From positions 1 to 64,000 of the forward strand of contig NZ_JACJQG010000031.1 of the NCBI RefSeq assembly GCF_014696435.1: 64,000 nucleotides of DNA, given 5' to 3'. Within the stretch, counting starts at the first letter, position 1. The number at the start of each line of letters is the position of its first letter. Source of the DNA: Calothrix anomala FACHB-343. Lineage in GTDB: Bacteria; Cyanobacteriota; Cyanobacteriia; Cyanobacteriales; Nostocaceae. The position numbers and the translations under genes are program-made. Of the stretch, positions 1 through 64,000 are shown in pieces. The notes beneath the pieces were generated by a model. It was not told where the DNA came from. It did no database searches and saw nothing but the letters and a program-made list of their open reading frames with translations.

Positions 1-50
1 GCCCCCCTGCCTCATGATAGGGTGAAAAAGAGAAGAACTGAGGTTTTTCC

Positions 51-1040
51 ATGCCAATTTACGTTTACTGGGGTGAAGATGATTTTGCCATAGAAAAGGC
101 GGTGTCGGCATTAAGCGATCGCGTTCTCGATCCTTTATGGACAAGTTTTAACTATACTTCCTTTCTCCCAGATCGAGATGATGCAGTGATTCAAGCGTTA
201 AATCAAGCGATGACACCCAGCTTTGGCGCTGGTGGGAGATTAGTCTGGTTAGTTAATACTACTCTATGTCAGCATTGTCCAGATAATGTGTTAGCTGAAC
301 TAACGCGCACCTTACCTGTCATCCCCGAAAACTCATTTTTATTGCTCACCAGTCGTAACAAACCCGACGAACGCTTAAAAGCAACAAAAACATTAAAGCA
401 GTTCGCTACCGAGTTTCGCGAATTTCCCTTGATTCCCCCTTGGAAAACAGAGTTACTAGTACAAGCTGTCAATCAAGCTGCCCAAAGTTTGGGTGTAAAA
501 TTGACACCTAAAGCTGTGGAATTAATTGCTGAGTCTGTTGGTAATGATACAAGACTCCTCTACAATGAGATGGAAAAATTACGCTTGTATGGGGCTGGAA
601 ATAATCAGCCTTTAGATGTAGCAATTATTACAAAATTAATCAGAAATACTACACAAAATAGCTTACAGTTAGCCGCAGCCATTAGAACTGGCGATACGGC
701 TAAGGCTTTAACTACCTTAAACGATTTGATGAATGCTTCCGAGCCAGGTTTGCGGATAGTTGCAACCTTGATTGGTCAATTTCGCACCTGGCTATGGGTA
801 AAAATTATGATGGAAAGTGGCGAGCGAAATCCGGATGCGATCGCTAAAGCAGCAGAAGTTGGGAACCCCAAACGTATTTATTTTTTACAGCAAGAAGTCA
901 AATCTCTCTCTGTACAGCAACTAATCAGTATTTTACCCTTGTTGCTAGAATTAGAAGTCAGCCTCAAACAAGGATATTCCGATATAGCTACAATGCAGAC
1001 AAAAGTGATAGAACTTTGTCAAGTCTCTCGGAGAAACTGA
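51..1040 (+). CDS. holA: DNA polymerase III delta subunit
   Basis: Clamp-loader delta subunit, which opens the beta sliding clamp during replication in the cytoplasm. The 329-residue length is normal for the family. The N-terminus (MPIYVYWGEDDFAIEKAV) is the typical cyanobacterial HolA opening, where a degenerate AAA+ domain starts with the Y-x-G-x-D-x-x-x-I pattern. A lid helix region follows (about 145-215, with NDTRLLYNEMEKL), then the C-terminal collar domain (about 215-329). The start is ATG at 51. No Walker A lysine is expected in delta and none is seen. The gene stands alone, followed after 127 bp by a secreted DUF4168 protein. The assignment rests on family-typical sequence. Confidence 0.93.
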   Translation: MPIYVYWGEDDFAIEKAVSALSDRVLDPLWTSFNYTSFLPDRDDAVIQALNQAMTPSFGAGGRLVWLVNTTLCQHCPDNVLAELTRTLPVIPENSFLLLTSRNKPDERLKATKTLKQFATEFREFPLIPPWKTELLVQAVNQAAQSLGVKLTPKAVELIAESVGNDTRLLYNEMEKLRLYGAGNNQPLDVAIITKLIRNTTQNSLQLAAAIRTGDTAKALTTLNDLMNASEPGLRIVATLIGQFRTWLWVKIMMESGERNPDAIAKAAEVGNPKRIYFLQQEVKSLSVQQLISILPLLLELEVSLKQGYSDIATMQTKVIELCQVSRRN

Positions 1041-1167
1041 CACAAAATATAAAAATTTCCAGGATTATATAAAAATTTCATGGATGAAAAAATTTCTGGA
1101 ACTTCTTACTCCTAAAATAATTCAGAGCGAATATCATATCCCTACTGAGTTCTGTGTCACAGGTTAT

Positions 1168-1647
1168 ATGCAAAAAACTGCTAATTTATTTTTTCGAGAT
1201 AGCTTAAAGCAAATGTTTTCCAGAACATTGTCTTATAGTGCGATCGCTACTACAGGTTTAATCGCTAGCGTGCTAATATTTAGCACTAAAGCTAATGCGC
1301 AAAGTCCATCACCAGTTAACAGTAATGAAATCAATAGCTATGCTCAAGCAGTATTAGCAATGGAACCTGCTCGTCAACAAGCCTTTGATGACATTAAAAA
1401 ATTGATGGGTGGAAGAGAAATCCCCCAAATAGTTTGTAACGATCCTAAAAGCATAAGCGCTCTACCAAAAAAAGCTCAAGGTATCGCCGTTAATTACTGT
1501 AAACACTCCCAGAAAATAGTCGAAGATAATAATTTAACCATTGAGCGATTTAACCAAATTACTGTAGATATTCAAAAAGATGAAAACTTAAAACGCCAAG
1601 TTTCCAATGCATTAATCCGCTTACAAAAAGCTTCAGCAGCTCCTTAA
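1168..1647 (+). CDS. DUF4168 secreted protein
   Basis: Probable exported protein of the DUF4168 family, function unknown. From the ATG at 1168 the protein has 159 residues: a basic N-terminus, a hydrophobic stretch (SAIATTGLIASVLIF) and an Ala-x-Ala-type cleavage region ending in KANAQ. The mature part has the family core, a helix containing YAQAVLAMEPARQQAF and a C-terminal helix (NNLTIERFNQITVDIQKDENL). The reading frame is open from 1084, but that would place about 70 residues before the cleavage site, so 1168 (or 1213) is preferred. Two Cys at the centre could form a disulfide after export. Proteins of this family are common in cyanobacteria and lack a demonstrated role. Confidence 0.75.
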   Translation: MQKTANLFFRDSLKQMFSRTLSYSAIATTGLIASVLIFSTKANAQSPSPVNSNEINSYAQAVLAMEPARQQAFDDIKKLMGGREIPQIVCNDPKSISALPKKAQGIAVNYCKHSQKIVEDNNLTIERFNQITVDIQKDENLKRQVSNALIRLQKASAAP

Positions 1648-1738
1648 GCAATAAAAGTCACAATCTAGCAGATAATTTGGTAATTGCACCCACTATGTAG
1701 CAAAAAGTCAATATGCGTGAAACCCTTACCAATGACGC

Positions 1739-1832
1739 CACTTGCTACCCTGCGGGAACGCCTCTGAACCCATCCAACGCAGTGGCTCACAAATGACAAA
1801 TGACAAATGACAAATGACAAATGACAAATGAC
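1739..1832. repeat. AAATGAC heptamer tract with adjacent small dispersed repeat
   Basis: At 1790-1832 the heptamer AAATGAC is repeated about six times, a short tandemly repeated repetitive (STRR) sequence of the kind known from heterocystous cyanobacteria. Just before it (about 1746-1775) lies a GC-rich stretch beginning CTACCCTGCGGGAACGCC, which resembles the very small dispersed repeats also seen at 32350. Confidence 0.8.
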
Positions 1833-2452
1833 TAATAACTATCCTGAATAGTCTGACAAGCTTGACGTTTAGCATGAATATTCTTCATATGCTTCTTGAC
1901 CGTGTTGATCGTGATGTACAATTTAGCAGCGATATCTTTATAGCTATAGTTCCTTCTATATAAAGACCAAATTTCCGCTTCTCTCGGCGTTAAATCGTAT
2001 TTTCTGATTTCAGAAAACGCGACATTTTTCAAAGACTCACAGCGATTTTCAATCGTGACTAAAAAACAAGAATTATGGACAACATTTAAATTTAGCAATC
2101 TCACCCGCACGCGGAAAACTTTTGACTGATTTACGACAATTTCATCCGAAAGAATAACTGGATGATCGGTAGTAAATCTGTAATTTTCTCTTAAAGACTT
2201 GCAAAGCTCTTCAATCACCGGGTGAATAAAATTCGCCTGGTGTTTTTCTTGATTTAATTGACTACAGATTGTTAATCCAGATGCATTTGCATGAAATAAT
2301 TTACCGCGCTCGTCCAAAATTAACAGTCCATCTCCGAGATTTTCAATCACTGCTTGTAATAAATTAGCTTGCAGCGATTCAAAATAATCAATCTTATCTA
2401 GTTGAGTTGCTTTAACTGTTGCTGATAGGGAAGTTTTGGTGATAGTAGCCAT
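1832..2452 (-). CDS. PAS domain LuxR-type transcriptional regulator
   Basis: Predicted DNA-binding regulator of 206 residues. Residues about 25-135 form a PAS-like sensory domain (AVIENLGDGLLILDERGKLFHANASG). The C-terminus is a GerE/LuxR helix-turn-helix starting LTPREAEIWSLYRRNYSYKD, with the recognition helix ITINTVKKHMKNIHAKR. There is no receiver domain, so the PAS domain presumably senses a small molecule or redox state directly. Proteins of this PAS-LuxR layout recur in Nostocales with undefined regulons. The gene stands alone on the minus strand, and its stop codon abuts a heptamer tract: the final residues (QTIQDSY) run into the tract edge. The target genes cannot be read from the sequence. 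Confidence 0.8.
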   Translation of the reverse strand: MATITKTSLSATVKATQLDKIDYFESLQANLLQAVIENLGDGLLILDERGKLFHANASGLTICSQLNQEKHQANFIHPVIEELCKSLRENYRFTTDHPVILSDEIVVNQSKVFRVRVRLLNLNVVHNSCFLVTIENRCESLKNVAFSEIRKYDLTPREAEIWSLYRRNYSYKDIAAKLYITINTVKKHMKNIHAKRQACQTIQDSY

Positions 2453-2995
2453 AGAACGAACGAATCTACAAAGTATTAACTATTGATTTCATAGGTTACC
2501 CTGACTAAATTTATGCACTGCTAATTTCTGCTGAATAAAGATAATTTATTATTATGCAGATATCACTAGATAATAGTGTTATTGATATCATTAACACTCT
2601 CAGTGCTGATAGTCTGAGTATCTAGAGTCTTGTTGACTACATAATTTATATACAACTCTTCCGTGATCTATTTCGGATACATAGGAGGATAACTGGAAAA
2701 TAGCGTTGACTGCTGACTGTTGACTGCTGACTGTTGACTGTTGACTCTTAAAAGAGATTTTCTCGCCAATAGTGAGTAAAAAATTACGGGGTGTAGGGAC
2801 ATCAATGTGTTGATGGATAGTATAGAAAACATTGGAGACAAGCAGTCATTCTTTGAGGATATGGGTTGTCTTCAGCTAATAGAGGTAGAAATTATTGTTA
2901 ATTATTTTGACAAAATCTCTCCCCAGGTGATTAAGTCGCCAGTGCGATCGCTACTACACTGACAAAGCATCAGTTAAATTTTTATACAAATAGCT
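2453..2995. other. Intergenic region between divergent genes
   Basis: This 543-bp gap separates the PAS-LuxR gene (minus) from the antiporter gene (plus), so both promoters should lie here. It contains a TGACTGT/TGACTGC heptamer tract at about 2706-2748. No further gene, tRNA or convincing operator was seen. Confidence 0.6.
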
Positions 2996-4294
2996 ATGGT
3001 AGATGTTTATATTCTTGACTTACTAGTCATTGGTCTACTTTTGCTAATAGTTACATTAGGCTCAGGGTGGATTTCTCGGTTACCGCTTTCCTTTGCCTTA
3101 ATCTATCTTTTAGTAGGAATTTTTTTAGGCCCTTATGGTGTAGGGTTGATTCAATTACGCCGTAATGATGTATTTAATGCGGAATTTTTGGAAAGAATCA
3201 CCGAGCTTGTAGTGATTATTTCTGTATTTAGCTGTGGATTAAAAATAGTCAGACCATTTAAATTAGGGATTTGGGATATTACAGCGCGCTTAATTGGCTT
3301 TTTAATGCCAATTTCTATTTTTGCTATAGCTTTTGTCGGTAAATTTTTACTAGGGATGGATTGGGGAGCAGCTATTTTATTAGGAGCCATTCTTGCACCT
3401 ACCGATCCGGTTCTCGCTTCGGAAGTTCAAATAACAGATACAAATGACAAAGATGAGCTACGTTTTGGTTTAACTTCTGAAGGTGGTTTGAATGATGCCT
3501 TAGCATTTCCCTTTGTATATTTTGGTATTTATACCCTCAAAGATAGCAATTGGAATAATTGGTTGCGAGATTGGTTATTAGTAGATTTAATTTGGGCGAT
3601 CGCTTCTGGTATAGTCATGGGAATTATAGTGGCGAAAGCTATAGTTTGGTTAGATAAAAAAATTCAAAGACGGCGGCGTGCTGATAATTTGATGGAAGAT
3701 TTTATCGCCATCAGCATGATTTTTATCACTTATGCATTAACAGAGGTAGTTAATGGATATGGATTTTTAGCAGTATTTGTTGCTGGCTTAGTTGCACAAC
3801 ACAGTTATCAAGATCCAGAAAAACCATTAGCACAACTAGAATTTATTGAACGATTAGAAAAGCTGCTAGAAGTGGGCACAATTTTACTATTGGGGTCAAT
3901 ATTATTATTCAAGCCAATAGTTAATTATGCAATGCAATCTTTACTAATAATAATCTTATTATTTTTAGTAATTAGACCAGTCGGTGTTTGGATTAGTACC
4001 ATCGGTAAACGTCCGCTCAATTCTCCGCGCCGCACCCTACATTCGGGAACCCGTTGGTTATTTGGTTGGTTTGGTATTCGTGGTGTAGGTTCTTTATATT
4101 ATTTAGCCTACGCCTATGGTAATGGTTTAAAAGGTAATGTTGCCGAACAAATTGCTTGGATAACTTACACGACAATTGTAGTTTCGGTAATTGTGCATGG
4201 AATTAGCGCGACTCCCTTAATGAATTGGTATGAGCGCAATATTGCACAAGAGACAAAACCGCATATTCCAGCAACAATTGATGAGTTTGAATAA
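2996..4294 (+). CDS. Cation:proton antiporter (CPA1/NhaP type)
   Basis: Inner-membrane Na+(or K+)/H+ antiporter used for ion and pH homeostasis. The 432 residues are mostly hydrophobic with about 12 membrane segments. The family ion-site region is clear: GAILAPTDPVLASEVQ (about residues 127-142, with the conserved Asp in TDP), followed by LTSEGGLNDALAFPFVY, which carries the conserved SEGGLNDA motif. A charged loop (KKIQRRRRADN) separates the two halves. The start is ATG at 2996. The gene is alone; a 7-bp repeat tract begins right after the stop. Na+/H+ selectivity cannot be decided from sequence. Confidence 0.88.
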   Translation: MVDVYILDLLVIGLLLLIVTLGSGWISRLPLSFALIYLLVGIFLGPYGVGLIQLRRNDVFNAEFLERITELVVIISVFSCGLKIVRPFKLGIWDITARLIGFLMPISIFAIAFVGKFLLGMDWGAAILLGAILAPTDPVLASEVQITDTNDKDELRFGLTSEGGLNDALAFPFVYFGIYTLKDSNWNNWLRDWLLVDLIWAIASGIVMGIIVAKAIVWLDKKIQRRRRADNLMEDFIAISMIFITYALTEVVNGYGFLAVFVAGLVAQHSYQDPEKPLAQLEFIERLEKLLEVGTILLLGSILLFKPIVNYAMQSLLIIILLFLVIRPVGVWISTIGKRPLNSPRRTLHSGTRWLFGWFGIRGVGSLYYLAYAYGNGLKGNVAEQIAWITYTTIVVSVIVHGISATPLMNWYERNIAQETKPHIPATIDEFE

Positions 4295-4421
4295 GGGCAT
4301 GGGGCATGGGGCATGGGGCATGGGGCATGGGGCATGGGGCATTGGGCATTGGGCATTGGGCATTGGGCAAAAGTCAAATAGAATTCTTAATTTTGAATTT
4401 TGAATTTTGAATTTTGAATTG
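4294..4421. repeat. GGGGCAT and GAATTTT heptamer tracts
   Basis: Two adjacent STRR tracts: GGGGCAT/GGGCATT units at about 4296-4370, and GAATTTT units at about 4390-4421. They fill the space between the convergent antiporter and hybrid-kinase genes and begin one base after the antiporter stop codon. Confidence 0.85.
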
Positions 4422-4431
4422 TTTGTCTCTT

Positions 4432-6720
4432 CTAAGCCAGAACCTTTTGTAGGGTATTGAGTAAAATTTGTGCTGTAAAGGGTTTGGCTAAGAATTCGCG
4501 AATACCTAAATCTTGCTTTTGCGCAGGAGATTCATAGGACATGAGTCCACTCATGGCAATAATTTGTATTTTTGGATTCATGCGTTGCAACATCATGATT
4601 GTGCTAGCACCATCCATTACTGGCATCATCATATCCATTAATACCAGTTTAATTTCATCTATATGCTGGGCATAAAGTGCTAGCGCGCCAATACCATCGC
4701 TAGCAGTAATAATTCTGTAATTATGGCTTTCTAAAGTAGTTTTCGCAATCTCACAAATTGAGACTTCATCATCAACAACTAAAATTAATTCACCATTACC
4801 ATTTGGTAATTCTGTATGTGTGACTGCGTTGGTTTCTGCAATTTCTCGACTGGGTAAATAAACTTTAAAACAGCTTCCTCGATCAACTTCGCTGTATACA
4901 GTCACAAAACCATTGTGGTTTTTAATAATACCCATGACGGTGGAAAGTCCTAAACCGGTACCTTTACCAACTTCTTTAGTGGTAAAAAATGGATCAAAAA
5001 TTCGCTCCATAATTTCTGGGGGAATTCCTGTACCAGTATCCGCAATGGTGATGACAACATAAAAACCTTCTTTGGCATCAACATGCATACTCGCTGCATA
5101 ATTTTGATCTAACCAAAGGTTTTCGGCATTAATATAGAGCGTGCCCCCATTTGGCATGGCATCACGGGCATTTACACACAAGTTCATTAACACTTGATGC
5201 AGTTGAGTAGCATCGGCAAAAACTGTCCACAAGCTAGGAGTAATATCAGTTTTAGTTTCAATAGATTTGGGAAAGGTGCGTTGGGTAACTTGAGCTACAT
5301 CTAATAGTAAATGTCGCAATTGGACTATAGAACGACTACCTTCAACTCCGCGTGTAAATGAGAGAATTTGCTGGACTAAATCCGCACCTCGTCGGGCGCT
5401 GCTTTCAAGTATTTGTAATAATTGCTGCGTACTTTCATCGAGATGGGGAAATTTCAAGGGTAGGAGTTGGGCAGTGGCTAAAATTGGCGTGAGGATGTTG
5501 TTAAAATCGTGGGCGATACCACTAGCAAGAGTACCTAAGCTTTCTAAACGTTGAGCGCGGAGAAATTGAGCTTCTAATTGTTTTTTCTGGGTAATATCTG
5601 TACTCAATGTCAAAATAGATTTGGGGTTACCAGCTTCATCGCGCATCATTGTCCAACGACTTTCAACGATGATGTTTTTACTATCTTTTGTGACTTGCTG
5701 TAACTCGCCTTGCCATTTACCTTCTGTGGCTAATATTGTCTGTATTTCCACAAAGGGTGGTGCAGTGTCTCCAGATTTAAATAACAGTTTCGCGGCATTT
5801 TTACCAAAGACTTCGGCGGTTGTCCAGCCATAAAGACGTTCAGCGCCTTTATTCCAAAATAAGATATTATTTTCTAGGTCACAAACTGCGATCGCATCAA
5901 TAGAAATATCTAGTAGTGCAGCTTGCTCGTAGATTTTCTGTGCTGCTAATTTGCGATCGGTAATATCCTCAACTGTACCTACATGACCTAAAAATCTTTC
6001 ATCTGCGGAATACATCGGACTAGCAAGGGCGCGTACCCACCTTACCTCACCTTGAGGATTTAGCAGCCTGAATTCCTGCACCCAAGTACTTTGTTTTGAT
6101 ACAGTTTCTTGCCAATCTGCAACCACCGCAGCTTGTTCTTGGGGGTGAATTGCTTGCGTCCAACCTTCGCCTAAACTCTGTTGCGTACTTAAGCCAGAAA
6201 TTTCATACCATAAAGGATTATTGTAAGTCAGCTGTCCTTGCGCATCGGTTTGGAAGATAGCCAAAGGTGCTGAAGAACAAAGTGTACGGAAACGGTCTTC
6301 GCTTTCCTGAAAAGCCTGTTCTGCACTATGGCGTTTATACCGTTCTTCCGCTTCCCGTAATTCTCGTTCTACAGCTGGGACTAAGCGAGTCAGGTTACCC
6401 TTGATGAGATAGTCGTGCGCTCCCGCTTTCATCGCCGCTACAGCAATATCTTCGCCAATTGTACCGGAAACAATGATAAATGGTATATCTAGCTTGCGTT
6501 TTTGCACAACCTTTAAAGCATCTAAACCGCTAAAGGCAGGTAGACTATAATCTGCAATCACAATATCCCATAATTGTTGATTGAGTGCTGCTTCCATTTC
6601 ATCTGCGGTATCAACCCGGACATAATGCAAATTGTATCCAGCCCGACGTAGCTCTCTAACCAGTAGGAGCGTATCATCTTCCGAATCTTCAACAATCAAA
6701 ACACGCAGGTGGGGGTGCAT
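4432..6720 (-). CDS. Hybrid sensor kinase REC-PAS-PAS-HisKA-HATPase-REC
   Basis: A 762-residue phosphorelay kinase with no clear membrane segment, so probably cytoplasmic. Domain order: receiver (1-120, phospho-acceptor Asp57 in [14 protein letters not shown], Lys107), PAS (about 140-255), PAS (about 262-378), HisKA with His404 in [12 protein letters not shown], HATPase with N box near Asn517 ([10 protein letters not shown]), G1 at DTGTGI and G2 at GKGTGLGLS, then a second receiver (about 645-762, Asp696 in VLMDMMMP). The N-terminal receiver suggests input from another kinase. It is the last gene of a three-gene operon, starting 13 bp after the response regulator, so the neighbouring GAF kinase is a plausible upstream partner. 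The ligand of the PAS domains is unknown. Confidence 0.9.
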
Positions 6721-6733
6721 CTTGACTTAGTCT

Positions 6734-7171
6734 CTAAATGGGCGGCACTTCGTTCATTAATAACCAGTACATTCCTAGTTGTCGGACTGCTTCCGTAAAT
6801 TGAATAAAATCTACGGGTTTGCGGATATAACTGTTGCACCCCAAGCTATAACTATGAATTAAATCTTTTTCTTCACTGGAAGTAGTTAAAACGACTACAG
6901 GTAACAAGTTAGTGCGTTTATCTTCCCGTAAACGACGCAATACTTCTAAACCATCAATCCGGGGTAACTTGAGATCCAACAAAATTACAGTCGGTTTTAT
7001 GTTGATATCTCGGCCAGAGTGAACTCCAGTACCAAATAAATAATCGAGAGCTTCCACACCATCGCGGGCTACGATTATCTCATTACTGATATGATTGCGC
7101 CTGAGTGCGCGAATAGCTAAAGCTTCGTCATCAGGATTGTCTTCTACCAGCAAAATCATTTTATTGGTCAC
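6734..7171 (-). CDS. Rcp1-like single-domain response regulator
   Basis: A stand-alone receiver of 145 residues with no output domain. The acidic pocket is Glu10/Asp11 (VEDNPDDEAL), the phospho-acceptor is Asp66 (LLDLKLPRIDG) and the conserved Lys is in YIRKPVDF. This is the family of regulators that accompany cyanobacterial phytochrome-like kinases (Rcp1 next to Cph1). It starts with GTG at 7171, overlapping the TGA stop of the upstream kinase by 4 bp; a GGAG lies 8 bp upstream and supports this start. The tight overlap indicates translational coupling, so it is very likely the phospho-acceptor of that kinase, passing phosphate to the hybrid kinase's receivers or to an Hpt protein elsewhere. 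Confidence 0.9.
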   Translation of the reverse strand: MTNKMILLVEDNPDDEALAIRALRRNHISNEIIVARDGVEALDYLFGTGVHSGRDINIKPTVILLDLKLPRIDGLEVLRRLREDKRTNLLPVVVLTTSSEEKDLIHSYSLGCNSYIRKPVDFIQFTEAVRQLGMYWLLMNEVPPI

Positions 7172-8598
7172 GCTTGTGCTCCAGCCTCATCTGCTACTAA
7201 TGTAAAGTAAAAAGTAGCTCCCTGTTCAACCAATCCTTCTGCCCATACGCGACCGCCATGTCGATGGACAATGCGTTGTACTATGGCTAACCCGATTCCG
7301 GTTCCGGGAAATTCATCTACTCGATGCAGTCGTTGGAAGGGGCTAAATAGTTTGTTTGTGTAGGCCATATTAAAGCCCGCTCCATCATCGCGAACAAAAT
7401 ACACGGGAATGCCAGTTTTTGAAATTATTACGCCAAATTCGATTTTAGCGCGATCGTGTTTGGAAGTAAATTTCCATGCATTATCGAGTAAATTTGTCAA
7501 TAGCATTTGTAAAAGTCGGCTATCTCCTTGAGCCGTTAACCCTGGTTGCACGATTAACTCAACCTGTTGCTCAGGGTGGCTTTCTTGTAGCTCTGTGCCG
7601 ATTCTCCTCGCCAATGAACTGAGATCTACAGTTTCTAACTGCATATCGCTACGCATTAATCGGGAGAGATTGAGTAAGTCATCAATCAATTGACCCATGC
7701 GTTGTGTAGCTGACCGGATGCGCTGGAGATAGTCTTTTCCTGTATCGTCTATCTGATCTTGGTAATCTTCTAAAAGCGCCTGACTAAAGCCATCAATACT
7801 GCGGAGGGGGGCGCGTAAATCGTGGGAAACGGAGTAACTAAAAGCTTCCAATTCTTTATTTACTGCTTGTAGTTCCACAATTGCCCGTTGTAATCCTTGG
7901 TTGAGGCTAATAACTGCTTTTTCAGCCTGCTGGCGTTCTTGTACTTCTGCTTGCACATCAGCTAAAAGTTCGGCGTGTTGCAGCGCCACAGCTAGGTGAC
8001 TGGCAATTTCTGTGGCAAATTCAATCTCTGTAGCTTGCCATTCTCGCGGCGCGCGGCATTGATGAATACATAACAATCCCCAAAGGTTATCACCTTGTAA
8101 CAAAGGTACTACTAAGTTAGCTTTAATTTGAAATTGCGCTAACACTTGAACGTGACAATCGCTCAGTCCATAATTATCAATATCTGCCACAGCTTGAATT
8201 CGTCCCTGCTGATATTGAACGGCAAAGCGATCGCCAAAGCAATGATCGTGGATTCTTTGCGCCATAGCCGAGGGAAATGCTGGATCTACATCCTCAGACA
8301 CAAATTCGCCATCATCCCAATGAGAATCTGGGTAGAAACGAAACATCCCCACCCTGTCTGCGGCTAAGAGTTGGCGCACTTCTGTGGCTGTGGCTTGAAA
8401 AATTGTCTCTAAGTCGATTGGTTGACGCAGGCGAGTAATGACGCGAAATAATGCTTTTTGTCGCTGGATTTGGAAATTTGCTTGATTTATTTCTTGCTGT
8501 AAATTTTGAATTTCATCTCCCAGGATTTGCTGTAGCTGTGCAAATGCGGCTTCATCGCGACATAAATCCCGCAGTCGGGCTAATCTCTCTGGGTTCAT
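7168..8598 (-). CDS. GAF-domain histidine kinase, possible cyanobacteriochrome
   Basis: A 476-residue soluble kinase. A short N-terminal coiled coil (about 1-55) leads to a GAF domain (about 62-210), a second coiled-coil linker, HisKA with His259 (YSVSHDLRAPLRSIDGF) and a HATPase domain (VRDDGAGFN, GTGIGLAIV). The GAF domain is of the phytochrome/cyanobacteriochrome subclass: it has ADRVGMFRFYPDSHWDDGEF and a Cys148-His149 pair in GLSDCHVQVLAQFQIKANLV, the position where bilin-binding cyanobacteriochromes carry their chromophore Cys. Bilin binding is therefore possible but unproven. It is first in an operon with an Rcp1-like regulator and a hybrid kinase, which fits a light- or redox-sensing relay. 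Confidence 0.88.
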   Translation of the reverse strand: MNPERLARLRDLCRDEAAFAQLQQILGDEIQNLQQEINQANFQIQRQKALFRVITRLRQPIDLETIFQATATEVRQLLAADRVGMFRFYPDSHWDDGEFVSEDVDPAFPSAMAQRIHDHCFGDRFAVQYQQGRIQAVADIDNYGLSDCHVQVLAQFQIKANLVVPLLQGDNLWGLLCIHQCRAPREWQATEIEFATEIASHLAVALQHAELLADVQAEVQERQQAEKAVISLNQGLQRAIVELQAVNKELEAFSYSVSHDLRAPLRSIDGFSQALLEDYQDQIDDTGKDYLQRIRSATQRMGQLIDDLLNLSRLMRSDMQLETVDLSSLARRIGTELQESHPEQQVELIVQPGLTAQGDSRLLQMLLTNLLDNAWKFTSKHDRAKIEFGVIISKTGIPVYFVRDDGAGFNMAYTNKLFSPFQRLHRVDEFPGTGIGLAIVQRIVHRHGGRVWAEGLVEQGATFYFTLVADEAGAQA

Positions 8599-8689
8599 GC
8601 TTTTTGATTCATTACATTAATTGCTGTAATAATACGCAGGAGTAAATATTAAAAACAAAATCTAAATATAGTGGATACTACACTTACTC

Positions 8690-8758
8690 TGTGTTCTCAG
8701 CGTCTCTGCGGTTTAAAAGTTAATATAACCGCAGAGGCACATGGCACGGAGAAAAACT
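8690..8758. repeat. Imperfect inverted repeat (CTCTGCGGTT/AACCGCAGAG)
   Basis: Between the kinase operon and the lyase gene, CTCTGCGGTT (about 8704-8713) is followed about 13 bp later by its complement AACCGCAGAG. The flanks also read as degraded inverted copies. Related words (CTCCGCGTTCCTTTGCGTTT) occur near 44170, so this belongs to a dispersed family. Confidence 0.5.
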
Positions 8759-8767
8759 GTCAGAAAG

Positions 8768-9334
8768 CTAACTGGAGGCGGTATTAGCTGCTGGTGCAGC
8801 CTTCGCGGTTGCGGGAGCGCCACCCATGCGAATTTCTGATGTGAAAGAAGTCAAGCTATAGCCGCCCTGGTGTTTGATTACACTTACCCGCATCCGCAAG
8901 TTAGGGCTAGCAAACCAGAGACGCTCCTGTGTGGAAATGGTTTCCGATTCTATAGTTAGTGTTAAAGCTTCGTCACTACCGAGTTGATAACGTCCCGCCA
9001 CAGAAGCTTTTTCTGCATTACCCTTATCCCAAAGAAATTTACCTTGATTGGGGTTATCGGCATCGGGTATTGAGACTAGTATATTAGTGCCACTGTGTTT
9101 TTCTTTATCACCCGCGATCGCACTACTGCCAGTAACTTTAATCGCACAACCAACATGACTGGGATTCACTTCATTGATTTGACACAGTTTCATCACTTCT
9201 GGAAGATCTGCTGTCAGCATTTCAATGATGATATTTGATTTACCGCTTTCTGATTCCTTAGAAGCCAAAATATGGCTGGTACGATGGGAAAACCATTTAC
9301 CAGCGCTTAACTCAAAAAACTCTTCTATATTCAT
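8768..9334 (-). CDS. cpcS: CpcS/CpeS-family phycobiliprotein lyase
   Basis: Chromophore lyase that attaches phycocyanobilin to cysteines of phycobiliprotein subunits for the phycobilisome. The 188 residues start with [20 protein letters not shown], the characteristic N-terminus of the CpcS/CpeS/CpcU group, a lipocalin-like 10-stranded barrel. The Trp in GKWFS and the later [16 protein letters not shown] strand pattern fit that fold. The C-terminus is a low-complexity Ala-rich tail ([16 protein letters not shown]) that is probably disordered and longer than usual. The gene is monocistronic on the minus strand. Which subunit or cysteine it serves (CpcS, CpcU or CpeS type) cannot be told from this sequence alone. 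Confidence 0.82.
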
Positions 9335-9414
9335 GACTGAAACTCACCTGCATCAAAATGCTGAACATCCCACTTATTACAAGGTAGCAGGAGGTGTGCT
9401 TTAAAGTTAGGGGA

Positions 9415-9680
9415 TAGGGGGCAGGGAGCAGGGGGCAGGGGGCAGCTGACGGTATATCAATTCATCTTCATCGCTGGAGTTCATTTCCTCCCACGCCTGT
9501 TGATGAGTTCTATTCCCGCAACTTTTCCTGATCGTAAAATACCTACACCTGTCAGGGAGCAGTCCCCTACCCTGGAGCCGTGGAGCGGAGCGGAACACGG
9601 GTATCAAGCCCCGCCCTTCTAGGGCGCTCTTACTGGGGCGGAGTCCAAGCTTCGTTCCAAGCCTTCCCCCTTGCTCCCTG
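9415..9680. repeat. GC-rich low-complexity intergenic repeat block
   Basis: The block holds purine-rich GGGGGCAGGGAGCA words at about 9415-9447 and pyrimidine-rich CTCCCTGCTCC words at about 9668-9700, which read as complementary tracts. Between them are short palindromic pieces. The open frames across this region have no coding character. Confidence 0.6.
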
Positions 9681-9755
9681 CTCCCTGCTCCCCTGCCTCT
9701 TGTGACAGTACGCGCTTCGAGGCATGGCAGTGCCAGTACCCCTACAATCAACGCT

Positions 9756-9932
9756 CATCTGTAGGGAGCATCCCAATTTTGACGCAATACCCTTCAAGGG
9801 TATTGCTATACCAACAAAGCCTGTCTTCGCAGGCTAAAAGTTTGATAGCCTGCGAAGGCAGGCTTCGTATTTCTAGCCCCACCCTTATAGGGTGAGGGCG
9901 TTTTTGCACATTTGGGATGCTCCCCATCTGTA
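9756..9932. mobile_element. MITE-like element copy 1 with TIRs and 8-bp target duplication
   Basis: The element itself spans 9764-9924 (161 bp). It begins GGGAGCATCCCAA and ends with the exact complement TTGGGATGCTCCC (13-bp terminal inverted repeats). It is flanked on both sides by CATCTGTA (9756-9763 and 9925-9932), a perfect 8-bp direct repeat as produced by transposition. Inside are nested palindromes: ACCCTTCAAGGGT, a stem GCAGGC...GCCTGC around the loop TAAAAGTTTGATA, and a CACCCTTATAGGGTG hairpin. It has no coding capacity for a transposase. A second copy lies at 16824-16983. Confidence 0.85.
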
Positions 9933-9972
9933 CCTCACCAACTGGCAATCTGCTGTAATTACAAATTACAAA

Positions 9973-10287
9973 TTATTCTGCTTTATTTTTACTCTGAGAT
10001 TGCTCTTGAATAGTAGCTATTCCATGTATACCAAGTCCAGTAATTAGTCCGCCAATTAATCCCCAAGTACCATCAGCAAATACATTAATCCGATGAGCTA
10101 AAGTGCGATGATAGGCATAATCTAATTGTCTATCACTCGCTTGCTTATTTCGTGCCAACTGTTCTATATAATTTTCCGCCTTTCCTAATGCTGCATAATC
10201 TAAAATAAACCAATAAAGCGATACCCCTACCACTGCTAAACCGGGGATAACCAAAGTAATTAAAAGGATTATTTTACGTATATTCAT
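9973..10287 (-). CDS. Small two-pass membrane protein, unknown function
   Basis: Not recognised as a named family. The 104 residues contain one hydrophobic segment at the N-terminus (IILLITLVIPGLAVVGVSLYWFI, about 5-27) and a second near the C-terminus (WGLIGGLITGLGIHGIATI, about 75-93), separated by a polar, helix-prone loop (ENYIEQLARNKQASDRQ). The tail is polar and charged (QEQSQSKNKAE). The predicted shape is a hairpin in the membrane with a central hydrophilic loop. Start ATG at 10287. Base composition and HIP1-free context resemble the neighbours, and it looks like a real gene because the hydrophobicity pattern is coherent. Confidence 0.6.
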   Translation of the reverse strand: MNIRKIILLITLVIPGLAVVGVSLYWFILDYAALGKAENYIEQLARNKQASDRQLDYAYHRTLAHRINVFADGTWGLIGGLITGLGIHGIATIQEQSQSKNKAE

Positions 10288-10421
10288 TTAACTGTAAAAC
10301 TTATAAAAAAATAGGTTGCTCAAAATTCCCAACTTCTTGAAACTCTCAGTAACCACAATCAAAAGTCAACAGTCAACAGCCAACAATTTTTCACCATTGA
10401 CTATTGACTATTGACTATAAA

Positions 10422-11156
10422 CTATGATTCACCAAAATAAGCTGCTAAAGCTTCCGAACCACCAATTAATTGTCCATCAATAAATACTTGGGGTACTGTT
10501 GTTGCACCTGTAACTGCTTTTAAAGAATGAGTAGTTACATCTTTACCTAAGACAATTTCTTCATAATTTAAGCCGTGTTCTTTGAGTAAAGCTTTAGCGC
10601 GCGCACAGTAAGGACAACCTACTTTTGCAAATAAAGACACTAGTTTTGGCTTCACTGCTTGGGGATTAATATATCTGAGCATGGTTTCCGCATCAGATAC
10701 CTTAAAGGGATCTCCTGGTTCTTCTGGCTCGATAAACATGTTATCAATTACACCATCTTTAACCAGCATGGAGTAACGCCAAGAGCGTTTACCAAAGCCC
10801 AGGTCTGATTTATCTACAAGCATTCCCATACCTTCGGTAAATTCACCGTTACCATCAGGTATTAAAATGATATTACTAGCTTCTTGGTCTTTTGCCCATT
10901 CATTCATGACAAAGGCGTCGTTGACGGAAATACAAACAATGTCATCAACACCATTTTCTTTAAACACATTCGCCAACTGGTTATAACCTGGTAGGTGGGT
11001 AGAGGAACAAGTTGGAGTAAAAGCGCCTGGTAAGGAGAAGACAACGACTGTTTTATCAGCAAACAAATCGTCAGTGGTGATATTTACCCACTGATTGTTT
11101 TGACGAGTACGGAATGTCACATTGGGGACTCTTTGTCCTCGGCGATTTGACAGCAT
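10422..11156 (-). CDS. Peroxiredoxin-glutaredoxin fusion (Prx5-Grx)
   Basis: Glutathione-dependent peroxidase that reduces hydrogen and alkyl peroxides. From ATG at 11156 it has 244 residues. The N-terminal Prx5-type domain (about 1-165) has the peroxidatic Cys50 in [16 protein letters not shown]. The C-terminal glutaredoxin domain (about 170-244) has the redox centre Cys181-Pro-Tyr-Cys184 and the GSH-site TVPQVFI and GGSEAL motifs. The fusion lets the Grx domain recycle the Prx domain with glutathione. An in-frame upstream ATG (11177) exists, but GGAGG lies 5 bp before the ATG at 11156, which decides the start. The gene is monocistronic, with a HIP1 site just upstream. Confidence 0.93.
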
Positions 11157-11237
11157 AATACCTCCGAAAATTATCAATCAATGGATAGTATGAGGCGATC
11201 GCTAGTCTAAATGTCAATAAGTGTATAATTTTACCAG

Positions 11238-12146
11238 CTAGGAGCGGCTACCAGCAGGTTCAGCGATAAAAGGTGCGATCGCAGCTACAAATTCAGCAGT
11301 CGATTCATATGGTAGAACATTACGCCCAGTTAGTTTGATTCCCCGTCCATGAGGTAAACAGGCGAGGTAATCTGCTAGGCGTTCGTCTGGGGTTTCGGCT
11401 TTACCTTCGCGGCTGATACTTGAGGCTTGTTCCCCAACGACAACTAATGTCGGTTGATGAATAGACGCAATTTCTTGACTATAATCTTGTCGCCAAAATC
11501 CCGCTAAAAATGAAAAGACTGCATGGCGATTAGCAGTATTTTCTGCACCCGCTAATAACGCATTTAACCATTCTGCATCTACAGTATCGCCGGAAGCAAA
11601 AAGTTGCCGGGTTGAAAAAGAGCGCAAAAATTTTGGCGTGCGTGCATAAAGATAAAAAGCTTTACCAAAAGGTGAATCAAAGAGATTCCAGGCAAGTTTT
11701 TGTTGCCATTTTGGTGCTGTTTTCGTAATAGTCGCCCAAGCTGGAGGGCCAGCAAATATTAAGGAGTGAATTAACTGGGGTGATTTTTGCACTAACTTAA
11801 TAGCAATCGAGAATAAAGCACCTTGTACTAAGATAATTACGGGTTTTTGAATTACATTTTGCAAAAAGTAATTTAACTGCTCTGCCCAATCATCGGGATT
11901 GTATGCTACATGGGGCATATCACTTTCACCACATCCTAATAAATCAGGATTATATATTTGGTTTTGCTGTCCAGATTGATACCATTCTCGACAAAATCTT
12001 TGCCAAAATTGCCGCGATAAACCTACGCCAACAGGATGAATTAGTAATAAGGGTATACCTTGAGGTGAAGAATTATTTGGTTGCTGAATTTCGTAAGCAC
12101 AGCGATAATTTTGCCAAGTGTAAAATTGAGTATTAGATTTGGTCAT
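11238..12146 (-). CDS. Alpha/beta-hydrolase-fold protein lacking catalytic residues
   Basis: The 302-residue protein has the alpha/beta hydrolase outline: HPVGVG oxyanion-type loop (about 37-42), DLLGCGESDMP (about 68-78), a nucleophile-elbow region (about 107-112) and a C-terminal strand PTLVVVGE. However, the elbow reads VQGALF, where G-x-S-x-G is expected, so the nucleophilic Ser is Ala110. The usual catalytic His near the C-terminus (GHxxxxE) reads GRNVLPYE. It may therefore be a non-catalytic binding protein or use unusual chemistry. It sits alone between the peroxiredoxin fusion and a small coiled-coil gene. The fold assignment is fairly safe; the function is unknown. Confidence 0.75.
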   Translation of the reverse strand: MTKSNTQFYTWQNYRCAYEIQQPNNSSPQGIPLLLIHPVGVGLSRQFWQRFCREWYQSGQQNQIYNPDLLGCGESDMPHVAYNPDDWAEQLNYFLQNVIQKPVIILVQGALFSIAIKLVQKSPQLIHSLIFAGPPAWATITKTAPKWQQKLAWNLFDSPFGKAFYLYARTPKFLRSFSTRQLFASGDTVDAEWLNALLAGAENTANRHAVFSFLAGFWRQDYSQEIASIHQPTLVVVGEQASSISREGKAETPDERLADYLACLPHGRGIKLTGRNVLPYESTAEFVAAIAPFIAEPAGSRS

Positions 12147-12400
12147 TTGTCATTGGTCATTTGTAAGTAACAACTCATAGGGACGGGGTGACTCCGCACA
12201 TACAATTTGGGATAATTCATTCCAGCTACCATGAATAGAGCGGCGATCGCATCTACCCAGGTGCGTAAAACTGCTTATCTAAATCGTGACAAAGGATAAA
12301 TTAGGAGTTTTTGCAAATCTTTTGATACTAGCAGCTCATAGATCGACTAAGCTTATGTTATGAGCAAAAAATTTCTCAAAGAATTGCCTTTACTTCTGTA

Positions 12401-12691
12401 ATGTCTAACAGTGCTGATGATTGGCACGCGCCAAATCCAGTCATTCTTTCAGAGCCGCTATTGGATGAAAGAATCAGGTGGTGTGTTCGAGAAGTCCATT
12501 TAGACAGTGAAGAAGCACAACAAGCCAGGGAAGAAGCGAGAAAGATTACTCAGGTAACTCAGCAGGCTAAGGCAAAAGCTCTACAGGCTAAGGAGGAAGC
12601 TAGACAGGCTAGGGAAAGAATCCAGCAAGTTCAGGCGAAAGTTGCAAAGCTGGTGCAGAAAGCAGAGGAAGCAGAGGAAGCAGACAGATAA
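12401..12691 (+). CDS. Small Lys/Glu-rich coiled-coil protein, unknown
   Basis: Not recognised. The 96 residues have a short N-terminal segment (SADDWHAPNPVILSEPLL), then a continuous charged helix from about residue 36 to the end, built of Q-A-R-E-E-A-like heptads (EEAQQAREEARKITQVTQQ and similar). This predicts a single long coiled coil. The DNA in this part contains repeated CAGGCTAGGGA/AAG words. Start ATG at 12401; no strong ribosome site is visible. It could be a real small protein or a low-complexity reading frame; the non-repetitive N-terminus favours a gene. Confidence 0.5.
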   Translation: MSNSADDWHAPNPVILSEPLLDERIRWCVREVHLDSEEAQQAREEARKITQVTQQAKAKALQAKEEARQARERIQQVQAKVAKLVQKAEEAEEADR

Positions 12692-12863
12692 GGGATTTTT
12701 AATTAAAAAAATATATTATTGCTTTCTTGGCAAAGGGGAAGAGGCAAGGAAGCAGGGAGAAGAGGCAGGGTAGCAGGGAGCAGGGATTATCTGTAACTCA
12801 TACCAATTCTGCAAAATTCAGCAACAGATCCAAACTCAAAAACCCTTGCTAAATATGGCTTTC

Positions 12864-15038
12864 TTAATTTTGAATTGTCAACAATTTATTAGTGGATAAT
12901 TGTTGTATCTTTTCCATGAGCATCTTTTGCGAATTCCGTTCTACTCCATCTTCTTGGGGACGACGTTGAATATAAGAACCATCTGATTGTAGTTCCCAAG
13001 CTTGTCGATTATCTGTCCACATAATTGCTAAGATATTTTGCAAAGTTTGCACAATCTCAACATCTTCTACAGGTGTAACTGCTTCTACTCTGCGATCTAA
13101 ATTACGTGGCATCCAATCGGCACTACCAATGTATACTTCACTTTGTGCATCATTGGCAAAGTAAAATATCCGCGAATGTTCTAAAAATCGCCCGATTATA
13201 CTAATTACGCGAATATTTTCACTTACTTCGGGAATTCCCGGACGCAAACAACAAATACCTCGGATAATCAAGTCAATCTTTACCCCAGCTTGAGAAGCGG
13301 CGTATAGAGTAGCAATAATTTGCGTATCCACCAAAGAATTCATTTTGGCGATAATATGACCGGTTTTGCCGTTTTTACAGTATTCAATTTCTCTGTGGAT
13401 TAAGGCGATAATGCGATCGCGCATATTCACAGGCGATACTAATAATTTACGATAAGACTCTTGGCAAGAATAACCTGTCAAATAATTAAATAAATCAGTT
13501 AAATCTGCGCCTAAATCTTCTCGACAACTTAATAACCCTACATCAGTATATAAATTAGCTGTTTTCGGATTATAATTTCCCGTCCCAATATGCACATATC
13601 GCCTGATTTCTTCTCCTTCTTGACGCACTACCAACACAATTTTTGTGTGCGTTTTCAGTCCAACTAATCCATAAATAACATGCACCCCAGATTTTTCTAA
13701 CTGTGTAGCCCAAGTAATATTATTCTCCTCATCAAAACGGGCTTTGAGTTCAACAATCACAGCCACTTGTTTACCACTTTCAGCCGCCATTATCAGAGAA
13801 TTAATAATATCAGAATCTCCAGAAGTGCGATAAAGTGTCATCTTAATGGCTAAGACATGCGGATCGCGAGCAGCTTGGGCGATAAATGTTTCCACAGAGC
13901 TACTAAATGATTCATAGGGATGATGGACTAATAAATCCTTTTGCTGAATTACCTCAAAAATATTGTGATATTGGCTATCTACATTGGAAATTTTCTGCTG
14001 CTGATGTAAATGGCGTAACCGCGAAGGAATCACAGGTTTCCAACTAGGATCTTTCAAATTAGGTAAAGGTAATTTCACTAAGGACATTAAATCTTTTAAA
14101 TTTAATAAGCCGTTGATTTCGTAAATATCACTTTCAGCCAATTCCATTTCTGCTGTTAGCATCTGTCTCACAGACTTAGGCATTGATGGTTGAATTTCTA
14201 ACCGCACTACCGAACCATCAAAGTGACGCTTGCGTAATTCTTGTTGAATTGCAAATAATAAATCATCAGATTCTTCTTCCGCTAACTCTAAATCAGCATC
14301 GCGAGTTAGGCGAAACAGATGATATTCTTTAATAATCATCCCCGGAAATAGAAATTCTAAATTATGAGCAATAATTTGCTCTAGAGGTACAGCTGTCCAG
14401 TAGCTCAATTTACCATTTTGTAGTTGCAATTCCTGGGGTAGAGAAATAAACCGAGGAAGAATATTCGGGACTTTTACTCTCGCAAACTTTTCTTCGCCTG
14501 TATTGGGAGCTTTCACTACCACCGCTAAATTCAGGCTGAGATTTGCCATTAAGGGAAAGGGATGACTAGGATCTACTGCTAGTGGTGTTAGTACCGGAAA
14601 CAGCTTTTTTTGAAATATTTGCGTTAAATAATGACGCTGTTCTTGATTAGTATCGATGTAATTTAAAAGATGAATACCATTTGCAGCCATTTCTTTGCGT
14701 AACACCTTCTCAAAGTGATGATGCTGTTCAATCACCATTGGATGTAGGCGTTGATAGATTGCTTTTAATTGTTCTTGTGGCGTTAGTCCATCGCTCGTTT
14801 GCTGCAATACTTGTGCTTGAACTTGTTCTTTGAGAATGGCGACACGCACCATAAAAAACTCATCTAAATTAGAACTGAATATAGCCGTAAATTTCAGTCT
14901 TTCTAATAAGGGATTGCGAATATCTAGCGCTTCATGGAGAACCCGCCGATTAAATTCTAACCAGCTAAGTTCTCGATTAAAGTAATAATCAGCACTATTT
15001 AAATTAAGGTCTTTGCTAGCCTTTTTTGCTTTACTCAT
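12864..15038 (-). CDS. ppk1: Polyphosphate kinase 1
   Basis: Synthesises inorganic polyphosphate from ATP, reversibly, usually membrane-associated. The 724-residue length is typical. The N-terminal domain has YYFNRELSWLEFNRRVLHEA (about 18-37). The two phospholipase-D-like catalytic domains follow: KMTLYRTSGDSDI, LKTHTKIVLVVR with the likely autophosphorylated His464, HIGTGNYNPKTANLYTD (about 483-499), the second conserved His in FLEHSRIFYF, and the closing SADWMPRNLDRRVEAVTPV. Catalytic residues all appear intact. The gene is monocistronic. The last residues (QQLSTNKLLTIQN) overlap an AT-rich tail. Polyphosphate is the cell's phosphate store; no Pho-box was confirmed upstream. Confidence 0.95.
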   Translation of the reverse strand: MSKAKKASKDLNLNSADYYFNRELSWLEFNRRVLHEALDIRNPLLERLKFTAIFSSNLDEFFMVRVAILKEQVQAQVLQQTSDGLTPQEQLKAIYQRLHPMVIEQHHHFEKVLRKEMAANGIHLLNYIDTNQEQRHYLTQIFQKKLFPVLTPLAVDPSHPFPLMANLSLNLAVVVKAPNTGEEKFARVKVPNILPRFISLPQELQLQNGKLSYWTAVPLEQIIAHNLEFLFPGMIIKEYHLFRLTRDADLELAEEESDDLLFAIQQELRKRHFDGSVVRLEIQPSMPKSVRQMLTAEMELAESDIYEINGLLNLKDLMSLVKLPLPNLKDPSWKPVIPSRLRHLHQQQKISNVDSQYHNIFEVIQQKDLLVHHPYESFSSSVETFIAQAARDPHVLAIKMTLYRTSGDSDIINSLIMAAESGKQVAVIVELKARFDEENNITWATQLEKSGVHVIYGLVGLKTHTKIVLVVRQEGEEIRRYVHIGTGNYNPKTANLYTDVGLLSCREDLGADLTDLFNYLTGYSCQESYRKLLVSPVNMRDRIIALIHREIEYCKNGKTGHIIAKMNSLVDTQIIATLYAASQAGVKIDLIIRGICCLRPGIPEVSENIRVISIIGRFLEHSRIFYFANDAQSEVYIGSADWMPRNLDRRVEAVTPVEDVEIVQTLQNILAIMWTDNRQAWELQSDGSYIQRRPQEDGVERNSQKMLMEKIQQLSTNKLLTIQN

Positions 15039-15639
15039 AATTATTGTGTTTATTAAATTAAAATTTTCACTGTGAAATTATTTTCCTTACATTACCATGT
15101 CCTAGTTCTATTTAATCAATTCTATTTAAGCTTTAAATCCTGAAGTTTTAGAATTTTTTTCTTGGCTGGGCTTCGTTTTAATTATAGTTAAGCCAAGGTT
15201 TACTCAAGGTTAAATATATATTTATTTAAATTTGTCCTGAATAATATAAAACAGCCTCAATGGAGAGAAAAATTTTAGCTAAAGGAGACTTGAAAAACTA
15301 TCTCAGGATAGATGAAAGATGCAAACATTACAAGGTAATATTTTTTAAATGCCTTGCAAATGTGGTTAATTAAATTACTTGAAAATTGCTGTTATACCGA
15401 TTTTTTATGAGGCTGCATAGAATTTGATCCCCCCTAGCCCCCCTTAAAAAAGGGGGGGAAAGAATCAAAGTCCCCCTTTTTAAAGGGCAAAAGAATCAAA
15501 GTTCCCCTTTTTAAGGGGGGGAAAGAATCAAAGTCCCCTTTATTAAGGGGGGAAAGAATCAAAGTCCCCCTTTTTAAGGGGGATTTAGGGGGATCTAGAT
15601 ATATGTAACTTCATATTAAATTGCTGTTACGTAATATTG
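15039..15639. repeat. Intergenic region with CCCCCTTTTTAAGGGG tandem palindromes
   Basis: The first 380 bp are AT-rich and show no gene. At about 15428-15598 a block starts with GATCCCCCCTAGCCCCCCTT and ends with its approximate complement (AAGGGGGATTTAGGGGGATC). Between the ends, a unit of about 37 bp containing AAAGAATCAAAGTCCCC recurs four times. The ends make the block a large imperfect inverted repeat containing direct repeats. Confidence 0.75.
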
Positions 15640-16620
15640 CTAAAGCCAGCGTTGTTTTTTTGCATACATAATACTACTAATCACAATTATAACCATCACA
15701 ACAATTACCATCGGATAACCCCAATGTTGCTCTAATTCCGGCATATATTTAAAGTTCATACCATAAAAGCCAGAAATAAAAGTGAGTGGTAAAAATACTG
15801 TCGAAAGGATAGTTAAGCGATTAATGCGTTCGCTGGTTTTGCTAGCAATATTATCTCGTTGAATTTCCAGTAATTCTGACATCCAAATTCTCAAGGCTTG
15901 GTATTCTTGTAAAAGTTTATCGACTTGATGCACTAATTCTTGTTGAAACAGTTCTTTAACTGGATGACTTAACCATTGAAAATCCTCATAATCCATCATG
16001 ACTAAAAGTGACTTGATGCTTTGAAAATTCCGCCTTCCGCAGCGAGTCGATTGTCGCATCGTCGCAATTTTTTTATAAGTTAATTCATCGCCAGAATTAT
16101 CTAAAACAGCATCTTCTAAATCATCAAGCTGTCTAGAAATATAGTCAAATACAGTATGGTAATTATTGAGGATATCTTTATAAATTAAATACAATAGATA
16201 ATCTATACCAAAAGTTTTTATATCTAAAATTCCCTTTTGAATATTGTTATTAAGAATAGTGAGGATTCTAATTTCTGTACTTTCAAAAGTGATAATAAAA
16301 TTATTTTGTACTATAATACTGCCACGCGCTATCTCAAAATCGCGATTTTTTATTTGATTAGTCATAATTTCATAACTATCAAATAAACAATCTTCTATCT
16401 CTTCATCAATACCTATGGGAAAATGGTTAAAAATCATATCAACGCGAGATGGATTAATTCCAAAGTGGTTGATAATTTTGGCAATGGCAGTGCGATCGCG
16501 AAAGCGAATACAGCGCAACCAGATATTGTCACAGCTTCTAATTCTTTTGAGGATGACATCAACATCTTTACTAGAGAAGGCTTCCAGATGATTTTGGGAA
16601 AAAGTGAGGAGAATTAGCAT
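15640..16620 (-). CDS. corA: CorA-family magnesium/cobalt transporter
   Basis: Inner-membrane divalent-cation channel that works as a homopentamer. The 326 residues comprise a large cytoplasmic N-terminal domain (about 1-260) and two C-terminal membrane helices (about 268-288 and 300-320). The signature YGMNF ends the first helix and a short acidic loop (MPELEQHWGYP) leads into the second, the diagnostic CorA layout. The C-terminus is basic (YAKKQRWL). The cytoplasmic part is diverged from the E. coli type, so Mg2+ versus Co2+/Zn2+ preference is not certain. The gene stands alone between repeat blocks; the start ATG at 16620 is the first in frame. Confidence 0.88.
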   Translation of the reverse strand: MLILLTFSQNHLEAFSSKDVDVILKRIRSCDNIWLRCIRFRDRTAIAKIINHFGINPSRVDMIFNHFPIGIDEEIEDCLFDSYEIMTNQIKNRDFEIARGSIIVQNNFIITFESTEIRILTILNNNIQKGILDIKTFGIDYLLYLIYKDILNNYHTVFDYISRQLDDLEDAVLDNSGDELTYKKIATMRQSTRCGRRNFQSIKSLLVMMDYEDFQWLSHPVKELFQQELVHQVDKLLQEYQALRIWMSELLEIQRDNIASKTSERINRLTILSTVFLPLTFISGFYGMNFKYMPELEQHWGYPMVIVVMVIIVISSIMYAKKQRWL

Positions 16621-16815
16621 ATAGCAATCCTAATGAAGCCGTGCAAAACCCGGTGACTGACAATCTACCTGGAGACTTGTTTCACCTCTGTTTCTGTCAT
16701 TGTCAGTAATTAAACTATTACAGGTCTGTTTTTAGATTAAGAAAAGGTTATAAAAACTGCTAGCCTCTCTAGTTTCTCAATCTATCTAGTAGTCTGTCAG
16801 GGTTGAAATGAGGGA

Positions 16816-16991
16816 CAGTAGTGGGGAGCATCCCAATTTTGACGCAATACCCTCAAGGGTATTGCTATACCAACAAAGCCTGCCTTCGCAGGCTATCAAA
16901 CTTTTAGCCTGCGAGGGCAGGCTTCGTATTTCTAGCCCCACCCTTATAGGGTGAGGGCGTTTTTGCACATTTGGGATGCTCCCCAGTAGTG
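16816..16991. mobile_element. MITE-like element copy 2 with TIRs and 8-bp target duplication
   Basis: The element spans 16824-16983 (160 bp) with the same 13-bp ends as copy 1 (GGGAGCATCCCAA / TTGGGATGCTCCC). It is flanked by CAGTAGTG on both sides (16816-16823 and 16984-16991), a perfect 8-bp duplication different from that of copy 1. The body is nearly identical to 9764-9924, except that the 13-bp loop of the central hairpin reads TATCAAACTTTTA, the exact reverse complement of the loop in copy 1. It has no coding capacity. Confidence 0.85.
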
Positions 16992-17029
16992 TGAGCGAGA
17001 CGCTCACGCGGGCAAGATGCCCACACTAC
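16986..17029. repeat. Compound palindrome GTAGTGTG...CACACTAC
   Basis: A 44-bp unit with 8-bp complementary ends and two inner hairpins (GTGAGCG/CGCTCAC and GGGC/GCCC). It overlaps the target duplication of MITE copy 2, showing that the MITE inserted at the edge of, or beside, this palindrome. A related unit with GTAGTGCG/CGCACTAC ends lies at 47346-47425. Confidence 0.65.
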
Positions 17030-17210
17030 CAAAAACCCCTCAAAACAAAATTGACAGACTACCAGATTGTAGGGGCACTGGCACTGCCATGCCCCGAAGC
17101 GCGTACCTCATTTACCGGAAATCTGCTGTAAACCCAGAGTAGGGGCGGGTTTATGGGTAATTGTCGATTAGGCTAAAATTTGCATAGCAAAATAGCAGTT
17201 AATCTTGGTA

Positions 17211-18008
17211 ATGAATCCCCATAATATCCTTCAGCAGACCGAACTTCAGCGCGTGAGTGATGGCATCACCCTACCCATACTAAAAAATTGCGAGACTGCT
17301 TCCCATATCCTTGTTTTAGTCTGGCCGCAACTGGGGGATTTTGATAGTCTGGAATATGCTTGGTGGTTACAGCGCGAAGCCACAAAATTTCCTGCTGAAA
17401 AACTCGCGATTCGTGCAGTGGGAATAGGCGATCGCACTTCGGGAACAAAATTCTGTGAATATACAGGATTTTCACCCCAACATTTATTTATGGAACCTGA
17501 AGCCAAATTACATCAACAACTCAAACTTTATTCTGGGTTGAATCTGGCTGTTCCTGGACTTTCGGTATCTGTGAAAGCTTGGCTTAATCTCATGTTAATG
17601 TGTGCAGGGTTAGGCAGTCCGGGAACTCTCAAAGAAGTTTTTCGCGGATACCGGGGAGATCGTCAAGCCCCGCAACTTATTGGCGATGATGAAATTATTC
17701 AAGGTACTCCCCTACCTGCTTTTAAAGGCTCATTGTTCCAATTAGCTGGTGGCGGTGGGTTTCAACGCCCCTTTGAATTAGCTACTCTGCGTCTGCGGAA
17801 TATGGTAGAAGTGCTGCGCAATTGGCAGACTTATGTACCTAACTCTGCCTACTTAACTCAGCGTGGAGGAACTTTTTTGTTTAATTCCCAAGGCGAATTA
17901 CTGTATGAACATCGCGATCCAGGGATTCTCGGCTTTGCGGCTAATATGAGTCAGCCATTATCATTTTTATCCTTAATTGATCGAGATACCTTTACCGCTA
18001 CGCACTAA
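17211..18008 (+). CDS. Peroxiredoxin-like (AhpC/TSA, PRXL2-type) protein
   Basis: The 265-residue protein resembles the cyanobacterial peroxiredoxin-like AhpC/TSA group with a thioredoxin-type fold: an early strand (SHILVLVWPQLGDFDSLEYA), KLAIRAVGIGDRTSG, and a closing FLFNSQGELLYEHRDPGILG where Prx-like proteins read out their last strands. The usual C-x-x-C or peroxidatic Cys is absent at the expected position after the first strand (WPQLGDFD), so peroxidase activity is doubtful. The start is the ATG at 17211; the frame is open from a TTG at 17205, but the ATG is preferred. It is preceded by a 400-bp repeat-rich gap. The role is unknown, possibly redox-related. Confidence 0.7.
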   Translation: MNPHNILQQTELQRVSDGITLPILKNCETASHILVLVWPQLGDFDSLEYAWWLQREATKFPAEKLAIRAVGIGDRTSGTKFCEYTGFSPQHLFMEPEAKLHQQLKLYSGLNLAVPGLSVSVKAWLNLMLMCAGLGSPGTLKEVFRGYRGDRQAPQLIGDDEIIQGTPLPAFKGSLFQLAGGGGFQRPFELATLRLRNMVEVLRNWQTYVPNSAYLTQRGGTFLFNSQGELLYEHRDPGILGFAANMSQPLSFLSLIDRDTFTATH

Positions 18009-18123
18009 TTTCTGATAGGCGTAGTAGCGCGTCTAGTCTAATTTGTTGGGTTCAAAAAATGGAAATCCCATAATTTCGGAATAATATCATTAATCAACCA
18101 AACATTTTAAGGTTGCCGCGCTA

Positions 18124-18165
18124 GTAGGTTGGGTTGAGGGACGAAACCCAACATTTTCGGCGCTG
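18124..18165. repeat. Half copy of GTAGGTTGGGTTGAG repeat
   Basis: GTAGGTTGGGTTGAGGGACG and AACCCAACATTTTCGGCG form the left half of the inverted-repeat family found complete at 20242-20315 and 40303-40377. The right arm is missing here. Confidence 0.75.
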
Positions 18166-18174
18166 GTTTTAACT

Positions 18175-18321
18175 GGCTCCCATGCTCTGCGTGGGAGCGA
18201 TGATCCTGAGGCTCCGCCTCAATTTATCAGCTTCCGAGGCGGAGCCTCGCAATACGCATTTCCAGCCGGAGGCTGGAAACGAGATAGAGAAAGGTTTTGA
18301 GCTTAAGTTGACACCAATGGG
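18175..18321 (+). repeat. Dispersed palindromic repeat family B, copy 1
   Basis: A chain of three hairpins: GGCTCCCATGCTCTGCGTGG, then GAGGCTCCGCCTC with GAGGCGGAGCCTCG, then TTTCCAGCC/GGCTGGAAA, ending in AAGTTGACACCAATGGG. The whole arrangement reappears in the opposite orientation at 27009-27155. It is open in one frame but has no coding signature. Confidence 0.8.
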
Positions 18322-18369
18322 TTACCCCGCCCCTACAATTTGGCATTATTTATTTTTTGGAGTTCCCTT

Positions 18370-18663
18370 AACGAGTCTTGGAACCTGATTAATGAGTCTT
18401 GGAGCCTGATTAACGAGTCTTGGAACCTGATTAACGAGTCTTGGAACCTGATTAATGAGTCTTGGAACCTGATTAATGAGTCTTTGAGCCTGATTAATGA
18501 GTCTTGGAACCTGATTAATGAGTCTTGGAACCTGATTAATGAGTCTTGGAACCTGATTAACGAGTCTTGGAACCTGATTAACGAGTCTTTGAGCCTGATT
18601 AATGAGTCTTTGAACCTGATTAATGAGGATATTTTCTTCGTTAATGAGCCTTTGAGCCTCATT
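18370..18663. repeat. 21-bp minisatellite, 14 units
   Basis: Twelve clear units of AAYGAGTCTTGGAACCTGATT (with variants TTTGAGCC and TTGGAGCC) followed by two degenerate units fill 294 bp without any length change. Because 21 is a multiple of three and no unit carries a stop in several frames, long open frames appear on both strands here; they are repeat artefacts or at most a 7-residue peptide repeat. The array lies about 150 bp upstream of the ATPase gene. Confidence 0.9.
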
Positions 18664-18813
18664 TTTCAAGTAGGGTGTGTTACGCCGCAGGCTAACGCAC
18701 CGCCAATTTGAGTAATAGTTGACGCTAAAGTTATAACCCACCCGAAAATTTAATTCTCTACCTATCTCCGTAAATTTGCGATAATATGGCGCTAAAATCG
18801 GAAACTCAGATTT

Positions 18814-20145
18814 ATGACTGCGGATTTTGCCCTATTAAAGCGGATATACAATGCTTTTGATCCATTTCGCCCCTTACCCGCAGGAGATCCGGCTTATGTG
18901 GATTGTACAGAAGTGCGGGGAGATGGAGACATATTAGTAGAAGTAGGTAGAGAGATTTTGTATTCTGACAGAATGACCTCTCAATTATATGCAGGTCATC
19001 GCGGTGCGGGGAAATCTACAGAATTACTGCGTTTACAGCAACATTTAGATGAGCAAGGTTGCTTTGTAGTTTATTTTCCCGCAGATGAACAAGATATCGA
19101 TCCAGAAGATGCCCAATATACAGATATTCTGTTAGCTTGTACCCGCCATTTACTAGAATCATTAAAAGATACCACTTCCCCAGCTAGTTTATTAAACTGG
19201 TTAGGCGATCGCTGGCAAGATTTAAAAGATTTAGCATTAACTGAGGTTTCCTTACAAAGCTTAAGTATAGAAGGGCAAATTGCCCAATTCGCCAAATTAA
19301 CCGCAAATTTGCGCACAGAACCCACCCAACGCCAAAAAATCCGCGATCGCGTCAATCCCCATACAATTACTTTAATTGCAGCTTTAAATGAGTTTATTCA
19401 AGATGCTAAAAAGAACTTACCTTCAGGATATTCTCAACTTGTATTAATTGCTGATAACTTAGACCGGATTGTACCCATACCTCAAGAAGATGGACGCAGC
19501 AATCACGACCAAATTTTTCTCGATCGTAGCGAACAACTCCAAGCTTTAGATTGTCATTTGCTGTATACAATACCCATTTCTTTACTGTATTCTAACCGCG
19601 CTGCTGACCTAGCGAATATTTATGGTAATACTCAGGTGTTGCCGATGATTATGGTGCAAACACCAGATAATCAACCATATCAACGGGGAATTAATAAAGT
19701 TACAGAAATATTGCAAAAACGTCTGAGTTTAATCGACTCAAGTTTATCTATTGTCGATATGTTTGAGCAGCGAGAAGCTTTAGAAAGATTATGCCTCATG
19801 AGTGGAGGTCATGTGAGAAATTTATTATTATTAATGAAGGAGGCGATTAAATACACTAACAGTTTACCCATTCCTACCAGAGCTTTACAGCGCTCATTTA
19901 GCGAGTTGCGAAATACTTATCGCAATACAGTTTTTGCCAATGAATGGGAAGCACTGGCAAATGTGTATTATTCTAAGGAAATAGAAAATAATGCCTTGTA
20001 TCGAGGTTTATTATTTAATCGCTGTATTTTAGAATATCGTTATTTAAATGGAGATGGAGAAAGTCAAGTTTGGTATGATATTCATCCTTTGATTAAGGGA
20101 ATTAAGGAATTTCAAGATACCTTTAATCGATTGTATCCGGCATAG
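18814..20145 (+). CDS. AAA-type P-loop ATPase, partner of TPR-repeat protein
   Basis: A 443-residue ATPase of uncertain family. Residues 61-69 are a Walker A motif (GHRGAGKST); residues 209-215 (LVLIADN) look like Walker B with Asp214, followed by NLDRI. A sensor-1-like strand (CHLLYTIPISLLYS) comes after, and the C-terminal part (about 310-443, GGHVRNLLLLMKEAI) resembles the lid/winged-helix region of STAND and Orc/Cdc6-like ATPases. The N-terminus (IYNAFDPFRPLPAGDPAYVD) is typical of a cyanobacterial group of such ATPases. There are no membrane segments. It is followed after 199 bp by a TPR protein on the same strand, so they may act together. Biochemical role unknown; signalling or defence is an inference. 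Confidence 0.75.
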   Translation: MTADFALLKRIYNAFDPFRPLPAGDPAYVDCTEVRGDGDILVEVGREILYSDRMTSQLYAGHRGAGKSTELLRLQQHLDEQGCFVVYFPADEQDIDPEDAQYTDILLACTRHLLESLKDTTSPASLLNWLGDRWQDLKDLALTEVSLQSLSIEGQIAQFAKLTANLRTEPTQRQKIRDRVNPHTITLIAALNEFIQDAKKNLPSGYSQLVLIADNLDRIVPIPQEDGRSNHDQIFLDRSEQLQALDCHLLYTIPISLLYSNRAADLANIYGNTQVLPMIMVQTPDNQPYQRGINKVTEILQKRLSLIDSSLSIVDMFEQREALERLCLMSGGHVRNLLLLMKEAIKYTNSLPIPTRALQRSFSELRNTYRNTVFANEWEALANVYYSKEIENNALYRGLLFNRCILEYRYLNGDGESQVWYDIHPLIKGIKEFQDTFNRLYPA

Positions 20146-20149
20146 AACG

Positions 20150-20200
20150 CAACACCCTGAAGGGTGTCGCTATACGAACGAAGCCCACCTGCGTGGGCTG
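20150..20200. repeat. Partial MITE-like palindromic module
   Basis: The stretch CAACACCCTGAAGGGTGTCG followed by CTATACGAACGAAGCCCACC and TGCGTGGGCT repeats the left half of the 161-bp element: a CCCT-AAGGG palindrome, then GCTATAC, then an AAGCC-hairpin. The sequence is diverged and lacks the terminal inverted repeats. Confidence 0.55.
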
Positions 20201-20241
20201 TATTATAATTTTATATAAAGATATATACAATTAGAAATTGT

Positions 20242-20315
20242 GTAGGTTGGGTTGAGGAACGAAACCCAACATTTTCGGCATATTGTTGGGTTTCACTACG
20301 TTCAACCCAACCTAC
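20242..20315. repeat. GTAGGTTGGGTTGAG inverted repeat, complete copy
   Basis: Arms GTAGGTTGGGTTGAGGAACG / CGTTCAACCCAACCTAC, with inner AACCCAACA/TGTTGGGTT, form a 74-bp imperfect palindrome ending 29 bp before the TPR gene start. A second complete copy is at 40303-40377. It lies in the leader of the TPR gene and may form a strong RNA hairpin. Confidence 0.8.
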
Positions 20316-20344
20316 AATTATCTTTAACTGAACTGTATTGGATT

Positions 20345-22633
20345 ATGACCCTAGAACTGACGGATTGGGATAAAGATTTACCAACAGAAGGAGATGAAGA
20401 ATATCAAGCCTTAGTCCGCACGCTGAATTTTACAGAAAGCTTTGGCTTATTATTTGTTCGTTGTTCTCCGGCTGAGGGTGAGCAGTTAATTACCAAAGTT
20501 AAAGAAGATATTCCCAATAAAAATATCGCAGTTCTACGACTTGAGCAAGCTGTGAATAATTTATATGAAATAATTGATAATTTAGATAACAAAAAAGAGA
20601 TAAATATTTTATTTATTACAGGGTTAGAGCATTCATTTTATGCATATGAAGAGTACAAAAACCTTGCAGGTTGGAATAGCATAGATAGATATTCATACAG
20701 TTGGAAGGGTGTACCACCTGTTTTAATTAACCTTAACCAACAGCGAGAACGGTTTAGGGATAACTTTAATATCTGTTTTGTATTCTTGCTACCGATATTT
20801 GCAATTAAATATTTTATTCAACGTGCGCCTGATTTTTTTGATTGGCGTTCTGGCTTATTTGAATTTCCTATCGATGCGGAAACTTTAGCACAAGAGTCAT
20901 CACGTATTATTCAGGATGGTGATTATGAAAAATATCTCAACCTCACCCCAGAAGAAAGAACTCAAGAAATATTAGCAATTCAAGAATTAATAGCAGAAGA
21001 CCATCAAACACCTGACCGTCAATGTGATTTACTGATTACCCTTGGAAATTTGCAATCTGCTGGACAGAATTATAAAGAAGCGATCGCCAGCTATGACAAA
21101 GCTTTGTCCATTAAACTTGATTACCACGATGCTTGGTTCTTCCGGGGGATTGCGCTAGATGATTTAGGACCCAATGAAGAAGCGATCGCCAGCTATGACA
21201 CAGCCTTGTCCATTAAACCTGATTACCACGATGCTTGGTTCTTCCGGGGGATTGCGCTAGATGATTTAGGACGCAATGAAGAAGCGATCGCTAGCTATGA
21301 CAAAGCCTTGTCCATTAAACCTGATTACCACGAGGCTTGGTTCTTCCGGGGGAATGGGCTACAGAATTTAGGACGCAATGAAGAAGCGATCGCCAACTAT
21401 GACAAAGCCTTGGAATTTCAACCTGATTACCACTATGCTTGGTTCAACCGGGGGAATGCGCTATTTAATTTAGGACGCAATCAAGAAGCGATCGCCAACT
21501 ATGATAAAGTTTTAGAAATTAAACCAGATGACCACCAAGCTTGGTTCTTCCGGGGGAATGGGCTACAGAATTTAGGACGCAATGAAGAAGCGATCGCCAG
21601 CTATGACAAAGCTTTAGAAATTAAACCAGATGACCACGATGCTTGGTACAACCGGGGGAATGCGCTATTTAATTTAGGACGCAATCAAGAAGCGATCGCC
21701 AACTATGATAAAGCCTTGGAATTTAAACCTGATTACCACCAAGCTTGGTACAACCGGGGGATTGCGCTATTTAAATTAGGACGCAATCAAGAAGCGATCA
21801 CCAGCTATGACAAAGCTTTAGAAATTAAACCAGATTACCACCAACCTTTGAACAACCGGGGGTATGCGCTATTTAAATTAGGACGCAATGAAGAAGCGAT
21901 CGCCAGCTATGACAAAGCCTTGGAATTTCAACCTGATAAACACGAAGCTTGGTACAACCGGGGGAATGCGCTATTTAAATTAGGACGCAATGAAGAAGCG
22001 ATCGCCAACTATGACAAAGCCTTGGAATTTCAACCTGATTTACACTATGCTTGGTTCTTTCGGGGGATTGCGCTAGATGATTTAGGACGCAATGAAGAAG
22101 CGATCGCCAACTATGACAAAGCCTTGGAATTTCAACCTGATTTACACTATGCTTGGTTCTTCCGGGGGATTGCGCTAGATGATTTAGGACGCAATGAAGA
22201 AGCGATCGCCAACTATGACAAAGCCTTGGAATTTCAACCTGATTTACACCAAGCTTGGTACAACCGGGGGAATGCGCTATTTAAATTAGGACGCAATGAA
22301 GAAGCGATCACCAGCTATGACAAAGCCTTACAAATTAAGCTTGATTACCACGATGCTTGGTTCTTCCGGGGGAATGCGCTACGGAATTTAGGACGCACTG
22401 AAGAAGCGATCGCCAGCTATGACAAAGCCTTGTCCATTAAACCTGATTACCACTATGCTTGGTACAATAAAGCCCGGTATTATGCTGTCAAATGTGATAT
22501 TGAGCAAGCAGTTGAAAACCTGCAAACAGCAATTAAACTTAATCCAGAAAAATGTCGTGAATGGGCGAAAACTGAATCTGATTTTGATATCATTCGGGAT
22601 GATGAGCGCTTTCAAGCATTGATTCAAGGATAG
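20345..22633 (+). CDS. Protein with N-terminal NTPase-like domain and 14 near-identical TPRs
   Basis: From the ATG at 20345 the protein has 762 residues. The N-terminal ~220 residues (FGLLFVRCSPAEGEQLI, INILFITGLEHSFY, NFNICFVFLLPIFAIKYF) look like a nucleotide-binding-type alpha/beta domain without a Walker A lysine, a cyanobacterial domain I cannot name. From about residue 242 come 14 tandem 34-residue TPRs (consensus NEEAIASYDKALEIKPDYH), then a diverged final unit. Units 10 and 11 (starting near 21986 and 22088) are identical in protein and differ by one base in DNA. Most units carry a HIP1 site. The frame is open from 20252, but that part translates the repeat at 20242-20315. It probably works with the upstream ATPase; TPRs would bind a protein or ligand. 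Confidence 0.8.
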   Translation: MTLELTDWDKDLPTEGDEEYQALVRTLNFTESFGLLFVRCSPAEGEQLITKVKEDIPNKNIAVLRLEQAVNNLYEIIDNLDNKKEINILFITGLEHSFYAYEEYKNLAGWNSIDRYSYSWKGVPPVLINLNQQRERFRDNFNICFVFLLPIFAIKYFIQRAPDFFDWRSGLFEFPIDAETLAQESSRIIQDGDYEKYLNLTPEERTQEILAIQELIAEDHQTPDRQCDLLITLGNLQSAGQNYKEAIASYDKALSIKLDYHDAWFFRGIALDDLGPNEEAIASYDTALSIKPDYHDAWFFRGIALDDLGRNEEAIASYDKALSIKPDYHEAWFFRGNGLQNLGRNEEAIANYDKALEFQPDYHYAWFNRGNALFNLGRNQEAIANYDKVLEIKPDDHQAWFFRGNGLQNLGRNEEAIASYDKALEIKPDDHDAWYNRGNALFNLGRNQEAIANYDKALEFKPDYHQAWYNRGIALFKLGRNQEAITSYDKALEIKPDYHQPLNNRGYALFKLGRNEEAIASYDKALEFQPDKHEAWYNRGNALFKLGRNEEAIANYDKALEFQPDLHYAWFFRGIALDDLGRNEEAIANYDKALEFQPDLHYAWFFRGIALDDLGRNEEAIANYDKALEFQPDLHQAWYNRGNALFKLGRNEEAITSYDKALQIKLDYHDAWFFRGNALRNLGRTEEAIASYDKALSIKPDYHYAWYNKARYYAVKCDIEQAVENLQTAIKLNPEKCREWAKTESDFDIIRDDERFQALIQG
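21068..22495 (+). repeat. 102-bp tandem repeat array encoding TPRs
   Basis: Fourteen consecutive 102-bp units lie within the TPR gene. They are far more alike in DNA than the TPR fold requires, and differ mainly in a few codons at fixed positions (for example YHDAWFF versus YHQAWYN). This indicates recent duplication or gene conversion. Confidence 0.9.
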
Positions 22634-22812
22634 CTACTGAGGTAAATCTTCTATTGAATCTTGATACTCTTTAGCAAAAACTCAAATTAAAAGCGATCAC
22701 TCTTGATTTTATTAAGTAACGAAGTGAAAACACCCTAAAAAAGTATCTATTCTACAAATCACCCTGCACAATTCAGCGCAGGGCGATAATTTGAGATTAA
22801 GGCAAAATCAGA

Positions 22813-24867
22813 TTACTTGCTGTTACCGTTACCGTTACTATGGCCATTGCCATTACCAGCAATTACACGTTCAGCGAGTTTTTCCGGTACTTCTTGCAGA
22901 TGATCGTATTCCCAATGGAAGGAACCAACACCAAGAGTAAGCGATCGCAATTCAACAATAAAGTCTTGCATCTCTGCTTGGGGTAGGTATGCTGAGATAT
23001 TATCCCAACCTTGCCAATCATTTCTGCCTTCATAGCCTAAAATTTGCCCCCGTTTACCGCTCAGTAGTTGCAAAGCTTTCGAGGTAAATTCACTGGGTGT
23101 GGTTACTTCTACTTTGAGAATCGGTTCTAAAAGTGTGGGTTGGGCTTGAGGTACTCCCGTTTGCATCGCCAACCTTGCGGCTTGTTTAAAGGCTTGTTCG
23201 GAACTATCAACGTTGTGGTAGGAACCATTAGTTAATGTTACCGCTACATCCACAACCGGGAAGCCTAAAGGCCCGTGTGCCAAAAATTCCCGTACACCCA
23301 TTTCTACGCCAGGAATATACTGTCTGGGAACGACACCTCCAACAATGGTTTCCCGGAAGTTAAAGCCTTCACCACGGGGTAGGGGTTGAATATCGAGGAA
23401 TACATCACCAAATTGCCCGTGTCCGCCGCTTTGGTGCTTGTAGCGTCCGTGAACGGCGGCTACAGGTTTGCGGATAGTTTCTTTGTAAGGAACTTGCGGG
23501 AGGTGGGTTGTCATCGGGAGGTTATATTTGCGCCGCAGTCTATCTAAGGCGACTTGCAGATGAATTTCCCCTTGTCCCCACAGAATTACTTCGTGGGTGT
23601 CGCCATGTTGTTCCCAATTTAAAGATGGATCTTCTTCTAAAAGTTTAGCGATCGCGCTACTGAGTTTGACTTCATCGTTGCGCTTTTCGGGAGTAATTGC
23701 CAAGGCATACACTGGTTCCAATTGCCCAGCTTGGGGTAATTTTACTGTTGGCTGACCTTCTAGAGTCAGGATATCGCCTGTTTTAATGCCTTCTAAACGG
23801 CTTAAAGCAACAATTTCTCCAGCTAATACTTCATTCACTGACTGCTGTTGCTGTCCCATCAACCGATAAATACCACCAGCACGCACACCGTTAAGAACAA
23901 TACCATCTGTTAATTTACCTTGCCAGACACGGACTAGGGAGAGTTTGCCGCCTTGGGGAGTGTAGTAAGTTTTTAATACTTGGGCAATTGGTGTATTGCC
24001 AACTTTGCTTAAGCGACGTTCTGCTGTAACTTCTGGTTCTGGTGCTTCTCTAACTAACGCTTCTAATAAAGGTCTCACACCATAATCTTGTTCCGCCACT
24101 CCAAAGAATACGGGGACTACTAAATCTGCCCCTAATTCCATTTTTAAATCTTTGATAATTTCTTCTTGGGGTGGTTCGATATCTTCTAAAAGTTCTTCCA
24201 ATAAGTGATCGTCAAAATTTGCTAAAGCTTCGAGCATTTCGGCTCGTGCAGTATGTTCTTCTTCTTTTAAATGTTCGGGGAAGGGAATCAAATCAGCTGG
24301 TGCGCCTGGATGATATTGATATGCTTGTTCTGTGACCATATCAATAAAGCCTGTCAGCTGTTCCCCTTGCATGATGGGATATTGATGAGCGACTAGGGGA
24401 CGGCTGGAAACGGCTTTGAGGGCGTGTAATGTTTCGAGAACATGAATATTTGCCCTGTCCATTTTATTTACAAAGACAATGTGGGGAATTTCCCAATCGT
24501 CCAGGAATTTAAATAAAGGAGCCAGGGTGTGGACGCGATCGCGGATGGGTTCGCAAACTACAATCGCCGCATCAACTCCCATTAAGGCACTATAGGTTTC
24601 TTGGGCAAATTCTACACTGCCGGGACAGTCAATAAAGTTAAAGCGTAAGTCTTTATACTCGGCACTAGCCGCACTGACTTCTACACTCATATGGCGATCG
24701 CGCGATTCATTCGCACTATCTCCAACTGTATTACCATCCTTGACACTACCTTTCCGGGAAATCGCCCCTGTGACGAATAACAGACTTTCTAGTAAAGTTG
24801 TTTTCCCACTTAAATAGGGGCCGACAATTGCAACGTTCCGCGAACCCGATTTTACTTTTTCGTTCAT
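22813..24867 (-). CDS. Elongation factor G-like GTPase
   Basis: A ribosome-associated translational GTPase, a paralogue of EF-G. From ATG at 24867 it has 684 residues. G1 is GPYLSGKTTLLE (about 17-28), with the unusual Y-L-S before GKT; G3 is DCPGSVEFAQE (replacing DTPGH); G4 is NKMD. The EF-G domains III-V follow, including GHGQFGDVFLDIQP and a C-terminal domain ending in a Gly/Asn-rich tail (GNGNGHSNGNGNSK). The Asp-Cys-Pro-Gly-Ser in G3, with no His, is typical of the EF-G-like group, not of canonical EF-G, whose GTPase His is needed. A GGGAGG lies 4 bp before the ATG at 24867 and decides the start over the in-frame upstream ATG (24903). Its role in translation is not established. Confidence 0.88.
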   Translation of the reverse strand: MNEKVKSGSRNVAIVGPYLSGKTTLLESLLFVTGAISRKGSVKDGNTVGDSANESRDRHMSVEVSAASAEYKDLRFNFIDCPGSVEFAQETYSALMGVDAAIVVCEPIRDRVHTLAPLFKFLDDWEIPHIVFVNKMDRANIHVLETLHALKAVSSRPLVAHQYPIMQGEQLTGFIDMVTEQAYQYHPGAPADLIPFPEHLKEEEHTARAEMLEALANFDDHLLEELLEDIEPPQEEIIKDLKMELGADLVVPVFFGVAEQDYGVRPLLEALVREAPEPEVTAERRLSKVGNTPIAQVLKTYYTPQGGKLSLVRVWQGKLTDGIVLNGVRAGGIYRLMGQQQQSVNEVLAGEIVALSRLEGIKTGDILTLEGQPTVKLPQAGQLEPVYALAITPEKRNDEVKLSSAIAKLLEEDPSLNWEQHGDTHEVILWGQGEIHLQVALDRLRRKYNLPMTTHLPQVPYKETIRKPVAAVHGRYKHQSGGHGQFGDVFLDIQPLPRGEGFNFRETIVGGVVPRQYIPGVEMGVREFLAHGPLGFPVVDVAVTLTNGSYHNVDSSEQAFKQAARLAMQTGVPQAQPTLLEPILKVEVTTPSEFTSKALQLLSGKRGQILGYEGRNDWQGWDNISAYLPQAEMQDFIVELRSLTLGVGSFHWEYDHLQEVPEKLAERVIAGNGNGHSNGNGNSK

Positions 24868-25124
24868 AAAACCTCCCTTGCGGTAAGTCATCACTAACCG
24901 CATTATCCTGTGTATTCAAGGATAGAAATGGTTCTCTAAAGGAGAATCATCTCCTCTTTAATCAGTTATTATCCTCCCTTTAATCGGTGCAACGAAAAAT
25001 TGTAGTTTGTTGTAAGATTTAGCTAAAGAAAAGTTAATTAAATCAAACTTTAATACCAAATGTTGAACTTTTGTTAATTCCAGCGATTTTTATTCAAAAA
25101 AATATGAAGAAAAGTTAACTAAAC

Positions 25125-26147
25125 GTGCAAGTTGAAAGTATGACTGTTGAAATGAACTTACTCAGGATTTGGAGTCAGCAATCGGGGAGGAAGAAAGGAA
25201 ACTTAATATATAAAATGGTTGGCTATTTTCCAGCATTGCATACTTTGCGCCCAACGATAGCGCTGAGTTTTATCTTGCTTTGGGGTGGTATTGTTTATCC
25301 TGGTGTTAGTTTTGCGATTTCTCCACCTAAAATCATAGCTCAGTCTGGTAATCCGCCGGCGATAGATGTATTAAATCAGGGTTTACAAGCGATTCAAGCA
25401 GGGAGAGTACAAGATGCGATCGCTTTATTTAGAAGAGCCGCCCAAATCGATCCCAGATTAGCGCCAGCGTACTATAATTTAGGGTTAGCATTACGCCAAG
25501 CTGGGCAATTACAACCTGCGGCGGATGCATTTTATCGAGCTACCCAAGCCGATCCCAAATTTGCACCTGCTTTTGCTAATTTAGGCGGTTCGCTGTTAGA
25601 AGGAAATAATTTACAGTTAGCCAATGATTACTTGCAACGAGCTATCGAACTCGATGGTAAACTCGGTTTTGCTCACTACAATATGGGATTGCTAAGAGTA
25701 CAGCAGAGAGATTGGGAAAAAGCGATCGCCTCTTTTAAAAAAGCACTACAATATAGCCAAAATGCACCAGAGCCAGCTTACCATTTAGGATTAGTTTATT
25801 TACAACAAGGTAAAATCGACCAAGCCAGAGAAGCGTTTCGCCAAGCAATTAAAATTAACCCTAGATATGCAGAAGCGCACTATAATCTTGGTTCACTTTG
25901 GTTTCAACAAGGTAAATTACCCGAAGCCTTAGAAGCCTTTAGAAAATCTGCGGCTGCTAACTCCAATTATGCCAGCGCTTATTATGGTGCAGGATTAGTT
26001 TTTATGCAATTAAAAAAATATGCAGAAGCTGCACAAGTTTTTCAATATGCGCGAGATTTATTCACTCAACAAAATAATCCCCAATGGGCAAGAAATGCTC
26101 AACAATTGTTACAACAAGCACAGAATTTAAATTACCAACCTCGCTGA
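25125..26147 (+). CDS. Secreted TPR protein
   Basis: A 340-residue protein with a signal-peptide-like segment (LRPTIALSFILLWGGIVYPGVSFA) ending near residue 65. Seven or so TPR units (about 75-325) follow, for example AYYNLGLALRQAGQLQPAADAF and AHYNLGSLWFQQGKLPEALEAF. It probably serves as a periplasmic or thylakoid-lumen scaffold. The frame starts at a GTG (25125); ATGs at 25140, 25152 and 25215 are alternatives, and the last gives the most usual signal-peptide length, but no ribosome site settles it. Unlike the neighbouring 102-bp-repeat TPR protein, its units are diverged, so it is an ordinary old TPR gene. Confidence 0.8.
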   Translation: MQVESMTVEMNLLRIWSQQSGRKKGNLIYKMVGYFPALHTLRPTIALSFILLWGGIVYPGVSFAISPPKIIAQSGNPPAIDVLNQGLQAIQAGRVQDAIALFRRAAQIDPRLAPAYYNLGLALRQAGQLQPAADAFYRATQADPKFAPAFANLGGSLLEGNNLQLANDYLQRAIELDGKLGFAHYNMGLLRVQQRDWEKAIASFKKALQYSQNAPEPAYHLGLVYLQQGKIDQAREAFRQAIKINPRYAEAHYNLGSLWFQQGKLPEALEAFRKSAAANSNYASAYYGAGLVFMQLKKYAEAAQVFQYARDLFTQQNNPQWARNAQQLLQQAQNLNYQPR

Positions 26148-26184
26148 GGCGTGAATCATTTAGATTGCGCAACAATAGGGCTAT

Positions 26185-26235
26185 ACCAATTCAAAAGTCA
26201 AAAGTCAAAAGTCAAAAGTCAAAAGTCAAAATTAA
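26185..26235. repeat. AAAAGTC heptamer tract
   Basis: About six AAAAGTC units between the secreted TPR gene and the PsiE-like gene, a further STRR tract. Confidence 0.8.
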
Positions 26236-26355
26236 AAGAATTAGATGGGATCTGAACTTTTAATTTTGGCATTTTTGGTTAATTTGAGTGAATTGGTATT
26301 GTAGATTAGACTATCTGGCGTGGTCTAAGCCTAACCCATCGCAATGGTATTGTAA

Positions 26356-26898
26356 ATGCAAAAGCGCGTCAAAAGTCGGTTTTTATTTTGCGATCGCTGG
26401 TTTGATCGTCGTGCGATCGTGCAGAACATGGAAGCGTTTCAAGACTTAATAGTCATAGTCTTGTGTTTAGGTTTATTTGCTGTGATGTTGCTGCAATTAT
26501 GGGGCATATTTATTGCCGTTACCCAGCCATTAGATTACAAATTAGTCACAGCAAAAATACTTTTTGTATTAATTTTGGTAGAATTATTTCGGCTCTTGAT
26601 GATTTACCTACAAGAGCATAGTATTGCCGTGGGTGTAGCAGTCGAAGTTACCATTGTCTCCGTCTTGCGAGAAGTAGTAGTTCACGGTGCGTTAGAAATT
26701 TCCTCAATTCAAACAGCCGCAATTTGTGGTTTATTATTCATTTTGGGCGGCTTACTCATAGTGTGTGCCAAAACACCCCACATGGATTGCATGAGCGCGA
26801 ATACAAAATTTTGCCCCATTGCTTACACAGGAACTAGGGACAAGCAAAACCTAGAATTTCAATATTCTCGATGTGAGGATAATCAGCAGCTTTCGTAA
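26356..26898 (+). CDS. PsiE-like phosphate-starvation-inducible membrane protein
   Basis: The 180-residue protein has four predicted membrane helices (LIVIVLCLGLFAVMLLQLWGI, LVTAKILFVLILVELFRLLM, VAVEVTIVSVLREVVVHG and a final AAICGLLFILGGLLIV). The sequence around ELFRLLMIYLQEHSIAVGVAVEV matches the PsiE/DUF family seen in many bacteria. The frame starts at 26356; the ATG at 26428 (MEAFQDLI) may be the true start because the N-terminal 24 residues are basic and contain HIP1-derived DNA (GCGATCGC and GTGCGATCGT). The C-terminal tail is polar with three Cys (SMDCMSANTKFCP). The function of PsiE proteins is not established. Confidence 0.75.
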   Translation: MQKRVKSRFLFCDRWFDRRAIVQNMEAFQDLIVIVLCLGLFAVMLLQLWGIFIAVTQPLDYKLVTAKILFVLILVELFRLLMIYLQEHSIAVGVAVEVTIVSVLREVVVHGALEISSIQTAAICGLLFILGGLLIVCAKTPHMDCMSANTKFCPIAYTGTRDKQNLEFQYSRCEDNQQLS

Positions 26899-27220
26899 AT
26901 GGGCAAGGGGCATGGGGCATGGGGTATTATTGGACAAATCTGCCTTTCCTTGCCTCATTCCTGAGTAATTTAGCGACACATCAATATATTCTAGAGGGCA
27001 TGGCAATGCCCATAGGTGTCAACTTAAAGTAAAACCTTTCTCTATCTCGTTTCCAGCCTCTGGCTGGAAATGCGTATTGCGAGGCTCCGCCTCGTCTTCT
27101 GATAAATTGAGGCGGCAGCCCACAGATCATAGCTCCCACGCAGAGCATGGGAGCTAGATGGACAAATGACAAATGACAAATGACAACCCTCACAGCTATC
27201 TTTAATTGCACCGCCTACCA
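26899..27220. repeat. Intergenic repeat cluster incl. family B copy 2
   Basis: The gap holds GGGGCATGGG heptamers at about 26900-26925 and an inverted copy (27009-27155) of the three-hairpin element at 18175-18321. An ACAAATG tract follows at about 27160-27185. No gene is supported here. Confidence 0.75.
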
Positions 27221-27844
27221 TCAAAACATTTGCTCTAAACGCTGTAAATCTCGCTGCACCTCATTTCCCAAAGCTTTATTATTGGGATCTGTCTTCAGCG
27301 CTTTTTTAAGGTAAATTCTGGCTTTAAGTACTTGATGTTGATCTATCAGCACTCGCCCCCAGATTTGATAGGTAATAGCTTGCCACTGACGCACTTCAGC
27401 ATCTTCTGGTAAACGATCTGCCAAAGCTTCTACTAGTGCGATCGCTTGCGGAAACCGTTTTTCTTTTAAAAATCGCTGTAACTGCTCATAAGTATTCCAC
27501 TTGAGGCGCTGTTCTATAGCAGTTACACCAGGCGGTTTCGGTGTCGTCGCCTGTCGCTTTTTCGCTGCTGCTGCTGGTGCTTTCTCCTGAGGTGCTGTTT
27601 TTGTTTCTTCCCGTGCAGAAACAGGCGTTTGACTAGCAACGCCAACAGCATCTTCTGGTATAACTACAGTCAACAGAAATTTATAAGCCTCTGTTAAGGC
27701 AATAAACTTGTCTTTAGCTTTGTGGTCATCTGGGTTAATATCGGGGTGATATTGCTGCGCCAATCGTCTGTAAGACGCCTTAATGTCAGCAAAAGAGGCT
27801 CCCGACCTTAAACCCAATAAACGGTAGCAATCTCCAAGATCCAT
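27221..27844 (-). CDS. J-domain (DnaJ-like) protein
   Basis: A 207-residue co-chaperone-type protein. The J domain occupies about residues 3-65 with the HPD tripeptide at 33-35 (QQYHPDINPDD), which stimulates Hsp70 ATPase activity. The middle (about 65-105) is Lys/Ala/Pro-rich and disordered (KAPAAAAKKRQATTPKPPG). The C-terminal part (about 105-207) is a helical, TPR-like region (RLKWNTYEQLQRFLKEKRFP) that could bind a client. No Gly/Phe or zinc-finger region is present, so it is a type C J-protein. It sits between repeats, transcribed as a single gene. Confidence 0.88.
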   Translation of the reverse strand: MDLGDCYRLLGLRSGASFADIKASYRRLAQQYHPDINPDDHKAKDKFIALTEAYKFLLTVVIPEDAVGVASQTPVSAREETKTAPQEKAPAAAAKKRQATTPKPPGVTAIEQRLKWNTYEQLQRFLKEKRFPQAIALVEALADRLPEDAEVRQWQAITYQIWGRVLIDQHQVLKARIYLKKALKTDPNNKALGNEVQRDLQRLEQMF

Positions 27845-27950
27845 CTTGAGCTATCAGCCATCAAATATTCAGCTTCAAGCTTGCCACTTAAAGTCTGAGG
27901 TCATTAATAATAAAGACTTATATTCTAAGTTAAAGTTCAGGATTGACAAA

Positions 27951-28085
27951 TTGGGGCATGGGGCATTGGGCATTGGGCATTGGGCATGGGGCATTGGGCA
28001 TTGCTAAACATATCTTTTGCTCCCTCTGCTTCCTCTGCTTCCTCTGCTCCCTCTGCTCTCCCTGCTCCCTGCCCCCCTGCCTCAT
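27951..28085. repeat. GGGCATT heptamers and CTCCCTCTGCTTC tract
   Basis: GGGGCAT/GGGCATT units at about 27953-28003 and pyrimidine-rich CCTCTGCTTCCTCTGCTC units at about 28020-28080. They fill the space after the clpP gene's stop. Confidence 0.8.
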
Positions 28086-28088
28086 CCC

Positions 28089-28682
28089 CTACGGGCGTTC
28101 TTCAATCACGCGATCTATCAAACCGTATTCTTTAGCTTCTGCGGCAGACATGAAAAAGTCACGATCCATGTCCTTTTCAATTTTGGCTAAAGTCTGACCG
28201 GTGTTGTTAGCGTAAATCTGATTGAGCTGGTTACGAATCCGCAGAATCTCTCTAGCTTCAATTTCGATATCCGTTGCTTGTCCGCGCGTACCACCAGAAG
28301 GTTGGTGAATCATAATCCGTGAGTGCGGCAATGCCATACGTTTGCCTTTGGTGCCAGCAGCCAACAGGAAAGAACCCATTGAAGCGGCTAAACCAACGCA
28401 AATTGTCACCACATCGGATTTGATGTGTTGCATGGTGTCATAAATTGCCAAACCTGAGGTAACCATACCACCAGGAGAATTGATATACAAATAAATGTCC
28501 TTACCCGGATCTTCCGAGTCCAGGTATAACATAACAGCGATAATTTGGTTAGCAATTTCGTCATCAATGTCCCGTCCCAAGAAAATAATTCTTTCACGGT
28601 ACAGGCGATCGTAGATGCTAATCCAATCCGTAAATTGACCCCCCGGCATCCGGTAAGGAACTTTAGGAACACCTATAGGCAT
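28089..28682 (-). CDS. clpP: ClpP protease catalytic subunit
   Basis: ATP-dependent Clp protease subunit of 197 residues. The catalytic triad is visible: Ser101 in [14 protein letters not shown], His126 in IMIHQPSGG and Asp171 in EKDMDRDFF. The position just downstream of clpR matches the cyanobacterial clpR-clpP3 arrangement, in which catalytic ClpP3 and inactive ClpR form a mixed heptameric ring that works with ClpC. The start ATG at 28682 is the only clear one. The gap to clpR is 113 bp with an STRR (TCCACAG) tract, so they may be co-transcribed. Assignment as ClpP is safe; assignment as ClpP3 is by context. Confidence 0.93.
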
Positions 28683-28795
28683 TTGTGTTACTCCGTTTGT
28701 AATTTAGTACTTAGTCCAGAGTCCACAGTCCACAGTCCACAGTCAAATATTATTGACTATTGACCATTGACCATTGACTATTGACCCTTGACAAA

Positions 28796-29458
28796 TTAAA
28801 GAATGCTCGCAGGTAAAGGTGGATTAGCAAGTTCTTCTTTTTCAAAAACTCGGTCAATCAAACCGTATTCTTTTGCTTGATAGGGAGTCATGTAAAAGAG
28901 GCGATCCATATCTTTAGTAATTTTTTCTGGGGCTTGCCCTGTGGTGCGAGATATGATATCAACCATTGAGGCTTTGTTAGCCAGAACTTCCTTCGCCCGA
29001 ATTTGAATATCCGTTGCTTGACCTTGGGCGTAGCTCTTGGGTTGATGCAGGATAATATTGGCGTTGGGTAAACTGGCGCGGCAACCTTTGGTACCAGCAC
29101 CGAGTAACATCGCTGCCATACCCATTGCTGAACCGATACAGATAGTATGAATAGGTGGCTTGATGTATTTCATGGTGTCATAGATAGCGAAGGCTTCGGT
29201 TTCAAAGCCAATGGGATCGCCACTATAACCCGATGTGCCGGTAGAGTTGATATAAATTTTAATCGGCTTGTCGGGATCGTCGGACTGTAGATACAGTAGT
29301 TGAGCGACGATCAATTCTGTGACAGCAGGTACCAGGGGCATCCCAAGATAGACAATTCGCTCCTTCAATAACAGGGAAGGTAAATCTGGCGGCGGCGTCC
29401 GGTAAGAATTATCGCCGTAGTAGGGGGCTTGAACAGCCTTGATGGGGGAAATGTCCAT
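28796..29458 (-). CDS. clpR: ClpR inactive Clp protease subunit
   Basis: A 220-residue ClpP-like subunit of the cyanobacterial and plastid Clp core. At the place where ClpP has the Ser of GLAASMGS, this protein reads GSAMGMAAM (Gly113), so the nucleophile is lost, as is diagnostic for ClpR. His is kept (IILHQPKSY). An inserted N-terminal stretch (NSYRTPPPDLPSLL) and a loop TGTSGYSGDPIGFE before the active-site helix are typical ClpR additions. It is upstream of clpP on the same strand. Loss of catalysis is read from the alignment; the partner is inferred from context. Confidence 0.93.
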   Translation of the reverse strand: MDISPIKAVQAPYYGDNSYRTPPPDLPSLLLKERIVYLGMPLVPAVTELIVAQLLYLQSDDPDKPIKIYINSTGTSGYSGDPIGFETEAFAIYDTMKYIKPPIHTICIGSAMGMAAMLLGAGTKGCRASLPNANIILHQPKSYAQGQATDIQIRAKEVLANKASMVDIISRTTGQAPEKITKDMDRLFYMTPYQAKEYGLIDRVFEKEELANPPLPASIL

Positions 29459-29789
29459 AGCAACTGATCGCCTGAAATTATGCCGTTAACTGTAATACAT
29501 ACTAGCGCGATGCTAGCTATCTTCAAGGTGTGGATTTCTGGCTAATGCCTCAGGGGGCTGAGTATCTGCCAATCTTTAGCTTCTAAGATATTCTTTAATA
29601 TAGGTCATTGGTCATTGGTCAATGGTCATTTGTAAAGAAATTCGCGACTCTGGACTATTGACTTTTGACTCTTGACTCTGGACATTTGCAAAAATTACAG
29701 ATGATTAATCTATATTGTTTTCCGTAGGTTTGATGTTGCCTTGTGAAGTTATTTATAAAAATGTGTATCCTCTCTAGGGACTTTGGTTT
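29459..29789. other. Intergenic region between clpR and VWA genes
   Basis: This 331-bp stretch holds the start region of clpR, a short STRR (CATTGGT) at about 29606-29630 and TTGACTCTTGACTC words at about 29655-29685. The rest is AT-rich with no gene. Confidence 0.5.
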
Positions 29790-31046
29790 ATGAAAGTTAA
29801 CTTGCAGCCGATCCTCAATGATAGTAATTTAGATGTCAATCAACTGAATAGTCAGCGTCAATTGTCGCTTTCGATTTCTGCGATTGGCGAAGTTTTGGAT
29901 CGCAATGTGCCACTGAATTTATGCTTAATTCTCGATCATAGTGGTTCGATGAATGGGCGACCGTTAGAAACTGTCAAGCAAGCAGCAGTTCGTTTGGTCG
30001 ATCAACTCAGTCCGGAGGATCGTCTCAGTGTTGTGGTTTTCGATCACCGGGCGAAAGTCTTAGTACCCAATCAAGTCATTGAAGATCGCGAACAGATCAA
30101 AAGGCAAATTAACCGCCTCAGTGCTGATGGGGGAACGGCGATTGATGAAGGTTTGCGTCTGGGGATTGAGGAGTTAGCAAAGGCGAAAAAAGATACTGTT
30201 TCTCAAGTATTTTTGTTAACTGATGGCGAAAATGAGCATGGAGATAACAATCGCTGTTTGAAATTTGCTCAATTAGCGGCTAGTTATAATTTGACTTTGA
30301 ATACCTTGGGTTTTGGTGATAACTGGAATCAGGATATTTTAGAAAAAATTGCTGATGCTGGTTTGGGTACGCTGTCTTACATTCAAAAATCCGATCAGGT
30401 AGTCCAAGAATTTAGCCGTCTGTTTAACCGGATTCAAACAATTGGCTTGACTAATGCTTATTTGCTATTCTCGTTAATGCCCAATGTGCGGTTGGCGGAA
30501 CTTAAACCCATCGCCCAAGTTTCTCCCGATACTATTGAGTTACCTGTACAACCAGAAGCTGATGGACGCTTTGCTGTGCGCTTGGGTGATTTGATGAAAG
30601 ATGTAGAGCGGGTAATTTTAGCTAATATTTATTTGGGACAGTTGCCTGAAGGTAAACAAGCGATCGCGAATGTGCAAGTCCGCTACGATGACCCGGCTAA
30701 CAACCAAACCAATTTATTTACCTCTAATATCCCCATTTATGCCAATGTAGTTAGATCTTACCAGCCAGATGCTAATCCCCAAGTGCAGCAGTCTATCTTA
30801 GCCTTAGCTAAATATCGCCAAACTCAATTAGCAGAAGCGAAATTACAACAAGGCGATCGCGCTGGAGCTGCGACAATGTTACAAACAGCAGCAAAAACTG
30901 CATTGCAAATGGGCGATAAAGGTGCAGCCACAGTATTGCAAACTTCCGCTACTCGCTTGCAAGCTGGTGAAGAGTTATCCGAAAGCGATCGCAAGAAAAC
31001 GCGGATTGTCTCCAAAACAGTATTGCAGGATACGCCTCACCCATGA
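29790..31046 (+). CDS. VWA-domain protein 1
   Basis: A 418-residue soluble protein. The von Willebrand A domain (about 43-220) has the metal-site D-x-S-x-S at Asp49 (LILDHSGSMNGRP), the Thr in GGTAIDEG and the Asp in LLTDGE. The C-terminal half has a beta-rich region (about 225-330), then an Ala/Gln-rich helical segment (QQSILALAKYRQTQLAEAKL) and ATMLQTAAKTALQMGDKGAA. There is no signal peptide, so it is cytoplasmic. The next gene overlaps by 4 bp (ATGA) and encodes a close paralogue; the two probably act together. Such VWA pairs bind metal-dependent protein partners; the partner is unknown. The start ATG at 29790 follows TTTGGTTT with a weak ribosome site. Confidence 0.85.
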   Translation: MKVNLQPILNDSNLDVNQLNSQRQLSLSISAIGEVLDRNVPLNLCLILDHSGSMNGRPLETVKQAAVRLVDQLSPEDRLSVVVFDHRAKVLVPNQVIEDREQIKRQINRLSADGGTAIDEGLRLGIEELAKAKKDTVSQVFLLTDGENEHGDNNRCLKFAQLAASYNLTLNTLGFGDNWNQDILEKIADAGLGTLSYIQKSDQVVQEFSRLFNRIQTIGLTNAYLLFSLMPNVRLAELKPIAQVSPDTIELPVQPEADGRFAVRLGDLMKDVERVILANIYLGQLPEGKQAIANVQVRYDDPANNQTNLFTSNIPIYANVVRSYQPDANPQVQQSILALAKYRQTQLAEAKLQQGDRAGAATMLQTAAKTALQMGDKGAATVLQTSATRLQAGEELSESDRKKTRIVSKTVLQDTPHP

Positions 31047-32323
31047 AAGTAAAATTACTGTCTGTACTCAATGATAGTAATGTTGACCTGGCTCAAGCTA
31101 ACAGCCAGCGTCAACTGGGAATTTCTGTTGCGGCAATTGCTGAGGAGTTTGGTAGCAATTTACCCCTCAACTTATGCTTGATTCTCGATCGCAGTGGTTC
31201 GATGCATGGGGAACCAATCAAGAATGTGATTCAAGCAGTTGAGGGATTATTAGATCGACTAAATCCAGGCGATCGCATTTCTGTAGTCGCTTTTGCGGGT
31301 TCGGCAGAAGTAATTATCCCTAACCAAGTAGTTGCAGATTTAGGTAACATTAAATCACAAATTAAAAACAAACTTAAAGCAAGTGGTGGTACAGTCATTG
31401 CCGAAGGTTTGCAACTGGGAATTACAGAATTAATGAAAGGTACCAGAGGCGCTGTTTCCCAAGCCTTTTTACTCACAGATGGACATGGTGAAAGCAGCTT
31501 GCGCATCTGGAAATGGCAATTAGGCCCGGATGACAACAAACGTTGTTTAGAACTTGCTCAAAAAGCCGCTAGATTGAACTTAACTGTAAATACATTGGGT
31601 TTTGGCAGTAACTGGAACTCTGATTTACTAGAAAAAATTGCCGATGCTGGTGGTGGCACATTAGCTTATATTGAGCATCCACAACAAGCTGTCCAAGAAT
31701 TTAGCCGCTTATTTAGACGGATGCAATCGGTGGGTTTAACTAACGCCTACTTGCTATTATCCTTGATACCGCAAGTACGGTTAGCCGAACTTAAACCCAT
31801 TGCCCAAGTAGCACCAGATACAATAGAGTTACCAGTACAACAGGAAGCAGATGGAAGCTTTGCCGTGCGTTTAGGCGACTTGATGCAAGATGGGGAACGG
31901 GTAGTTTTAGTTAATATTTATCTCAGTAATTTACCGGAAGGTAGACAGGAAATTGGACAGGTGCAAATTCGTTATGACGATCCAGCGCTAGATCGCCAAG
32001 GCTTACTTTCTGCGATCGCACCTGTATATGCAGATGTAGTTTCTACTTACCAACCAAATCTTAATCCCCAGGTACAGCAGTCAATTTTAGCCTTAGCCAA
32101 ATATCGCCAAACCCAGTTAGCAGAAACCAAATTGCAACAGGGCGATCTCATTGGTGCTGCAACCATGCTACAAACCGCCGCCAAAACCGCCTTGCAAATT
32201 GGAGATAAAGGTGCAGCCACAGTACTACAAACTTCTGCTACCCGCCTGCAAGCTGGTGAAGAACTCTCAGAAGCAGAGCGCAAGAAAACCAGAATTGTTT
32301 CCAAAACAATTTTACAAGAATAA
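31043..32323 (+). CDS. VWA-domain protein 2, tandem paralogue
   Basis: A 426-residue paralogue of the preceding protein, starting with an ATG that overlaps its stop (ATGA). The metal-site is intact (LILDRSGSMHGEP, Asp49; GGTVIAEG; LLTDGHGE). Relative to VWA 1 it has an insertion of about eight residues after the LTDG strand (GESSLRIWKWQLGPDDN). The C-terminal segment (QQSILALAKYRQTQLAETKL, then TAAKTALQIGDKGAATVLQT) is almost identical to that of VWA 1, so duplication of the whole gene is clear. The stop abuts an (AATTCGT)n tract. The two proteins could form a hetero-oligomer. Confidence 0.85.
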   Translation: MKVKLLSVLNDSNVDLAQANSQRQLGISVAAIAEEFGSNLPLNLCLILDRSGSMHGEPIKNVIQAVEGLLDRLNPGDRISVVAFAGSAEVIIPNQVVADLGNIKSQIKNKLKASGGTVIAEGLQLGITELMKGTRGAVSQAFLLTDGHGESSLRIWKWQLGPDDNKRCLELAQKAARLNLTVNTLGFGSNWNSDLLEKIADAGGGTLAYIEHPQQAVQEFSRLFRRMQSVGLTNAYLLLSLIPQVRLAELKPIAQVAPDTIELPVQQEADGSFAVRLGDLMQDGERVVLVNIYLSNLPEGRQEIGQVQIRYDDPALDRQGLLSAIAPVYADVVSTYQPNLNPQVQQSILALAKYRQTQLAETKLQQGDLIGAATMLQTAAKTALQIGDKGAATVLQTSATRLQAGEELSEAERKKTRIVSKTILQE

Positions 32324-32500
32324 TTCGTAATTCGTAATTCGTAATTCGTAATACCCTGCGGGAAGGCTTGCGCCTACGTAATTCGTAATTTGGTAAGTCA
32401 GTGGTAAGAAACCAAACTATCTTAATAACTGTAAACAGGCTGGAAATTTTTACCAATGACTAATGACAAATGACAAATGACAAATGACTAATGACAGCCT
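32324..32500. repeat. AATTCGT tract interrupted by a very small repeat
   Basis: AATTCGT units run from about 32325 to 32390 but are interrupted at about 32351-32376 by ACCCTGCGGGAAGGCTTGCG CCTACG, a GC-rich insert unlike the tract; the same heptamer resumes afterwards. An AAATGAC tract follows at about 32458-32490. This is the clearest case of a tiny element inserted into a tandem tract. Confidence 0.8.
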
Positions 32501-32534
32501 CAGCCAGTTATCTTTAATTTCGCCAAACTATTTT

Positions 32535-32921
32535 ATGAAAATAAAAGATATCCATCACATAGCTATAATTTGTTCTGACTACGAACGTTCTAAAAAATTC
32601 TATGTAGAAGTTTTAGGATTTCCAATTATTGCCGAAACTTTTCGCGCTCAGAGAAATTCCTATAAGTTAGATTTAAAAGTTGGTGAAAATAACCAAATAG
32701 AATTATTTTCCTTTCCCAATCCCCCCCAAAGACCTAATAGCCCAGAAGCTTGCGGTTTAAGACATTTAGCATTTGCAGTTGATGACATAGAGCAAACTGT
32801 AACTGATTTACAATCAAAAGGTATAGAAGTAGAAAATATTAGAATTGATGAAATTACAGGAAAAAAGTTTACTTTCTTTAAAGACCCAGATAACTTACCA
32901 TTAGAAATTTATGAGTATTAA
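32535..32921 (+). CDS. VOC-family (glyoxalase-like) protein
   Basis: A 128-residue vicinal-oxygen-chelate protein. It starts MKIKDIHHIAIICSDYERSK with the N-terminal metal-ligand His, and the second module has LRHLAFAVDDIEQTV and the closing Glu in PLEIYEY, the usual HxxxE spacing of a two-module VOC fold. The start is ATG at 32535; the frame is open from 32484, where it runs through a heptamer tract, so the longer version is rejected. The closest known type is the small glyoxalase/YaeR-like group. Substrate unknown, but metal binding by His and Glu is likely. Confidence 0.8.
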   Translation: MKIKDIHHIAIICSDYERSKKFYVEVLGFPIIAETFRAQRNSYKLDLKVGENNQIELFSFPNPPQRPNSPEACGLRHLAFAVDDIEQTVTDLQSKGIEVENIRIDEITGKKFTFFKDPDNLPLEIYEY

Positions 32922-33047
32922 TATTGTCACCTAGTTCGTAGTCAGGACTTTATTCCTCAAAATTAGAGATAGCTCCGCTGATTACAGAGAAAAAACTTTT
33001 ATTTTTTGTGAAACTTGTGTAAGCCATAAAAATTATGGCAGGTAAAT

Positions 33048-33085
33048 AAAAAAATCAGGACACAACCAACATTATTGTGCCCTGA
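33048..33085 (-). terminator. Rho-independent terminator of metalloprotease gene
   Basis: Read on the minus strand, TCAGGGCACAA pairs with TTGTGTCCTGA (11 bp with one G-U) around a 9-base loop and is followed directly by seven T. It is 54 bp past the stop of the minus-strand gene. Confidence 0.8.
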
Positions 33086-33138
33086 AGAATTATTAATACA
33101 TAAATAGCTCAGATTCCTAATCAAGCTTGAAGATTTAC

Positions 33139-34524
33139 TTAATTAATAGTCTCTGAATGTATTTTCTTTTTCCCTAACCGTAAACCAAATAAACCTAAGC
33201 TCAACAATCCCAGAATCGCAGAAGGTTCAGGGACTTGTTGAGGTTCTTCATCATAACTATCCCACATAGTTCCATTGTTTACTTGGAATAGTCCTTCTTG
33301 AGCTAAAAATTCAGTTAAATCTTGACCTTGATTTAGGGTTGTTGTAGTCGTCGTACCACCCCAACGGCTTTGCTTAAACATTTTATTAATATTACTTACT
33401 GGCGTGCTATTACCTTTAGTATTAGCAATTGTTTGGGCTTGGTTTTGCAGCGTAGATAATTGTGCTGATGAAAGAATATTAAAATTACTAGAGGCTCGGT
33501 TATAACCAATAACATCCAATGCTTGTAAGTCCAAATTAGTTAAACCTCTTCTGGTATTGCTTGGTAAAGATGGGTCCATAATTCCTAGAGCAGTACCGTT
33601 ATTACTACGTTTCCAGTGGCTGCCTTGATAACCATCTGGTTGATAGTTGGTAAAGAAAAAACTCGATTTTAAATCCTCATTTTCGCCTGTAGATAAATTA
33701 GCTAAAGCTGTGTCTCCTCCGTTAATGGAAAAGAAAGGAGTTGAATTACCAGTTCCGCCATAAGTCATATTTATTTCATGATCGGTTGTGAGCGATGATT
33801 TACGAAATAGGTCAAATGAAGTAATATACTTATTCCGCTCTACTTCATTATTGTAATTATTATCATTAACAGCATCTATGCCACTCACAAAACCTAAAAC
33901 ATGTCCAATTTCATGAATTAAGACGCTAGTAAAATCAAATTTATTAATGCCAACACCAGAACTAAGATAATCATTTTGCCAACCAAAGCCAGTATTAATC
34001 AAATCATTGAATACAATTACCCCATCTAAATCAGTATTATTTGTGTCTAGCAAATTTAAAGCCTTGGCATTAGCTCTAGTTAGATTAATGTTGCTAAAGG
34101 ACTTATCTTTGAAACCTTCCATTTCCGCAGTTAAACTGCTAAAAAGAAGGGGTATGGGTAAATTTTCTACAGCCAGTTCATCATTTGTATAAGTAAAAAT
34201 ATTGTTGTCGGTGGTGCGATCGCTTTTTAAGGCGTTGTAAAAGCTGCTGTAATTTACATTGTTCATAAAAGCTGGAATCGCCCCAGCTAGAACTCCTGAA
34301 GGTAATTTGCTGGAATTACCCTTCTTCAGGTGAATATTGATCGTTGCATTATCCGTAAGATATTGTTCCCAAATACTCCCGGCTAATTCTGCAGCAACTT
34401 TTTCTTCCATTGTGACTTCTGTATCGTATGTGAAGTTCAATTTCAGTGCTTGCGCTGGCATACTCATGCCCGTCACAGCGCATAATGTTGTAATTAAAGA
34501 TAGAATACCAATGCTTATACGCAT
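33139..34524 (-). CDS. PEP-CTERM metalloprotease (HEIGH type)
   Basis: A 461-residue exported protein. The N-terminus has a signal peptide (MRISIGILSLITTLCAVTGM, cleavage near PAQALK). The zinc-binding motif HEIGHVLGF lies at 204-212 (His204, Glu205, His208), fitting the NF038122-type metalloproteases. The C-terminus carries a PEP-CTERM sorting signal: EVPEPS-like VPEPSAILGL, a hydrophobic stretch (LLSLGLFGLRLG) and a basic end (KKKIHSETIN), so it should be handled by an exosortase, which is not in this window. A clear terminator follows. The substrate is unknown; the mature enzyme probably acts outside the cell. Confidence 0.88.
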   Translation of the reverse strand: MRISIGILSLITTLCAVTGMSMPAQALKLNFTYDTEVTMEEKVAAELAGSIWEQYLTDNATINIHLKKGNSSKLPSGVLAGAIPAFMNNVNYSSFYNALKSDRTTDNNIFTYTNDELAVENLPIPLLFSSLTAEMEGFKDKSFSNINLTRANAKALNLLDTNNTDLDGVIVFNDLINTGFGWQNDYLSSGVGINKFDFTSVLIHEIGHVLGFVSGIDAVNDNNYNNEVERNKYITSFDLFRKSSLTTDHEINMTYGGTGNSTPFFSINGGDTALANLSTGENEDLKSSFFFTNYQPDGYQGSHWKRSNNGTALGIMDPSLPSNTRRGLTNLDLQALDVIGYNRASSNFNILSSAQLSTLQNQAQTIANTKGNSTPVSNINKMFKQSRWGGTTTTTTLNQGQDLTEFLAQEGLFQVNNGTMWDSYDEEPQQVPEPSAILGLLSLGLFGLRLGKKKIHSETIN

Positions 34525-35605
34525 ATAGTTTTTATAACTGTTAATTTTTTATAGTCGCTTTTAACTTAGCAATTTTCGAGCATGAAATTAATGAACTATT
34601 AATGAAATCTTGTGGGGTTTTATCAAATTTTTGATATGAATATTCAAAATAAATCCACCATAAATAGAGGATATTACTATATACATACTGTGAAAAAATT
34701 ACTAGCTAAATATTTGCCCCAACTGATTGTTATCAGCCTCTTACTCTGTATAAATACTTTGATTGATTAATCAGTTTCAGTAAGTCGGTAATTGCATCTA
34801 ACTATATTAAGAAACGTAAAGAGGCTGGAAACCCTTACCACTGAAAAATGACAAAGCACAAAGTTATTATCGCCGCCTGCCGACGATAATAACTTTGTCA
34901 GAATAACAACCTTCTGTTGTCATTGTTAATTTTTGTTAAAATTATGATGTTATTGTGATGTTCAATATCAACCCAAAGGTGATTGAAAACAGTGAATATT
35001 TGTGGTGATAAATTTTCCTCGCTACTTGCTGAACTTAAATTTATCAGATTATGGGTAGATGTACGGAATTTTAGCTTGAGGTATTTTGGATAATTACAGT
35101 AGTTCAGCAAACCCTGGATGGCTTTGATGCAGACGATAAGTTAGCTTAATATTTCTATCTCCTGCTGTACTGGTAATAGTTCAATGGGTGAGTGAATCCG
35201 AACTTAATTTTAGACAAACACAAGTTAGTACTCTGACAAGGGAACTATGCTAGGTGCATTAAATTTTCTAGTTCTCTTCTTTTCCTCTTTCTTTGAGTAC
35301 TTCGTGCCTTCGTGGTTCGTTTTTTCACCCAGTAAAGTTGACTTTCCAGAGTATTAGTTAACAACAATCTAAGTTAAATCCAATCATTTTACAATGAATC
35401 AAATTATACTTTAATTCCCGAATTTTCTTCCTAGTAAGAGATTTTTGGTTGAAATAAGCATTCGTATCTATTAGAATAAACTTCACATATATAAAGATAC
35501 CTACTACTCTATTTCATGAAGTTTTGATGAAGGAGTATTCAGCAAGTAACTTGATAGAAATTGTCTAACTAAAGTCTCGAATACATAGTAATCGGCACAT
35601 GAATA
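34525..35605. other. Long AT-rich intergenic region
   Basis: About 1.1 kb without a supported gene. A perfect 14-bp hairpin is at 34859-34897. CTTCGTGCCTTCGTGGTTCG (about 35301-35320) is a short dispersed word family also seen near 44170. The open frame at 34898-35110 lacks coding features and is not called. The region precedes the polysaccharide cluster, whose promoter should be at its right end. Confidence 0.5.
34859..34897. repeat. Perfect 14-bp hairpin
   Basis: CAAAGTTATTATCG is followed by an 11-base loop (CCGCCTGCCGA) and its exact complement CGATAATAACTTTG. It is not followed by a T run on either strand, so it is not a typical terminator. Purpose unknown. Confidence 0.85.
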
Positions 35606-36883
35606 ATGAAAATAGCCTTTATAGTTGGGAAGTTTCCGATATTATCGGAGACATTTATTATTAATCAAATCACAGGTGCAATCGAACGGGGACATGAGGT
35701 TGATATTTATGCTTATCAACCTAGTCATAGTTCTAAAGTACATCCCAATTTCCATAAATATCAGCTTTTATCGCGCACTTATTATCAACCAAGCATACCC
35801 ACGAATCGATTTTGGCGATTGCTCAAAGCAATCAAATTAATCATTGAGAATTTCAAGAAAGCTCCTTTAGTCTTACTGCGATCGCTGAATATTTTTAAAT
35901 ATGGCAAACGAGCAGCTTCATTAAAATTACTGTACTCAGTCATTCCCCTATTAAAGTCTCCAGCTTACGATATTATTCATTGTCAGTTTGGCCCCCAGGG
36001 ACTAGAAACTATGCTGTGGCGAGATTTGGGTGCAATTCGTGGTAAGTTGGTAACTTCATTTCGCGGCTACGATATCAGTTCATATATCCATAAATATGGA
36101 GAGGATGTTTATGAGGAACTCTTTATCAAAGGAGATTTTTTCTTAGCAAATTGCCAATTTTTTCAAAAAAAAGCTATTCGTTTAGGTTGCGATCCTCAAA
36201 AAATTGTTGTACATGGTTCAGGTATAGATTGTAGTCGATTTCAATTTAAACCCAGATTCGCACCTCAAGCAAATGCAAAAATTTACCTGCTAACAACTGC
36301 TCGCTTAGTAGCCAAAAAAGGTTTAGAATACAGTATTCGTGCCGTGGATCAAGTGGCGAAACTTTACCCAAATATTGAGTACAATATCATCGGTGATGGT
36401 GTTTTAAGGCAGGAGTTAGAACAGTTAATTACAGCATTGAATATTACGGATAAAATTCAGATTTTAGGTTGGAAGCATCAACTAGAAATTATTGAATTTC
36501 TGGATAATTCTCACATTTTTTTGGCTCCGAGTATTACTAGCGAGGATGGAAATCAAGATGCACCCGTAAATACATTAAAAGAAGCAATGGCTATGGGTTT
36601 ACCAGTTATTAGTACAAGGCATGGAGGTATCCCTGAATTAGTAGAAGACGGAATTTCTGGGTTTCTTGTTCCCGAACGAGATGCGGATGCGATCGCCAAA
36701 AAATTAATTTATCTGCTGGAGCATCCAGAAATGTGGGAAAAAATGGGAAAAGCCGGTCGTGCTTTTGTCGAAACACAATACGATATCAATCAGCTTAACG
36801 ATGAATTAGTACAAATTTATCAGCAAATTAGTAATCAGAATTTACAGATCGCAGACAAATCTTTAGCGGTAACAAGGATGTGA
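35606..36883 (+). CDS. Family 4 glycosyltransferase
   Basis: A 425-residue GT4 enzyme (GT-B fold) of the polysaccharide-biosynthesis type. It starts MKIAFIVGKFPILSETFIIN, the form common in colanic-acid-like transferases, and has the C-terminal sugar-nucleotide site: EAMAMGLPVISTRHGGIPEL (about 330-349) with the conserved Glu, and SGFLVPERDADAIA. The N-terminal domain includes HCQFGPQGLETM. Probably soluble, transferring a sugar from a UDP- or GDP-sugar to a growing chain. It is the first gene of a four-gene run ending with an ABC exporter; the GT2 gene follows with overlapping ends. Which sugar is added cannot be read. Confidence 0.87.
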   Translation: MKIAFIVGKFPILSETFIINQITGAIERGHEVDIYAYQPSHSSKVHPNFHKYQLLSRTYYQPSIPTNRFWRLLKAIKLIIENFKKAPLVLLRSLNIFKYGKRAASLKLLYSVIPLLKSPAYDIIHCQFGPQGLETMLWRDLGAIRGKLVTSFRGYDISSYIHKYGEDVYEELFIKGDFFLANCQFFQKKAIRLGCDPQKIVVHGSGIDCSRFQFKPRFAPQANAKIYLLTTARLVAKKGLEYSIRAVDQVAKLYPNIEYNIIGDGVLRQELEQLITALNITDKIQILGWKHQLEIIEFLDNSHIFLAPSITSEDGNQDAPVNTLKEAMAMGLPVISTRHGGIPELVEDGISGFLVPERDADAIAKKLIYLLEHPEMWEKMGKAGRAFVETQYDINQLNDELVQIYQQISNQNLQIADKSLAVTRM

Positions 36884-36888
36884 ACAAC

Positions 36889-37863
36889 ATGAACCAAAGC
36901 GCGATCGCACATTCTTTAGTCACGATTGTAGTAGTACCAAGAGAGCGTTTTAGCTACACCCGCCAATCCTTAGAAAGTATCTATGAGCATACAGATTATC
37001 CATTTAACTTAATTTATGTAGATGGTAATTCACCGTCGCCGATTCGCGATTATTTAGCAGCGCAAGCCAAAGAAAAGCAATTTCAACTGATTCGCCAAAA
37101 TACTTACCTATCACCAAACCGCGCGCGGAATATGGGGTTGAAGGAAGTGAAGACTAAGTATGTTGTCTTTATAGATAACGATGTGGTTGTCAGTCCCAAT
37201 TGGCTGCAACCTTTGGTAGACTGTGCAGAAACCACCCATGCAACCATAGTTAGTCCGTTATTATGTCAAGGTACACCCATCCATCAAGAAGTACATTGTG
37301 CTGGTGGAGAAACAGGGGTACGCTTAGATCGCGATCGCCGCAGAATTATTGAAAAAATTTACGATCAAGGACGAAAAGTTGCAGATGTGCTTCCGCAATT
37401 AACACAGCAACCCACTGGTTTAGCAGAGTTTCACTGTATGCTAGTCCGCACAGAGATATTTGCGCAAATTGGCTTTTTAGATGAAGCGTTACTTTCTACG
37501 AAAGAACATGTAGATTTGTGTATGTCGGTGGCGGCAGTTGGTGGTACAGTTTACCTAGAGCCTGCATCTGTGGTGACTTATGTACCAGGGCCGCCATTAG
37601 ACTGGACAGATTTACATTACTATATGTTGCGGTGGAGCGATCGCTGGGAATTAGCCAGCTTAAAACACCTGCGTCAAAAATGGAACTTAAGCGAAGATGA
37701 ATATTTTCAAAATAGATACAAACGCTTAGGATCGCGAAGACAAATGACAATTATTCGTCCAGTAGCGCGGAAATTATCTTTAGGAAAATTTGGCTTTCAG
37801 GTTGTCAATAAAATCCTGCGGGGGGTAGATAAACTGCTGAATCGCTGGATTACTAGTTGGTGA
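36889..37863 (+). CDS. Family 2 glycosyltransferase
   Basis: A 324-residue GT-A glycosyltransferase from ATG at 36889. It has the family's first strands (SLVTIVVVPRERFSYTRQSL), a pocket RNTYLSPNRARNMGLKEVKTK and the Asp motif YVVFIDNDVVVSPNWL (DND replacing the classical DxD). The frame is also open from a GTG at 36880 that overlaps the GT4 stop (ATGTGA), but the AGGA is 11 bp before the ATG and only 2 bp before the GTG, so the ATG is preferred. Short C-terminal region, no membrane segment. Works with the preceding GT4 and the following ABC exporter in building and exporting a surface polysaccharide. Confidence 0.85.
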   Translation: MNQSAIAHSLVTIVVVPRERFSYTRQSLESIYEHTDYPFNLIYVDGNSPSPIRDYLAAQAKEKQFQLIRQNTYLSPNRARNMGLKEVKTKYVVFIDNDVVVSPNWLQPLVDCAETTHATIVSPLLCQGTPIHQEVHCAGGETGVRLDRDRRRIIEKIYDQGRKVADVLPQLTQQPTGLAEFHCMLVRTEIFAQIGFLDEALLSTKEHVDLCMSVAAVGGTVYLEPASVVTYVPGPPLDWTDLHYYMLRWSDRWELASLKHLRQKWNLSEDEYFQNRYKRLGSRRQMTIIRPVARKLSLGKFGFQVVNKILRGVDKLLNRWITSW

Positions 37864-37910
37864 TTCATCAGACTTTGGTATAGTTACGTCCAAACATCGG
37901 AAAATCAGTA

Positions 37911-38783
37911 ATGAAGCAGCCTCAGCAATTAAATTCTCAGCTAAAAGAAGTTATCTATACACCTGAAAGTAGATTGCGAAATCCCAAACAATTAGCGCAA
38001 CAAATGTGGCGAGACTTATTAGCATCTCGCGAACTTGCTTGGCGATTGTTAGTGCGGGATATTAGCGCTCAATATCGTCAATCTTTTTTAGGAATAGCAT
38101 GGGCTTTTTTACCACCAATTATTATGGCAGCAGGATTTACATTAGCCCATGATGCCAAAGTAATTAATATTCAAAATACAGATTTACCTTACCCAGCTTA
38201 TGTATTGTTCAGTACTGCATTATGGCAAACATTTGTTGAAGCTGTAAATGGCCCGGTACAAGCTGTAATCGCCGCCAAACCAGTATTAGCTAGAGTTAAC
38301 TTTCCGAGAGAAGCGTTAATTTTAGCTAAACTAGGTGAGGTATTTTTTAACTTCGCTATCAAATTAATTTTAATTGTAGCATTTTTTCTTTGGTGGAAAA
38401 TTCCTGTAAGTTGGACAGTCATTCTCGCACCAGTAGCGCTGATTCATTTAATTTTACTGGGAACATTTTTCGGGATTTTATTAGCTCCCTTGGGAATTTT
38501 ATATCAGGATATATCGCGAGGATTAACTTTAATTACAAGCTTTTGGTTATTTCTCACTCCTGTAGTTTATCCCGTACCCAAACAGGGAATATTTAGTATA
38601 TTAGTTCAGCTTAATCCGGTCACGCCTTTATTAGTAACAACGCGAGAATTAGCAACTACTGGTAGTATCTCAAATCCTGATAGTTTTTGGGTTGTGAGTG
38701 CAATTACTCTACTCGGTTTAATTATCACCTGGGTAACATTTCGTTTAGCTATGCCTTTTGTAGTTGAGAGAGTTAGTTCTTAA
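37911..38783 (+). CDS. ABC-2 polysaccharide export permease (Wzm-like)
   Basis: A 290-residue inner-membrane permease with six predicted transmembrane helices (FLGIAWAFLPPIIMAAGFTL, LYQDISRGLTLITSFWLFLT and others). The start is ATG at 37911. It matches TagG/Wzm/KpsM-type ABC-2 permeases that move lipid-linked polysaccharide or polyol-phosphate chains out of the cytoplasm. The next gene, 2 bp after its stop, is the ATPase, so they form one transporter. No reason to suspect inactivity. Confidence 0.9.
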   Translation: MKQPQQLNSQLKEVIYTPESRLRNPKQLAQQMWRDLLASRELAWRLLVRDISAQYRQSFLGIAWAFLPPIIMAAGFTLAHDAKVINIQNTDLPYPAYVLFSTALWQTFVEAVNGPVQAVIAAKPVLARVNFPREALILAKLGEVFFNFAIKLILIVAFFLWWKIPVSWTVILAPVALIHLILLGTFFGILLAPLGILYQDISRGLTLITSFWLFLTPVVYPVPKQGIFSILVQLNPVTPLLVTTRELATTGSISNPDSFWVVSAITLLGLIITWVTFRLAMPFVVERVSS

Positions 38784-38785
38784 TC

Positions 38786-40072
38786 ATGATTAATTATCCA
38801 AATGATTCTGAATTACTGATTAGCGTCGATAAAGTTTCTAAAAAATTTTGTCGCAATTTAAAACGCTCTTTACTATATGGTATCCAAGATATTTGTACAG
38901 AGTTAACCGGAGGAAATCGCCACGGTGATATTTTACGTCCTCAAGAATTTTGGGCGTTAAAAGATGTCAGCTTTCAACTGCGCCGGGGAGAAGCTTTAGG
39001 CTTAGTGGGAGCTAATGGAGCCGGAAAAAGTACCTTGCTGCGAATTATTAGCGGATTGATTAATCCTGATACGGGAACGGTGAAAGTTAGGGGGAAATTG
39101 GCACCATTAATTGCTTTAGGTGCTGGTTTTAATCCGGTTTTGACAGGGAGAGAAAATATCTATGCAAATATGTCAATTTTGGGATTATCGACACCAGAAA
39201 TAGAAAAAAGATTTGATGCTGTAGTCGATTTTGCTGGAATTGCAGATGCAATTGACGCACCAGTACAAACCTATAGTTCGGGGATGGCGGCGAGATTGGG
39301 TTTTGCTTGCGCAGTTCACATAGAACCTGATGTTTTATTAATTGATGAAGTGCTGGCGGTTGGGGATATAAATTTTCGCGTCAAATGCTATCAGCGATTA
39401 GCCAAACTGCGAGAATCGGGGACAGCTTTTGTGTTAGTTTCTCATAATCCCCATGTAGTTTTAAATGTTTGTGAAAATTCGGTTTATTTAGCGAAAGGAA
39501 AATTAATTAAATCTGGCGAAACCGAAGCTGTAATTCGTCAATATGAAGAAGATGTAAGTTTAGCAGGGACAGATACAGCTTTAGGAATGATGTTTTTACC
39601 AGAAAAGCCAGAAAGTCAAAGCTTAGGTATAGATATTGTTTCTCTCTGTTTTCAAGATGAGCATGGTAATCTCTTGACATCTCCTTTATGTGGGCAATTA
39701 GCTTATTTATCTGTAGAATGCAAAGCCTATAAACAAGTTGATAATGCTAATTTAGGCGTATCGATTACAGCTTTATCGGGACAAAATGAGCGGATTTTAT
39801 ATATAACTTCTGCAAGCGATAATGAACCCTTAAAAATTCTGCCGGGAAGGGTGGAAATTCAAATGCAGATGCCTTATTTTTGCTTATTACCGGGTTTATA
39901 TAGTGCGAAGATATATATCAAGGAAGGTGTACGTTCTTTTGATATCGTTGAATCTTTTCGTTTTATGGTCAAAGCAGGTAAAATTACTAGTCGTTCGTTA
40001 TTTTATCAGCCCCGACAGTGGCAAGTTATTAATCATAACAATTCAAAATTCAAAATTCAAACCTTGTACTGA
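38786..40072 (+). CDS. Polysaccharide export ATPase (Wzt-like) with C-terminal domain
   Basis: ATP-binding subunit of the polysaccharide exporter, 428 residues. Walker A is VGANGAGKST (74-83), the signature is YSSGMAARL (163-171), Walker B is LLIDEVLAVGD (184-194) with catalytic Glu188, and the switch His is in LVSHNPHV. After about residue 250 a second domain (about 275-420) resembles the Wzt-type carbohydrate-binding domain (LGIDIVSLCFQDEHGNLLTS), which selects finished chains. The C-terminal residues (NSKFKIQTLY) are translated from an (AATTCAA) heptamer tract, so the original protein likely ended near VINHN. It starts 2 bp after the permease stop. Confidence 0.9.
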   Translation: MINYPNDSELLISVDKVSKKFCRNLKRSLLYGIQDICTELTGGNRHGDILRPQEFWALKDVSFQLRRGEALGLVGANGAGKSTLLRIISGLINPDTGTVKVRGKLAPLIALGAGFNPVLTGRENIYANMSILGLSTPEIEKRFDAVVDFAGIADAIDAPVQTYSSGMAARLGFACAVHIEPDVLLIDEVLAVGDINFRVKCYQRLAKLRESGTAFVLVSHNPHVVLNVCENSVYLAKGKLIKSGETEAVIRQYEEDVSLAGTDTALGMMFLPEKPESQSLGIDIVSLCFQDEHGNLLTSPLCGQLAYLSVECKAYKQVDNANLGVSITALSGQNERILYITSASDNEPLKILPGRVEIQMQMPYFCLLPGLYSAKIYIKEGVRSFDIVESFRFMVKAGKITSRSLFYQPRQWQVINHNNSKFKIQTLY

Positions 40073-40150
40073 AGCTCACTCGTTCGACGAAGTCGTTCCC
40101 GAAGGGTAGTATTCAAAATTCAAGACATTTTCAGATGGGGATTATCTTTT
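40034..40150. repeat. AATTCAA tract with inserted small repeat
   Basis: AATTCAA units at about 40037-40055 lie inside the ATPase gene's end. A GC-rich insert with GCTCACTCGTTCGACGAAGTC and TCCCGAAGGGTAG follows, then the tract resumes at about 40110. This parallels the insertion at 32351. Confidence 0.7.
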
Positions 40151-40229
40151 TACTTTTTACTTTTTACACTTCGACAAACTCCCTTCGACAAGCTCAGTGC
40201 ATCGCAGTGCGGCGCTGTCAATAGTCCTC

Positions 40230-40715
40230 ACGATGGATTGTGCAACTTAAAAGCAGAATAGCTGACAATACTGCTCGGTTAAGCTCAAAAACCTTAACCC
40301 GCGTAGGTTGGGTTGAGGAACGAAACCCAACATTTGGGTAGCTCTGTTGGGTTTCGCAGAGCCTCAACCCAACCTACAATTTTCTATGGATTGTGCAACT
40401 TAAAAGCAGAATAGCTCATACTTGCTATTCGTTTTCCCTAATTTTGGCAGTGTTTCGGATCACTGCAAAACAAAGTTATTTTTTATACTGTCAATTAAGT
40501 AATCCAGCAAGAACGATTAACTTTGCAGCTTGTAGAAACTTGGTAACCGCAAAACCACGTTGAGAAAGCATAGGAGGATTTAAGCCTCTATTGTGAAAAC
40601 AGCTGCTCAGGTAATGGGCGTCTAAATTGCATAACTACTCATATGGGCTGTTAACTGTCAACGGTCAACTGTCAACAGCCTTCACGATGGATTGTGCAAC
40701 TTAAAAGCATAATAG
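40230..40715. repeat. Three copies of ATGGATTGTGCAACTTAAAAGC plus GTAGGTTGGG palindrome
   Basis: The 22-bp word GATGGATTGTGCAACTTAAA(AGC) occurs at about 40231, 40385 and 40685, each followed by AGAATAGCT/ATAATAGCC. Between the first two lies a complete GTAGGTTGGGTTGAG inverted repeat (40303-40377). No gene is supported in 40073-40867. Confidence 0.8.
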
Positions 40716-40867
40716 CCTATCTTGCTACTTCACCAGTCGGGAAAGATTGACTAGAGGAAACTGAAATCGAGATGTGCAAGATGTTCGCATTTTTTCCATC
40801 TTAGTTTTCATCTCCTGAATTCAGACAACATATCTGCATTTGATTATTCATCACCAGGTAACGATCG

Positions 40868-41344
40868 ATGAAATTGCAAACCTTACTTTTGACTACTGCA
40901 ATCAGCTTAACTGTATTCAATCCGGCGGCTATTGGTAGCACCGAAACTGCTCAAAAAATTAAATCTGTTGCTCAAGTTAAAACAGAACTTTATGATACAC
41001 TGCAAATTTTGGATGATACTAATGTCTGTATTGGTGCTTGTCAAGTCACCAGACAATTAGGTGTTTGTAGTTTAGTCGAAAACCTAGATACGCAAGTTAA
41101 AGGTAAAATTTTTGGCAGAAAAATTCGCAATCGCTCTTCTGCATTACCAATCGATAAAGCTGATGTGGAATTAATGCGCCTGATTTATAGTCAGTGTAAA
41201 TCTCTGAAACCAGAGAATTTCCCGCCTTATCTCCAGCTTAATGCTAATCGCAAATATAAGATATTTAACCCAACTTGTAAATCGCTGGAAATAATTAATC
41301 AAGGATTGGGTTTAATTGACGATACGGTAGTTAATTGCAATTGA
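40868..41344 (+). CDS. Secreted cysteine-containing protein, unknown
   Basis: Not recognised. The 158 residues begin with a signal peptide (MKLQTLLLTTAISLTVFNPA, cleavage near AIGS). The mature chain has six Cys: three near the middle (NVCIGACQVTRQLGVCS) and three towards the end (SQCKS, NPTCKS, VNCN), which could give three disulfides in the periplasm or outside. A central basic stretch (GKIFGRKIRNRS) and a C-terminal Asn-rich end are seen. The start ATG at 40868 follows AGGTAACGATCG. It is bordered on both sides by repeats. Function unknown; secretion is the only inference. Confidence 0.65.
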   Translation: MKLQTLLLTTAISLTVFNPAAIGSTETAQKIKSVAQVKTELYDTLQILDDTNVCIGACQVTRQLGVCSLVENLDTQVKGKIFGRKIRNRSSALPIDKADVELMRLIYSQCKSLKPENFPPYLQLNANRKYKIFNPTCKSLEIINQGLGLIDDTVVNCN

Positions 41345-42039
41345 CAGTCAGTAAATCGGCGTAATTAAAGACAACTGGCGAGGTTTGTCATTTGTCATTG
41401 GTCATTTGTCATTTGTCATTGGTCATTTGTCATTTGTCATTTGTCATTCTTACAAAGTTCTGAGCGGAGGAAACCTCCGCTCAGACTTTGCGCTTTGTCA
41501 TTGGTAAGGGTTTTAAGCATGTTTACATTGCGCAACATAGTTTGGTTTACTCCCGCCGACTTACTTAAATAGTTGGTTTTAGATATCAAAAATCACATCA
41601 GATAGATTAATTAAGATGTTTTTGTCGAGTCGGGGGTTAATAGATTACAGACTGTAGTGAATGTGCAATGCAACAGGCGAGCGTGCGATCGCATGACAAT
41701 GTAACACGATTGCATCGGTTACAATGCGATCGCATGACTAACAATGACGATACTGTTTTGTAGCTGAGAGTCAAAGCGCAATATAATTTTTGTTACACTT
41801 TGATAATCAGGCCGTAATATGGTAGTTAGCGGCTGATATTACGGTCGCTATTTTTACTCTTATAAGTTTGTTAAACTACTGTAGCTTTTGTCAGCAACTT
41901 GCGTAATAAATTAGCCAATCGATATTTTAACCAAAACCAAGTGGCTCTCTAGTAACATTGCTACTATTTGCCAGGAAGTGTGTTTTGGTTGCATCTTTGG
42001 CTATTGATAAAATTGTTGGCTTCTCAATGAGGTTAGTTT
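41345..42039. other. Intergenic region with heptamers and possible promoter-hairpin unit
   Basis: A TCATTTG/TCATTGG tract fills about 41383-41453. TGCGATCGCATGAC occurs twice (41684-41697 and 41725-41738) with TGTAAC/GTTACA between. At 41758 a TTGTAG box and at 41782 TATAAT are spaced 18 bp, followed by a 9-bp hairpin (CCGTAATAT/ATATTACGG, 41812-41844) and TATTTTTAC. No protein gene is supported before the kinase at 42040. Confidence 0.6.
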
Positions 42040-44034
42040 GTGAAAAATCAAGTTGGAGAGGTGGCTAACAGGCTATCTGGAGGCTTTGTTACTTACAACC
42101 AAGAGTGGCGAGTCACTTCGATTAACCCTCAGGCTGCCCAAATTTTTAATAAAAACTGTGAAGATTTACTAGAACAAAATTTTTGGTTTAATTGTCCCGA
42201 AACTGTTGGCTCTAGGTTCTATCATGAATGTCATCGGGCGATCGCACAACAATCTTTAGTTAGATTTGAGCAATTTTTTCCGATGTTGGATGCTTGGTTT
42301 GAGGTGAGTATTTACCCTAGTCAAACAGGCTCCACAATATATTTCCAAGATATCACGGAGCGTCAGCAACTAGAAATCTATCTACAGGTAGATCGTTCAG
42401 TATCATCCGCAAATGCTTCGCTACCGCCTACCCTGACTCCCCCTTGGCAAGCACAACATTGGCAGACGGTGTTAGATAATTCTCCTGATGTGATTTTTCA
42501 ATTCGATGGGAATTTGCGGTTGTTGTATGTGAATCTGGCGATAGAAAAAGCCACTGGCAAACCCCCTAACACGTTTCTTGGAAAAACCCTGGCGGAAATG
42601 GAATTACCTGCAGATATTTATGCTGGCTGGGAACGTTCGCTGCGGCTAGCGTTGACGACTGCGCAAGAACAGTTAATAGAATTAGCATTACCCACACCTA
42701 CAGAAGAACGGATTTATCAATCGCGATTTGTGCCAGAGTTAAACTCTCAAGGTGTGGCAGAATATGTGTTAGTTTTTAGTCGTGATGTTACGGAAACTAA
42801 ACGAGTTGAACAGGAACGAGCGAGATTAATTCGCGAACAAGCAGCCAGAGCAGAAGCAGAAAGAGCGAACCGAATTAAAGATGAATTTTTAGCAGTATTG
42901 TCTCATGAATTGCGATCGCCTCTCAATCCGATTTTAGGATGGGCGAGACTGTTACAAACTCGGCAATATGACAGCACAACCTTAAATCGCGCCTTAGAGA
43001 TAATTGAACGCAACGCCAAAATCCAGGCGCAATTAATCGAAGATTTGCTAGATGTATCGCGAATTTTACGCGGTAAGCTGAATCTGAAAAAATGTCCGGT
43101 GAATTTAGCGACAACTGTGGAAGCGGCGATGGAAACTGTACGTTTAGCCGCTCAAGCTAAGGATGTGGCTATTAATGTGACTTTTGCGCCAGATGTAGCT
43201 AAGGTATTAGGCGATCCTGATAGATTGCAGCAGGTAATTTGGAATATTCTGTCTAATGCGGTGAAATTCACGCCATCGGGGGGACAGATTGAAGTTGAAC
43301 TCAAGCAGGTAGATACGCAAATTCAAATTACCGTCAAAGATAACGGTGAGGGGATTACACCGGAATTTTTACCTTATGTATTTGATTATTTCCGTCAAGC
43401 CGATAGTTCGATTACACGCACCTCTAATGGCTTAGGGTTAGGATTGGCGATTGTGCATCATTTAGTCGAACTGCATGGTGGTACAGTGACAGCCGAGAGT
43501 CAAGGTAAAAAACAGGGTGCGACTTTTACAGTTAAATTACCAATTATGACTGCTACGACGCAACACAAGCAAACAGAACGGGAATTAGCACGGACGATTA
43601 ATTTGCAGGGGTTGCGAATTTTAGTTGTAGATGATGATGCAGATTCTCGCGAATTTGTCGCGTTTTTGTTAGAACAACAAGGTGCGATCGCAAATACAGC
43701 TGCTTCAGCGACACAAGCTTTGCAAATATTTGCCCAAATTAAGCCAGATATAGTGATTAGCGATATTGGGATGCCACAGGTTGATGGGTATAGTTTATTA
43801 CGCCAGATGCAAGCATTAAATAAAAATCGGCAAATTTTAGCGATCGCTCTCACAGCTCATGCTAGCGAAAGCGATCGCCAAAAAGCCTACAAAGCTGGAT
43901 TTCAACGACATATTCCCAAACCCATCGAAGCCGAAAAGCTGTTAGTCAACATTGCTAACTTGATTGAGCAAATTATACCAATTCAAAATTCAAAATTCAA
44001 AATTCAGAAAGCCAGATGTAACAAGGATTTCTGA
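42040..44034 (+). CDS. Hybrid sensor kinase PAS-PAS-HisKA-HATPase-REC
   Basis: A 664-residue soluble hybrid kinase. PAS-like regions are at about 10-108 and 140-258; a coiled-coil linker (EQAARAEAERANRIK) leads to HisKA with His289 (LSHELRSPLNPILGW), HATPase with N box WNILSNAVKFTPSGG and G boxes DNGEGI and GLGLGLAIV, and a C-terminal receiver with Asp575 (IVISDIGMPQVDG). The start is GTG at 42040 with GAGG seven bases before it. The final residues (PIQNSKFKIQKARCNKDF) come from an (AATTCAA) heptamer tract, so the gene's end was extended by repeat DNA. The stimulus is not known. Confidence 0.9.
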   Translation: MKNQVGEVANRLSGGFVTYNQEWRVTSINPQAAQIFNKNCEDLLEQNFWFNCPETVGSRFYHECHRAIAQQSLVRFEQFFPMLDAWFEVSIYPSQTGSTIYFQDITERQQLEIYLQVDRSVSSANASLPPTLTPPWQAQHWQTVLDNSPDVIFQFDGNLRLLYVNLAIEKATGKPPNTFLGKTLAEMELPADIYAGWERSLRLALTTAQEQLIELALPTPTEERIYQSRFVPELNSQGVAEYVLVFSRDVTETKRVEQERARLIREQAARAEAERANRIKDEFLAVLSHELRSPLNPILGWARLLQTRQYDSTTLNRALEIIERNAKIQAQLIEDLLDVSRILRGKLNLKKCPVNLATTVEAAMETVRLAAQAKDVAINVTFAPDVAKVLGDPDRLQQVIWNILSNAVKFTPSGGQIEVELKQVDTQIQITVKDNGEGITPEFLPYVFDYFRQADSSITRTSNGLGLGLAIVHHLVELHGGTVTAESQGKKQGATFTVKLPIMTATTQHKQTERELARTINLQGLRILVVDDDADSREFVAFLLEQQGAIANTAASATQALQIFAQIKPDIVISDIGMPQVDGYSLLRQMQALNKNRQILAIALTAHASESDRQKAYKAGFQRHIPKPIEAEKLLVNIANLIEQIIPIQNSKFKIQKARCNKDF

Positions 44035-44236
44035 GTTTGCATCTGTTGCTAAATTTGGGAGAATTGGTATTAAGTAGGTTGGTGTAATTAAATATCAATA
44101 GTCATTTGTCATTTGTCATTTGTCATCTCTGATTGACTTAGTAAATACTCCGCGAAACTTTGCGCTAACCTCCGCGTTCCTTTGCGTTTAAAAAGCCATA
44201 GCTGCTAAATAATGCACCCTATTTTCTCCTTTATTC

Positions 44237-45259
44237 CTAACTTCTATTACGCTTTTTTATAGACTTAGATTTTGTCAGCGATCGCATTATTCTACTAATA
44301 ATATTAGATGAAGATTTTCTATTATTATTAGTCCTTCTAGGTGGATGATTTTCCTCTGGTACATCTGGACTATTTAAAGGTACAGCATGTTTAGCCGGTC
44401 TAATTCCACTGCCATATCTTCTTGCATAAACCTGGGTAAATTCCGCGCCAAAAAAGAGAATTTGTGCAGCGTAATAAATCCAAGCCAAAATAACTACTAC
44501 CGAACCAGCAGCACCATAGGTTGAACCAAAACTGCCATTACCTAAATATTGTCCTAATAAAAATCTGCCGATGGAAAACAAAATTGAGGTAATAGAAGCG
44601 CCGATTATAACATCACCCCAAGTAATTTTTACATCTGGGAGAACTTTAAAAATCAGACCGAACAATATTGTCGTAATTACAAAACTCAGCAAGAAATTCA
44701 CAAATTGCCAAATAAAATCAACACCCGGTACCAGGTTACTAAAGAAAGTCACCAGTGCGGATAATCCAGCACTAACCACAAGAGAAACCAGCAGTAAAAA
44801 ACCAATCCCCAAAACCATCGCAAAAGATAAAGCCCGTTGGCGCACCATAGTATTTACACCTGCGCCTGGTTTTGGTTTGACTTCCCAAATCGTATTTAAA
44901 GCATCTTGTAATTCGTTAAATAAACCAGTTGCACCTAATAATAAAACTAGGATACTAATAACTGAAGCAATAGTTCCCGTTTCTGGCTGGTTTGCGTTTT
45001 GAATTGCAGTTTCAATAAATTCTGCGCCTGTTCTCCCCACTAAACCTTGAATTTGACGAACAATTTCACCCCTAGCAGCTTCTTCACCAAAAACTGCACC
45101 GACAATTGCAATTACAATTATGAGCAATGGGGCGATAGAAAAAATTGTGTAATAAGCTAACGCTGCTGCTAACCTTGAAGCTTTATCCTCACTCCATTCT
45201 TTAAAAGTTTCTTGGAATAATTTCCAAATCGCTTGCCATCTCATAGCATTAGTCTCCAT
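44237..45259 (-). CDS. YihY/BrkB-family inner membrane protein
   Basis: A 340-residue membrane protein with six predicted helices, for example AAALAYYTIFSIAPLLIIVI, ASVISILVLLLGATGLFNEL and GSVVVILAWIYYAAQILFFG. The ASRLAAALAYYTIFSIAPL start region and the FGAEFTQVYARRYG end are the YihY/BrkB signature. The C-terminal tail (about 290-340) is polar and very basic (NNNRKSSSNIISRIMRSLTK) and faces the cytoplasm. Function debated in this family. The start is ATG at 45259 (or M6 at 45244, closer to a GGAG). The gene stands alone. Confidence 0.87.
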   Translation of the reverse strand: METNAMRWQAIWKLFQETFKEWSEDKASRLAAALAYYTIFSIAPLLIIVIAIVGAVFGEEAARGEIVRQIQGLVGRTGAEFIETAIQNANQPETGTIASVISILVLLLGATGLFNELQDALNTIWEVKPKPGAGVNTMVRQRALSFAMVLGIGFLLLVSLVVSAGLSALVTFFSNLVPGVDFIWQFVNFLLSFVITTILFGLIFKVLPDVKITWGDVIIGASITSILFSIGRFLLGQYLGNGSFGSTYGAAGSVVVILAWIYYAAQILFFGAEFTQVYARRYGSGIRPAKHAVPLNSPDVPEENHPPRRTNNNRKSSSNIISRIMRSLTKSKSIKKRNRS

Positions 45260-45359
45260 ATCCCCAATGTTGCCTGCATGAGATTATTGGATAATGATTC
45301 CCCTCTTAGCGTCATCTGTCCAAAGGTGTTTGAGTAACAACCGTAAGGAATAATATTAA

Positions 45360-45458
45360 TTCAAAATTCAAAATTCAGACTGTATTTGGTTTTTCGGGTA
45401 TAAAAAATTCGTAATTATTGGAATTACGAATTACGAATTACGAACTACGAATTAAAAT
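45360..45458. repeat. Short heptamer tracts beside sugar porter gene
   Basis: TTCAAAA units at about 45358-45375 and AATTACG/AACTACG units at about 45413-45450 separate the BrkB and sugar-porter genes. Confidence 0.7.
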
Positions 45459-46859
45459 TTACATTTCTTCTAATTCCATACCTTTGGTTTCTTTGATAAA
45501 GAACAAAACGAAAAACAGCGAGATAGCCGCAGCAGTTGTATACAACCCATAAGCAGCACCTAAGCCGAAATATTGCAAAATTGGTGGAAATGTTGTAGAA
45601 ACAGCAAAGTTAGCTACCCATTGTATCGCCGCCGCAACAGAAAGCGCAGCTGCACGAATTTGGTTATTAAACATTTCTCCTAATAATACCCAAACCACAG
45701 GCCCCCAGGAGAAACCAAAACAGAATACATATAGGTTGGCGGCTACCAGAGCAATGATACCTGCATTTCCTGTTAACGTGGGGTTACCAGCAGCATCGGT
45801 TGCAGCGTTACCAAACATGTAAGCCATTGTTCCCAAGGTTACAGTCATGCCGATTGAGCCTAAGATCAGTAAAGGCTTACGACCGAATTTATCAACAAAT
45901 GCGATCGCAATTAGGGTAGTAATAATATTAACGGCTCCAGTAATCACTGTAATCGTTAGTGAATTTTGCTCAGAAAATCCGACTGCACGCCACAAAACAC
46001 TACTGTAGTAAAAGATGACGTTAATCCCCACCAATTGCTGAAATACAGATAAGCCGATTCCAATCCACACAATCCGCAACAATCCGCCATTTCTACTTAA
46101 CAAATCAGAAAACTTCGGTTCCCGTTCTTGGAGTACTGTTTGACGAATTTCTTCAATTTTGGCAAAGACATTACCGCCTAAAATCTTAGTTAAAACATTA
46201 GCAGCTTCCGGTTCCCTTCCTTGTGCAACTAAGTAGCGTGGCGATTCGGGAATCATTAACGCAGCCATTCCATAAAGCACAGCTGGCGGAAATTCTGTCC
46301 AAAACATCCAACGCCAAGCTGCTATTCCAAACAAAAACGGCGAACTCGCTGAACCTGCTGATACTGCAATAAAGTAGTCGCATAACAAAGCAATAAAAAT
46401 ACCGACGACTATTGCTAGTTGTTGCAGAGATCCCAATCTCCCCCGCAAATTTGAAGGAGAACATTCTGCAATGTAAGCCGGCGCAATCACGCTAGCAGCA
46501 CCTACAGCTAATCCTCCCAATATCCGCCAAACAATAAAATCCCAAATAGTGAAGGCGATTCCCGAACCAATAGCACTGATGCTAAATAATACCGAAGCAA
46601 TAATCATTGCCTTAACTCGACCATAGCGGTCGGCAATTTTACCTGCATAAAAAGCACCAATTGCAGAGCCTAATAATGCTAAGGAAACAGCCAAGCCAGT
46701 GAGTACGCTATTAGCATTATAAGCTTGAGCTAGAGCCGCAACCGCGCCATTAATCACCGCCGTATCAAAACCAAATAAAAAACCTCCCAGTGCAGCCGCA
46801 CCAGCAATTAATATGACATAGAAGGTGTTAGATTTACGACGAGTAGTAGTAGTGGTCAT
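45459..46859 (-). CDS. Sugar porter family MFS transporter
   Basis: A 466-residue major-facilitator sugar:H+ symporter with 12 helices. Signatures: GFLFGFDTAVINGAV in helix 1, DRYGRVKAM and DKFGRKPLL as the two loop motifs, PESPRYLVAQGRE at the middle, QQLVGINVIFYYS in helix 7 and SWGPVVWVLLGE in helix 10. The C-terminus is KETKGMELEEM. It is close in type to cyanobacterial GlcP (glucose permease), which supports growth on glucose, but fructose or other hexoses cannot be excluded. The gene is monocistronic and starts with ATG at 46859 in a tract of Thr codons. Confidence 0.9.
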   Translation of the reverse strand: MTTTTTRRKSNTFYVILIAGAAALGGFLFGFDTAVINGAVAALAQAYNANSVLTGLAVSLALLGSAIGAFYAGKIADRYGRVKAMIIASVLFSISAIGSGIAFTIWDFIVWRILGGLAVGAASVIAPAYIAECSPSNLRGRLGSLQQLAIVVGIFIALLCDYFIAVSAGSASSPFLFGIAAWRWMFWTEFPPAVLYGMAALMIPESPRYLVAQGREPEAANVLTKILGGNVFAKIEEIRQTVLQEREPKFSDLLSRNGGLLRIVWIGIGLSVFQQLVGINVIFYYSSVLWRAVGFSEQNSLTITVITGAVNIITTLIAIAFVDKFGRKPLLILGSIGMTVTLGTMAYMFGNAATDAAGNPTLTGNAGIIALVAANLYVFCFGFSWGPVVWVLLGEMFNNQIRAAALSVAAAIQWVANFAVSTTFPPILQYFGLGAAYGLYTTAAAISLFFVLFFIKETKGMELEEM

Positions 46860-47345
46860 AGTGATATTTCAAACATACAAACATTGATTTTGCTATTACA
46901 TAGACACGAAAAATTTCACTAGTTTTGCACTAGTTAATGTTTGACAACTGCACTTTTTTTGTGTGGTTGATTATGAATGTGAAAAGTTTATGCCAAAGTT
47001 AGTCATTACTTTGGACATTGCCCGCTAAAAACTTGAGATGTTAAGCTACTATAGATTTTCAATAATTAAATTGGATTCCTATAATAGAAAATAGGCAGCA
47101 ACCCTATAGCTTGCTGAAATCTTTTTCAAGGGATATTTTGCGTTATCAATCTAGATTAGCGTTTTATTAATAGTAATAAAATATAAAAAGAGTCAGATTT
47201 TATATCTCTCTAAAGTTAGATGTTTATCTGGTCATTTGTCATTTGTCATTTGTCATTTGTCATTGGTAAGGGGTTCAGATCTATTTACGTTTCTTAATAT
47301 AGTTTGGTTTAGGGACATCCAATTTTTTAAATACCCAATAAATTT

Positions 47346-47425
47346 GTAGTGCGAGCATCTTGCTCGCTTTTGAACACCAGCGAGCAAGATGTTTGTCCTT
47401 CGGACACGCTACGCGAACGCACTAC
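47346..47425. repeat. Palindrome GTAGTGCG...CGCACTAC
   Basis: 80-bp unit with 8-bp complementary ends and an inner GCGAGCATCTTGCTCGC hairpin followed by AGCGAGCAAGATG. It is of the same type as 16986-17029. A TCCTTCGGACACGCTACGCG insert sits in its right half. Confidence 0.65.
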
Positions 47426-47612
47426 GAAATATGGGTAATTTATTTTTTGTAAGTCCCTTATTTATGGGACTTACTTAGATTTGAATTAAAAAAGTAAATA
47501 TATGATCTCAATTATCCCCAAATACAGAGTATTTCAGGTAAATTAGGTATGCGCTTCGGGGCATGGCATTGCCCATACAGTCAACTTAAGTTTTCTGGCT
47601 TACCCAACGAAT

Positions 47613-47735
47613 CGCCCACAGGCTGTAAGCCTGGGGCTAACGCTACAAAGCCCACCTTTGTGGGCTAAGAAAATTTAGCCCACAAAGGTGGGCTTTGTTC
47701 AATTAGCCGCACCCTTCGAGGGTGACGGCGGTTCA
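47613..47735. repeat. Diverged MITE-like palindromic module
   Basis: AAAGCCCACCTTTGTGGGCT, a loop, then AGCCCACAAAGGTGGGCTTT, followed by CGCACCCTTCGAGGGTGACG. It follows the same order as the core of the 161-bp element (AAGCC-hairpin, loop, mirror, CACCCT-AGGGTG hairpin) but with different letters, so it is a diverged relative without terminal repeats. Confidence 0.55.
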
Positions 47736-47911
47736 TTGGGTAAGCGAGGGGCTGGGGGTGAGGGCATAACCTTGTCACCAAGCGGATTTCACATTAAGTT
47801 GAAACCAATGGGCATTGCCATACCCCTACAATCAACAATTATCTTTATGTACCAAATTGCAATTTGCTGTATTTTAAGAATTGTTAATTTCTTGTCAATT
47901 CAGGCTAAGAT

Positions 47912-49057
47912 TTAACGCCGTAAACTGCGGGGATCGAGTGCATCTCTTAACCCATCTCCGAGTAAGTTGAACGCAAGTACTGTGAGAATAATTAACACGG
48001 CTGGCGGCCAGATTAACCAAGGTTGCAATACTAAAATTGAAGCATTACTAGCAACAGAAAGCATATTACCCCAAGATGGATCTGGTTGCTGAATTCCTAA
48101 ACCAATGAGACTGAGTACAGCTTCAGCGCTGATAAAACTGGGAACGGCTAAGGTAGCGGAAATAATTACATAGGTAGCGGTTTGGGGCAAAACGTGACGG
48201 AGAATAATATATATTGGTTTACCTCCCATTGCTCGTGCTGCTTGGACAAATTCTCGTTCTTTAATTGAGAGTACCTGTCCGCGAATGACCCTTGCTAAAC
48301 CTGCCCAACTAATTACCGAAGTAATGACTACAATTAATAAAAAGCGCTGAGTGCTGCTTAATCCCGGCGGTAAGACTGCGCCTAATGTCACCAATAAATA
48401 TATGCTGGGGAAAGTCATTAGCACTTCTGCTAGGCGCATAATTAAGGTATCAATTATACCGCCGAAATAACCAGAAATACCGCCGATGATTAAACCTAAA
48501 GGATAGGTGATAATTACACCAAAGATGCCAATAAATAAGCTGATGCGACCGCCATGTAATAATCGGCTAAATTGGTCACGTCCTTGGTCATCAGTACCTA
48601 AAATATTAAATCTACCTTCGCCAGTTGTACCAAATAAATGCAAATTAAAGGGAATACCGGGGATAATAGTAACTTCATCCCAGGTGGGGGGTAGGGGTAA
48701 ACTGAGTTGAAACAGGCGATATTCGGAACCAAAGACAAATAAACGCAGGGGTGAAGGTTTTTTAAAGTCTACTATGAGTTGGCGATCGCCTGTTTCTAAA
48801 TTAGTGTTTCCTTGGGTTGTAGGATATACATGAGGGCCGATAAACTGTCCTGAAGGTGTAGTCCAGTAAATCTTTGTTGGTGGCAATAAGGAACTATTAC
48901 TTAGCGCATCACACCGCCCGCTAGATAAATCAGCAGTGTCACATGGTCGATAAGGGGCGACAAAATCAGCAGCAATTACGGCTATATAAAACACTAATAG
49001 CAAAATCGCCCCAAATCGTGCCAAAGGATTCTTCTTTAGTCTTTGCCACCAATCCAT
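47912..49057 (-). CDS. Oligopeptide/dipeptide-type ABC permease (OppC-like)
   Basis: An inner-membrane permease of 381 residues from ATG at 49057 (the frame runs back to a TTG at 49069). The N-terminal helix (RFGAILLLVFYIAVIAADFV) is followed by a large periplasmic segment of about 120 residues, longer than in standard OppC, then a permease domain of several helices. The EAA-loop (QAARAMGGKPIYIILRHVLP) and the closing SLIGLGIQQPDPSWGNML are the diagnostic DppC/OppC marks. No partner OppB, ATPase or binding protein is adjacent, so they must lie elsewhere. Peptide, nickel or other substrate is not decided. Confidence 0.88.
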   Translation of the reverse strand: MDWWQRLKKNPLARFGAILLLVFYIAVIAADFVAPYRPCDTADLSSGRCDALSNSSLLPPTKIYWTTPSGQFIGPHVYPTTQGNTNLETGDRQLIVDFKKPSPLRLFVFGSEYRLFQLSLPLPPTWDEVTIIPGIPFNLHLFGTTGEGRFNILGTDDQGRDQFSRLLHGGRISLFIGIFGVIITYPLGLIIGGISGYFGGIIDTLIMRLAEVLMTFPSIYLLVTLGAVLPPGLSSTQRFLLIVVITSVISWAGLARVIRGQVLSIKEREFVQAARAMGGKPIYIILRHVLPQTATYVIISATLAVPSFISAEAVLSLIGLGIQQPDPSWGNMLSVASNASILVLQPWLIWPPAVLIILTVLAFNLLGDGLRDALDPRSLRR

Positions 49058-49069
49058 AATTTTAATCAA

Positions 49070-49262
49070 AAGTCAAGGGTCAATAGTTTATAGTCATGGG
49101 TTAAGAGTCAAAAGTCAACAGTCAATAGTCAACAGTCAATAGTCAACAGTCAATAGTCCAGAGTCAATAGTCCAGAATTAATAGTCCGGAATTCTTTGAC
49201 CATTAACCATTAACCATTAACCATTGACCATTAACCATTGACCATTGACCATTGACCATTGA
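49070..49262. repeat. Mixed heptamer tract
   Basis: CAATAGT/CAACAGT units (about 49095-49160) and ACCATTG/ACCATTA units (about 49198-49262), again between two genes. Confidence 0.85.
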
Positions 49263-50132
49263 CTAATGACTATTGACTAACAATCTTAATTCTTCTTGCT
49301 GTCTTTCATGTTCTACAACAAACACATTAGAATAAAGATTTGCTAATATTTGTTTACCTTGCTGTGTTAATGCTAAGTAACGTAATGCATCTTTCACATA
49401 GGGATAAACACCATTCCAGTAAAACTTGGCGTAATTCTTCCGCAAATCGCCAGGATTTTGATAGTTTAAGACTTTATTCATTCCGGTTTCTTCAAATTCA
49501 TAAAATAAAGAAGTAATTTTCTTTAAATAACGCGGATCGCTTAATTGTCCAATTAAATCGGCTGCTCTGACTAAGCCTGCATAGTTAATGGTATCTTGAT
49601 GATCGTCGGCTTTGGGAACGGGGAACCTAGTTAATTCAATATTCGACTTAATTACCTCAGCATCAATTAATTTGTGTCCGCCAAACCGTTCATCAATAAA
49701 TAGTTTACCCCGATCGACATGATAAGGTATGAGACTAGCATCAGAAGCACCAGCCGGCAAAGAAATCATTTCGTGATTTTTACCTGTAGCATATAAACCT
49801 TCGGCTTCTTGATCTTGCCGACAAACTCCTTTGACATAGCCAATATCATGACATACTAAGGAGATAATAAAATGTAACCAATCGTCACTGGAAACCCCAC
49901 CTTCGCGGATATGTCTACCGCGTAAAATTTCCTGTCCTACCAGGGTAACTAAAATAGTGTGTTCGACGTTATGATAAAGGGCATCACTATTGGCAATATT
50001 TTCTAAAGCCATATTGCCAGCCCAGGCGATGATATCTTGATAATCATTTTTGTAAGCGCCATAGGTACGACGATAGCCTTCACGAATTTGATTAACAAAA
50101 GCATCAATTAAAATTTCCGTAGCATTGAACAT
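49263..50132 (-). CDS. HD-domain phosphohydrolase-like protein
   Basis: A 289-residue soluble protein with the HD metal-binding order: His54 and His58 in YHNVEHTILVTLVG, then His95-Asp96 in SLVCHDIGYVKG, and a later Asp in AGLVRAADLIGQLSD. This fits the HD superfamily of metal-dependent phosphohydrolases (nucleotide or cyclic-nucleotide targets possible). No partner domain such as a receiver or GGDEF is attached. The start ATG at 50132 is used. It is flanked by heptamer tracts. Substrate unknown. Confidence 0.85.
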   Translation of the reverse strand: MFNATEILIDAFVNQIREGYRRTYGAYKNDYQDIIAWAGNMALENIANSDALYHNVEHTILVTLVGQEILRGRHIREGGVSSDDWLHFIISLVCHDIGYVKGVCRQDQEAEGLYATGKNHEMISLPAGASDASLIPYHVDRGKLFIDERFGGHKLIDAEVIKSNIELTRFPVPKADDHQDTINYAGLVRAADLIGQLSDPRYLKKITSLFYEFEETGMNKVLNYQNPGDLRKNYAKFYWNGVYPYVKDALRYLALTQQGKQILANLYSNVFVVEHERQQEELRLLVNSH

Positions 50133-50189
50133 CTGTGGTTACTCTCTTTGTTAAGAATTATTTTGATTATTGGCAAAAATTCTAGTACC

Positions 50190-50260
50190 GCTACGCGGAA
50201 GTCAACAGTCAATAGTCAACCGTCAACCGTCAACCGTCAACCGTCAACCGTCAACAGGTT
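50190..50260. repeat. CAACCGT heptamer tract
   Basis: GTCAACA/GTCAACCGT units following a GTACCGCTACGCGGAAG insert, which resembles the very small dispersed repeats at 32351 and 58551. Confidence 0.75.
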
Positions 50261-50639
50261 AATACATCAAGGCTTGTGAATGTTGGAAATGGTAGCTTTA
50301 TTTACGCCTTGTTGTACTAGATTAGTTTCGCCTTTGGGGAATTGAGTATGAATACAGGTTTTCTCCTTTGTTATCCTATGAGATTTTTTTCTATTGGTTT
50401 ATTTTTCCCATAGGATAGCCTATCCTTTCAAATTCAGACAAAATCAACAATATTTGTCAGTCTGGATCTTAAAGGGGAAGGGGGAAGATAAGCGATCGCT
50501 ATATCAAAAAATACATTAAGTTGATTTTATAGCTGTTGACGGTTGACGGTTGACTGTTGACAGACTTGAAAGCCTTTTATTGTCAGGGTTTTGTCTTAGC
50601 TTGATGTCCTAATCTATGTGGCTACAGCTATAGTAGGCA

Positions 50640-50900
50640 AAATGCCTTAACTAGTTCTCAAAATGCCTTAACTAGTTCTCGAAACGCCTTAACGAGTTCT
50701 CATTTTGGTGTTTTCCGCAAGCGAAATGTCTTAACAAGTTCTCAAAATGCCTTAAAGCTTACTCGTTTTAATGAATCATCAACTCATTTTAGTGTTTTCC
50801 GCAAACGAAATGTCTTAACAAGTTCTCAAAATGCCTTAACGCTTACTCATTTCGGTAAATCACGCACTCATTTTAGTGTTTTCCGCAAGTAATCAGCAAA
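50640..50900. repeat. 84-bp tandem repeat with short CCTTAAC units
   Basis: Units beginning CATTTTRGTGTTTTCCGCAA start at 50701, 50785 and 50869, an exact 84-bp period (the third is partial). Just before them are short AAAATGCCTTAACTAGTTCTC units (about 50640-50700). The repeats are only slightly diverged. There is no open frame through them. Confidence 0.85.
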
Positions 50901-50937
50901 CTACATTCTAAATGTACTGATTTACCCTTGAAATTTA

Positions 50938-51040
50938 GTCAACAGTCAACAGTCAACAGTCAACAGTCAACAGTCAACAGTCAACCGTCAACAGTCAACC
51001 ATCAACCGTCAACCGTCAACCGTCAACCGTCAACAGTTAA
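50938..51040. repeat. CAACAGT/CAACCGT heptamer tract
   Basis: About fourteen GTCAACA or GTCAACC heptamers in a row, the longest STRR tract in the window. An open frame here (QQSTVNSQ repeats) is a repeat artefact. Confidence 0.9.
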
Positions 51041-51286
51041 TTGCATATTAAATACTAAAAATGTTCAATTAATTCAGTGCAAATACTCATTGACAATATT
51101 TTGCATATCTAAATATATTGCAAATATTCTTCAATGGTAATAAAAATACTACCGATGTCATGCTTATAGGCTGAGAGATATGACAGTTAAAGCCTCAACA
51201 AATTCAGCTTATTTAATATTTCTTCACAAATATTCAACTTTATTTAAAAAAACTATTAGAGTATTTATATTACAGGAGATAAAAGT

Positions 51287-52765
51287 ATGAATGTGAGTGA
51301 CGAAAGTTCATCAGAATTGGGAATGGAAGACGCTTTAAAGGCTGATGATGCTGATGTTGGGCAAAAACTCAATTCTCAGTCAAATCGCCTGTGGTTAAAG
51401 CCTTTACTGCTAGGTACTGGTTTAGGGTTTGCGATCGCCATTGGTGGTGTGGGTGCATTCAAACATAACACCAATTCTCCACAAAAGGCTGTTGCCAATA
51501 ACCCAGTATCATCTGCTAAACCTGCGATGACGGTAACCATTGCAGCTGTAGAACCGGCGAGTATAGCGCAGAAACTCAATACTACTGGTACTGTCGCCGC
51601 ATCGGATTTAATTCCTGTGTTACCTCAAAGTAATGGACTGCAAATTCGCCAAATTCCCGAAAATATTAAGGAAGGGGCTTTTGTCAAAAAGGGTCAAGTC
51701 TTGGCAGTGTTAGATGATTCTATCCTGCAAACTCAAATTATCCAAGCTAAGGCTGATGTCCAATCTAAGCAAGCAGATGTGGAATCTAAGCAAGCAGATG
51801 TGGCATCTAAATTAGCAACTGTCTCAGCAAATCAGGCGATTGTCAAACAAAGGCAAGCAGACTTAGCTCAAGCAAAAGCCCGGTTGGAAGAAGCCCAGAA
51901 GAATTTTCAGCGTTATCAACAACTTGCGGCTTCCGGGGCAATTAGTCAACAAGAACTCGATACTCGTTCCTTCACTGTGAAAACTGCAACTGAAGCAGTG
52001 CGGGTTGCAGAGGAAAATGTGCGTAGCGCTCAAGCTAATGTGGGTAGTAGTCAAGCAAATATCAGTATTGCCGAAGCGAACGTGAATAAGGCGCAGGCTG
52101 ATGTACGTAGTAGTGCGGCGAAAGTCGGACAATTACAGACGCAATTGGGACAAACTTTAGTATTAGCGCCTGTTTCGGGAATTATTGCCGAAAAACTCGC
52201 CAGAGTTGGCGATGTCACCGGTATCCCACCCCAAACCCAAGTAGGAAATGTAATTGGCGGTACACAAAAGCTATTTTCAATTATTCGCGATCGCAAATTA
52301 GAACTGCAAGCCAAAGTCCCGGAAATTCAACTTTCCTTAGTGAAAGTAGGCGCAACGGTAGAAGTCTCTTCTGATATGAATCGGCTTGTGAAGTTGGAAG
52401 GAAGAGTCAGAGAGATAGAACCGATGGTAAACGACCAAAGAAGGGAAGCTATCGTTAAAATCGACTTACCAGCAACAAATTTGCTAAAACCAGGGATGTT
52501 TGCTAGGGCGGCGATTACCACCAATAACGCTATGGGCATGACAGTACCACAAAAAGCCGTCCAACCTCAACCTGACGGTAGCGTCGTGGTATTCATGCTA
52601 TCGGGTGAAGACATTGTGCGCGCTCAGAAAGTAGAACTAGGAGAACCCATAAACGGTAACAGAGTGGAAATTAAAAGCGGGTTAAAAATAGGCGATCGCG
52701 TGGTTGTTAGAGGAGCAGGTTATCTCAAAGATGGTGACAAAGTCTTGATATCCCCCGAAGGATAA
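51287..52765 (+). CDS. RND efflux periplasmic adaptor
   Basis: Membrane-fusion protein that links an RND pump to an outer-membrane channel. The 492 residues have an N-terminal anchor helix (LLLGTGLGFAIAIGGVGAF, about 41-59), a lipoyl half (VKKGQVLAVLDDSIL), a long coiled-coil hairpin (about 145-275) and the second lipoyl half (LVLAPVSGIIAEKLARVGD). Heptad DNA in the coiled coil is itself partly repeated (SKQADVESKQADV). The C-terminal part has the beta-barrel and membrane-proximal domains (FARAAITTNNAMGMTVPQKA). The start ATG at 51287 follows CAGGAGATAAAAGT, a good ribosome site. The pump gene follows after 59 bp. Confidence 0.93.
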   Translation: MNVSDESSSELGMEDALKADDADVGQKLNSQSNRLWLKPLLLGTGLGFAIAIGGVGAFKHNTNSPQKAVANNPVSSAKPAMTVTIAAVEPASIAQKLNTTGTVAASDLIPVLPQSNGLQIRQIPENIKEGAFVKKGQVLAVLDDSILQTQIIQAKADVQSKQADVESKQADVASKLATVSANQAIVKQRQADLAQAKARLEEAQKNFQRYQQLAASGAISQQELDTRSFTVKTATEAVRVAEENVRSAQANVGSSQANISIAEANVNKAQADVRSSAAKVGQLQTQLGQTLVLAPVSGIIAEKLARVGDVTGIPPQTQVGNVIGGTQKLFSIIRDRKLELQAKVPEIQLSLVKVGATVEVSSDMNRLVKLEGRVREIEPMVNDQRREAIVKIDLPATNLLKPGMFARAAITTNNAMGMTVPQKAVQPQPDGSVVVFMLSGEDIVRAQKVELGEPINGNRVEIKSGLKIGDRVVVRGAGYLKDGDKVLISPEG

Positions 52766-52776
52766 AGTCTAAAATT

Positions 52777-52822
52777 CCCTAATTTTGAATTTTGAATTTT
52801 GAATTTTGAATTTTGAATTAAT
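52777..52822. repeat. GAATTTT heptamer tract between adaptor and pump genes
   Basis: About five TTTTGAA units lie inside the efflux operon, directly before the pump's start codon, so the tract is transcribed and occupies the ribosome-site region. Confidence 0.85.
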
Positions 52823-52824
52823 TT

Positions 52825-55800
52825 ATGTCCTTCAATATCTCTGCTTGGTCGATTAAAAAGCCTGTTCCGACGATAGTTTTATTTTTAATTCTGACGATAG
52901 TTGGGTGGTTTTCTTTCACTTCTTTAGGTATAGATACTAACCCCAACGTAGATATTCCCGCAGTTACAGTTACCGTCACCCAACCAGGTGCAGGCCCCGC
53001 AGAACTTGAATCTCAGGTGACAAAGAAGATTGAAGATGCTGTGGCGGGCTTGGGCAACATCGATAACATGATATCGAGGGTTACTGATGGTAATTCCACA
53101 ACCACGATCAGTTTTTTGTTGGGGACAAATAGCGATCGCGCTACCAATGATGTGAGAAATGCGATCGCCCAAATTCGCCAAACTTTACCCCAAGACATCA
53201 ACGATCCAGTAGTCCAACGTCTAGACTTTGCCGGTGGGGCGATTATGACCTATGTAGTCAAATCCGATCGCCGTTCTGTGGAAGAATTAAGTAACCTCAC
53301 AGACCAAACAATCAGCCGCGCCTTGCTAGCAGTTAAAGGTGTCGCCCAAATTAAACGTGTCGGTGGAGTTGATAGAGAAATCAGAATTAACCTCGACCCC
53401 AATCGCTTACAATCTTTAGGTATCACCGCTACCCAGGTAAACGACCAAATCCGCGCCTTGAACATTAACCTACCCGGTGGACGCGCAGAATTAGGTGGTA
53501 GCGAACAAAGTATTCGCACATTAGGTAGCGCCGCTAGCGTGGATGTGTTGAAAAGCTACGAAATCATCCTTCCCGGAGGCGGTTCCGTACCTCTTTCCAG
53601 CTTAGGAACTGTCGAGGATCAATTTGGCGACATCCGCCAAACTGCACGGTTGAATAACAAACCGATTGTAGCATTTCAGGTTCTCCGCAGTACTGGTAGC
53701 GTCATGGTAACAGTAGAATCAGGAGTCAAAGCTGCAGTTAAAGAATTAGAAAAAACTCTACCCCCAGATGTCAAGCTAGATTTAGTCTTTACCAGGGCTG
53801 ATGTAGTTCGCCAATCCTATGAAAGCACCATCGATGAATTAATTCAGGCTTCCATCCTGGCGGTCATCGTCATCATGGTATTTTTACGGGACTGGCGAGC
53901 CACATTAATTACTGCCGTCGCCCTCCCCCTCTCCATGATTCCCACCTTTGCCGTACAGCAAGCATTAGGTTACACCCTCAACAACATGACCTTGCTAGCC
54001 TTAGCCCTAGCCGTCGGTAACCTAGTCGATGATGCGGTTGTGGAAATTGAAAACATGGAACGGCACATGGCAATGGGGAAATCTGCATTGCAAGCCGCTT
54101 ATGATTCTTCCGCCGAAGTGGGATTAGCCGTAGTCGCTTCTTCCGCCACGATTATTGCTGTATTTATGCCTGTAGCCTTTATGGGTGGGATACCAGGGCA
54201 ATTTTTCCAACCTTTTGGCGTCACCGTTGCCGTTTCCACAATTTTCTCAACTTTAGTCGCCCGGATGGTTACACCCATGATGGGGGCGTATTTACTCAAG
54301 GATAAAGACCATACACAGAAAAAGGCCAGATTTATCCGATTATTCAACTTTAAATTAAAACTACCCAAGAACAACCAGAAGAATACAAAACTTAGCACGA
54401 TCAAGCCCCGGACTTTTCAGCCTTACAAGTCCATGTTGCAATGGGCACTCAGACATAGATTAACCACAATTGCGATCGCGATCGCTTTCTTCATAGCAAG
54501 TTTAACGCTAGTGCCGATGATTCCCAAGGGTTTTGTCGATGATGGCGACTACGGACTTTCTAGTATTGCTATAGAAATTCCCCCTGGTTCCACCTTAGCA
54601 GACATGAATCAGGTAGTAACCCAGACAACTAATATTCTCCTAAAAAATCCGTATGTTGCTCAGGTAGTAGCCACTGAAGATTTAAGTACAGCTACCCTCG
54701 CGGTCAACCTCAAACCCAAAGAAGAACGCAAGATATCCCAAAAACAATTTGAAGAAGAAATCCGCCCCTTGTTCCAACAAATACCAGGAGCGAGAATCAG
54801 TTTCCAAAGCCAAGTACCAGGTGATAGCCGTAAAGGTTTATCAATAGTTCTCAGAAGCGAAAATCCCGAAGCCTTAAGTCAAGCAGCAGAAGCCTTAGAA
54901 AAGGGGATGCGCACCATACCCGGATTAGTAGAAGTCTCTTCTAGCGCCAGTTTGGTGAAACCAGAAATTTTGGTCATACCCGATCCGCAACGCGCTGCTG
55001 ATTTAGGCGTCACCGTGCAAGCGATCGCTCGTACCGCCTCCCTAGCTACCATTGGTGATAACGATGCCAACTTAGCCAAATATAATTTAAGCGATCGGCA
55101 AATCCCCATTCGCGTGCAAATCGATCCCAAAGCACGTGCAGACATCAACAATATCAAAAATCTCCAAGTTCCCACTCAAAATGGTAGCTTAGTTCCCCTC
55201 CTTGCCGTTGCAGATATCCGCTTTGGTAGCGGCCCTGCAACAATCAACCGCTACGATCGCGCCCGTCAAGTTGCAGTCGAAGCCAACTTACAAGGTATCG
55301 CCCTGGGAGAAGCAGTCCAAGCAGTAAATAAACTGCCGATTATGCAAAACTTACCCCCAGGAGTCATGCAGCAACCCTCAGGCGGTGCAAAAATTATGCA
55401 AGACATCTTTAGAGGTTTTGGTAGCGCCTTAGGATTAGCAATTCTCTGCATATATGCAATTCTCGTCTTGCTATATAACAACTTCCTGCATCCACTATCG
55501 ATTATGGCAGCCTTACCCTTTTGTTTAGGCGGCGCACTAATAGCCTTAATGGTTATGCAAAAACCCTTAGGACTCTATGCCTTAATTGGCATTGTACTAC
55601 TATTGGGGATTGTCACCAAAAACTCAATTCTGTTGGTGGATTATACAATCATCAACATGCAAGAAGGCAAAAGCCAACGTCAAGCACTCATCGAAGCTGG
55701 CGTCTCCCGCTTACGCCCAATTATGATGACTTCACTAGCAACAATCGCCGGTACTCTACCCCTAGCATTAGGAATCGGTGTCGGTTCCGAAGTCCGTCAA

Positions 55801-56010
55801 CCGATGGGAATCGCCATCATGGGTGGCTTCACAACTTCCACATTGCTGACATTGGTTGTTGTACCAGTAATATTTAGCTATATTGACAACTTCCAAAGCT
55901 GGATAACCAACACATTGCGCTACGGCTTCGGCAAAAAACCACCCCGCCCAGCATCTAGCGAACATGAAGTCATCAGCCTGCCATCAGAGCGGGAAAAATC
56001 CGCTTCTTAA
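52825..56010 (+). CDS. RND efflux permease (AcrB/HAE1-like)
   Basis: A 1061-residue inner-membrane proton-driven pump, 12 helices with two large periplasmic loops. The proton-relay acids are in helix 4: ALAVGNLVDDAVVEIENM (two Asp). The IDxNPNVDIPAVTVTVTQPG start region and GIALGEAVQAVNKL porter region are typical. The middle polar segment (KLPKNNQKNTKLSTIKPRTF) is a cytoplasmic loop. An FFIASLTLVPMIPKGF helix opens the second half and PLALGIGVGSEVRQPMGIAI is the closing family mark. The start ATG at 52825 follows a heptamer tract, so the promoter or coupling is with the adaptor. Substrates could be drugs or metabolites. Confidence 0.95.
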   Translation: MSFNISAWSIKKPVPTIVLFLILTIVGWFSFTSLGIDTNPNVDIPAVTVTVTQPGAGPAELESQVTKKIEDAVAGLGNIDNMISRVTDGNSTTTISFLLGTNSDRATNDVRNAIAQIRQTLPQDINDPVVQRLDFAGGAIMTYVVKSDRRSVEELSNLTDQTISRALLAVKGVAQIKRVGGVDREIRINLDPNRLQSLGITATQVNDQIRALNINLPGGRAELGGSEQSIRTLGSAASVDVLKSYEIILPGGGSVPLSSLGTVEDQFGDIRQTARLNNKPIVAFQVLRSTGSVMVTVESGVKAAVKELEKTLPPDVKLDLVFTRADVVRQSYESTIDELIQASILAVIVIMVFLRDWRATLITAVALPLSMIPTFAVQQALGYTLNNMTLLALALAVGNLVDDAVVEIENMERHMAMGKSALQAAYDSSAEVGLAVVASSATIIAVFMPVAFMGGIPGQFFQPFGVTVAVSTIFSTLVARMVTPMMGAYLLKDKDHTQKKARFIRLFNFKLKLPKNNQKNTKLSTIKPRTFQPYKSMLQWALRHRLTTIAIAIAFFIASLTLVPMIPKGFVDDGDYGLSSIAIEIPPGSTLADMNQVVTQTTNILLKNPYVAQVVATEDLSTATLAVNLKPKEERKISQKQFEEEIRPLFQQIPGARISFQSQVPGDSRKGLSIVLRSENPEALSQAAEALEKGMRTIPGLVEVSSSASLVKPEILVIPDPQRAADLGVTVQAIARTASLATIGDNDANLAKYNLSDRQIPIRVQIDPKARADINNIKNLQVPTQNGSLVPLLAVADIRFGSGPATINRYDRARQVAVEANLQGIALGEAVQAVNKLPIMQNLPPGVMQQPSGGAKIMQDIFRGFGSALGLAILCIYAILVLLYNNFLHPLSIMAALPFCLGGALIALMVMQKPLGLYALIGIVLLLGIVTKNSILLVDYTIINMQEGKSQRQALIEAGVSRLRPIMMTSLATIAGTLPLALGIGVGSEVRQPMGIAIMGGFTTSTLLTLVVVPVIFSYIDNFQSWITNTLRYGFGKKPPRPASSEHEVISLPSEREKSAS

Positions 56011-56032
56011 ATTCAACCTTGGCAGATTGTGG

Positions 56033-56070
56033 TATAATAGCAGCTAGTCATAGCTTAATGACTAGCTGCT
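56033..56070 (+). promoter_or_regulatory. -10 box and 13-bp hairpin before tRNA-Gly
   Basis: TATAAT at 56033-56038 is followed at once by AGCAGCTAGTCAT (56039-56051), a 6-base loop and the perfect complement ATGACTAGCTGCT (56058-56070). The tRNA starts 5 bp later. The hairpin could act as an operator or mark a processing site; a -35 box is not clear. Confidence 0.55.
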
Positions 56071-56074
56071 GTTT

Positions 56075-56146
56075 GCGGGTGTAATTCAGTGGTAGAATGT
56101 CACCTTCCCAAGGTGAACGTCGTGGGTTCGAGTCCCATCGCCCGCT
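56075..56146 (+). tRNA. tRNA-Gly (CCC anticodon)
   Basis: 72-nt cloverleaf: acceptor GCGGGTG pairs with CGCCCGC (one G-U), the D arm contains AGTGGTAGAAT, the anticodon loop is TTCCCAA in stem TCACC/GGTGA giving CCC, and the T arm is GTGGGTTCGAGTCCCAT. CCA is not encoded. The IS200/IS605 element begins about 100 bp downstream. Confidence 0.92.
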
Positions 56147-56240
56147 TTTGATTTAAATCCTTATATCGTAAGCTTTTCAAGGCTTTTCATTCTTGCTCAT
56201 TTTCCTTGATAATCCCCATTATACCCTTTATCGGGTGCTT

Positions 56241-57590
56241 TTATTGGGTCAATGAACTACCCCACCCTACAACGTTATCGGGTGGGGTTTCTACATCCCC
56301 ACCAGTAGAGTAAGATTTCTGACGCTTCTTTTGGCCTAGTTGCTTCATGCTTCCCGCTTGCTTACGGGTACGTGAAGTAGAGCTAGAACGATCTGCGTCT
56401 GCGAGACTTGTTCCAAATCCCGGTAGTTGATTTGAGTACCAAAGCAGCATCACTTCTCCAGAAGCGATATCACGCTGTTGAGTATAGTTACAGTTAGAGC
56501 AAATATGCACTCGTTGGTCTAAAGATTTCTTTTCTTGATGCCCACATTTAGGGCAGGTTTGAGACGGTTTTATCTTCTTGGTCGGTGCTTCAGAAAACAA
56601 ACCACCAACATCATCCAACTTAGCCTTAAGGGACTGCCTAATCATCCCCATACCGACATCAAGAATTGATTTATTTAGACCAGTTTTTTGCTTGTTGCGC
56701 TTACCCCTTTTCGCTTTGGCGCTCATGTTTTTAACTTCTAGTTGTTCAGTTACCACCGTGCTATTACCGCTAACTATTCGTGTGGTAGCTTGATGAACCC
56801 AGTTCTGCCTCTGATTAGCCACTTTTCGATATACCTTGCTAATCTGACGCTGAAATTTCTTCCATCTTCTAGAAGCTTTCTGTTTTTTCTGGAAATTAGG
56901 TGAACGTTTACGACGCTTACCTTTGCTTAATTGCTTGATTTGTTGTTCTGCCTTCCTAAAAAATCTAGGAGCAGGAATCAAACCATTCTCTTCACCATTA
57001 GTCCAAGCGATAGCATCATTACATCCCAAGTCAATGGCTATTAAGCCGTTATCAGTTTTACGACTATTTCTTAGCAAATCATCGTCTATGTCCAAAACTA
57101 TAGACGCATACCACTTACCATTGCGGTGAACTATGTCTAGGCTTTTGGGATGCCCCCATAATCTAGCTTTACCCCGCATCTGGATAGATCCAATCTTTGC
57201 TAATTCTAAATAACCATTATCCCCTGTACTATGACATTTCCATCCTGTGAAAGATGGATAACTCCATCCTGAGTAACGACGAATTGATTTGAACTTGGGA
57301 TAACCACCTAACCCTTTGAAGAATCTTTGAAATGCAAAATCAACTCGTTTTAGAGTAGCTTGCAACGCCTGGGAGTTTATTTGCTGGTACTCTGTCCAAA
57401 CTTCCTTGAAATCTGGTAGACAATTCTGTTGTTCAAAGTACGAAACTGATTTACCAAATTTTCTGTAAGACGTAATTCTATTGGAAATTGCGCTGTTGTA
57501 GAGGTCTTTGTGCAATTTCCTGTGATAGTGGAGTATATTATTCACTTTTGCTGTAGGATAAAGCCTAAAAGTTGCTCTACGCAACGCCAT
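56241..57590 (-). CDS. tnpB: TnpB RNA-guided nuclease of IS200/IS605 element
   Basis: A 449-residue TnpB, ancestor-type of Cas12 nucleases, which cuts DNA guided by an RNA from the element end. RuvC-type residues appear intact: Asp187 (IAIDLGCNDAIAW), Glu282 (VVTEQLEVKNM) and Asp374 (QQRDIASGE). The zinc finger is CPKC (346-349) and CSNC (364-367). The N-terminal and arginine-rich helical regions (KGKRRKRSPNFQKKQKASRR) fit RNA binding. The C-terminal tail (about 385-449) runs through the element's end hairpin, as in many cyanobacterial copies. It is divergent from tnpA, starting 67 bp from it. It may be active. Confidence 0.9.
   Translation of the reverse strand: MALRRATFRLYPTAKVNNILHYHRKLHKDLYNSAISNRITSYRKFGKSVSYFEQQNCLPDFKEVWTEYQQINSQALQATLKRVDFAFQRFFKGLGGYPKFKSIRRYSGWSYPSFTGWKCHSTGDNGYLELAKIGSIQMRGKARLWGHPKSLDIVHRNGKWYASIVLDIDDDLLRNSRKTDNGLIAIDLGCNDAIAWTNGEENGLIPAPRFFRKAEQQIKQLSKGKRRKRSPNFQKKQKASRRWKKFQRQISKVYRKVANQRQNWVHQATTRIVSGNSTVVTEQLEVKNMSAKAKRGKRNKQKTGLNKSILDVGMGMIRQSLKAKLDDVGGLFSEAPTKKIKPSQTCPKCGHQEKKSLDQRVHICSNCNYTQQRDIASGEVMLLWYSNQLPGFGTSLADADRSSSTSRTRKQAGSMKQLGQKKRQKSYSTGGDVETPPDNVVGWGSSLTQ
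56245..56380 (-). ncRNA. Possible TnpB guide (reRNA/omega RNA) region
   Basis: TnpB guides are known to be made from the 3' end of tnpB and the adjoining element end. Here the ACCCCACCC/GGGTGGGGT hairpin (56259-56288) lies in the last codons of tnpB, where the scaffold end is expected; guide bases would follow to the left. Extent and boundary are inferred only. Confidence 0.35.
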
Positions 57591-57656
57591 GCGTCATCAC
57601 CTCCTGTTCAGTTTCAACTTGTGGTATCCTATCACTGTATAATTTCAGTTGTCAAC

Positions 57657-58079
57657 ATGAAAACTCAACTCAGAAAAGCGGCTCACGCCGTTTTCAGGAT
57701 TCAGTTTCATATAATATTTGTCACAAAATACCGCAAGAACGCTATCAATCAGGCAATTCTTTCTAAATTAGAAGAAGTATTCAGTCGTGTTTGTGAAAAA
57801 AGAAAGTGTCAGCTATTGGAATTCAACGGAGAAAATGACCATGTTCATCTATTAGTAGATGTTCACCCAGACAATAATATTTCTCAGTTGATAGGTTCGT
57901 TGAAATCTGCGTCAAGTCGCGTTGTCAGGAAAGAATTTCAGGATTACCTAAAACAGTTCTACTGGAAAAAAGAAGATCCTAGTTTTTGGACGGACGCATA
58001 CTGCGTAATTTCGGCAGGTGGCGCACCATTGGAGATAATCAAGGAATACATACAATCTCAAACAGAACCAAAAAGCTAA
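57657..58079 (+). CDS. tnpA: TnpA transposase (Y1, IS200/IS605)
   Basis: A 140-residue single-strand transposase of the HUH class. The metal-binding HUH motif is His62-Val-His64 (ENDHVHLLVDVHP) and the nucleophile is Tyr131 (EIIKEYIQSQ). The short sequence FRIQFHIIFVTKYR is typical. It cuts and joins single-stranded ends. The start is ATG at 57657, 67 bp from the divergent tnpB start (57590), so a shared promoter region lies between them. The frame is open back to 57510 but that part lies within tnpB on the other strand. Appears intact, so the element could be mobile. Confidence 0.93.
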   Translation: MKTQLRKAAHAVFRIQFHIIFVTKYRKNAINQAILSKLEEVFSRVCEKRKCQLLEFNGENDHVHLLVDVHPDNNISQLIGSLKSASSRVVRKEFQDYLKQFYWKKEDPSFWTDAYCVISAGGAPLEIIKEYIQSQTEPKS

Positions 58080-58235
58080 TGTTGTCAAAAACTCAACTGC
58101 CCCATTGCTTGTTTTACCTGCGGTAAAATTCAGCAACAGGGCGTTTCGTTTTTGACCCGCTTACATCCCCTCCCTGCTAACGCTGAGGAAGGGGAATTAC
58201 GCGGAATTAGTTAAAGGTCTTTTTGGGTGCGTTTT

Positions 58236-58295
58236 GGGCGTAAATTGGGCGTAAAAATTTGGGGTCAATCCAGACGGGCGTAAGATTGGGCGTAA
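58236..58295 (+). repeat. Four iterons GGGCGTAA before integrase remnant
   Basis: GGGCGTAA occurs at 58236, 58247, 58276 and 58288, spaced as two close pairs. They sit directly upstream of the truncated integrase (58315), where arm-type binding sites of a tyrosine recombinase would be expected. Confidence 0.6.
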
Positions 58296-58314
58296 TTTTT
58301 TGTAGAAGAACAGC

Positions 58315-58560
58315 ATGAAAGGGATAAAAGGACAAGTTAGCGTAGTGGCTTCCCACGGTCGGTTGCAATTACGATTTAGGTATGCTGGGAAGAGATACAC
58401 CCTAAGCATTGGATTACCAGATACCATTGTTAATCGCAAAGCTGCTGAAGCTAAAGCAAGACAGATTGAGCTAGATATACTTTCAGGTAATTTTGACCCT
58501 ACTCTGGCTAAATATAAACCACCTGCTAATACCAAAACCGAAGAGGAACGCAGGCGATAA
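58315..58560 (+). pseudogene. Tyrosine integrase N-terminal fragment
   Basis: An 81-codon remnant with the N-terminal arm-binding region of phage/island integrases (GRLQLRFRYAGKRYTLSIGL, EAKARQIELDILSGNFDPTL). The catalytic C-terminal domain is absent; the frame stops at TAA inside a GC-rich small repeat (GCAGGCGATAAGCCTGCGG, from 58551). This points to a former genomic island or phage end. The start ATG at 58315 has the correct N-terminal sequence, so only the 3' part was lost. Confidence 0.7.
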
Positions 58561-58576
58561 GCCTGCGGCATGGCTT

Positions 58577-58846
58577 CGCTTACCGCTACCAGCACAATTA
58601 GTGGTTAGTTTGGTAATAGCAATGAGTCTGTGGTCTAAAGACTCGATGCGTGATGTACTGAAAAACTTGATTGATAGGCTTAGTGAGGCATGGGTTCAGG
58701 TTGGTCAATATTGGCGAGTACCTTGTAAGTCAGCGATTACACAAGCGCGACAGCGATTAGGTGCAAGAGTACAATACCTTTGCCAAAATAAGAGGTTACA
58801 AAAATTTTGGCAAAAATGGCAAAATGACCCATATATAAGTGTTTAG
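58577..58846 (+). pseudogene. IS4-family transposase N-terminal fragment
   Basis: In frame with LPAQLVVSLVIAMSLWSKDS and ITQARQRLGARV, the N-terminal (IS4-type) region of a DDE transposase is readable for about 85 codons, ending NDPYISV. The catalytic DDE core is missing. It joins the integrase fragment through a small repeat, so both are remnants of a rearranged region. Confidence 0.65.
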
Positions 58847-58970
58847 CTTCCAAGCTCCCTTGTAAGCGCAAACCCTTTATACTGCCACAATACACCAAAA
58901 AAAGCCTTGTGGGAAACCTGGAAGAAATTTTAGGACTGATTGTTTTTGCCAAACATCAGAGAAAAGGGCG

Positions 58971-59147
58971 TTAATACATGAACTCAGCCTCGGAAATTGG
59001 CAAAGGTATTGATACTAAGAGAATATTTCCAATTGTTGAATGGCTATAGTTTTGCATCACCATTTTTACCGCCAGTGCCCGTTTCAGTTCTCTGGGGTCT
59101 GACGTTGTTTGAATGAACTCCATCAATTCTTCCATCTGTACTGCCAT
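58971..59147 (-). pseudogene. IS630-family transposase N-terminal fragment
   Basis: A 58-codon fragment on the minus strand reads MAVQMEELMEFIQTTSDPRE LKRALAVKMVMQ NYSHSTIGNIL, the helix-turn-helix N-terminus of IS630-type transposases (ELKRALAVKM...YSHxTIxxIL). It ends after a short unrelated tail at TAA (58971). The DDE catalytic part is absent. Confidence 0.6.
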
Positions 59148-59223
59148 TCATTCTCTCAGTGACTACCAATTTTTACCATATCAACAACTTTGATTTTTCA
59201 CAAATGATTTAGGATTGCTATAT

Positions 59224-59355
59224 GTGAAGAAAATTGAAGAACAAATAGTCGAATTTTGGGCGTGGCGTGAGATAGCCAAGGGAGAGGAAATTACTATCAA
59301 CTACAACGGAAACCCAGAAGACAATACACCTATATGGTTCGAGCCTGTAGAATAA
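59224..59355 (+). pseudogene. SET-domain C-terminal fragment
   Basis: A 43-codon stretch (VKKIEEQIVEFWAWREIAKG, EEITINYNG, then PEDNTPIWFEPVE) ends at TAA. The pattern R-x-I-x-x-G-E-E-I-T-x-x-Y is the C-terminal part of bacterial SET-domain lysine methyltransferases. The rest of the domain, including most of the SAM site, is missing, so it is a remnant. It lies right after an IS630 fragment. Confidence 0.6.
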
Positions 59356-59512
59356 ATTGTTGGGATAGAAGTTAAGTTGGCACAAATAAACTGAACTCTC
59401 TAAAAGAATGTAAAATGCACGAAATCTCTGCGATTGCTAACCTGCCTTAACCCTCTGAAGCGTCTACGTTTCACTTTGTTCCACTCGCGGCGGTTAGTGG
59501 GACGAAAAAATT

Positions 59513-62500
59513 ATGGACACAAATGAACAGCAGGCGTTAACACACGCTATTGCAGTTAGAGACGGAACTGCAATTCAAATGCTGTATCTAGACGAAGTTA
59601 TACTGTGTTATCTATTTGGAGAATATCATCAAGCTGTACAAACCGATGTTGTGGCAAGGCAACATTTTGAAGAGGTGACAGCAATAACAGTTTTACCTGT
59701 ATTCTGTTTGTATCACTCTCTGGCGCTTTTGAGCCTACCGCTCGATGCTTCAAACTCCCAAAAAGTAGCTTGGCTCAATTGTGTTAACATCAACCAAGAA
59801 AAGATGCAGAAATGGGCAGAACACGCTCCCATGAATTATCTACATAAATTTCATCTAGTTGAGGCAGAAAAAGCGCGAGTCTTAGGGCAATTTTTTGAGG
59901 CTGAAGAGTTTTACGAGCGAGCGATCGCTCTTGCTGCTGAAAATGAGTTTATCCAGGAAGAAGCACTCGCCTATGAATTAGCGGCTAAACATTATCTGGC
60001 GCGAGGGCGGTCAAAAATTGCTCAAACTTACATGAAAGAGGCGCACTATTGCTATGATCGCTGGGGCGCAACCGCTAAAGTTAAAGATTTAGAAGAACGC
60101 TATCCACAACTCCTCAACACCAACCTAGTTCGGCAATCACATTCAATCGTGACCGATGAAACGATCCGTCATCCGACTGCGACGATCGATTTGGGTGCGG
60201 CGATGAAAGCGGCTCAAGCCATCTCAGAAATAATCCATCTCGATCAATTAACTGCAACGTTGATGCAGGTGGTGATAGAAAATGCAGGAGCCGAAACTGG
60301 CGCTCTGGTTCTCCTGGAAGATGATCGGCTCACTGTTGTGGCTCAGTGCAGTGGGAGTAAACAGTGTAACCTGGAAAAGATCGCTGTTGCTGGCTGTGCA
60401 ACAATTCCTGTCTCCGTCATCCAATCAGTAGAACGCACATCTGAAACTCTGGTGTTTGATGATGCAATCAGCGAACCGTCTTTTTTGACTGATCGGTATA
60501 TTCAAAACCAACAAACGCGATCGCTCTTGTGTATGCCCATTCTCAAGCAAAATCAGCTGATTGGCATACTTTATCTGGAGAACAATCTCAGTACCGGAGT
60601 GTTTACTAGCGATCGCTTACAAGTCCTTAAACTGTTGATTGCTCAGGCAGCAATTTCACTGGAGAATGCTCGGTTATATGAACGGTTATCGGATTATTCC
60701 GAAACACTGGAAAGGAAGGTAGAAGAGCAAACTCAAGCTTTGCAGCAGGAGATCGCGGAACGTCAACAAACCGAAGCCGCATTGAGACAAAGTGAAGCAA
60801 ATTATCGCAACCTGCTACAAACCGCAAATTCCGTGATCATTCGCTATGATCCGCAAGGACGGATTCACTACATCAACGATTATGGGGTAAAACTTCTTGG
60901 CTATGAAGAACATCAGATTTTAGGGCGAACCTTATTTGAAACAATCATTCCAGACATCGAAATCTCTGGACGCGATGTCAAACCCTTTGTCCATGATTTA
61001 CTTCGTAATCCTCAATCGTACCCGCAAGGTGAGGGTGAAAACCTGTGTCGAGATGGTCGGCGAGTTTGGGTTGTTTGGTCAAATCAAGCCATCTTCAATG
61101 AACAGGGAGATGTCGTTGAAATCTTATCGGTTGGCAATGACACCACCCAGCGTAGACAAGCAGAAGAGGCATTACAACGCAGTGAAGCCAAGTTCCGAAC
61201 TATTTTTGAAAACTCACAGGTTGGTATCTACCGAACCCGCACCTATGATGGCTTAATTCTCAATGCCAATCAACGCTTTGCCGATCTGTTTGGTTTTGAT
61301 TCACCCCAAGAGATTATTGGAATTGAACACACTATAGGCTATTGGGTCAATCCCAGCGATCGCCAACAAGGCATTGAGGTGATGAAGCGGGATGGGGAAG
61401 TGCGAAGCTATGAAGCACAGATGCGAAAACGAGATGGGACAGTGTTTTGGGGACTTTTCTCTTCTTATCTGAATGCAGGCGATGACTACATCGAAGGGGT
61501 GATTGCAGATATTAGCGATCGCAAACAGGCAGAAGTAGCGTTGCAAGCCTCTGAAGCAGAACTGCGGGCGCTCTTTTCAGCCATTCCCGATCCGCTGTGT
61601 GTTTTCAATGCTAAAGGGCAAGTGATCGGCGCAATCAAAGGAAATCCGTCATATGGAGAGTTGCATAGGGAGGAGTATATTGGTAAAACACTGTATCAAC
61701 TCTATGATACGGAACAAGCTGATGAATTCCTGAGTTACATTCAGCAGGTGCTGAGAACCCAACAAGTACTCACAGTTGAATACAGCCAGTGGATAGCTGA
61801 ACGAGAAATCTGGTTTTCAGCGCGCATTGCACCGATTCGGCACGAACAGGTGATTTGGATAGCGCGAGATATTACGCTGCAAAAGCGAGCAGAAGCAGCC
61901 TCGATTTTGGAAGAACGCAACCGCATGGCGCGTGAAATTCACGACACACTCGCTCAGGCGTTTACGGGCATTCTGGCTCAGGTAGGAGCGGCAAAACAGG
62001 TGTTAACGGATGATTCAGAAGCAACTGAGGCACACCTAGACCTGATCAAAGAATTGGCGCGAACTGGACTGGTTGAAGCGCGGCGATCGGTAGTAGCGCT
62101 CCGTCCTCAGCTTTTGGAGGAAGGCAGTCTACAGAGCGCTCTACATCGTCTCGTCGCTCAACTCAGAACTGCCGCAATGGATACCACTTTATATTATGAG
62201 ATTGAGGGTGCAGTATATTCTCTGCCGACTGAAGTCGAGAGTAATCTACTGCGGATTGGGCAGGAAGCCTTAACCAATGCGATTCGACACGCCAATGCTA
62301 ATGAAATTCGAGTGGAGCTAATCTACGATCGCGATCAATTTTGCTTGCGCGTGAAAGACAATGGACAGGGCTTTGGAGTTGGGAGTATTCCAGCCTCTCT
62401 TGGTTTTGGCTTACTAGGCATGAGCGAACGGGCAGAGCGCATCGGCGCACAACTCACGATTCGGAGTCAACCTGGAGAAGGAACAGAGATGATTGTTACT

Positions 62501-62524
62501 GTCGATCGGGAGGCATCACAATGA
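59513..62524 (+). CDS. GAF-PAS-PAS-PAS sensor kinase, NarL type, with TPR-like N-terminus
   Basis: A 1003-residue soluble kinase. Residues 1-210 are a helical region like the C-terminal TPR-like part of large cyanobacterial Ser/Thr kinase-ATPase-GAF kinases (EAEKARVLGQFFEAEEFYER, YLARGRSKIAQTYMKEA). A GAF domain follows (about 232-386), a coiled coil (about 395-430), then PAS (about 430-548), PAS (about 556-675) and PAS (about 682-790). HisKA_3 has His810 (MAREIHDTLAQAF), and HATPase has NAIRHANANEIRVEL, DNGQGFG and GFGLLGMSERAERIG. The preceding kinase and ATPase domains of the large proteins are absent, suggesting a 5' truncation or fusion. The response regulator overlaps its stop. Confidence 0.88.
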   Translation: MDTNEQQALTHAIAVRDGTAIQMLYLDEVILCYLFGEYHQAVQTDVVARQHFEEVTAITVLPVFCLYHSLALLSLPLDASNSQKVAWLNCVNINQEKMQKWAEHAPMNYLHKFHLVEAEKARVLGQFFEAEEFYERAIALAAENEFIQEEALAYELAAKHYLARGRSKIAQTYMKEAHYCYDRWGATAKVKDLEERYPQLLNTNLVRQSHSIVTDETIRHPTATIDLGAAMKAAQAISEIIHLDQLTATLMQVVIENAGAETGALVLLEDDRLTVVAQCSGSKQCNLEKIAVAGCATIPVSVIQSVERTSETLVFDDAISEPSFLTDRYIQNQQTRSLLCMPILKQNQLIGILYLENNLSTGVFTSDRLQVLKLLIAQAAISLENARLYERLSDYSETLERKVEEQTQALQQEIAERQQTEAALRQSEANYRNLLQTANSVIIRYDPQGRIHYINDYGVKLLGYEEHQILGRTLFETIIPDIEISGRDVKPFVHDLLRNPQSYPQGEGENLCRDGRRVWVVWSNQAIFNEQGDVVEILSVGNDTTQRRQAEEALQRSEAKFRTIFENSQVGIYRTRTYDGLILNANQRFADLFGFDSPQEIIGIEHTIGYWVNPSDRQQGIEVMKRDGEVRSYEAQMRKRDGTVFWGLFSSYLNAGDDYIEGVIADISDRKQAEVALQASEAELRALFSAIPDPLCVFNAKGQVIGAIKGNPSYGELHREEYIGKTLYQLYDTEQADEFLSYIQQVLRTQQVLTVEYSQWIAEREIWFSARIAPIRHEQVIWIARDITLQKRAEAASILEERNRMAREIHDTLAQAFTGILAQVGAAKQVLTDDSEATEAHLDLIKELARTGLVEARRSVVALRPQLLEEGSLQSALHRLVAQLRTAAMDTTLYYEIEGAVYSLPTEVESNLLRIGQEALTNAIRHANANEIRVELIYDRDQFCLRVKDNGQGFGVGSIPASLGFGLLGMSERAERIGAQLTIRSQPGEGTEMIVTVDREASQ

Positions 62525-63144
62525 GCCAAGCCATTCGGGTTCTCATTGCAGACGATCATGCTATTTTTCGGCAAGGATTAGCCACCATTATTAACCGTGA
62601 CCCAGATATGCAGGTGATTGCCCAAGCCGAAAATGGGGAACAAGCGATCGCTCTATTTGGGGAACACCAACCGGATGTCACGCTCATGGATCTGCGAATG
62701 CCGGGCGTGGAAGGAGTTGCCGCCATCGGTGCAATTTGTGCTACTGCTAAATCTGCTCGGATTATTGTACTGACCACGTATGATAGTGACGAAGATATTT
62801 ATCGAGGATTGCAGGCAGGCGCAAAAGGATATCTGTTGAAAGAAACTGAACCTGACGAGCTTCTGAATGCTATTCGTACCGTTCATCGGGGTCAGAAGTA
62901 TATTCCGCCTGATGTAGGAGCAAAGTTGGTACAGCGCCTCAGCAATCCAGAACTGAGTGAAAGAGAACTAGAAGTACTCCGCTCACTGGCGCAGGGAATG
63001 AGCAATGCCGATATTGCAGCTACTTTAAGTATCGGTGAAGGCACTGTTAAATCTCATGTGAATCGAATTTTGAATAAGTTAGATGTGAGCGATCGCACCC
63101 AAGCTGTAATTGTTGCTGTTAAACGCGGCATTGTTAATTTATGA
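62521..63144 (+). CDS. NarL/FixJ-family response regulator
   Basis: A 207-residue regulator. The receiver (1-120) has the acidic pair Asp11/Asp12 and phospho-acceptor Asp57 (VTLMDLRMPGVEG), with Lys in YLLKETEPDE. The C-terminal LuxR/GerE helix-turn-helix (about 145-205) reads LSERELEVLRSLAQGMSNAD and GEGTVKSHVNRILNKLDVSD. The start is ATG at 62521, overlapping the kinase stop (ATGA), so expression is coupled. The frame is open from 62341, but that part overlaps the kinase gene. It is the obvious output of the preceding NarL-type kinase. Confidence 0.93.
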   Translation: MSQAIRVLIADDHAIFRQGLATIINRDPDMQVIAQAENGEQAIALFGEHQPDVTLMDLRMPGVEGVAAIGAICATAKSARIIVLTTYDSDEDIYRGLQAGAKGYLLKETEPDELLNAIRTVHRGQKYIPPDVGAKLVQRLSNPELSERELEVLRSLAQGMSNADIAATLSIGEGTVKSHVNRILNKLDVSDRTQAVIVAVKRGIVNL

Positions 63145-63545
63145 GGCGTACTTTCGATAGAATTGGGATTCTAACTTGAGTTAGAACCAGCCTTCTACTC
63201 CACGATGGCATGGTTGCTCTATCAATTTATACTGTAAAAATTTTAACTTGCTATAGACGACAGCTTGAAGGCGATCTCCTATATTGAGTTTATGCAAATA
63301 GTGCATCCAATCAGGCAAATCATGCTCCTTGAGAGCGGTAAGAGGCTGTCTCTAAAGAAATGTAAAGGGGACGGAAGCGGGCGATCGCAAACGCTCAAAT
63401 CCCTAGTTTAAGCGAATTACTGGAATGACACCAAAGCGGGTTCGTTAATTCCACAAGAATCTGACAAATCATTGCAAGAATTTGAAAGAAGTCGAGCCTT
63501 GGAACTCAATACACTTTAAATAAATAGAACTAGGAGAATCCAATC
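63145..63545. other. Intergenic region before NTF2-like gene
   Basis: The gap holds the possible HTH fragment above; the rest has no recognisable gene. GGGCGATCGCAAACG is an isolated HIP1 site. Confidence 0.45.
63181..63345 (-). pseudogene. Possible HTH remnant
   Basis: On the minus strand an open stretch reads DWMHYLHKLNIGDRLQAVVY and ends with a stop (63181-63183). The spacing H-x-x-x-L-x-K-L-x-x-x-D-R-x-Q-A-V resembles the last helix of NarL-type DNA-binding domains, but the first helices and a start codon are not recognisable. It is offered only as a possible decayed fragment. Confidence 0.25.
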
Positions 63546-64000
63546 ATGGTCAAACAGCAATCTGTAGATGAACAAGCAAATGGAAAGACAACTAGTAACC
63601 TGACACCAGCCCAGGAGTTTTTGCAAGAACTCTGGGATGAGCATCTGCGGCTTGAGTTTGACGCTCACAACACTGAAGATACTCTCGCCACGATGGTTGA
63701 GGATGCTTACGTTAACGGCATTCCGGTAATGATTGGGGGAGTAGGGAAACCGGCACTGCGCGAGTTTTATTCCAAGTACTTCATTCCACAGATGCCGCCG
63801 GACATGGAGCTGACTCCGGTCTCGCGCACAATCGGAACCAATCAACTCGTCGATGAAATGCTAGTTAAGTTCACTCATACCATCCAGATGGACTGGATGC
63901 TACCTGGCATTGCTCCGACTCTTAAACGGGTTGAAGTGGCATTGGTAGTAATTGTTCAGTTTCGTGACGACAAGCTAGCCCACGAACACCTCTACTGGGA
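63546..64000 (+). CDS. NTF2-like (SnoaL-type) protein, partial at window end
   Basis: The first 151 codons of a gene cut by the window edge. The sequence LWDEHLRLEFDAHNTEDTLA, MVEDAYVNGIPVMIGG, FYSKYFIPQMPPDMELTPVS, DEMLVKFTHTIQMDWMLPG and VVIVQFRDDKLAHEHLYW matches nuclear-transport-factor-2-like proteins of about 170-200 residues. The start is ATG at 63546 with AGGAG 8 bp upstream. Members of this fold bind small molecules in a conical pocket; some are isomerases. Substrate unknown, C-terminus not visible. Confidence 0.85.
   Translation, partial: MVKQQSVDEQANGKTTSNLTPAQEFLQELWDEHLRLEFDAHNTEDTLATMVEDAYVNGIPVMIGGVGKPALREFYSKYFIPQMPPDMELTPVSRTIGTNQLVDEMLVKFTHTIQMDWMLPGIAPTLKRVEVALVVIVQFRDDKLAHEHLYW

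Follow-up and report, generated by a model that had tools for sequence, protein, structure and literature searches.

The DNA analysed here, which we call the window, is a stretch of 64,000 nucleotides of Calothrix anomala FACHB-343, located on contig C70 of a host assembly of 9.24 Mb in 144 contigs. We found two copies of a short element with inverted ends in it, each placed between two identical 8-bp words:

9756–9763 (no strand): left 8-bp target duplication of copy 1 (CATCTGTA)
9764–9924 (+): MITE copy 1, 161 bp, with the large loop in the AAAAGTTTGAT orientation
9764–9776 (+): inverted end of copy 1; with the next 5 bases it forms 18 bp that agree exactly with the 5' end of ISMic1-type elements
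9912–9924 (-): inverted end of copy 1; with the next 11 bases it agrees in 23 of 24 bp with the 3' end of ISMic1 and of the element in a congener (G004)
9925–9932 (no strand): right 8-bp target duplication of copy 1 (CATCTGTA); the empty site in Calothrix brevissima NIES-22 holds one word, TATCTATA
16816–16823 (no strand): left 8-bp target duplication of copy 2 (CAGTAGTG)
16824–16983 (+): MITE copy 2, 160 bp, with the large loop inverted relative to copy 1 (ATCAAACTTTT)
16984–16991 (no strand): right 8-bp target duplication of copy 2 (CAGTAGTG)

The first-pass annotation of this DNA had described a common body with 13-bp inverted ends at 9764–9924 and 16824–16983, a different perfect 8-bp repeat around each copy, and no transposase coded by either of them. 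We recovered the coordinates and ends exactly, with CATCTGTA present twice around copy 1 and CAGTAGTG twice around copy 2, and the three ORFs that cross the copies (66–74 aa) matched no Pfam or NCBIfam family at E values up to 1. The exact terminal 13-mer (GGGAGCATCCCAA) occurs four times in the window, and all four occurrences are ends of the two copies. With up to two mismatches allowed, 6 matches were detected versus 1.07 expected; since 6 matches were also reached in 1 out of 100 shuffles, the 13-mer alone is weak evidence at that tolerance. We also observed a second short dispersed repeat (around GGCATGGCAGTGCCAGT) close to both MITE copies (window 9703–9760 and 17065–17106), which lies in opposite orientation at its two sites, both of them matching one stretch of NIES-22. 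Elsewhere in the window (18333–18741) there is a tandem repeat whose frames are open on both strands and give repeats of SLIRFQD and LINESWN.

A genome-wide search of the host for the 13-bp ends, with at most one mismatch, gave 85 forward and 83 reverse matches (168 in total, or about 84 element equivalents), versus 0 and 1 for a reversed control pattern. BLAST placed at least 40 full-length elements and further partial ones among the best 40 of 184 candidates scored. Many of the ends were located close to contig ends, presumably because the repeat interrupted the assembly. We read 49 paired rows and kept 48 copies, after one false pairing of nested ends had been removed. Perfect 8-bp duplications surround 30 of the 48 copies and perfect 9-bp duplications another 5; 8 copies have a duplication with one mismatch and 5 have none (L002, L006, L007, L008 and L009). 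Other lengths (4–7 and 10–12 bp) were represented by a single match, of 4 bp, and 2000 shufflings of the right flanks of these 48 copies produced 0.77 duplications on average and 7 at most. The perfect 8-bp words are rich in A+T (72%, versus 59% for the window). The element is thus short, has inverted ends, many copies and no recognised transposase gene, and its target duplications differ from copy to copy (35 of the 48 copies perfectly duplicated), as in a bacterial MITE. At one host locus (L010, C113:32891–33224) the MITE is doubled in tandem and TATTGATTC stands next to each of the two copies; NIES-22 has one copy there.

The earlier reading of the flanking repeats as the mark of transposition, and of the copies as MITEs, is well supported by these 35 copies and by the empty sites described below. 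Its proposal of a transposase that makes 8-bp duplications agrees with 30 of the 48 copies and needs to be widened for the 5 with 9 bp. Copies without duplicated flanks, which it had regarded as contrary evidence, do exist (5 out of 48), and three of those five (L002, L007 and L008) are located at a block that we suspect to be misjoined. This MITE-bounded block of 5699 bp is found twice in the host (L221, C134:7467–13165; L222, C68:163816–169514), with identical interiors and three differences in the MITEs. We rejected its reading as a composite transposon, as the C68 copy points to a misjoin: the left flank at C68 continues in NIES-22 into sequence found on host contig C96, and therefore we take the join at C68 to be a probable misassembly. 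The C96 sequence adjoins a MITE end and the word AGCGATTT, and the C68 side reads AGTGATTT.

The host and NIES-22 are mostly 96–97% identical in the aligned pieces of the window region (92% in one piece). At the position of copy 1, NIES-22 reads AATCAACGCT-TATCTATA-CCTCACC, that is, one target word, with two substitutions relative to the host CATCTGTA. The locus of copy 2 has other DNA in NIES-22 and thus offers no empty site. We joined the left and right flanks of 14 further host copies and compared them with NIES-22. Two more clean empty sites were recovered: L020 (104 bases of left flank and 150 of right flank around the single word ATTAGACAC) and L236 (60 left and 150 right bases, read as a 9-bp word). 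The junction was also spanned for L011, L019 and L023, with just 13–16 contiguous bases of left flank; the left flank of L023 reappears after about 100 extra bases. L030 and L229 gave gapped alignments with repetitive flanks, L005 and L027 matched on the left side alone, and L227 was spanned at two separate NIES-22 places and is therefore located in a repeat. The joined flanks of L003, L018, L028 and L238 were not among the NIES-22 matches listed. Empty sites lacking the target word, the other kind of contrary evidence named in the first-pass annotation, were not what we found: the word is present once in the three clean sites (copy 1, L020 and L236), and L011, L019 and L023, with their short or gapped left flanks, are further one-word sites.

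Based on flanks, 5 of the 48 host copies, at 4 sites (L017, L024, L235 and the tandem-doubled L010), are inserted at the same place in both species when compared with 41 NIES-22 copies analysed; one-sided short matches (L017/L147 and L231/L255) were dropped from this search. The mean identity among 46 host copies, with the loops left out, is 98.6%, and this high identity together with the few shared sites suggests that the MITE has been active recently. The 41 NIES-22 copies, a part of those present there, include 30 with perfect 8-bp duplications, 2 with perfect 9-bp duplications and 6 with one mismatch; 21 of these same 41 are 185 bp long, 18 are 161 bp, one is 160 bp and one is 130 bp. The 185-bp form has 24 extra bases in the large hairpin (L083 and L113) and, common as it is in NIES-22, was seen a single time in the 48 host copies that we analysed.

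In copy 1 a stem formed by the ends encloses three hairpins, with a folding energy of -52.5 kcal/mol as DNA (z -10.9) and -96.6 kcal/mol as RNA (z -12.3), and 0 out of 200 shuffles folded as well. The MITE had no match in Rfam. Such strong nested hairpins would also be expected of a REP-type palindromic repeat that includes the 8-bp words and owes its spread to recombination or to a RAYT-like (Y1) transposase. We consider this highly improbable, as the 8-bp words vary by copy, are perfect in 30 of the 48 copies and are single in empty sites, and the ends are common to full elements with an ISKra4 transposase. Y1 transposases are not known to make such duplications.

Those full elements were found outside the host. 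When plasmid records were queried with the MITE ends (36 and 30 bases), one match to each end was detected on Allocoleopsis franciscana plasmid NC_019761.1, 1773 bp apart (4832–6604), enclosing a gene annotated as ISKra4-like element ISMic1 family transposase and flanked by the perfect 8-bp duplication TTCTGTAT. The transposase of this ISMic1 consists of two overlapping frames. For the ISMich2 group, a transposase of two ORFs has been described, with a -1 frameshift proposed for it (PMC3942029). ISMic1-type elements also carry an extra 136-aa ORF after the transposase (L173 1108–1518; L174 3110–3520), which in ISMic1 matched no Pfam family. The main transposase frame of ISMic1 found matches in 47 of 99 genomes, and the best of them was in congener G004 (82% identity), in an element of also 1773 bp with the duplication AATTGTTC. 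Both proteins score above the NCBIfam ISKra4 cut-off of 205 bits (266.3 for ISMic1 and 256.1 for G004). Three more elements of 1775–1777 bp with the terminal 13-mer were located on Fischerella and TIOX110 plasmids; one, on a Fischerella plasmid, has a perfect 9-bp duplication (CTCAAAAAC), no duplication was found around the other two, and the ATGTG difference between the two ends is absent in all three.

The two ends of the MITE are not the same: GGGAGCATCCCAA is followed by TTTTG at one of them and the other reads ATGTGCAAAAA. The 5' ends of ISMic1 and the G004 element have 18 out of 18 bases in common with one MITE end, and their 3' ends 23 out of 24 with the other; the MITE therefore retains the left–right difference of those elements. 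Like the MITE, ISMic1 shows the TTTTG versus TGTGCAAAAA end difference and an 8-bp duplication; unlike it, ISMic1 is 1773 bp long and has the two-frame transposase and the extra 136-aa ORF. The common sequence is confined to about 18–24 bp at each end, and the interiors share nothing beyond a 12-base match at chance level. As far as the accessible text goes, prokaryotic Mutator-type elements including ISKra4/ISMich2 have ends of 18–39 bp and duplications of 8 or 9 bp (PMC3942029). The element studied here agrees with these end features (18–39 bp, a conserved terminal base, 8- or 9-bp duplications), its own perfect inverted end being 13 bp, and it has its ends in common with presumably autonomous elements (ISMic1 and the G004 element) that code for an ISKra4 transposase. 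We are thus highly confident that it is a non-autonomous ISKra4-family MITE, most likely derived from an ISMic1-type insertion sequence, a reading drawn from sequence comparison.

A full insertion sequence with the same ends, which the first-pass annotation had suggested looking for, exists in those other genomes; we did not find an ISMic1-type transposase in NIES-22 or in the host assembly, whose division into 144 contigs leaves absence from the genome unproven. The sole host match to the ISMic1 transposase (45% identical) belongs to a 1166-bp element on contig C18, with ends GGGAGCATCTCAG and a 9-bp duplication (TTAGCAAAT). It is conceivable, if rather unlikely, that this distant ISKra4 relative and not an ISMic1-type element moves the MITE today by cross-mobilisation: it is resident in the host, its ends may be compared with the MITE's GGGAGCATCCCAA, and its duplication has the length seen in 5 of the 48 MITE copies. 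Over 20 bases, however, its ends agree with the MITE ends at 13–15 positions, whereas the matching ends in ISMic1 and in the G004 element reach 18 and 19, and perfect MITE duplications are mostly of 8 bp (30 of 35), yet an ISMic1-type element on a Fischerella plasmid also has one of 9 bp. In NIES-22 the sole match (56% identical) belongs to a 1173-bp element with ends GGGAGCATCCACTTTTGG and the duplication CTAATTTC. Over 30 bases of the 5' end, this element agrees with the MITE at 21 positions, the same as ISMic1 (21) and close to the G004 element (22), so that the case for an ISMic1-type ancestor depends on the outer 18–24 bases.

Other places were also searched for a parent. In host contig C2 (L034 991–1513), a single MITE-like end lies about 150 bp from an ISKra4-like transposase remnant. 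This remnant was rejected as parent: we found no GGGAGCATCCCAA-type end pair in its relatives, and the ends of L117 differ (GGGTGCAATC...). In 20 genomes of the family, inward-facing neighbours of the exact 13-mer were roughly 120–290 bp apart among the matches listed. We inspected 39 regions, nearly all at ends without an exact partner, and found no pair of IS length with a duplication; no transposase was recognised by eye in the ORFs of 11 of these 39 regions.

Under the ISMic1-type reading, an ISKra4-type DDE transposase would bind both ends of the MITE (GGGAGCATCCCAA plus TTTTG, and ATGTGCAAAAA), acting in trans, and would move it into AT-rich DNA, where insertion would leave duplications of 8 bp and less often of 9 bp. 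The interior, with no recognisable protein, consists of three hairpins within the end stem, and these, when single-stranded or extruded as cruciforms, could let the short loops be recopied in the opposite orientation. The sequences themselves show the copies with their ends and duplications, the empty sites, the full-length elements with matching ends in other genomes and the two orientations of the loops; the transposase now at work, and the way in which loops invert, are inferred.

Both orientations of the loops were observed, and copies 1 and 2 of the window have the large loop in opposite ones. Of the 49 host rows, among them the false pairing, 24 show the large loop as AAAAGTTTGAT, 24 as the reverse complement of this sequence and one in another form; for the small loop, TAGAA was read in 23 rows, TTCTA in 10, TCAA in 12 and other sequences in 4. 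Each of the four possible combinations of the flipping forms is represented in these rows (12, 11, 6 and 3). In the 41 NIES-22 copies analysed, which are not all of those there, the large loop was found 13 and 25 times in its two orientations and 3 times in another form. At the four insertions common to both species the large loop never differs, and the small loop is opposite at two of them (L024/L268 and L235/L253). The orthology of L235 and L253 is supported by a private end mutation that both carry (GGCAGC). Apart from the loop, L024 and L268 show two single differences, and L235 and L253 show one single difference and one run of four. Inversion of the small loop in place seems the simplest reading of these sequences; gene conversion from another copy may be the alternative. 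Small inversions at hairpin loops occur in chloroplast genomes. We lean slightly towards the view that extrusion of the hairpins, or their copying as single strands, is a regular event and that their loops (11 bp and 3–5 bp) flip in place, which would make the copies natural recorders of template switching at hairpins; the two loops occur in either orientation, and in all four combinations, in both species, and the flanks are unchanged at the two shared insertions with opposite small loops. If inversion does happen in place, the loops would allow errors in hairpin copying to be counted, as a natural assay.

The MITE is also itself a target. We searched the host with an end query starting with 43 bp of the MITE and scored the best 40 of 135 candidates. 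This gave at least 8 ends of an IS4-type element on its transposase side, 5 of them at the palindrome CCCTATAAGGG inside the MITE (L060, L043, L049, L061 and L062, all at host contig ends) and 3 elsewhere, at other words; three other-side ends inside the MITE were left uncounted, as their detection depended almost wholly on the MITE part of the query. The element is assigned to the IS4 family by way of a relative from a different genome (L088). At these contig ends, a 43-bp MITE end runs into the start of an IS4-type transposase, which could be taken to mean that an IS4-family element adjoining those 43 bp is the parent of the MITE. We regard this as hardly conceivable: the 28-bp ends (CTTGTCATTACC...) belong to the IS4 element itself and are found outside the MITE too, and the side on which this element meets CCCTATAAGGG varies between contigs (one side in L060, the other in L062), and therefore it is an insertion into the MITE and not its parent. 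The sequences suggest that this insertion gives an 11-bp duplication, no single insertion having been seen whole. At one host locus (L062/L225, C63:1–405), a MITE lies inside the large loop of another MITE with the duplication AGTTTGAT, and this nest also adjoins the IS4-type element, making three levels. Such insertions represent one mobile element serving as landing site for another. IS231A favours GGG-N5-CCC sites in the ends of Tn4430.

The exact 13-mer was detected in 18 of 20 family genomes, with up to 50 occurrences on one strand; these genomes were chosen mainly for few contigs, and several were already known to match. The elements bounded by it have several different interiors, some with perfect duplications. 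The exact 43-bp end of the MITE was found in NIES-22 alone (39 stretches) within the genome_contigs collection, which may omit the records closest to the host. Phage records contained no match to the MITE, plasmid records gave one weak match (73% over 61%), and the 13-mer GGGAGCATCCCAA was not found in our literature search.

Among known systems, one for comparison is Nezha, a MITE of Anabaena and Nostoc, which in the accessible parts of the reports is proposed to be mobilised in trans by an ISNpu3-like IS (PMC10969869, PMC3049150). The element described here is an ISKra4-type MITE, like Nezha in kind: both are cyanobacterial and proposed to be mobilised by an IS in trans, a likeness drawn from their descriptions. 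The related cyanobacterium Anabaena sp. 90 has 147 complete or partial type II MITEs, and those of group 1 contain, like ours, three inverted-repeat regions; within the accessible text no parent IS is recognised for them, which sets them apart from the present element in their description (PMC3542288). The present ends are therefore worth comparing with them. TIMEs are likewise small, transposase-less elements that transpose; together with TIME-COMPs they differ, according to the accessible part of their description, in belonging to the Tn3 family, with 38-bp ends and 5- or 6-bp duplications (PMC4133298). We found no credible TIME-COMP-like composite here.

Finally, our analysis links an abundant hairpin MITE of filamentous cyanobacteria with a transposase family that has a name. 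The element belongs to a known kind, of which it is a new and well-supported case, and it leaves the present picture of MITEs as it was; the loop inversions and the use of the MITE as an IS4 landing site are the less ordinary parts of the finding.
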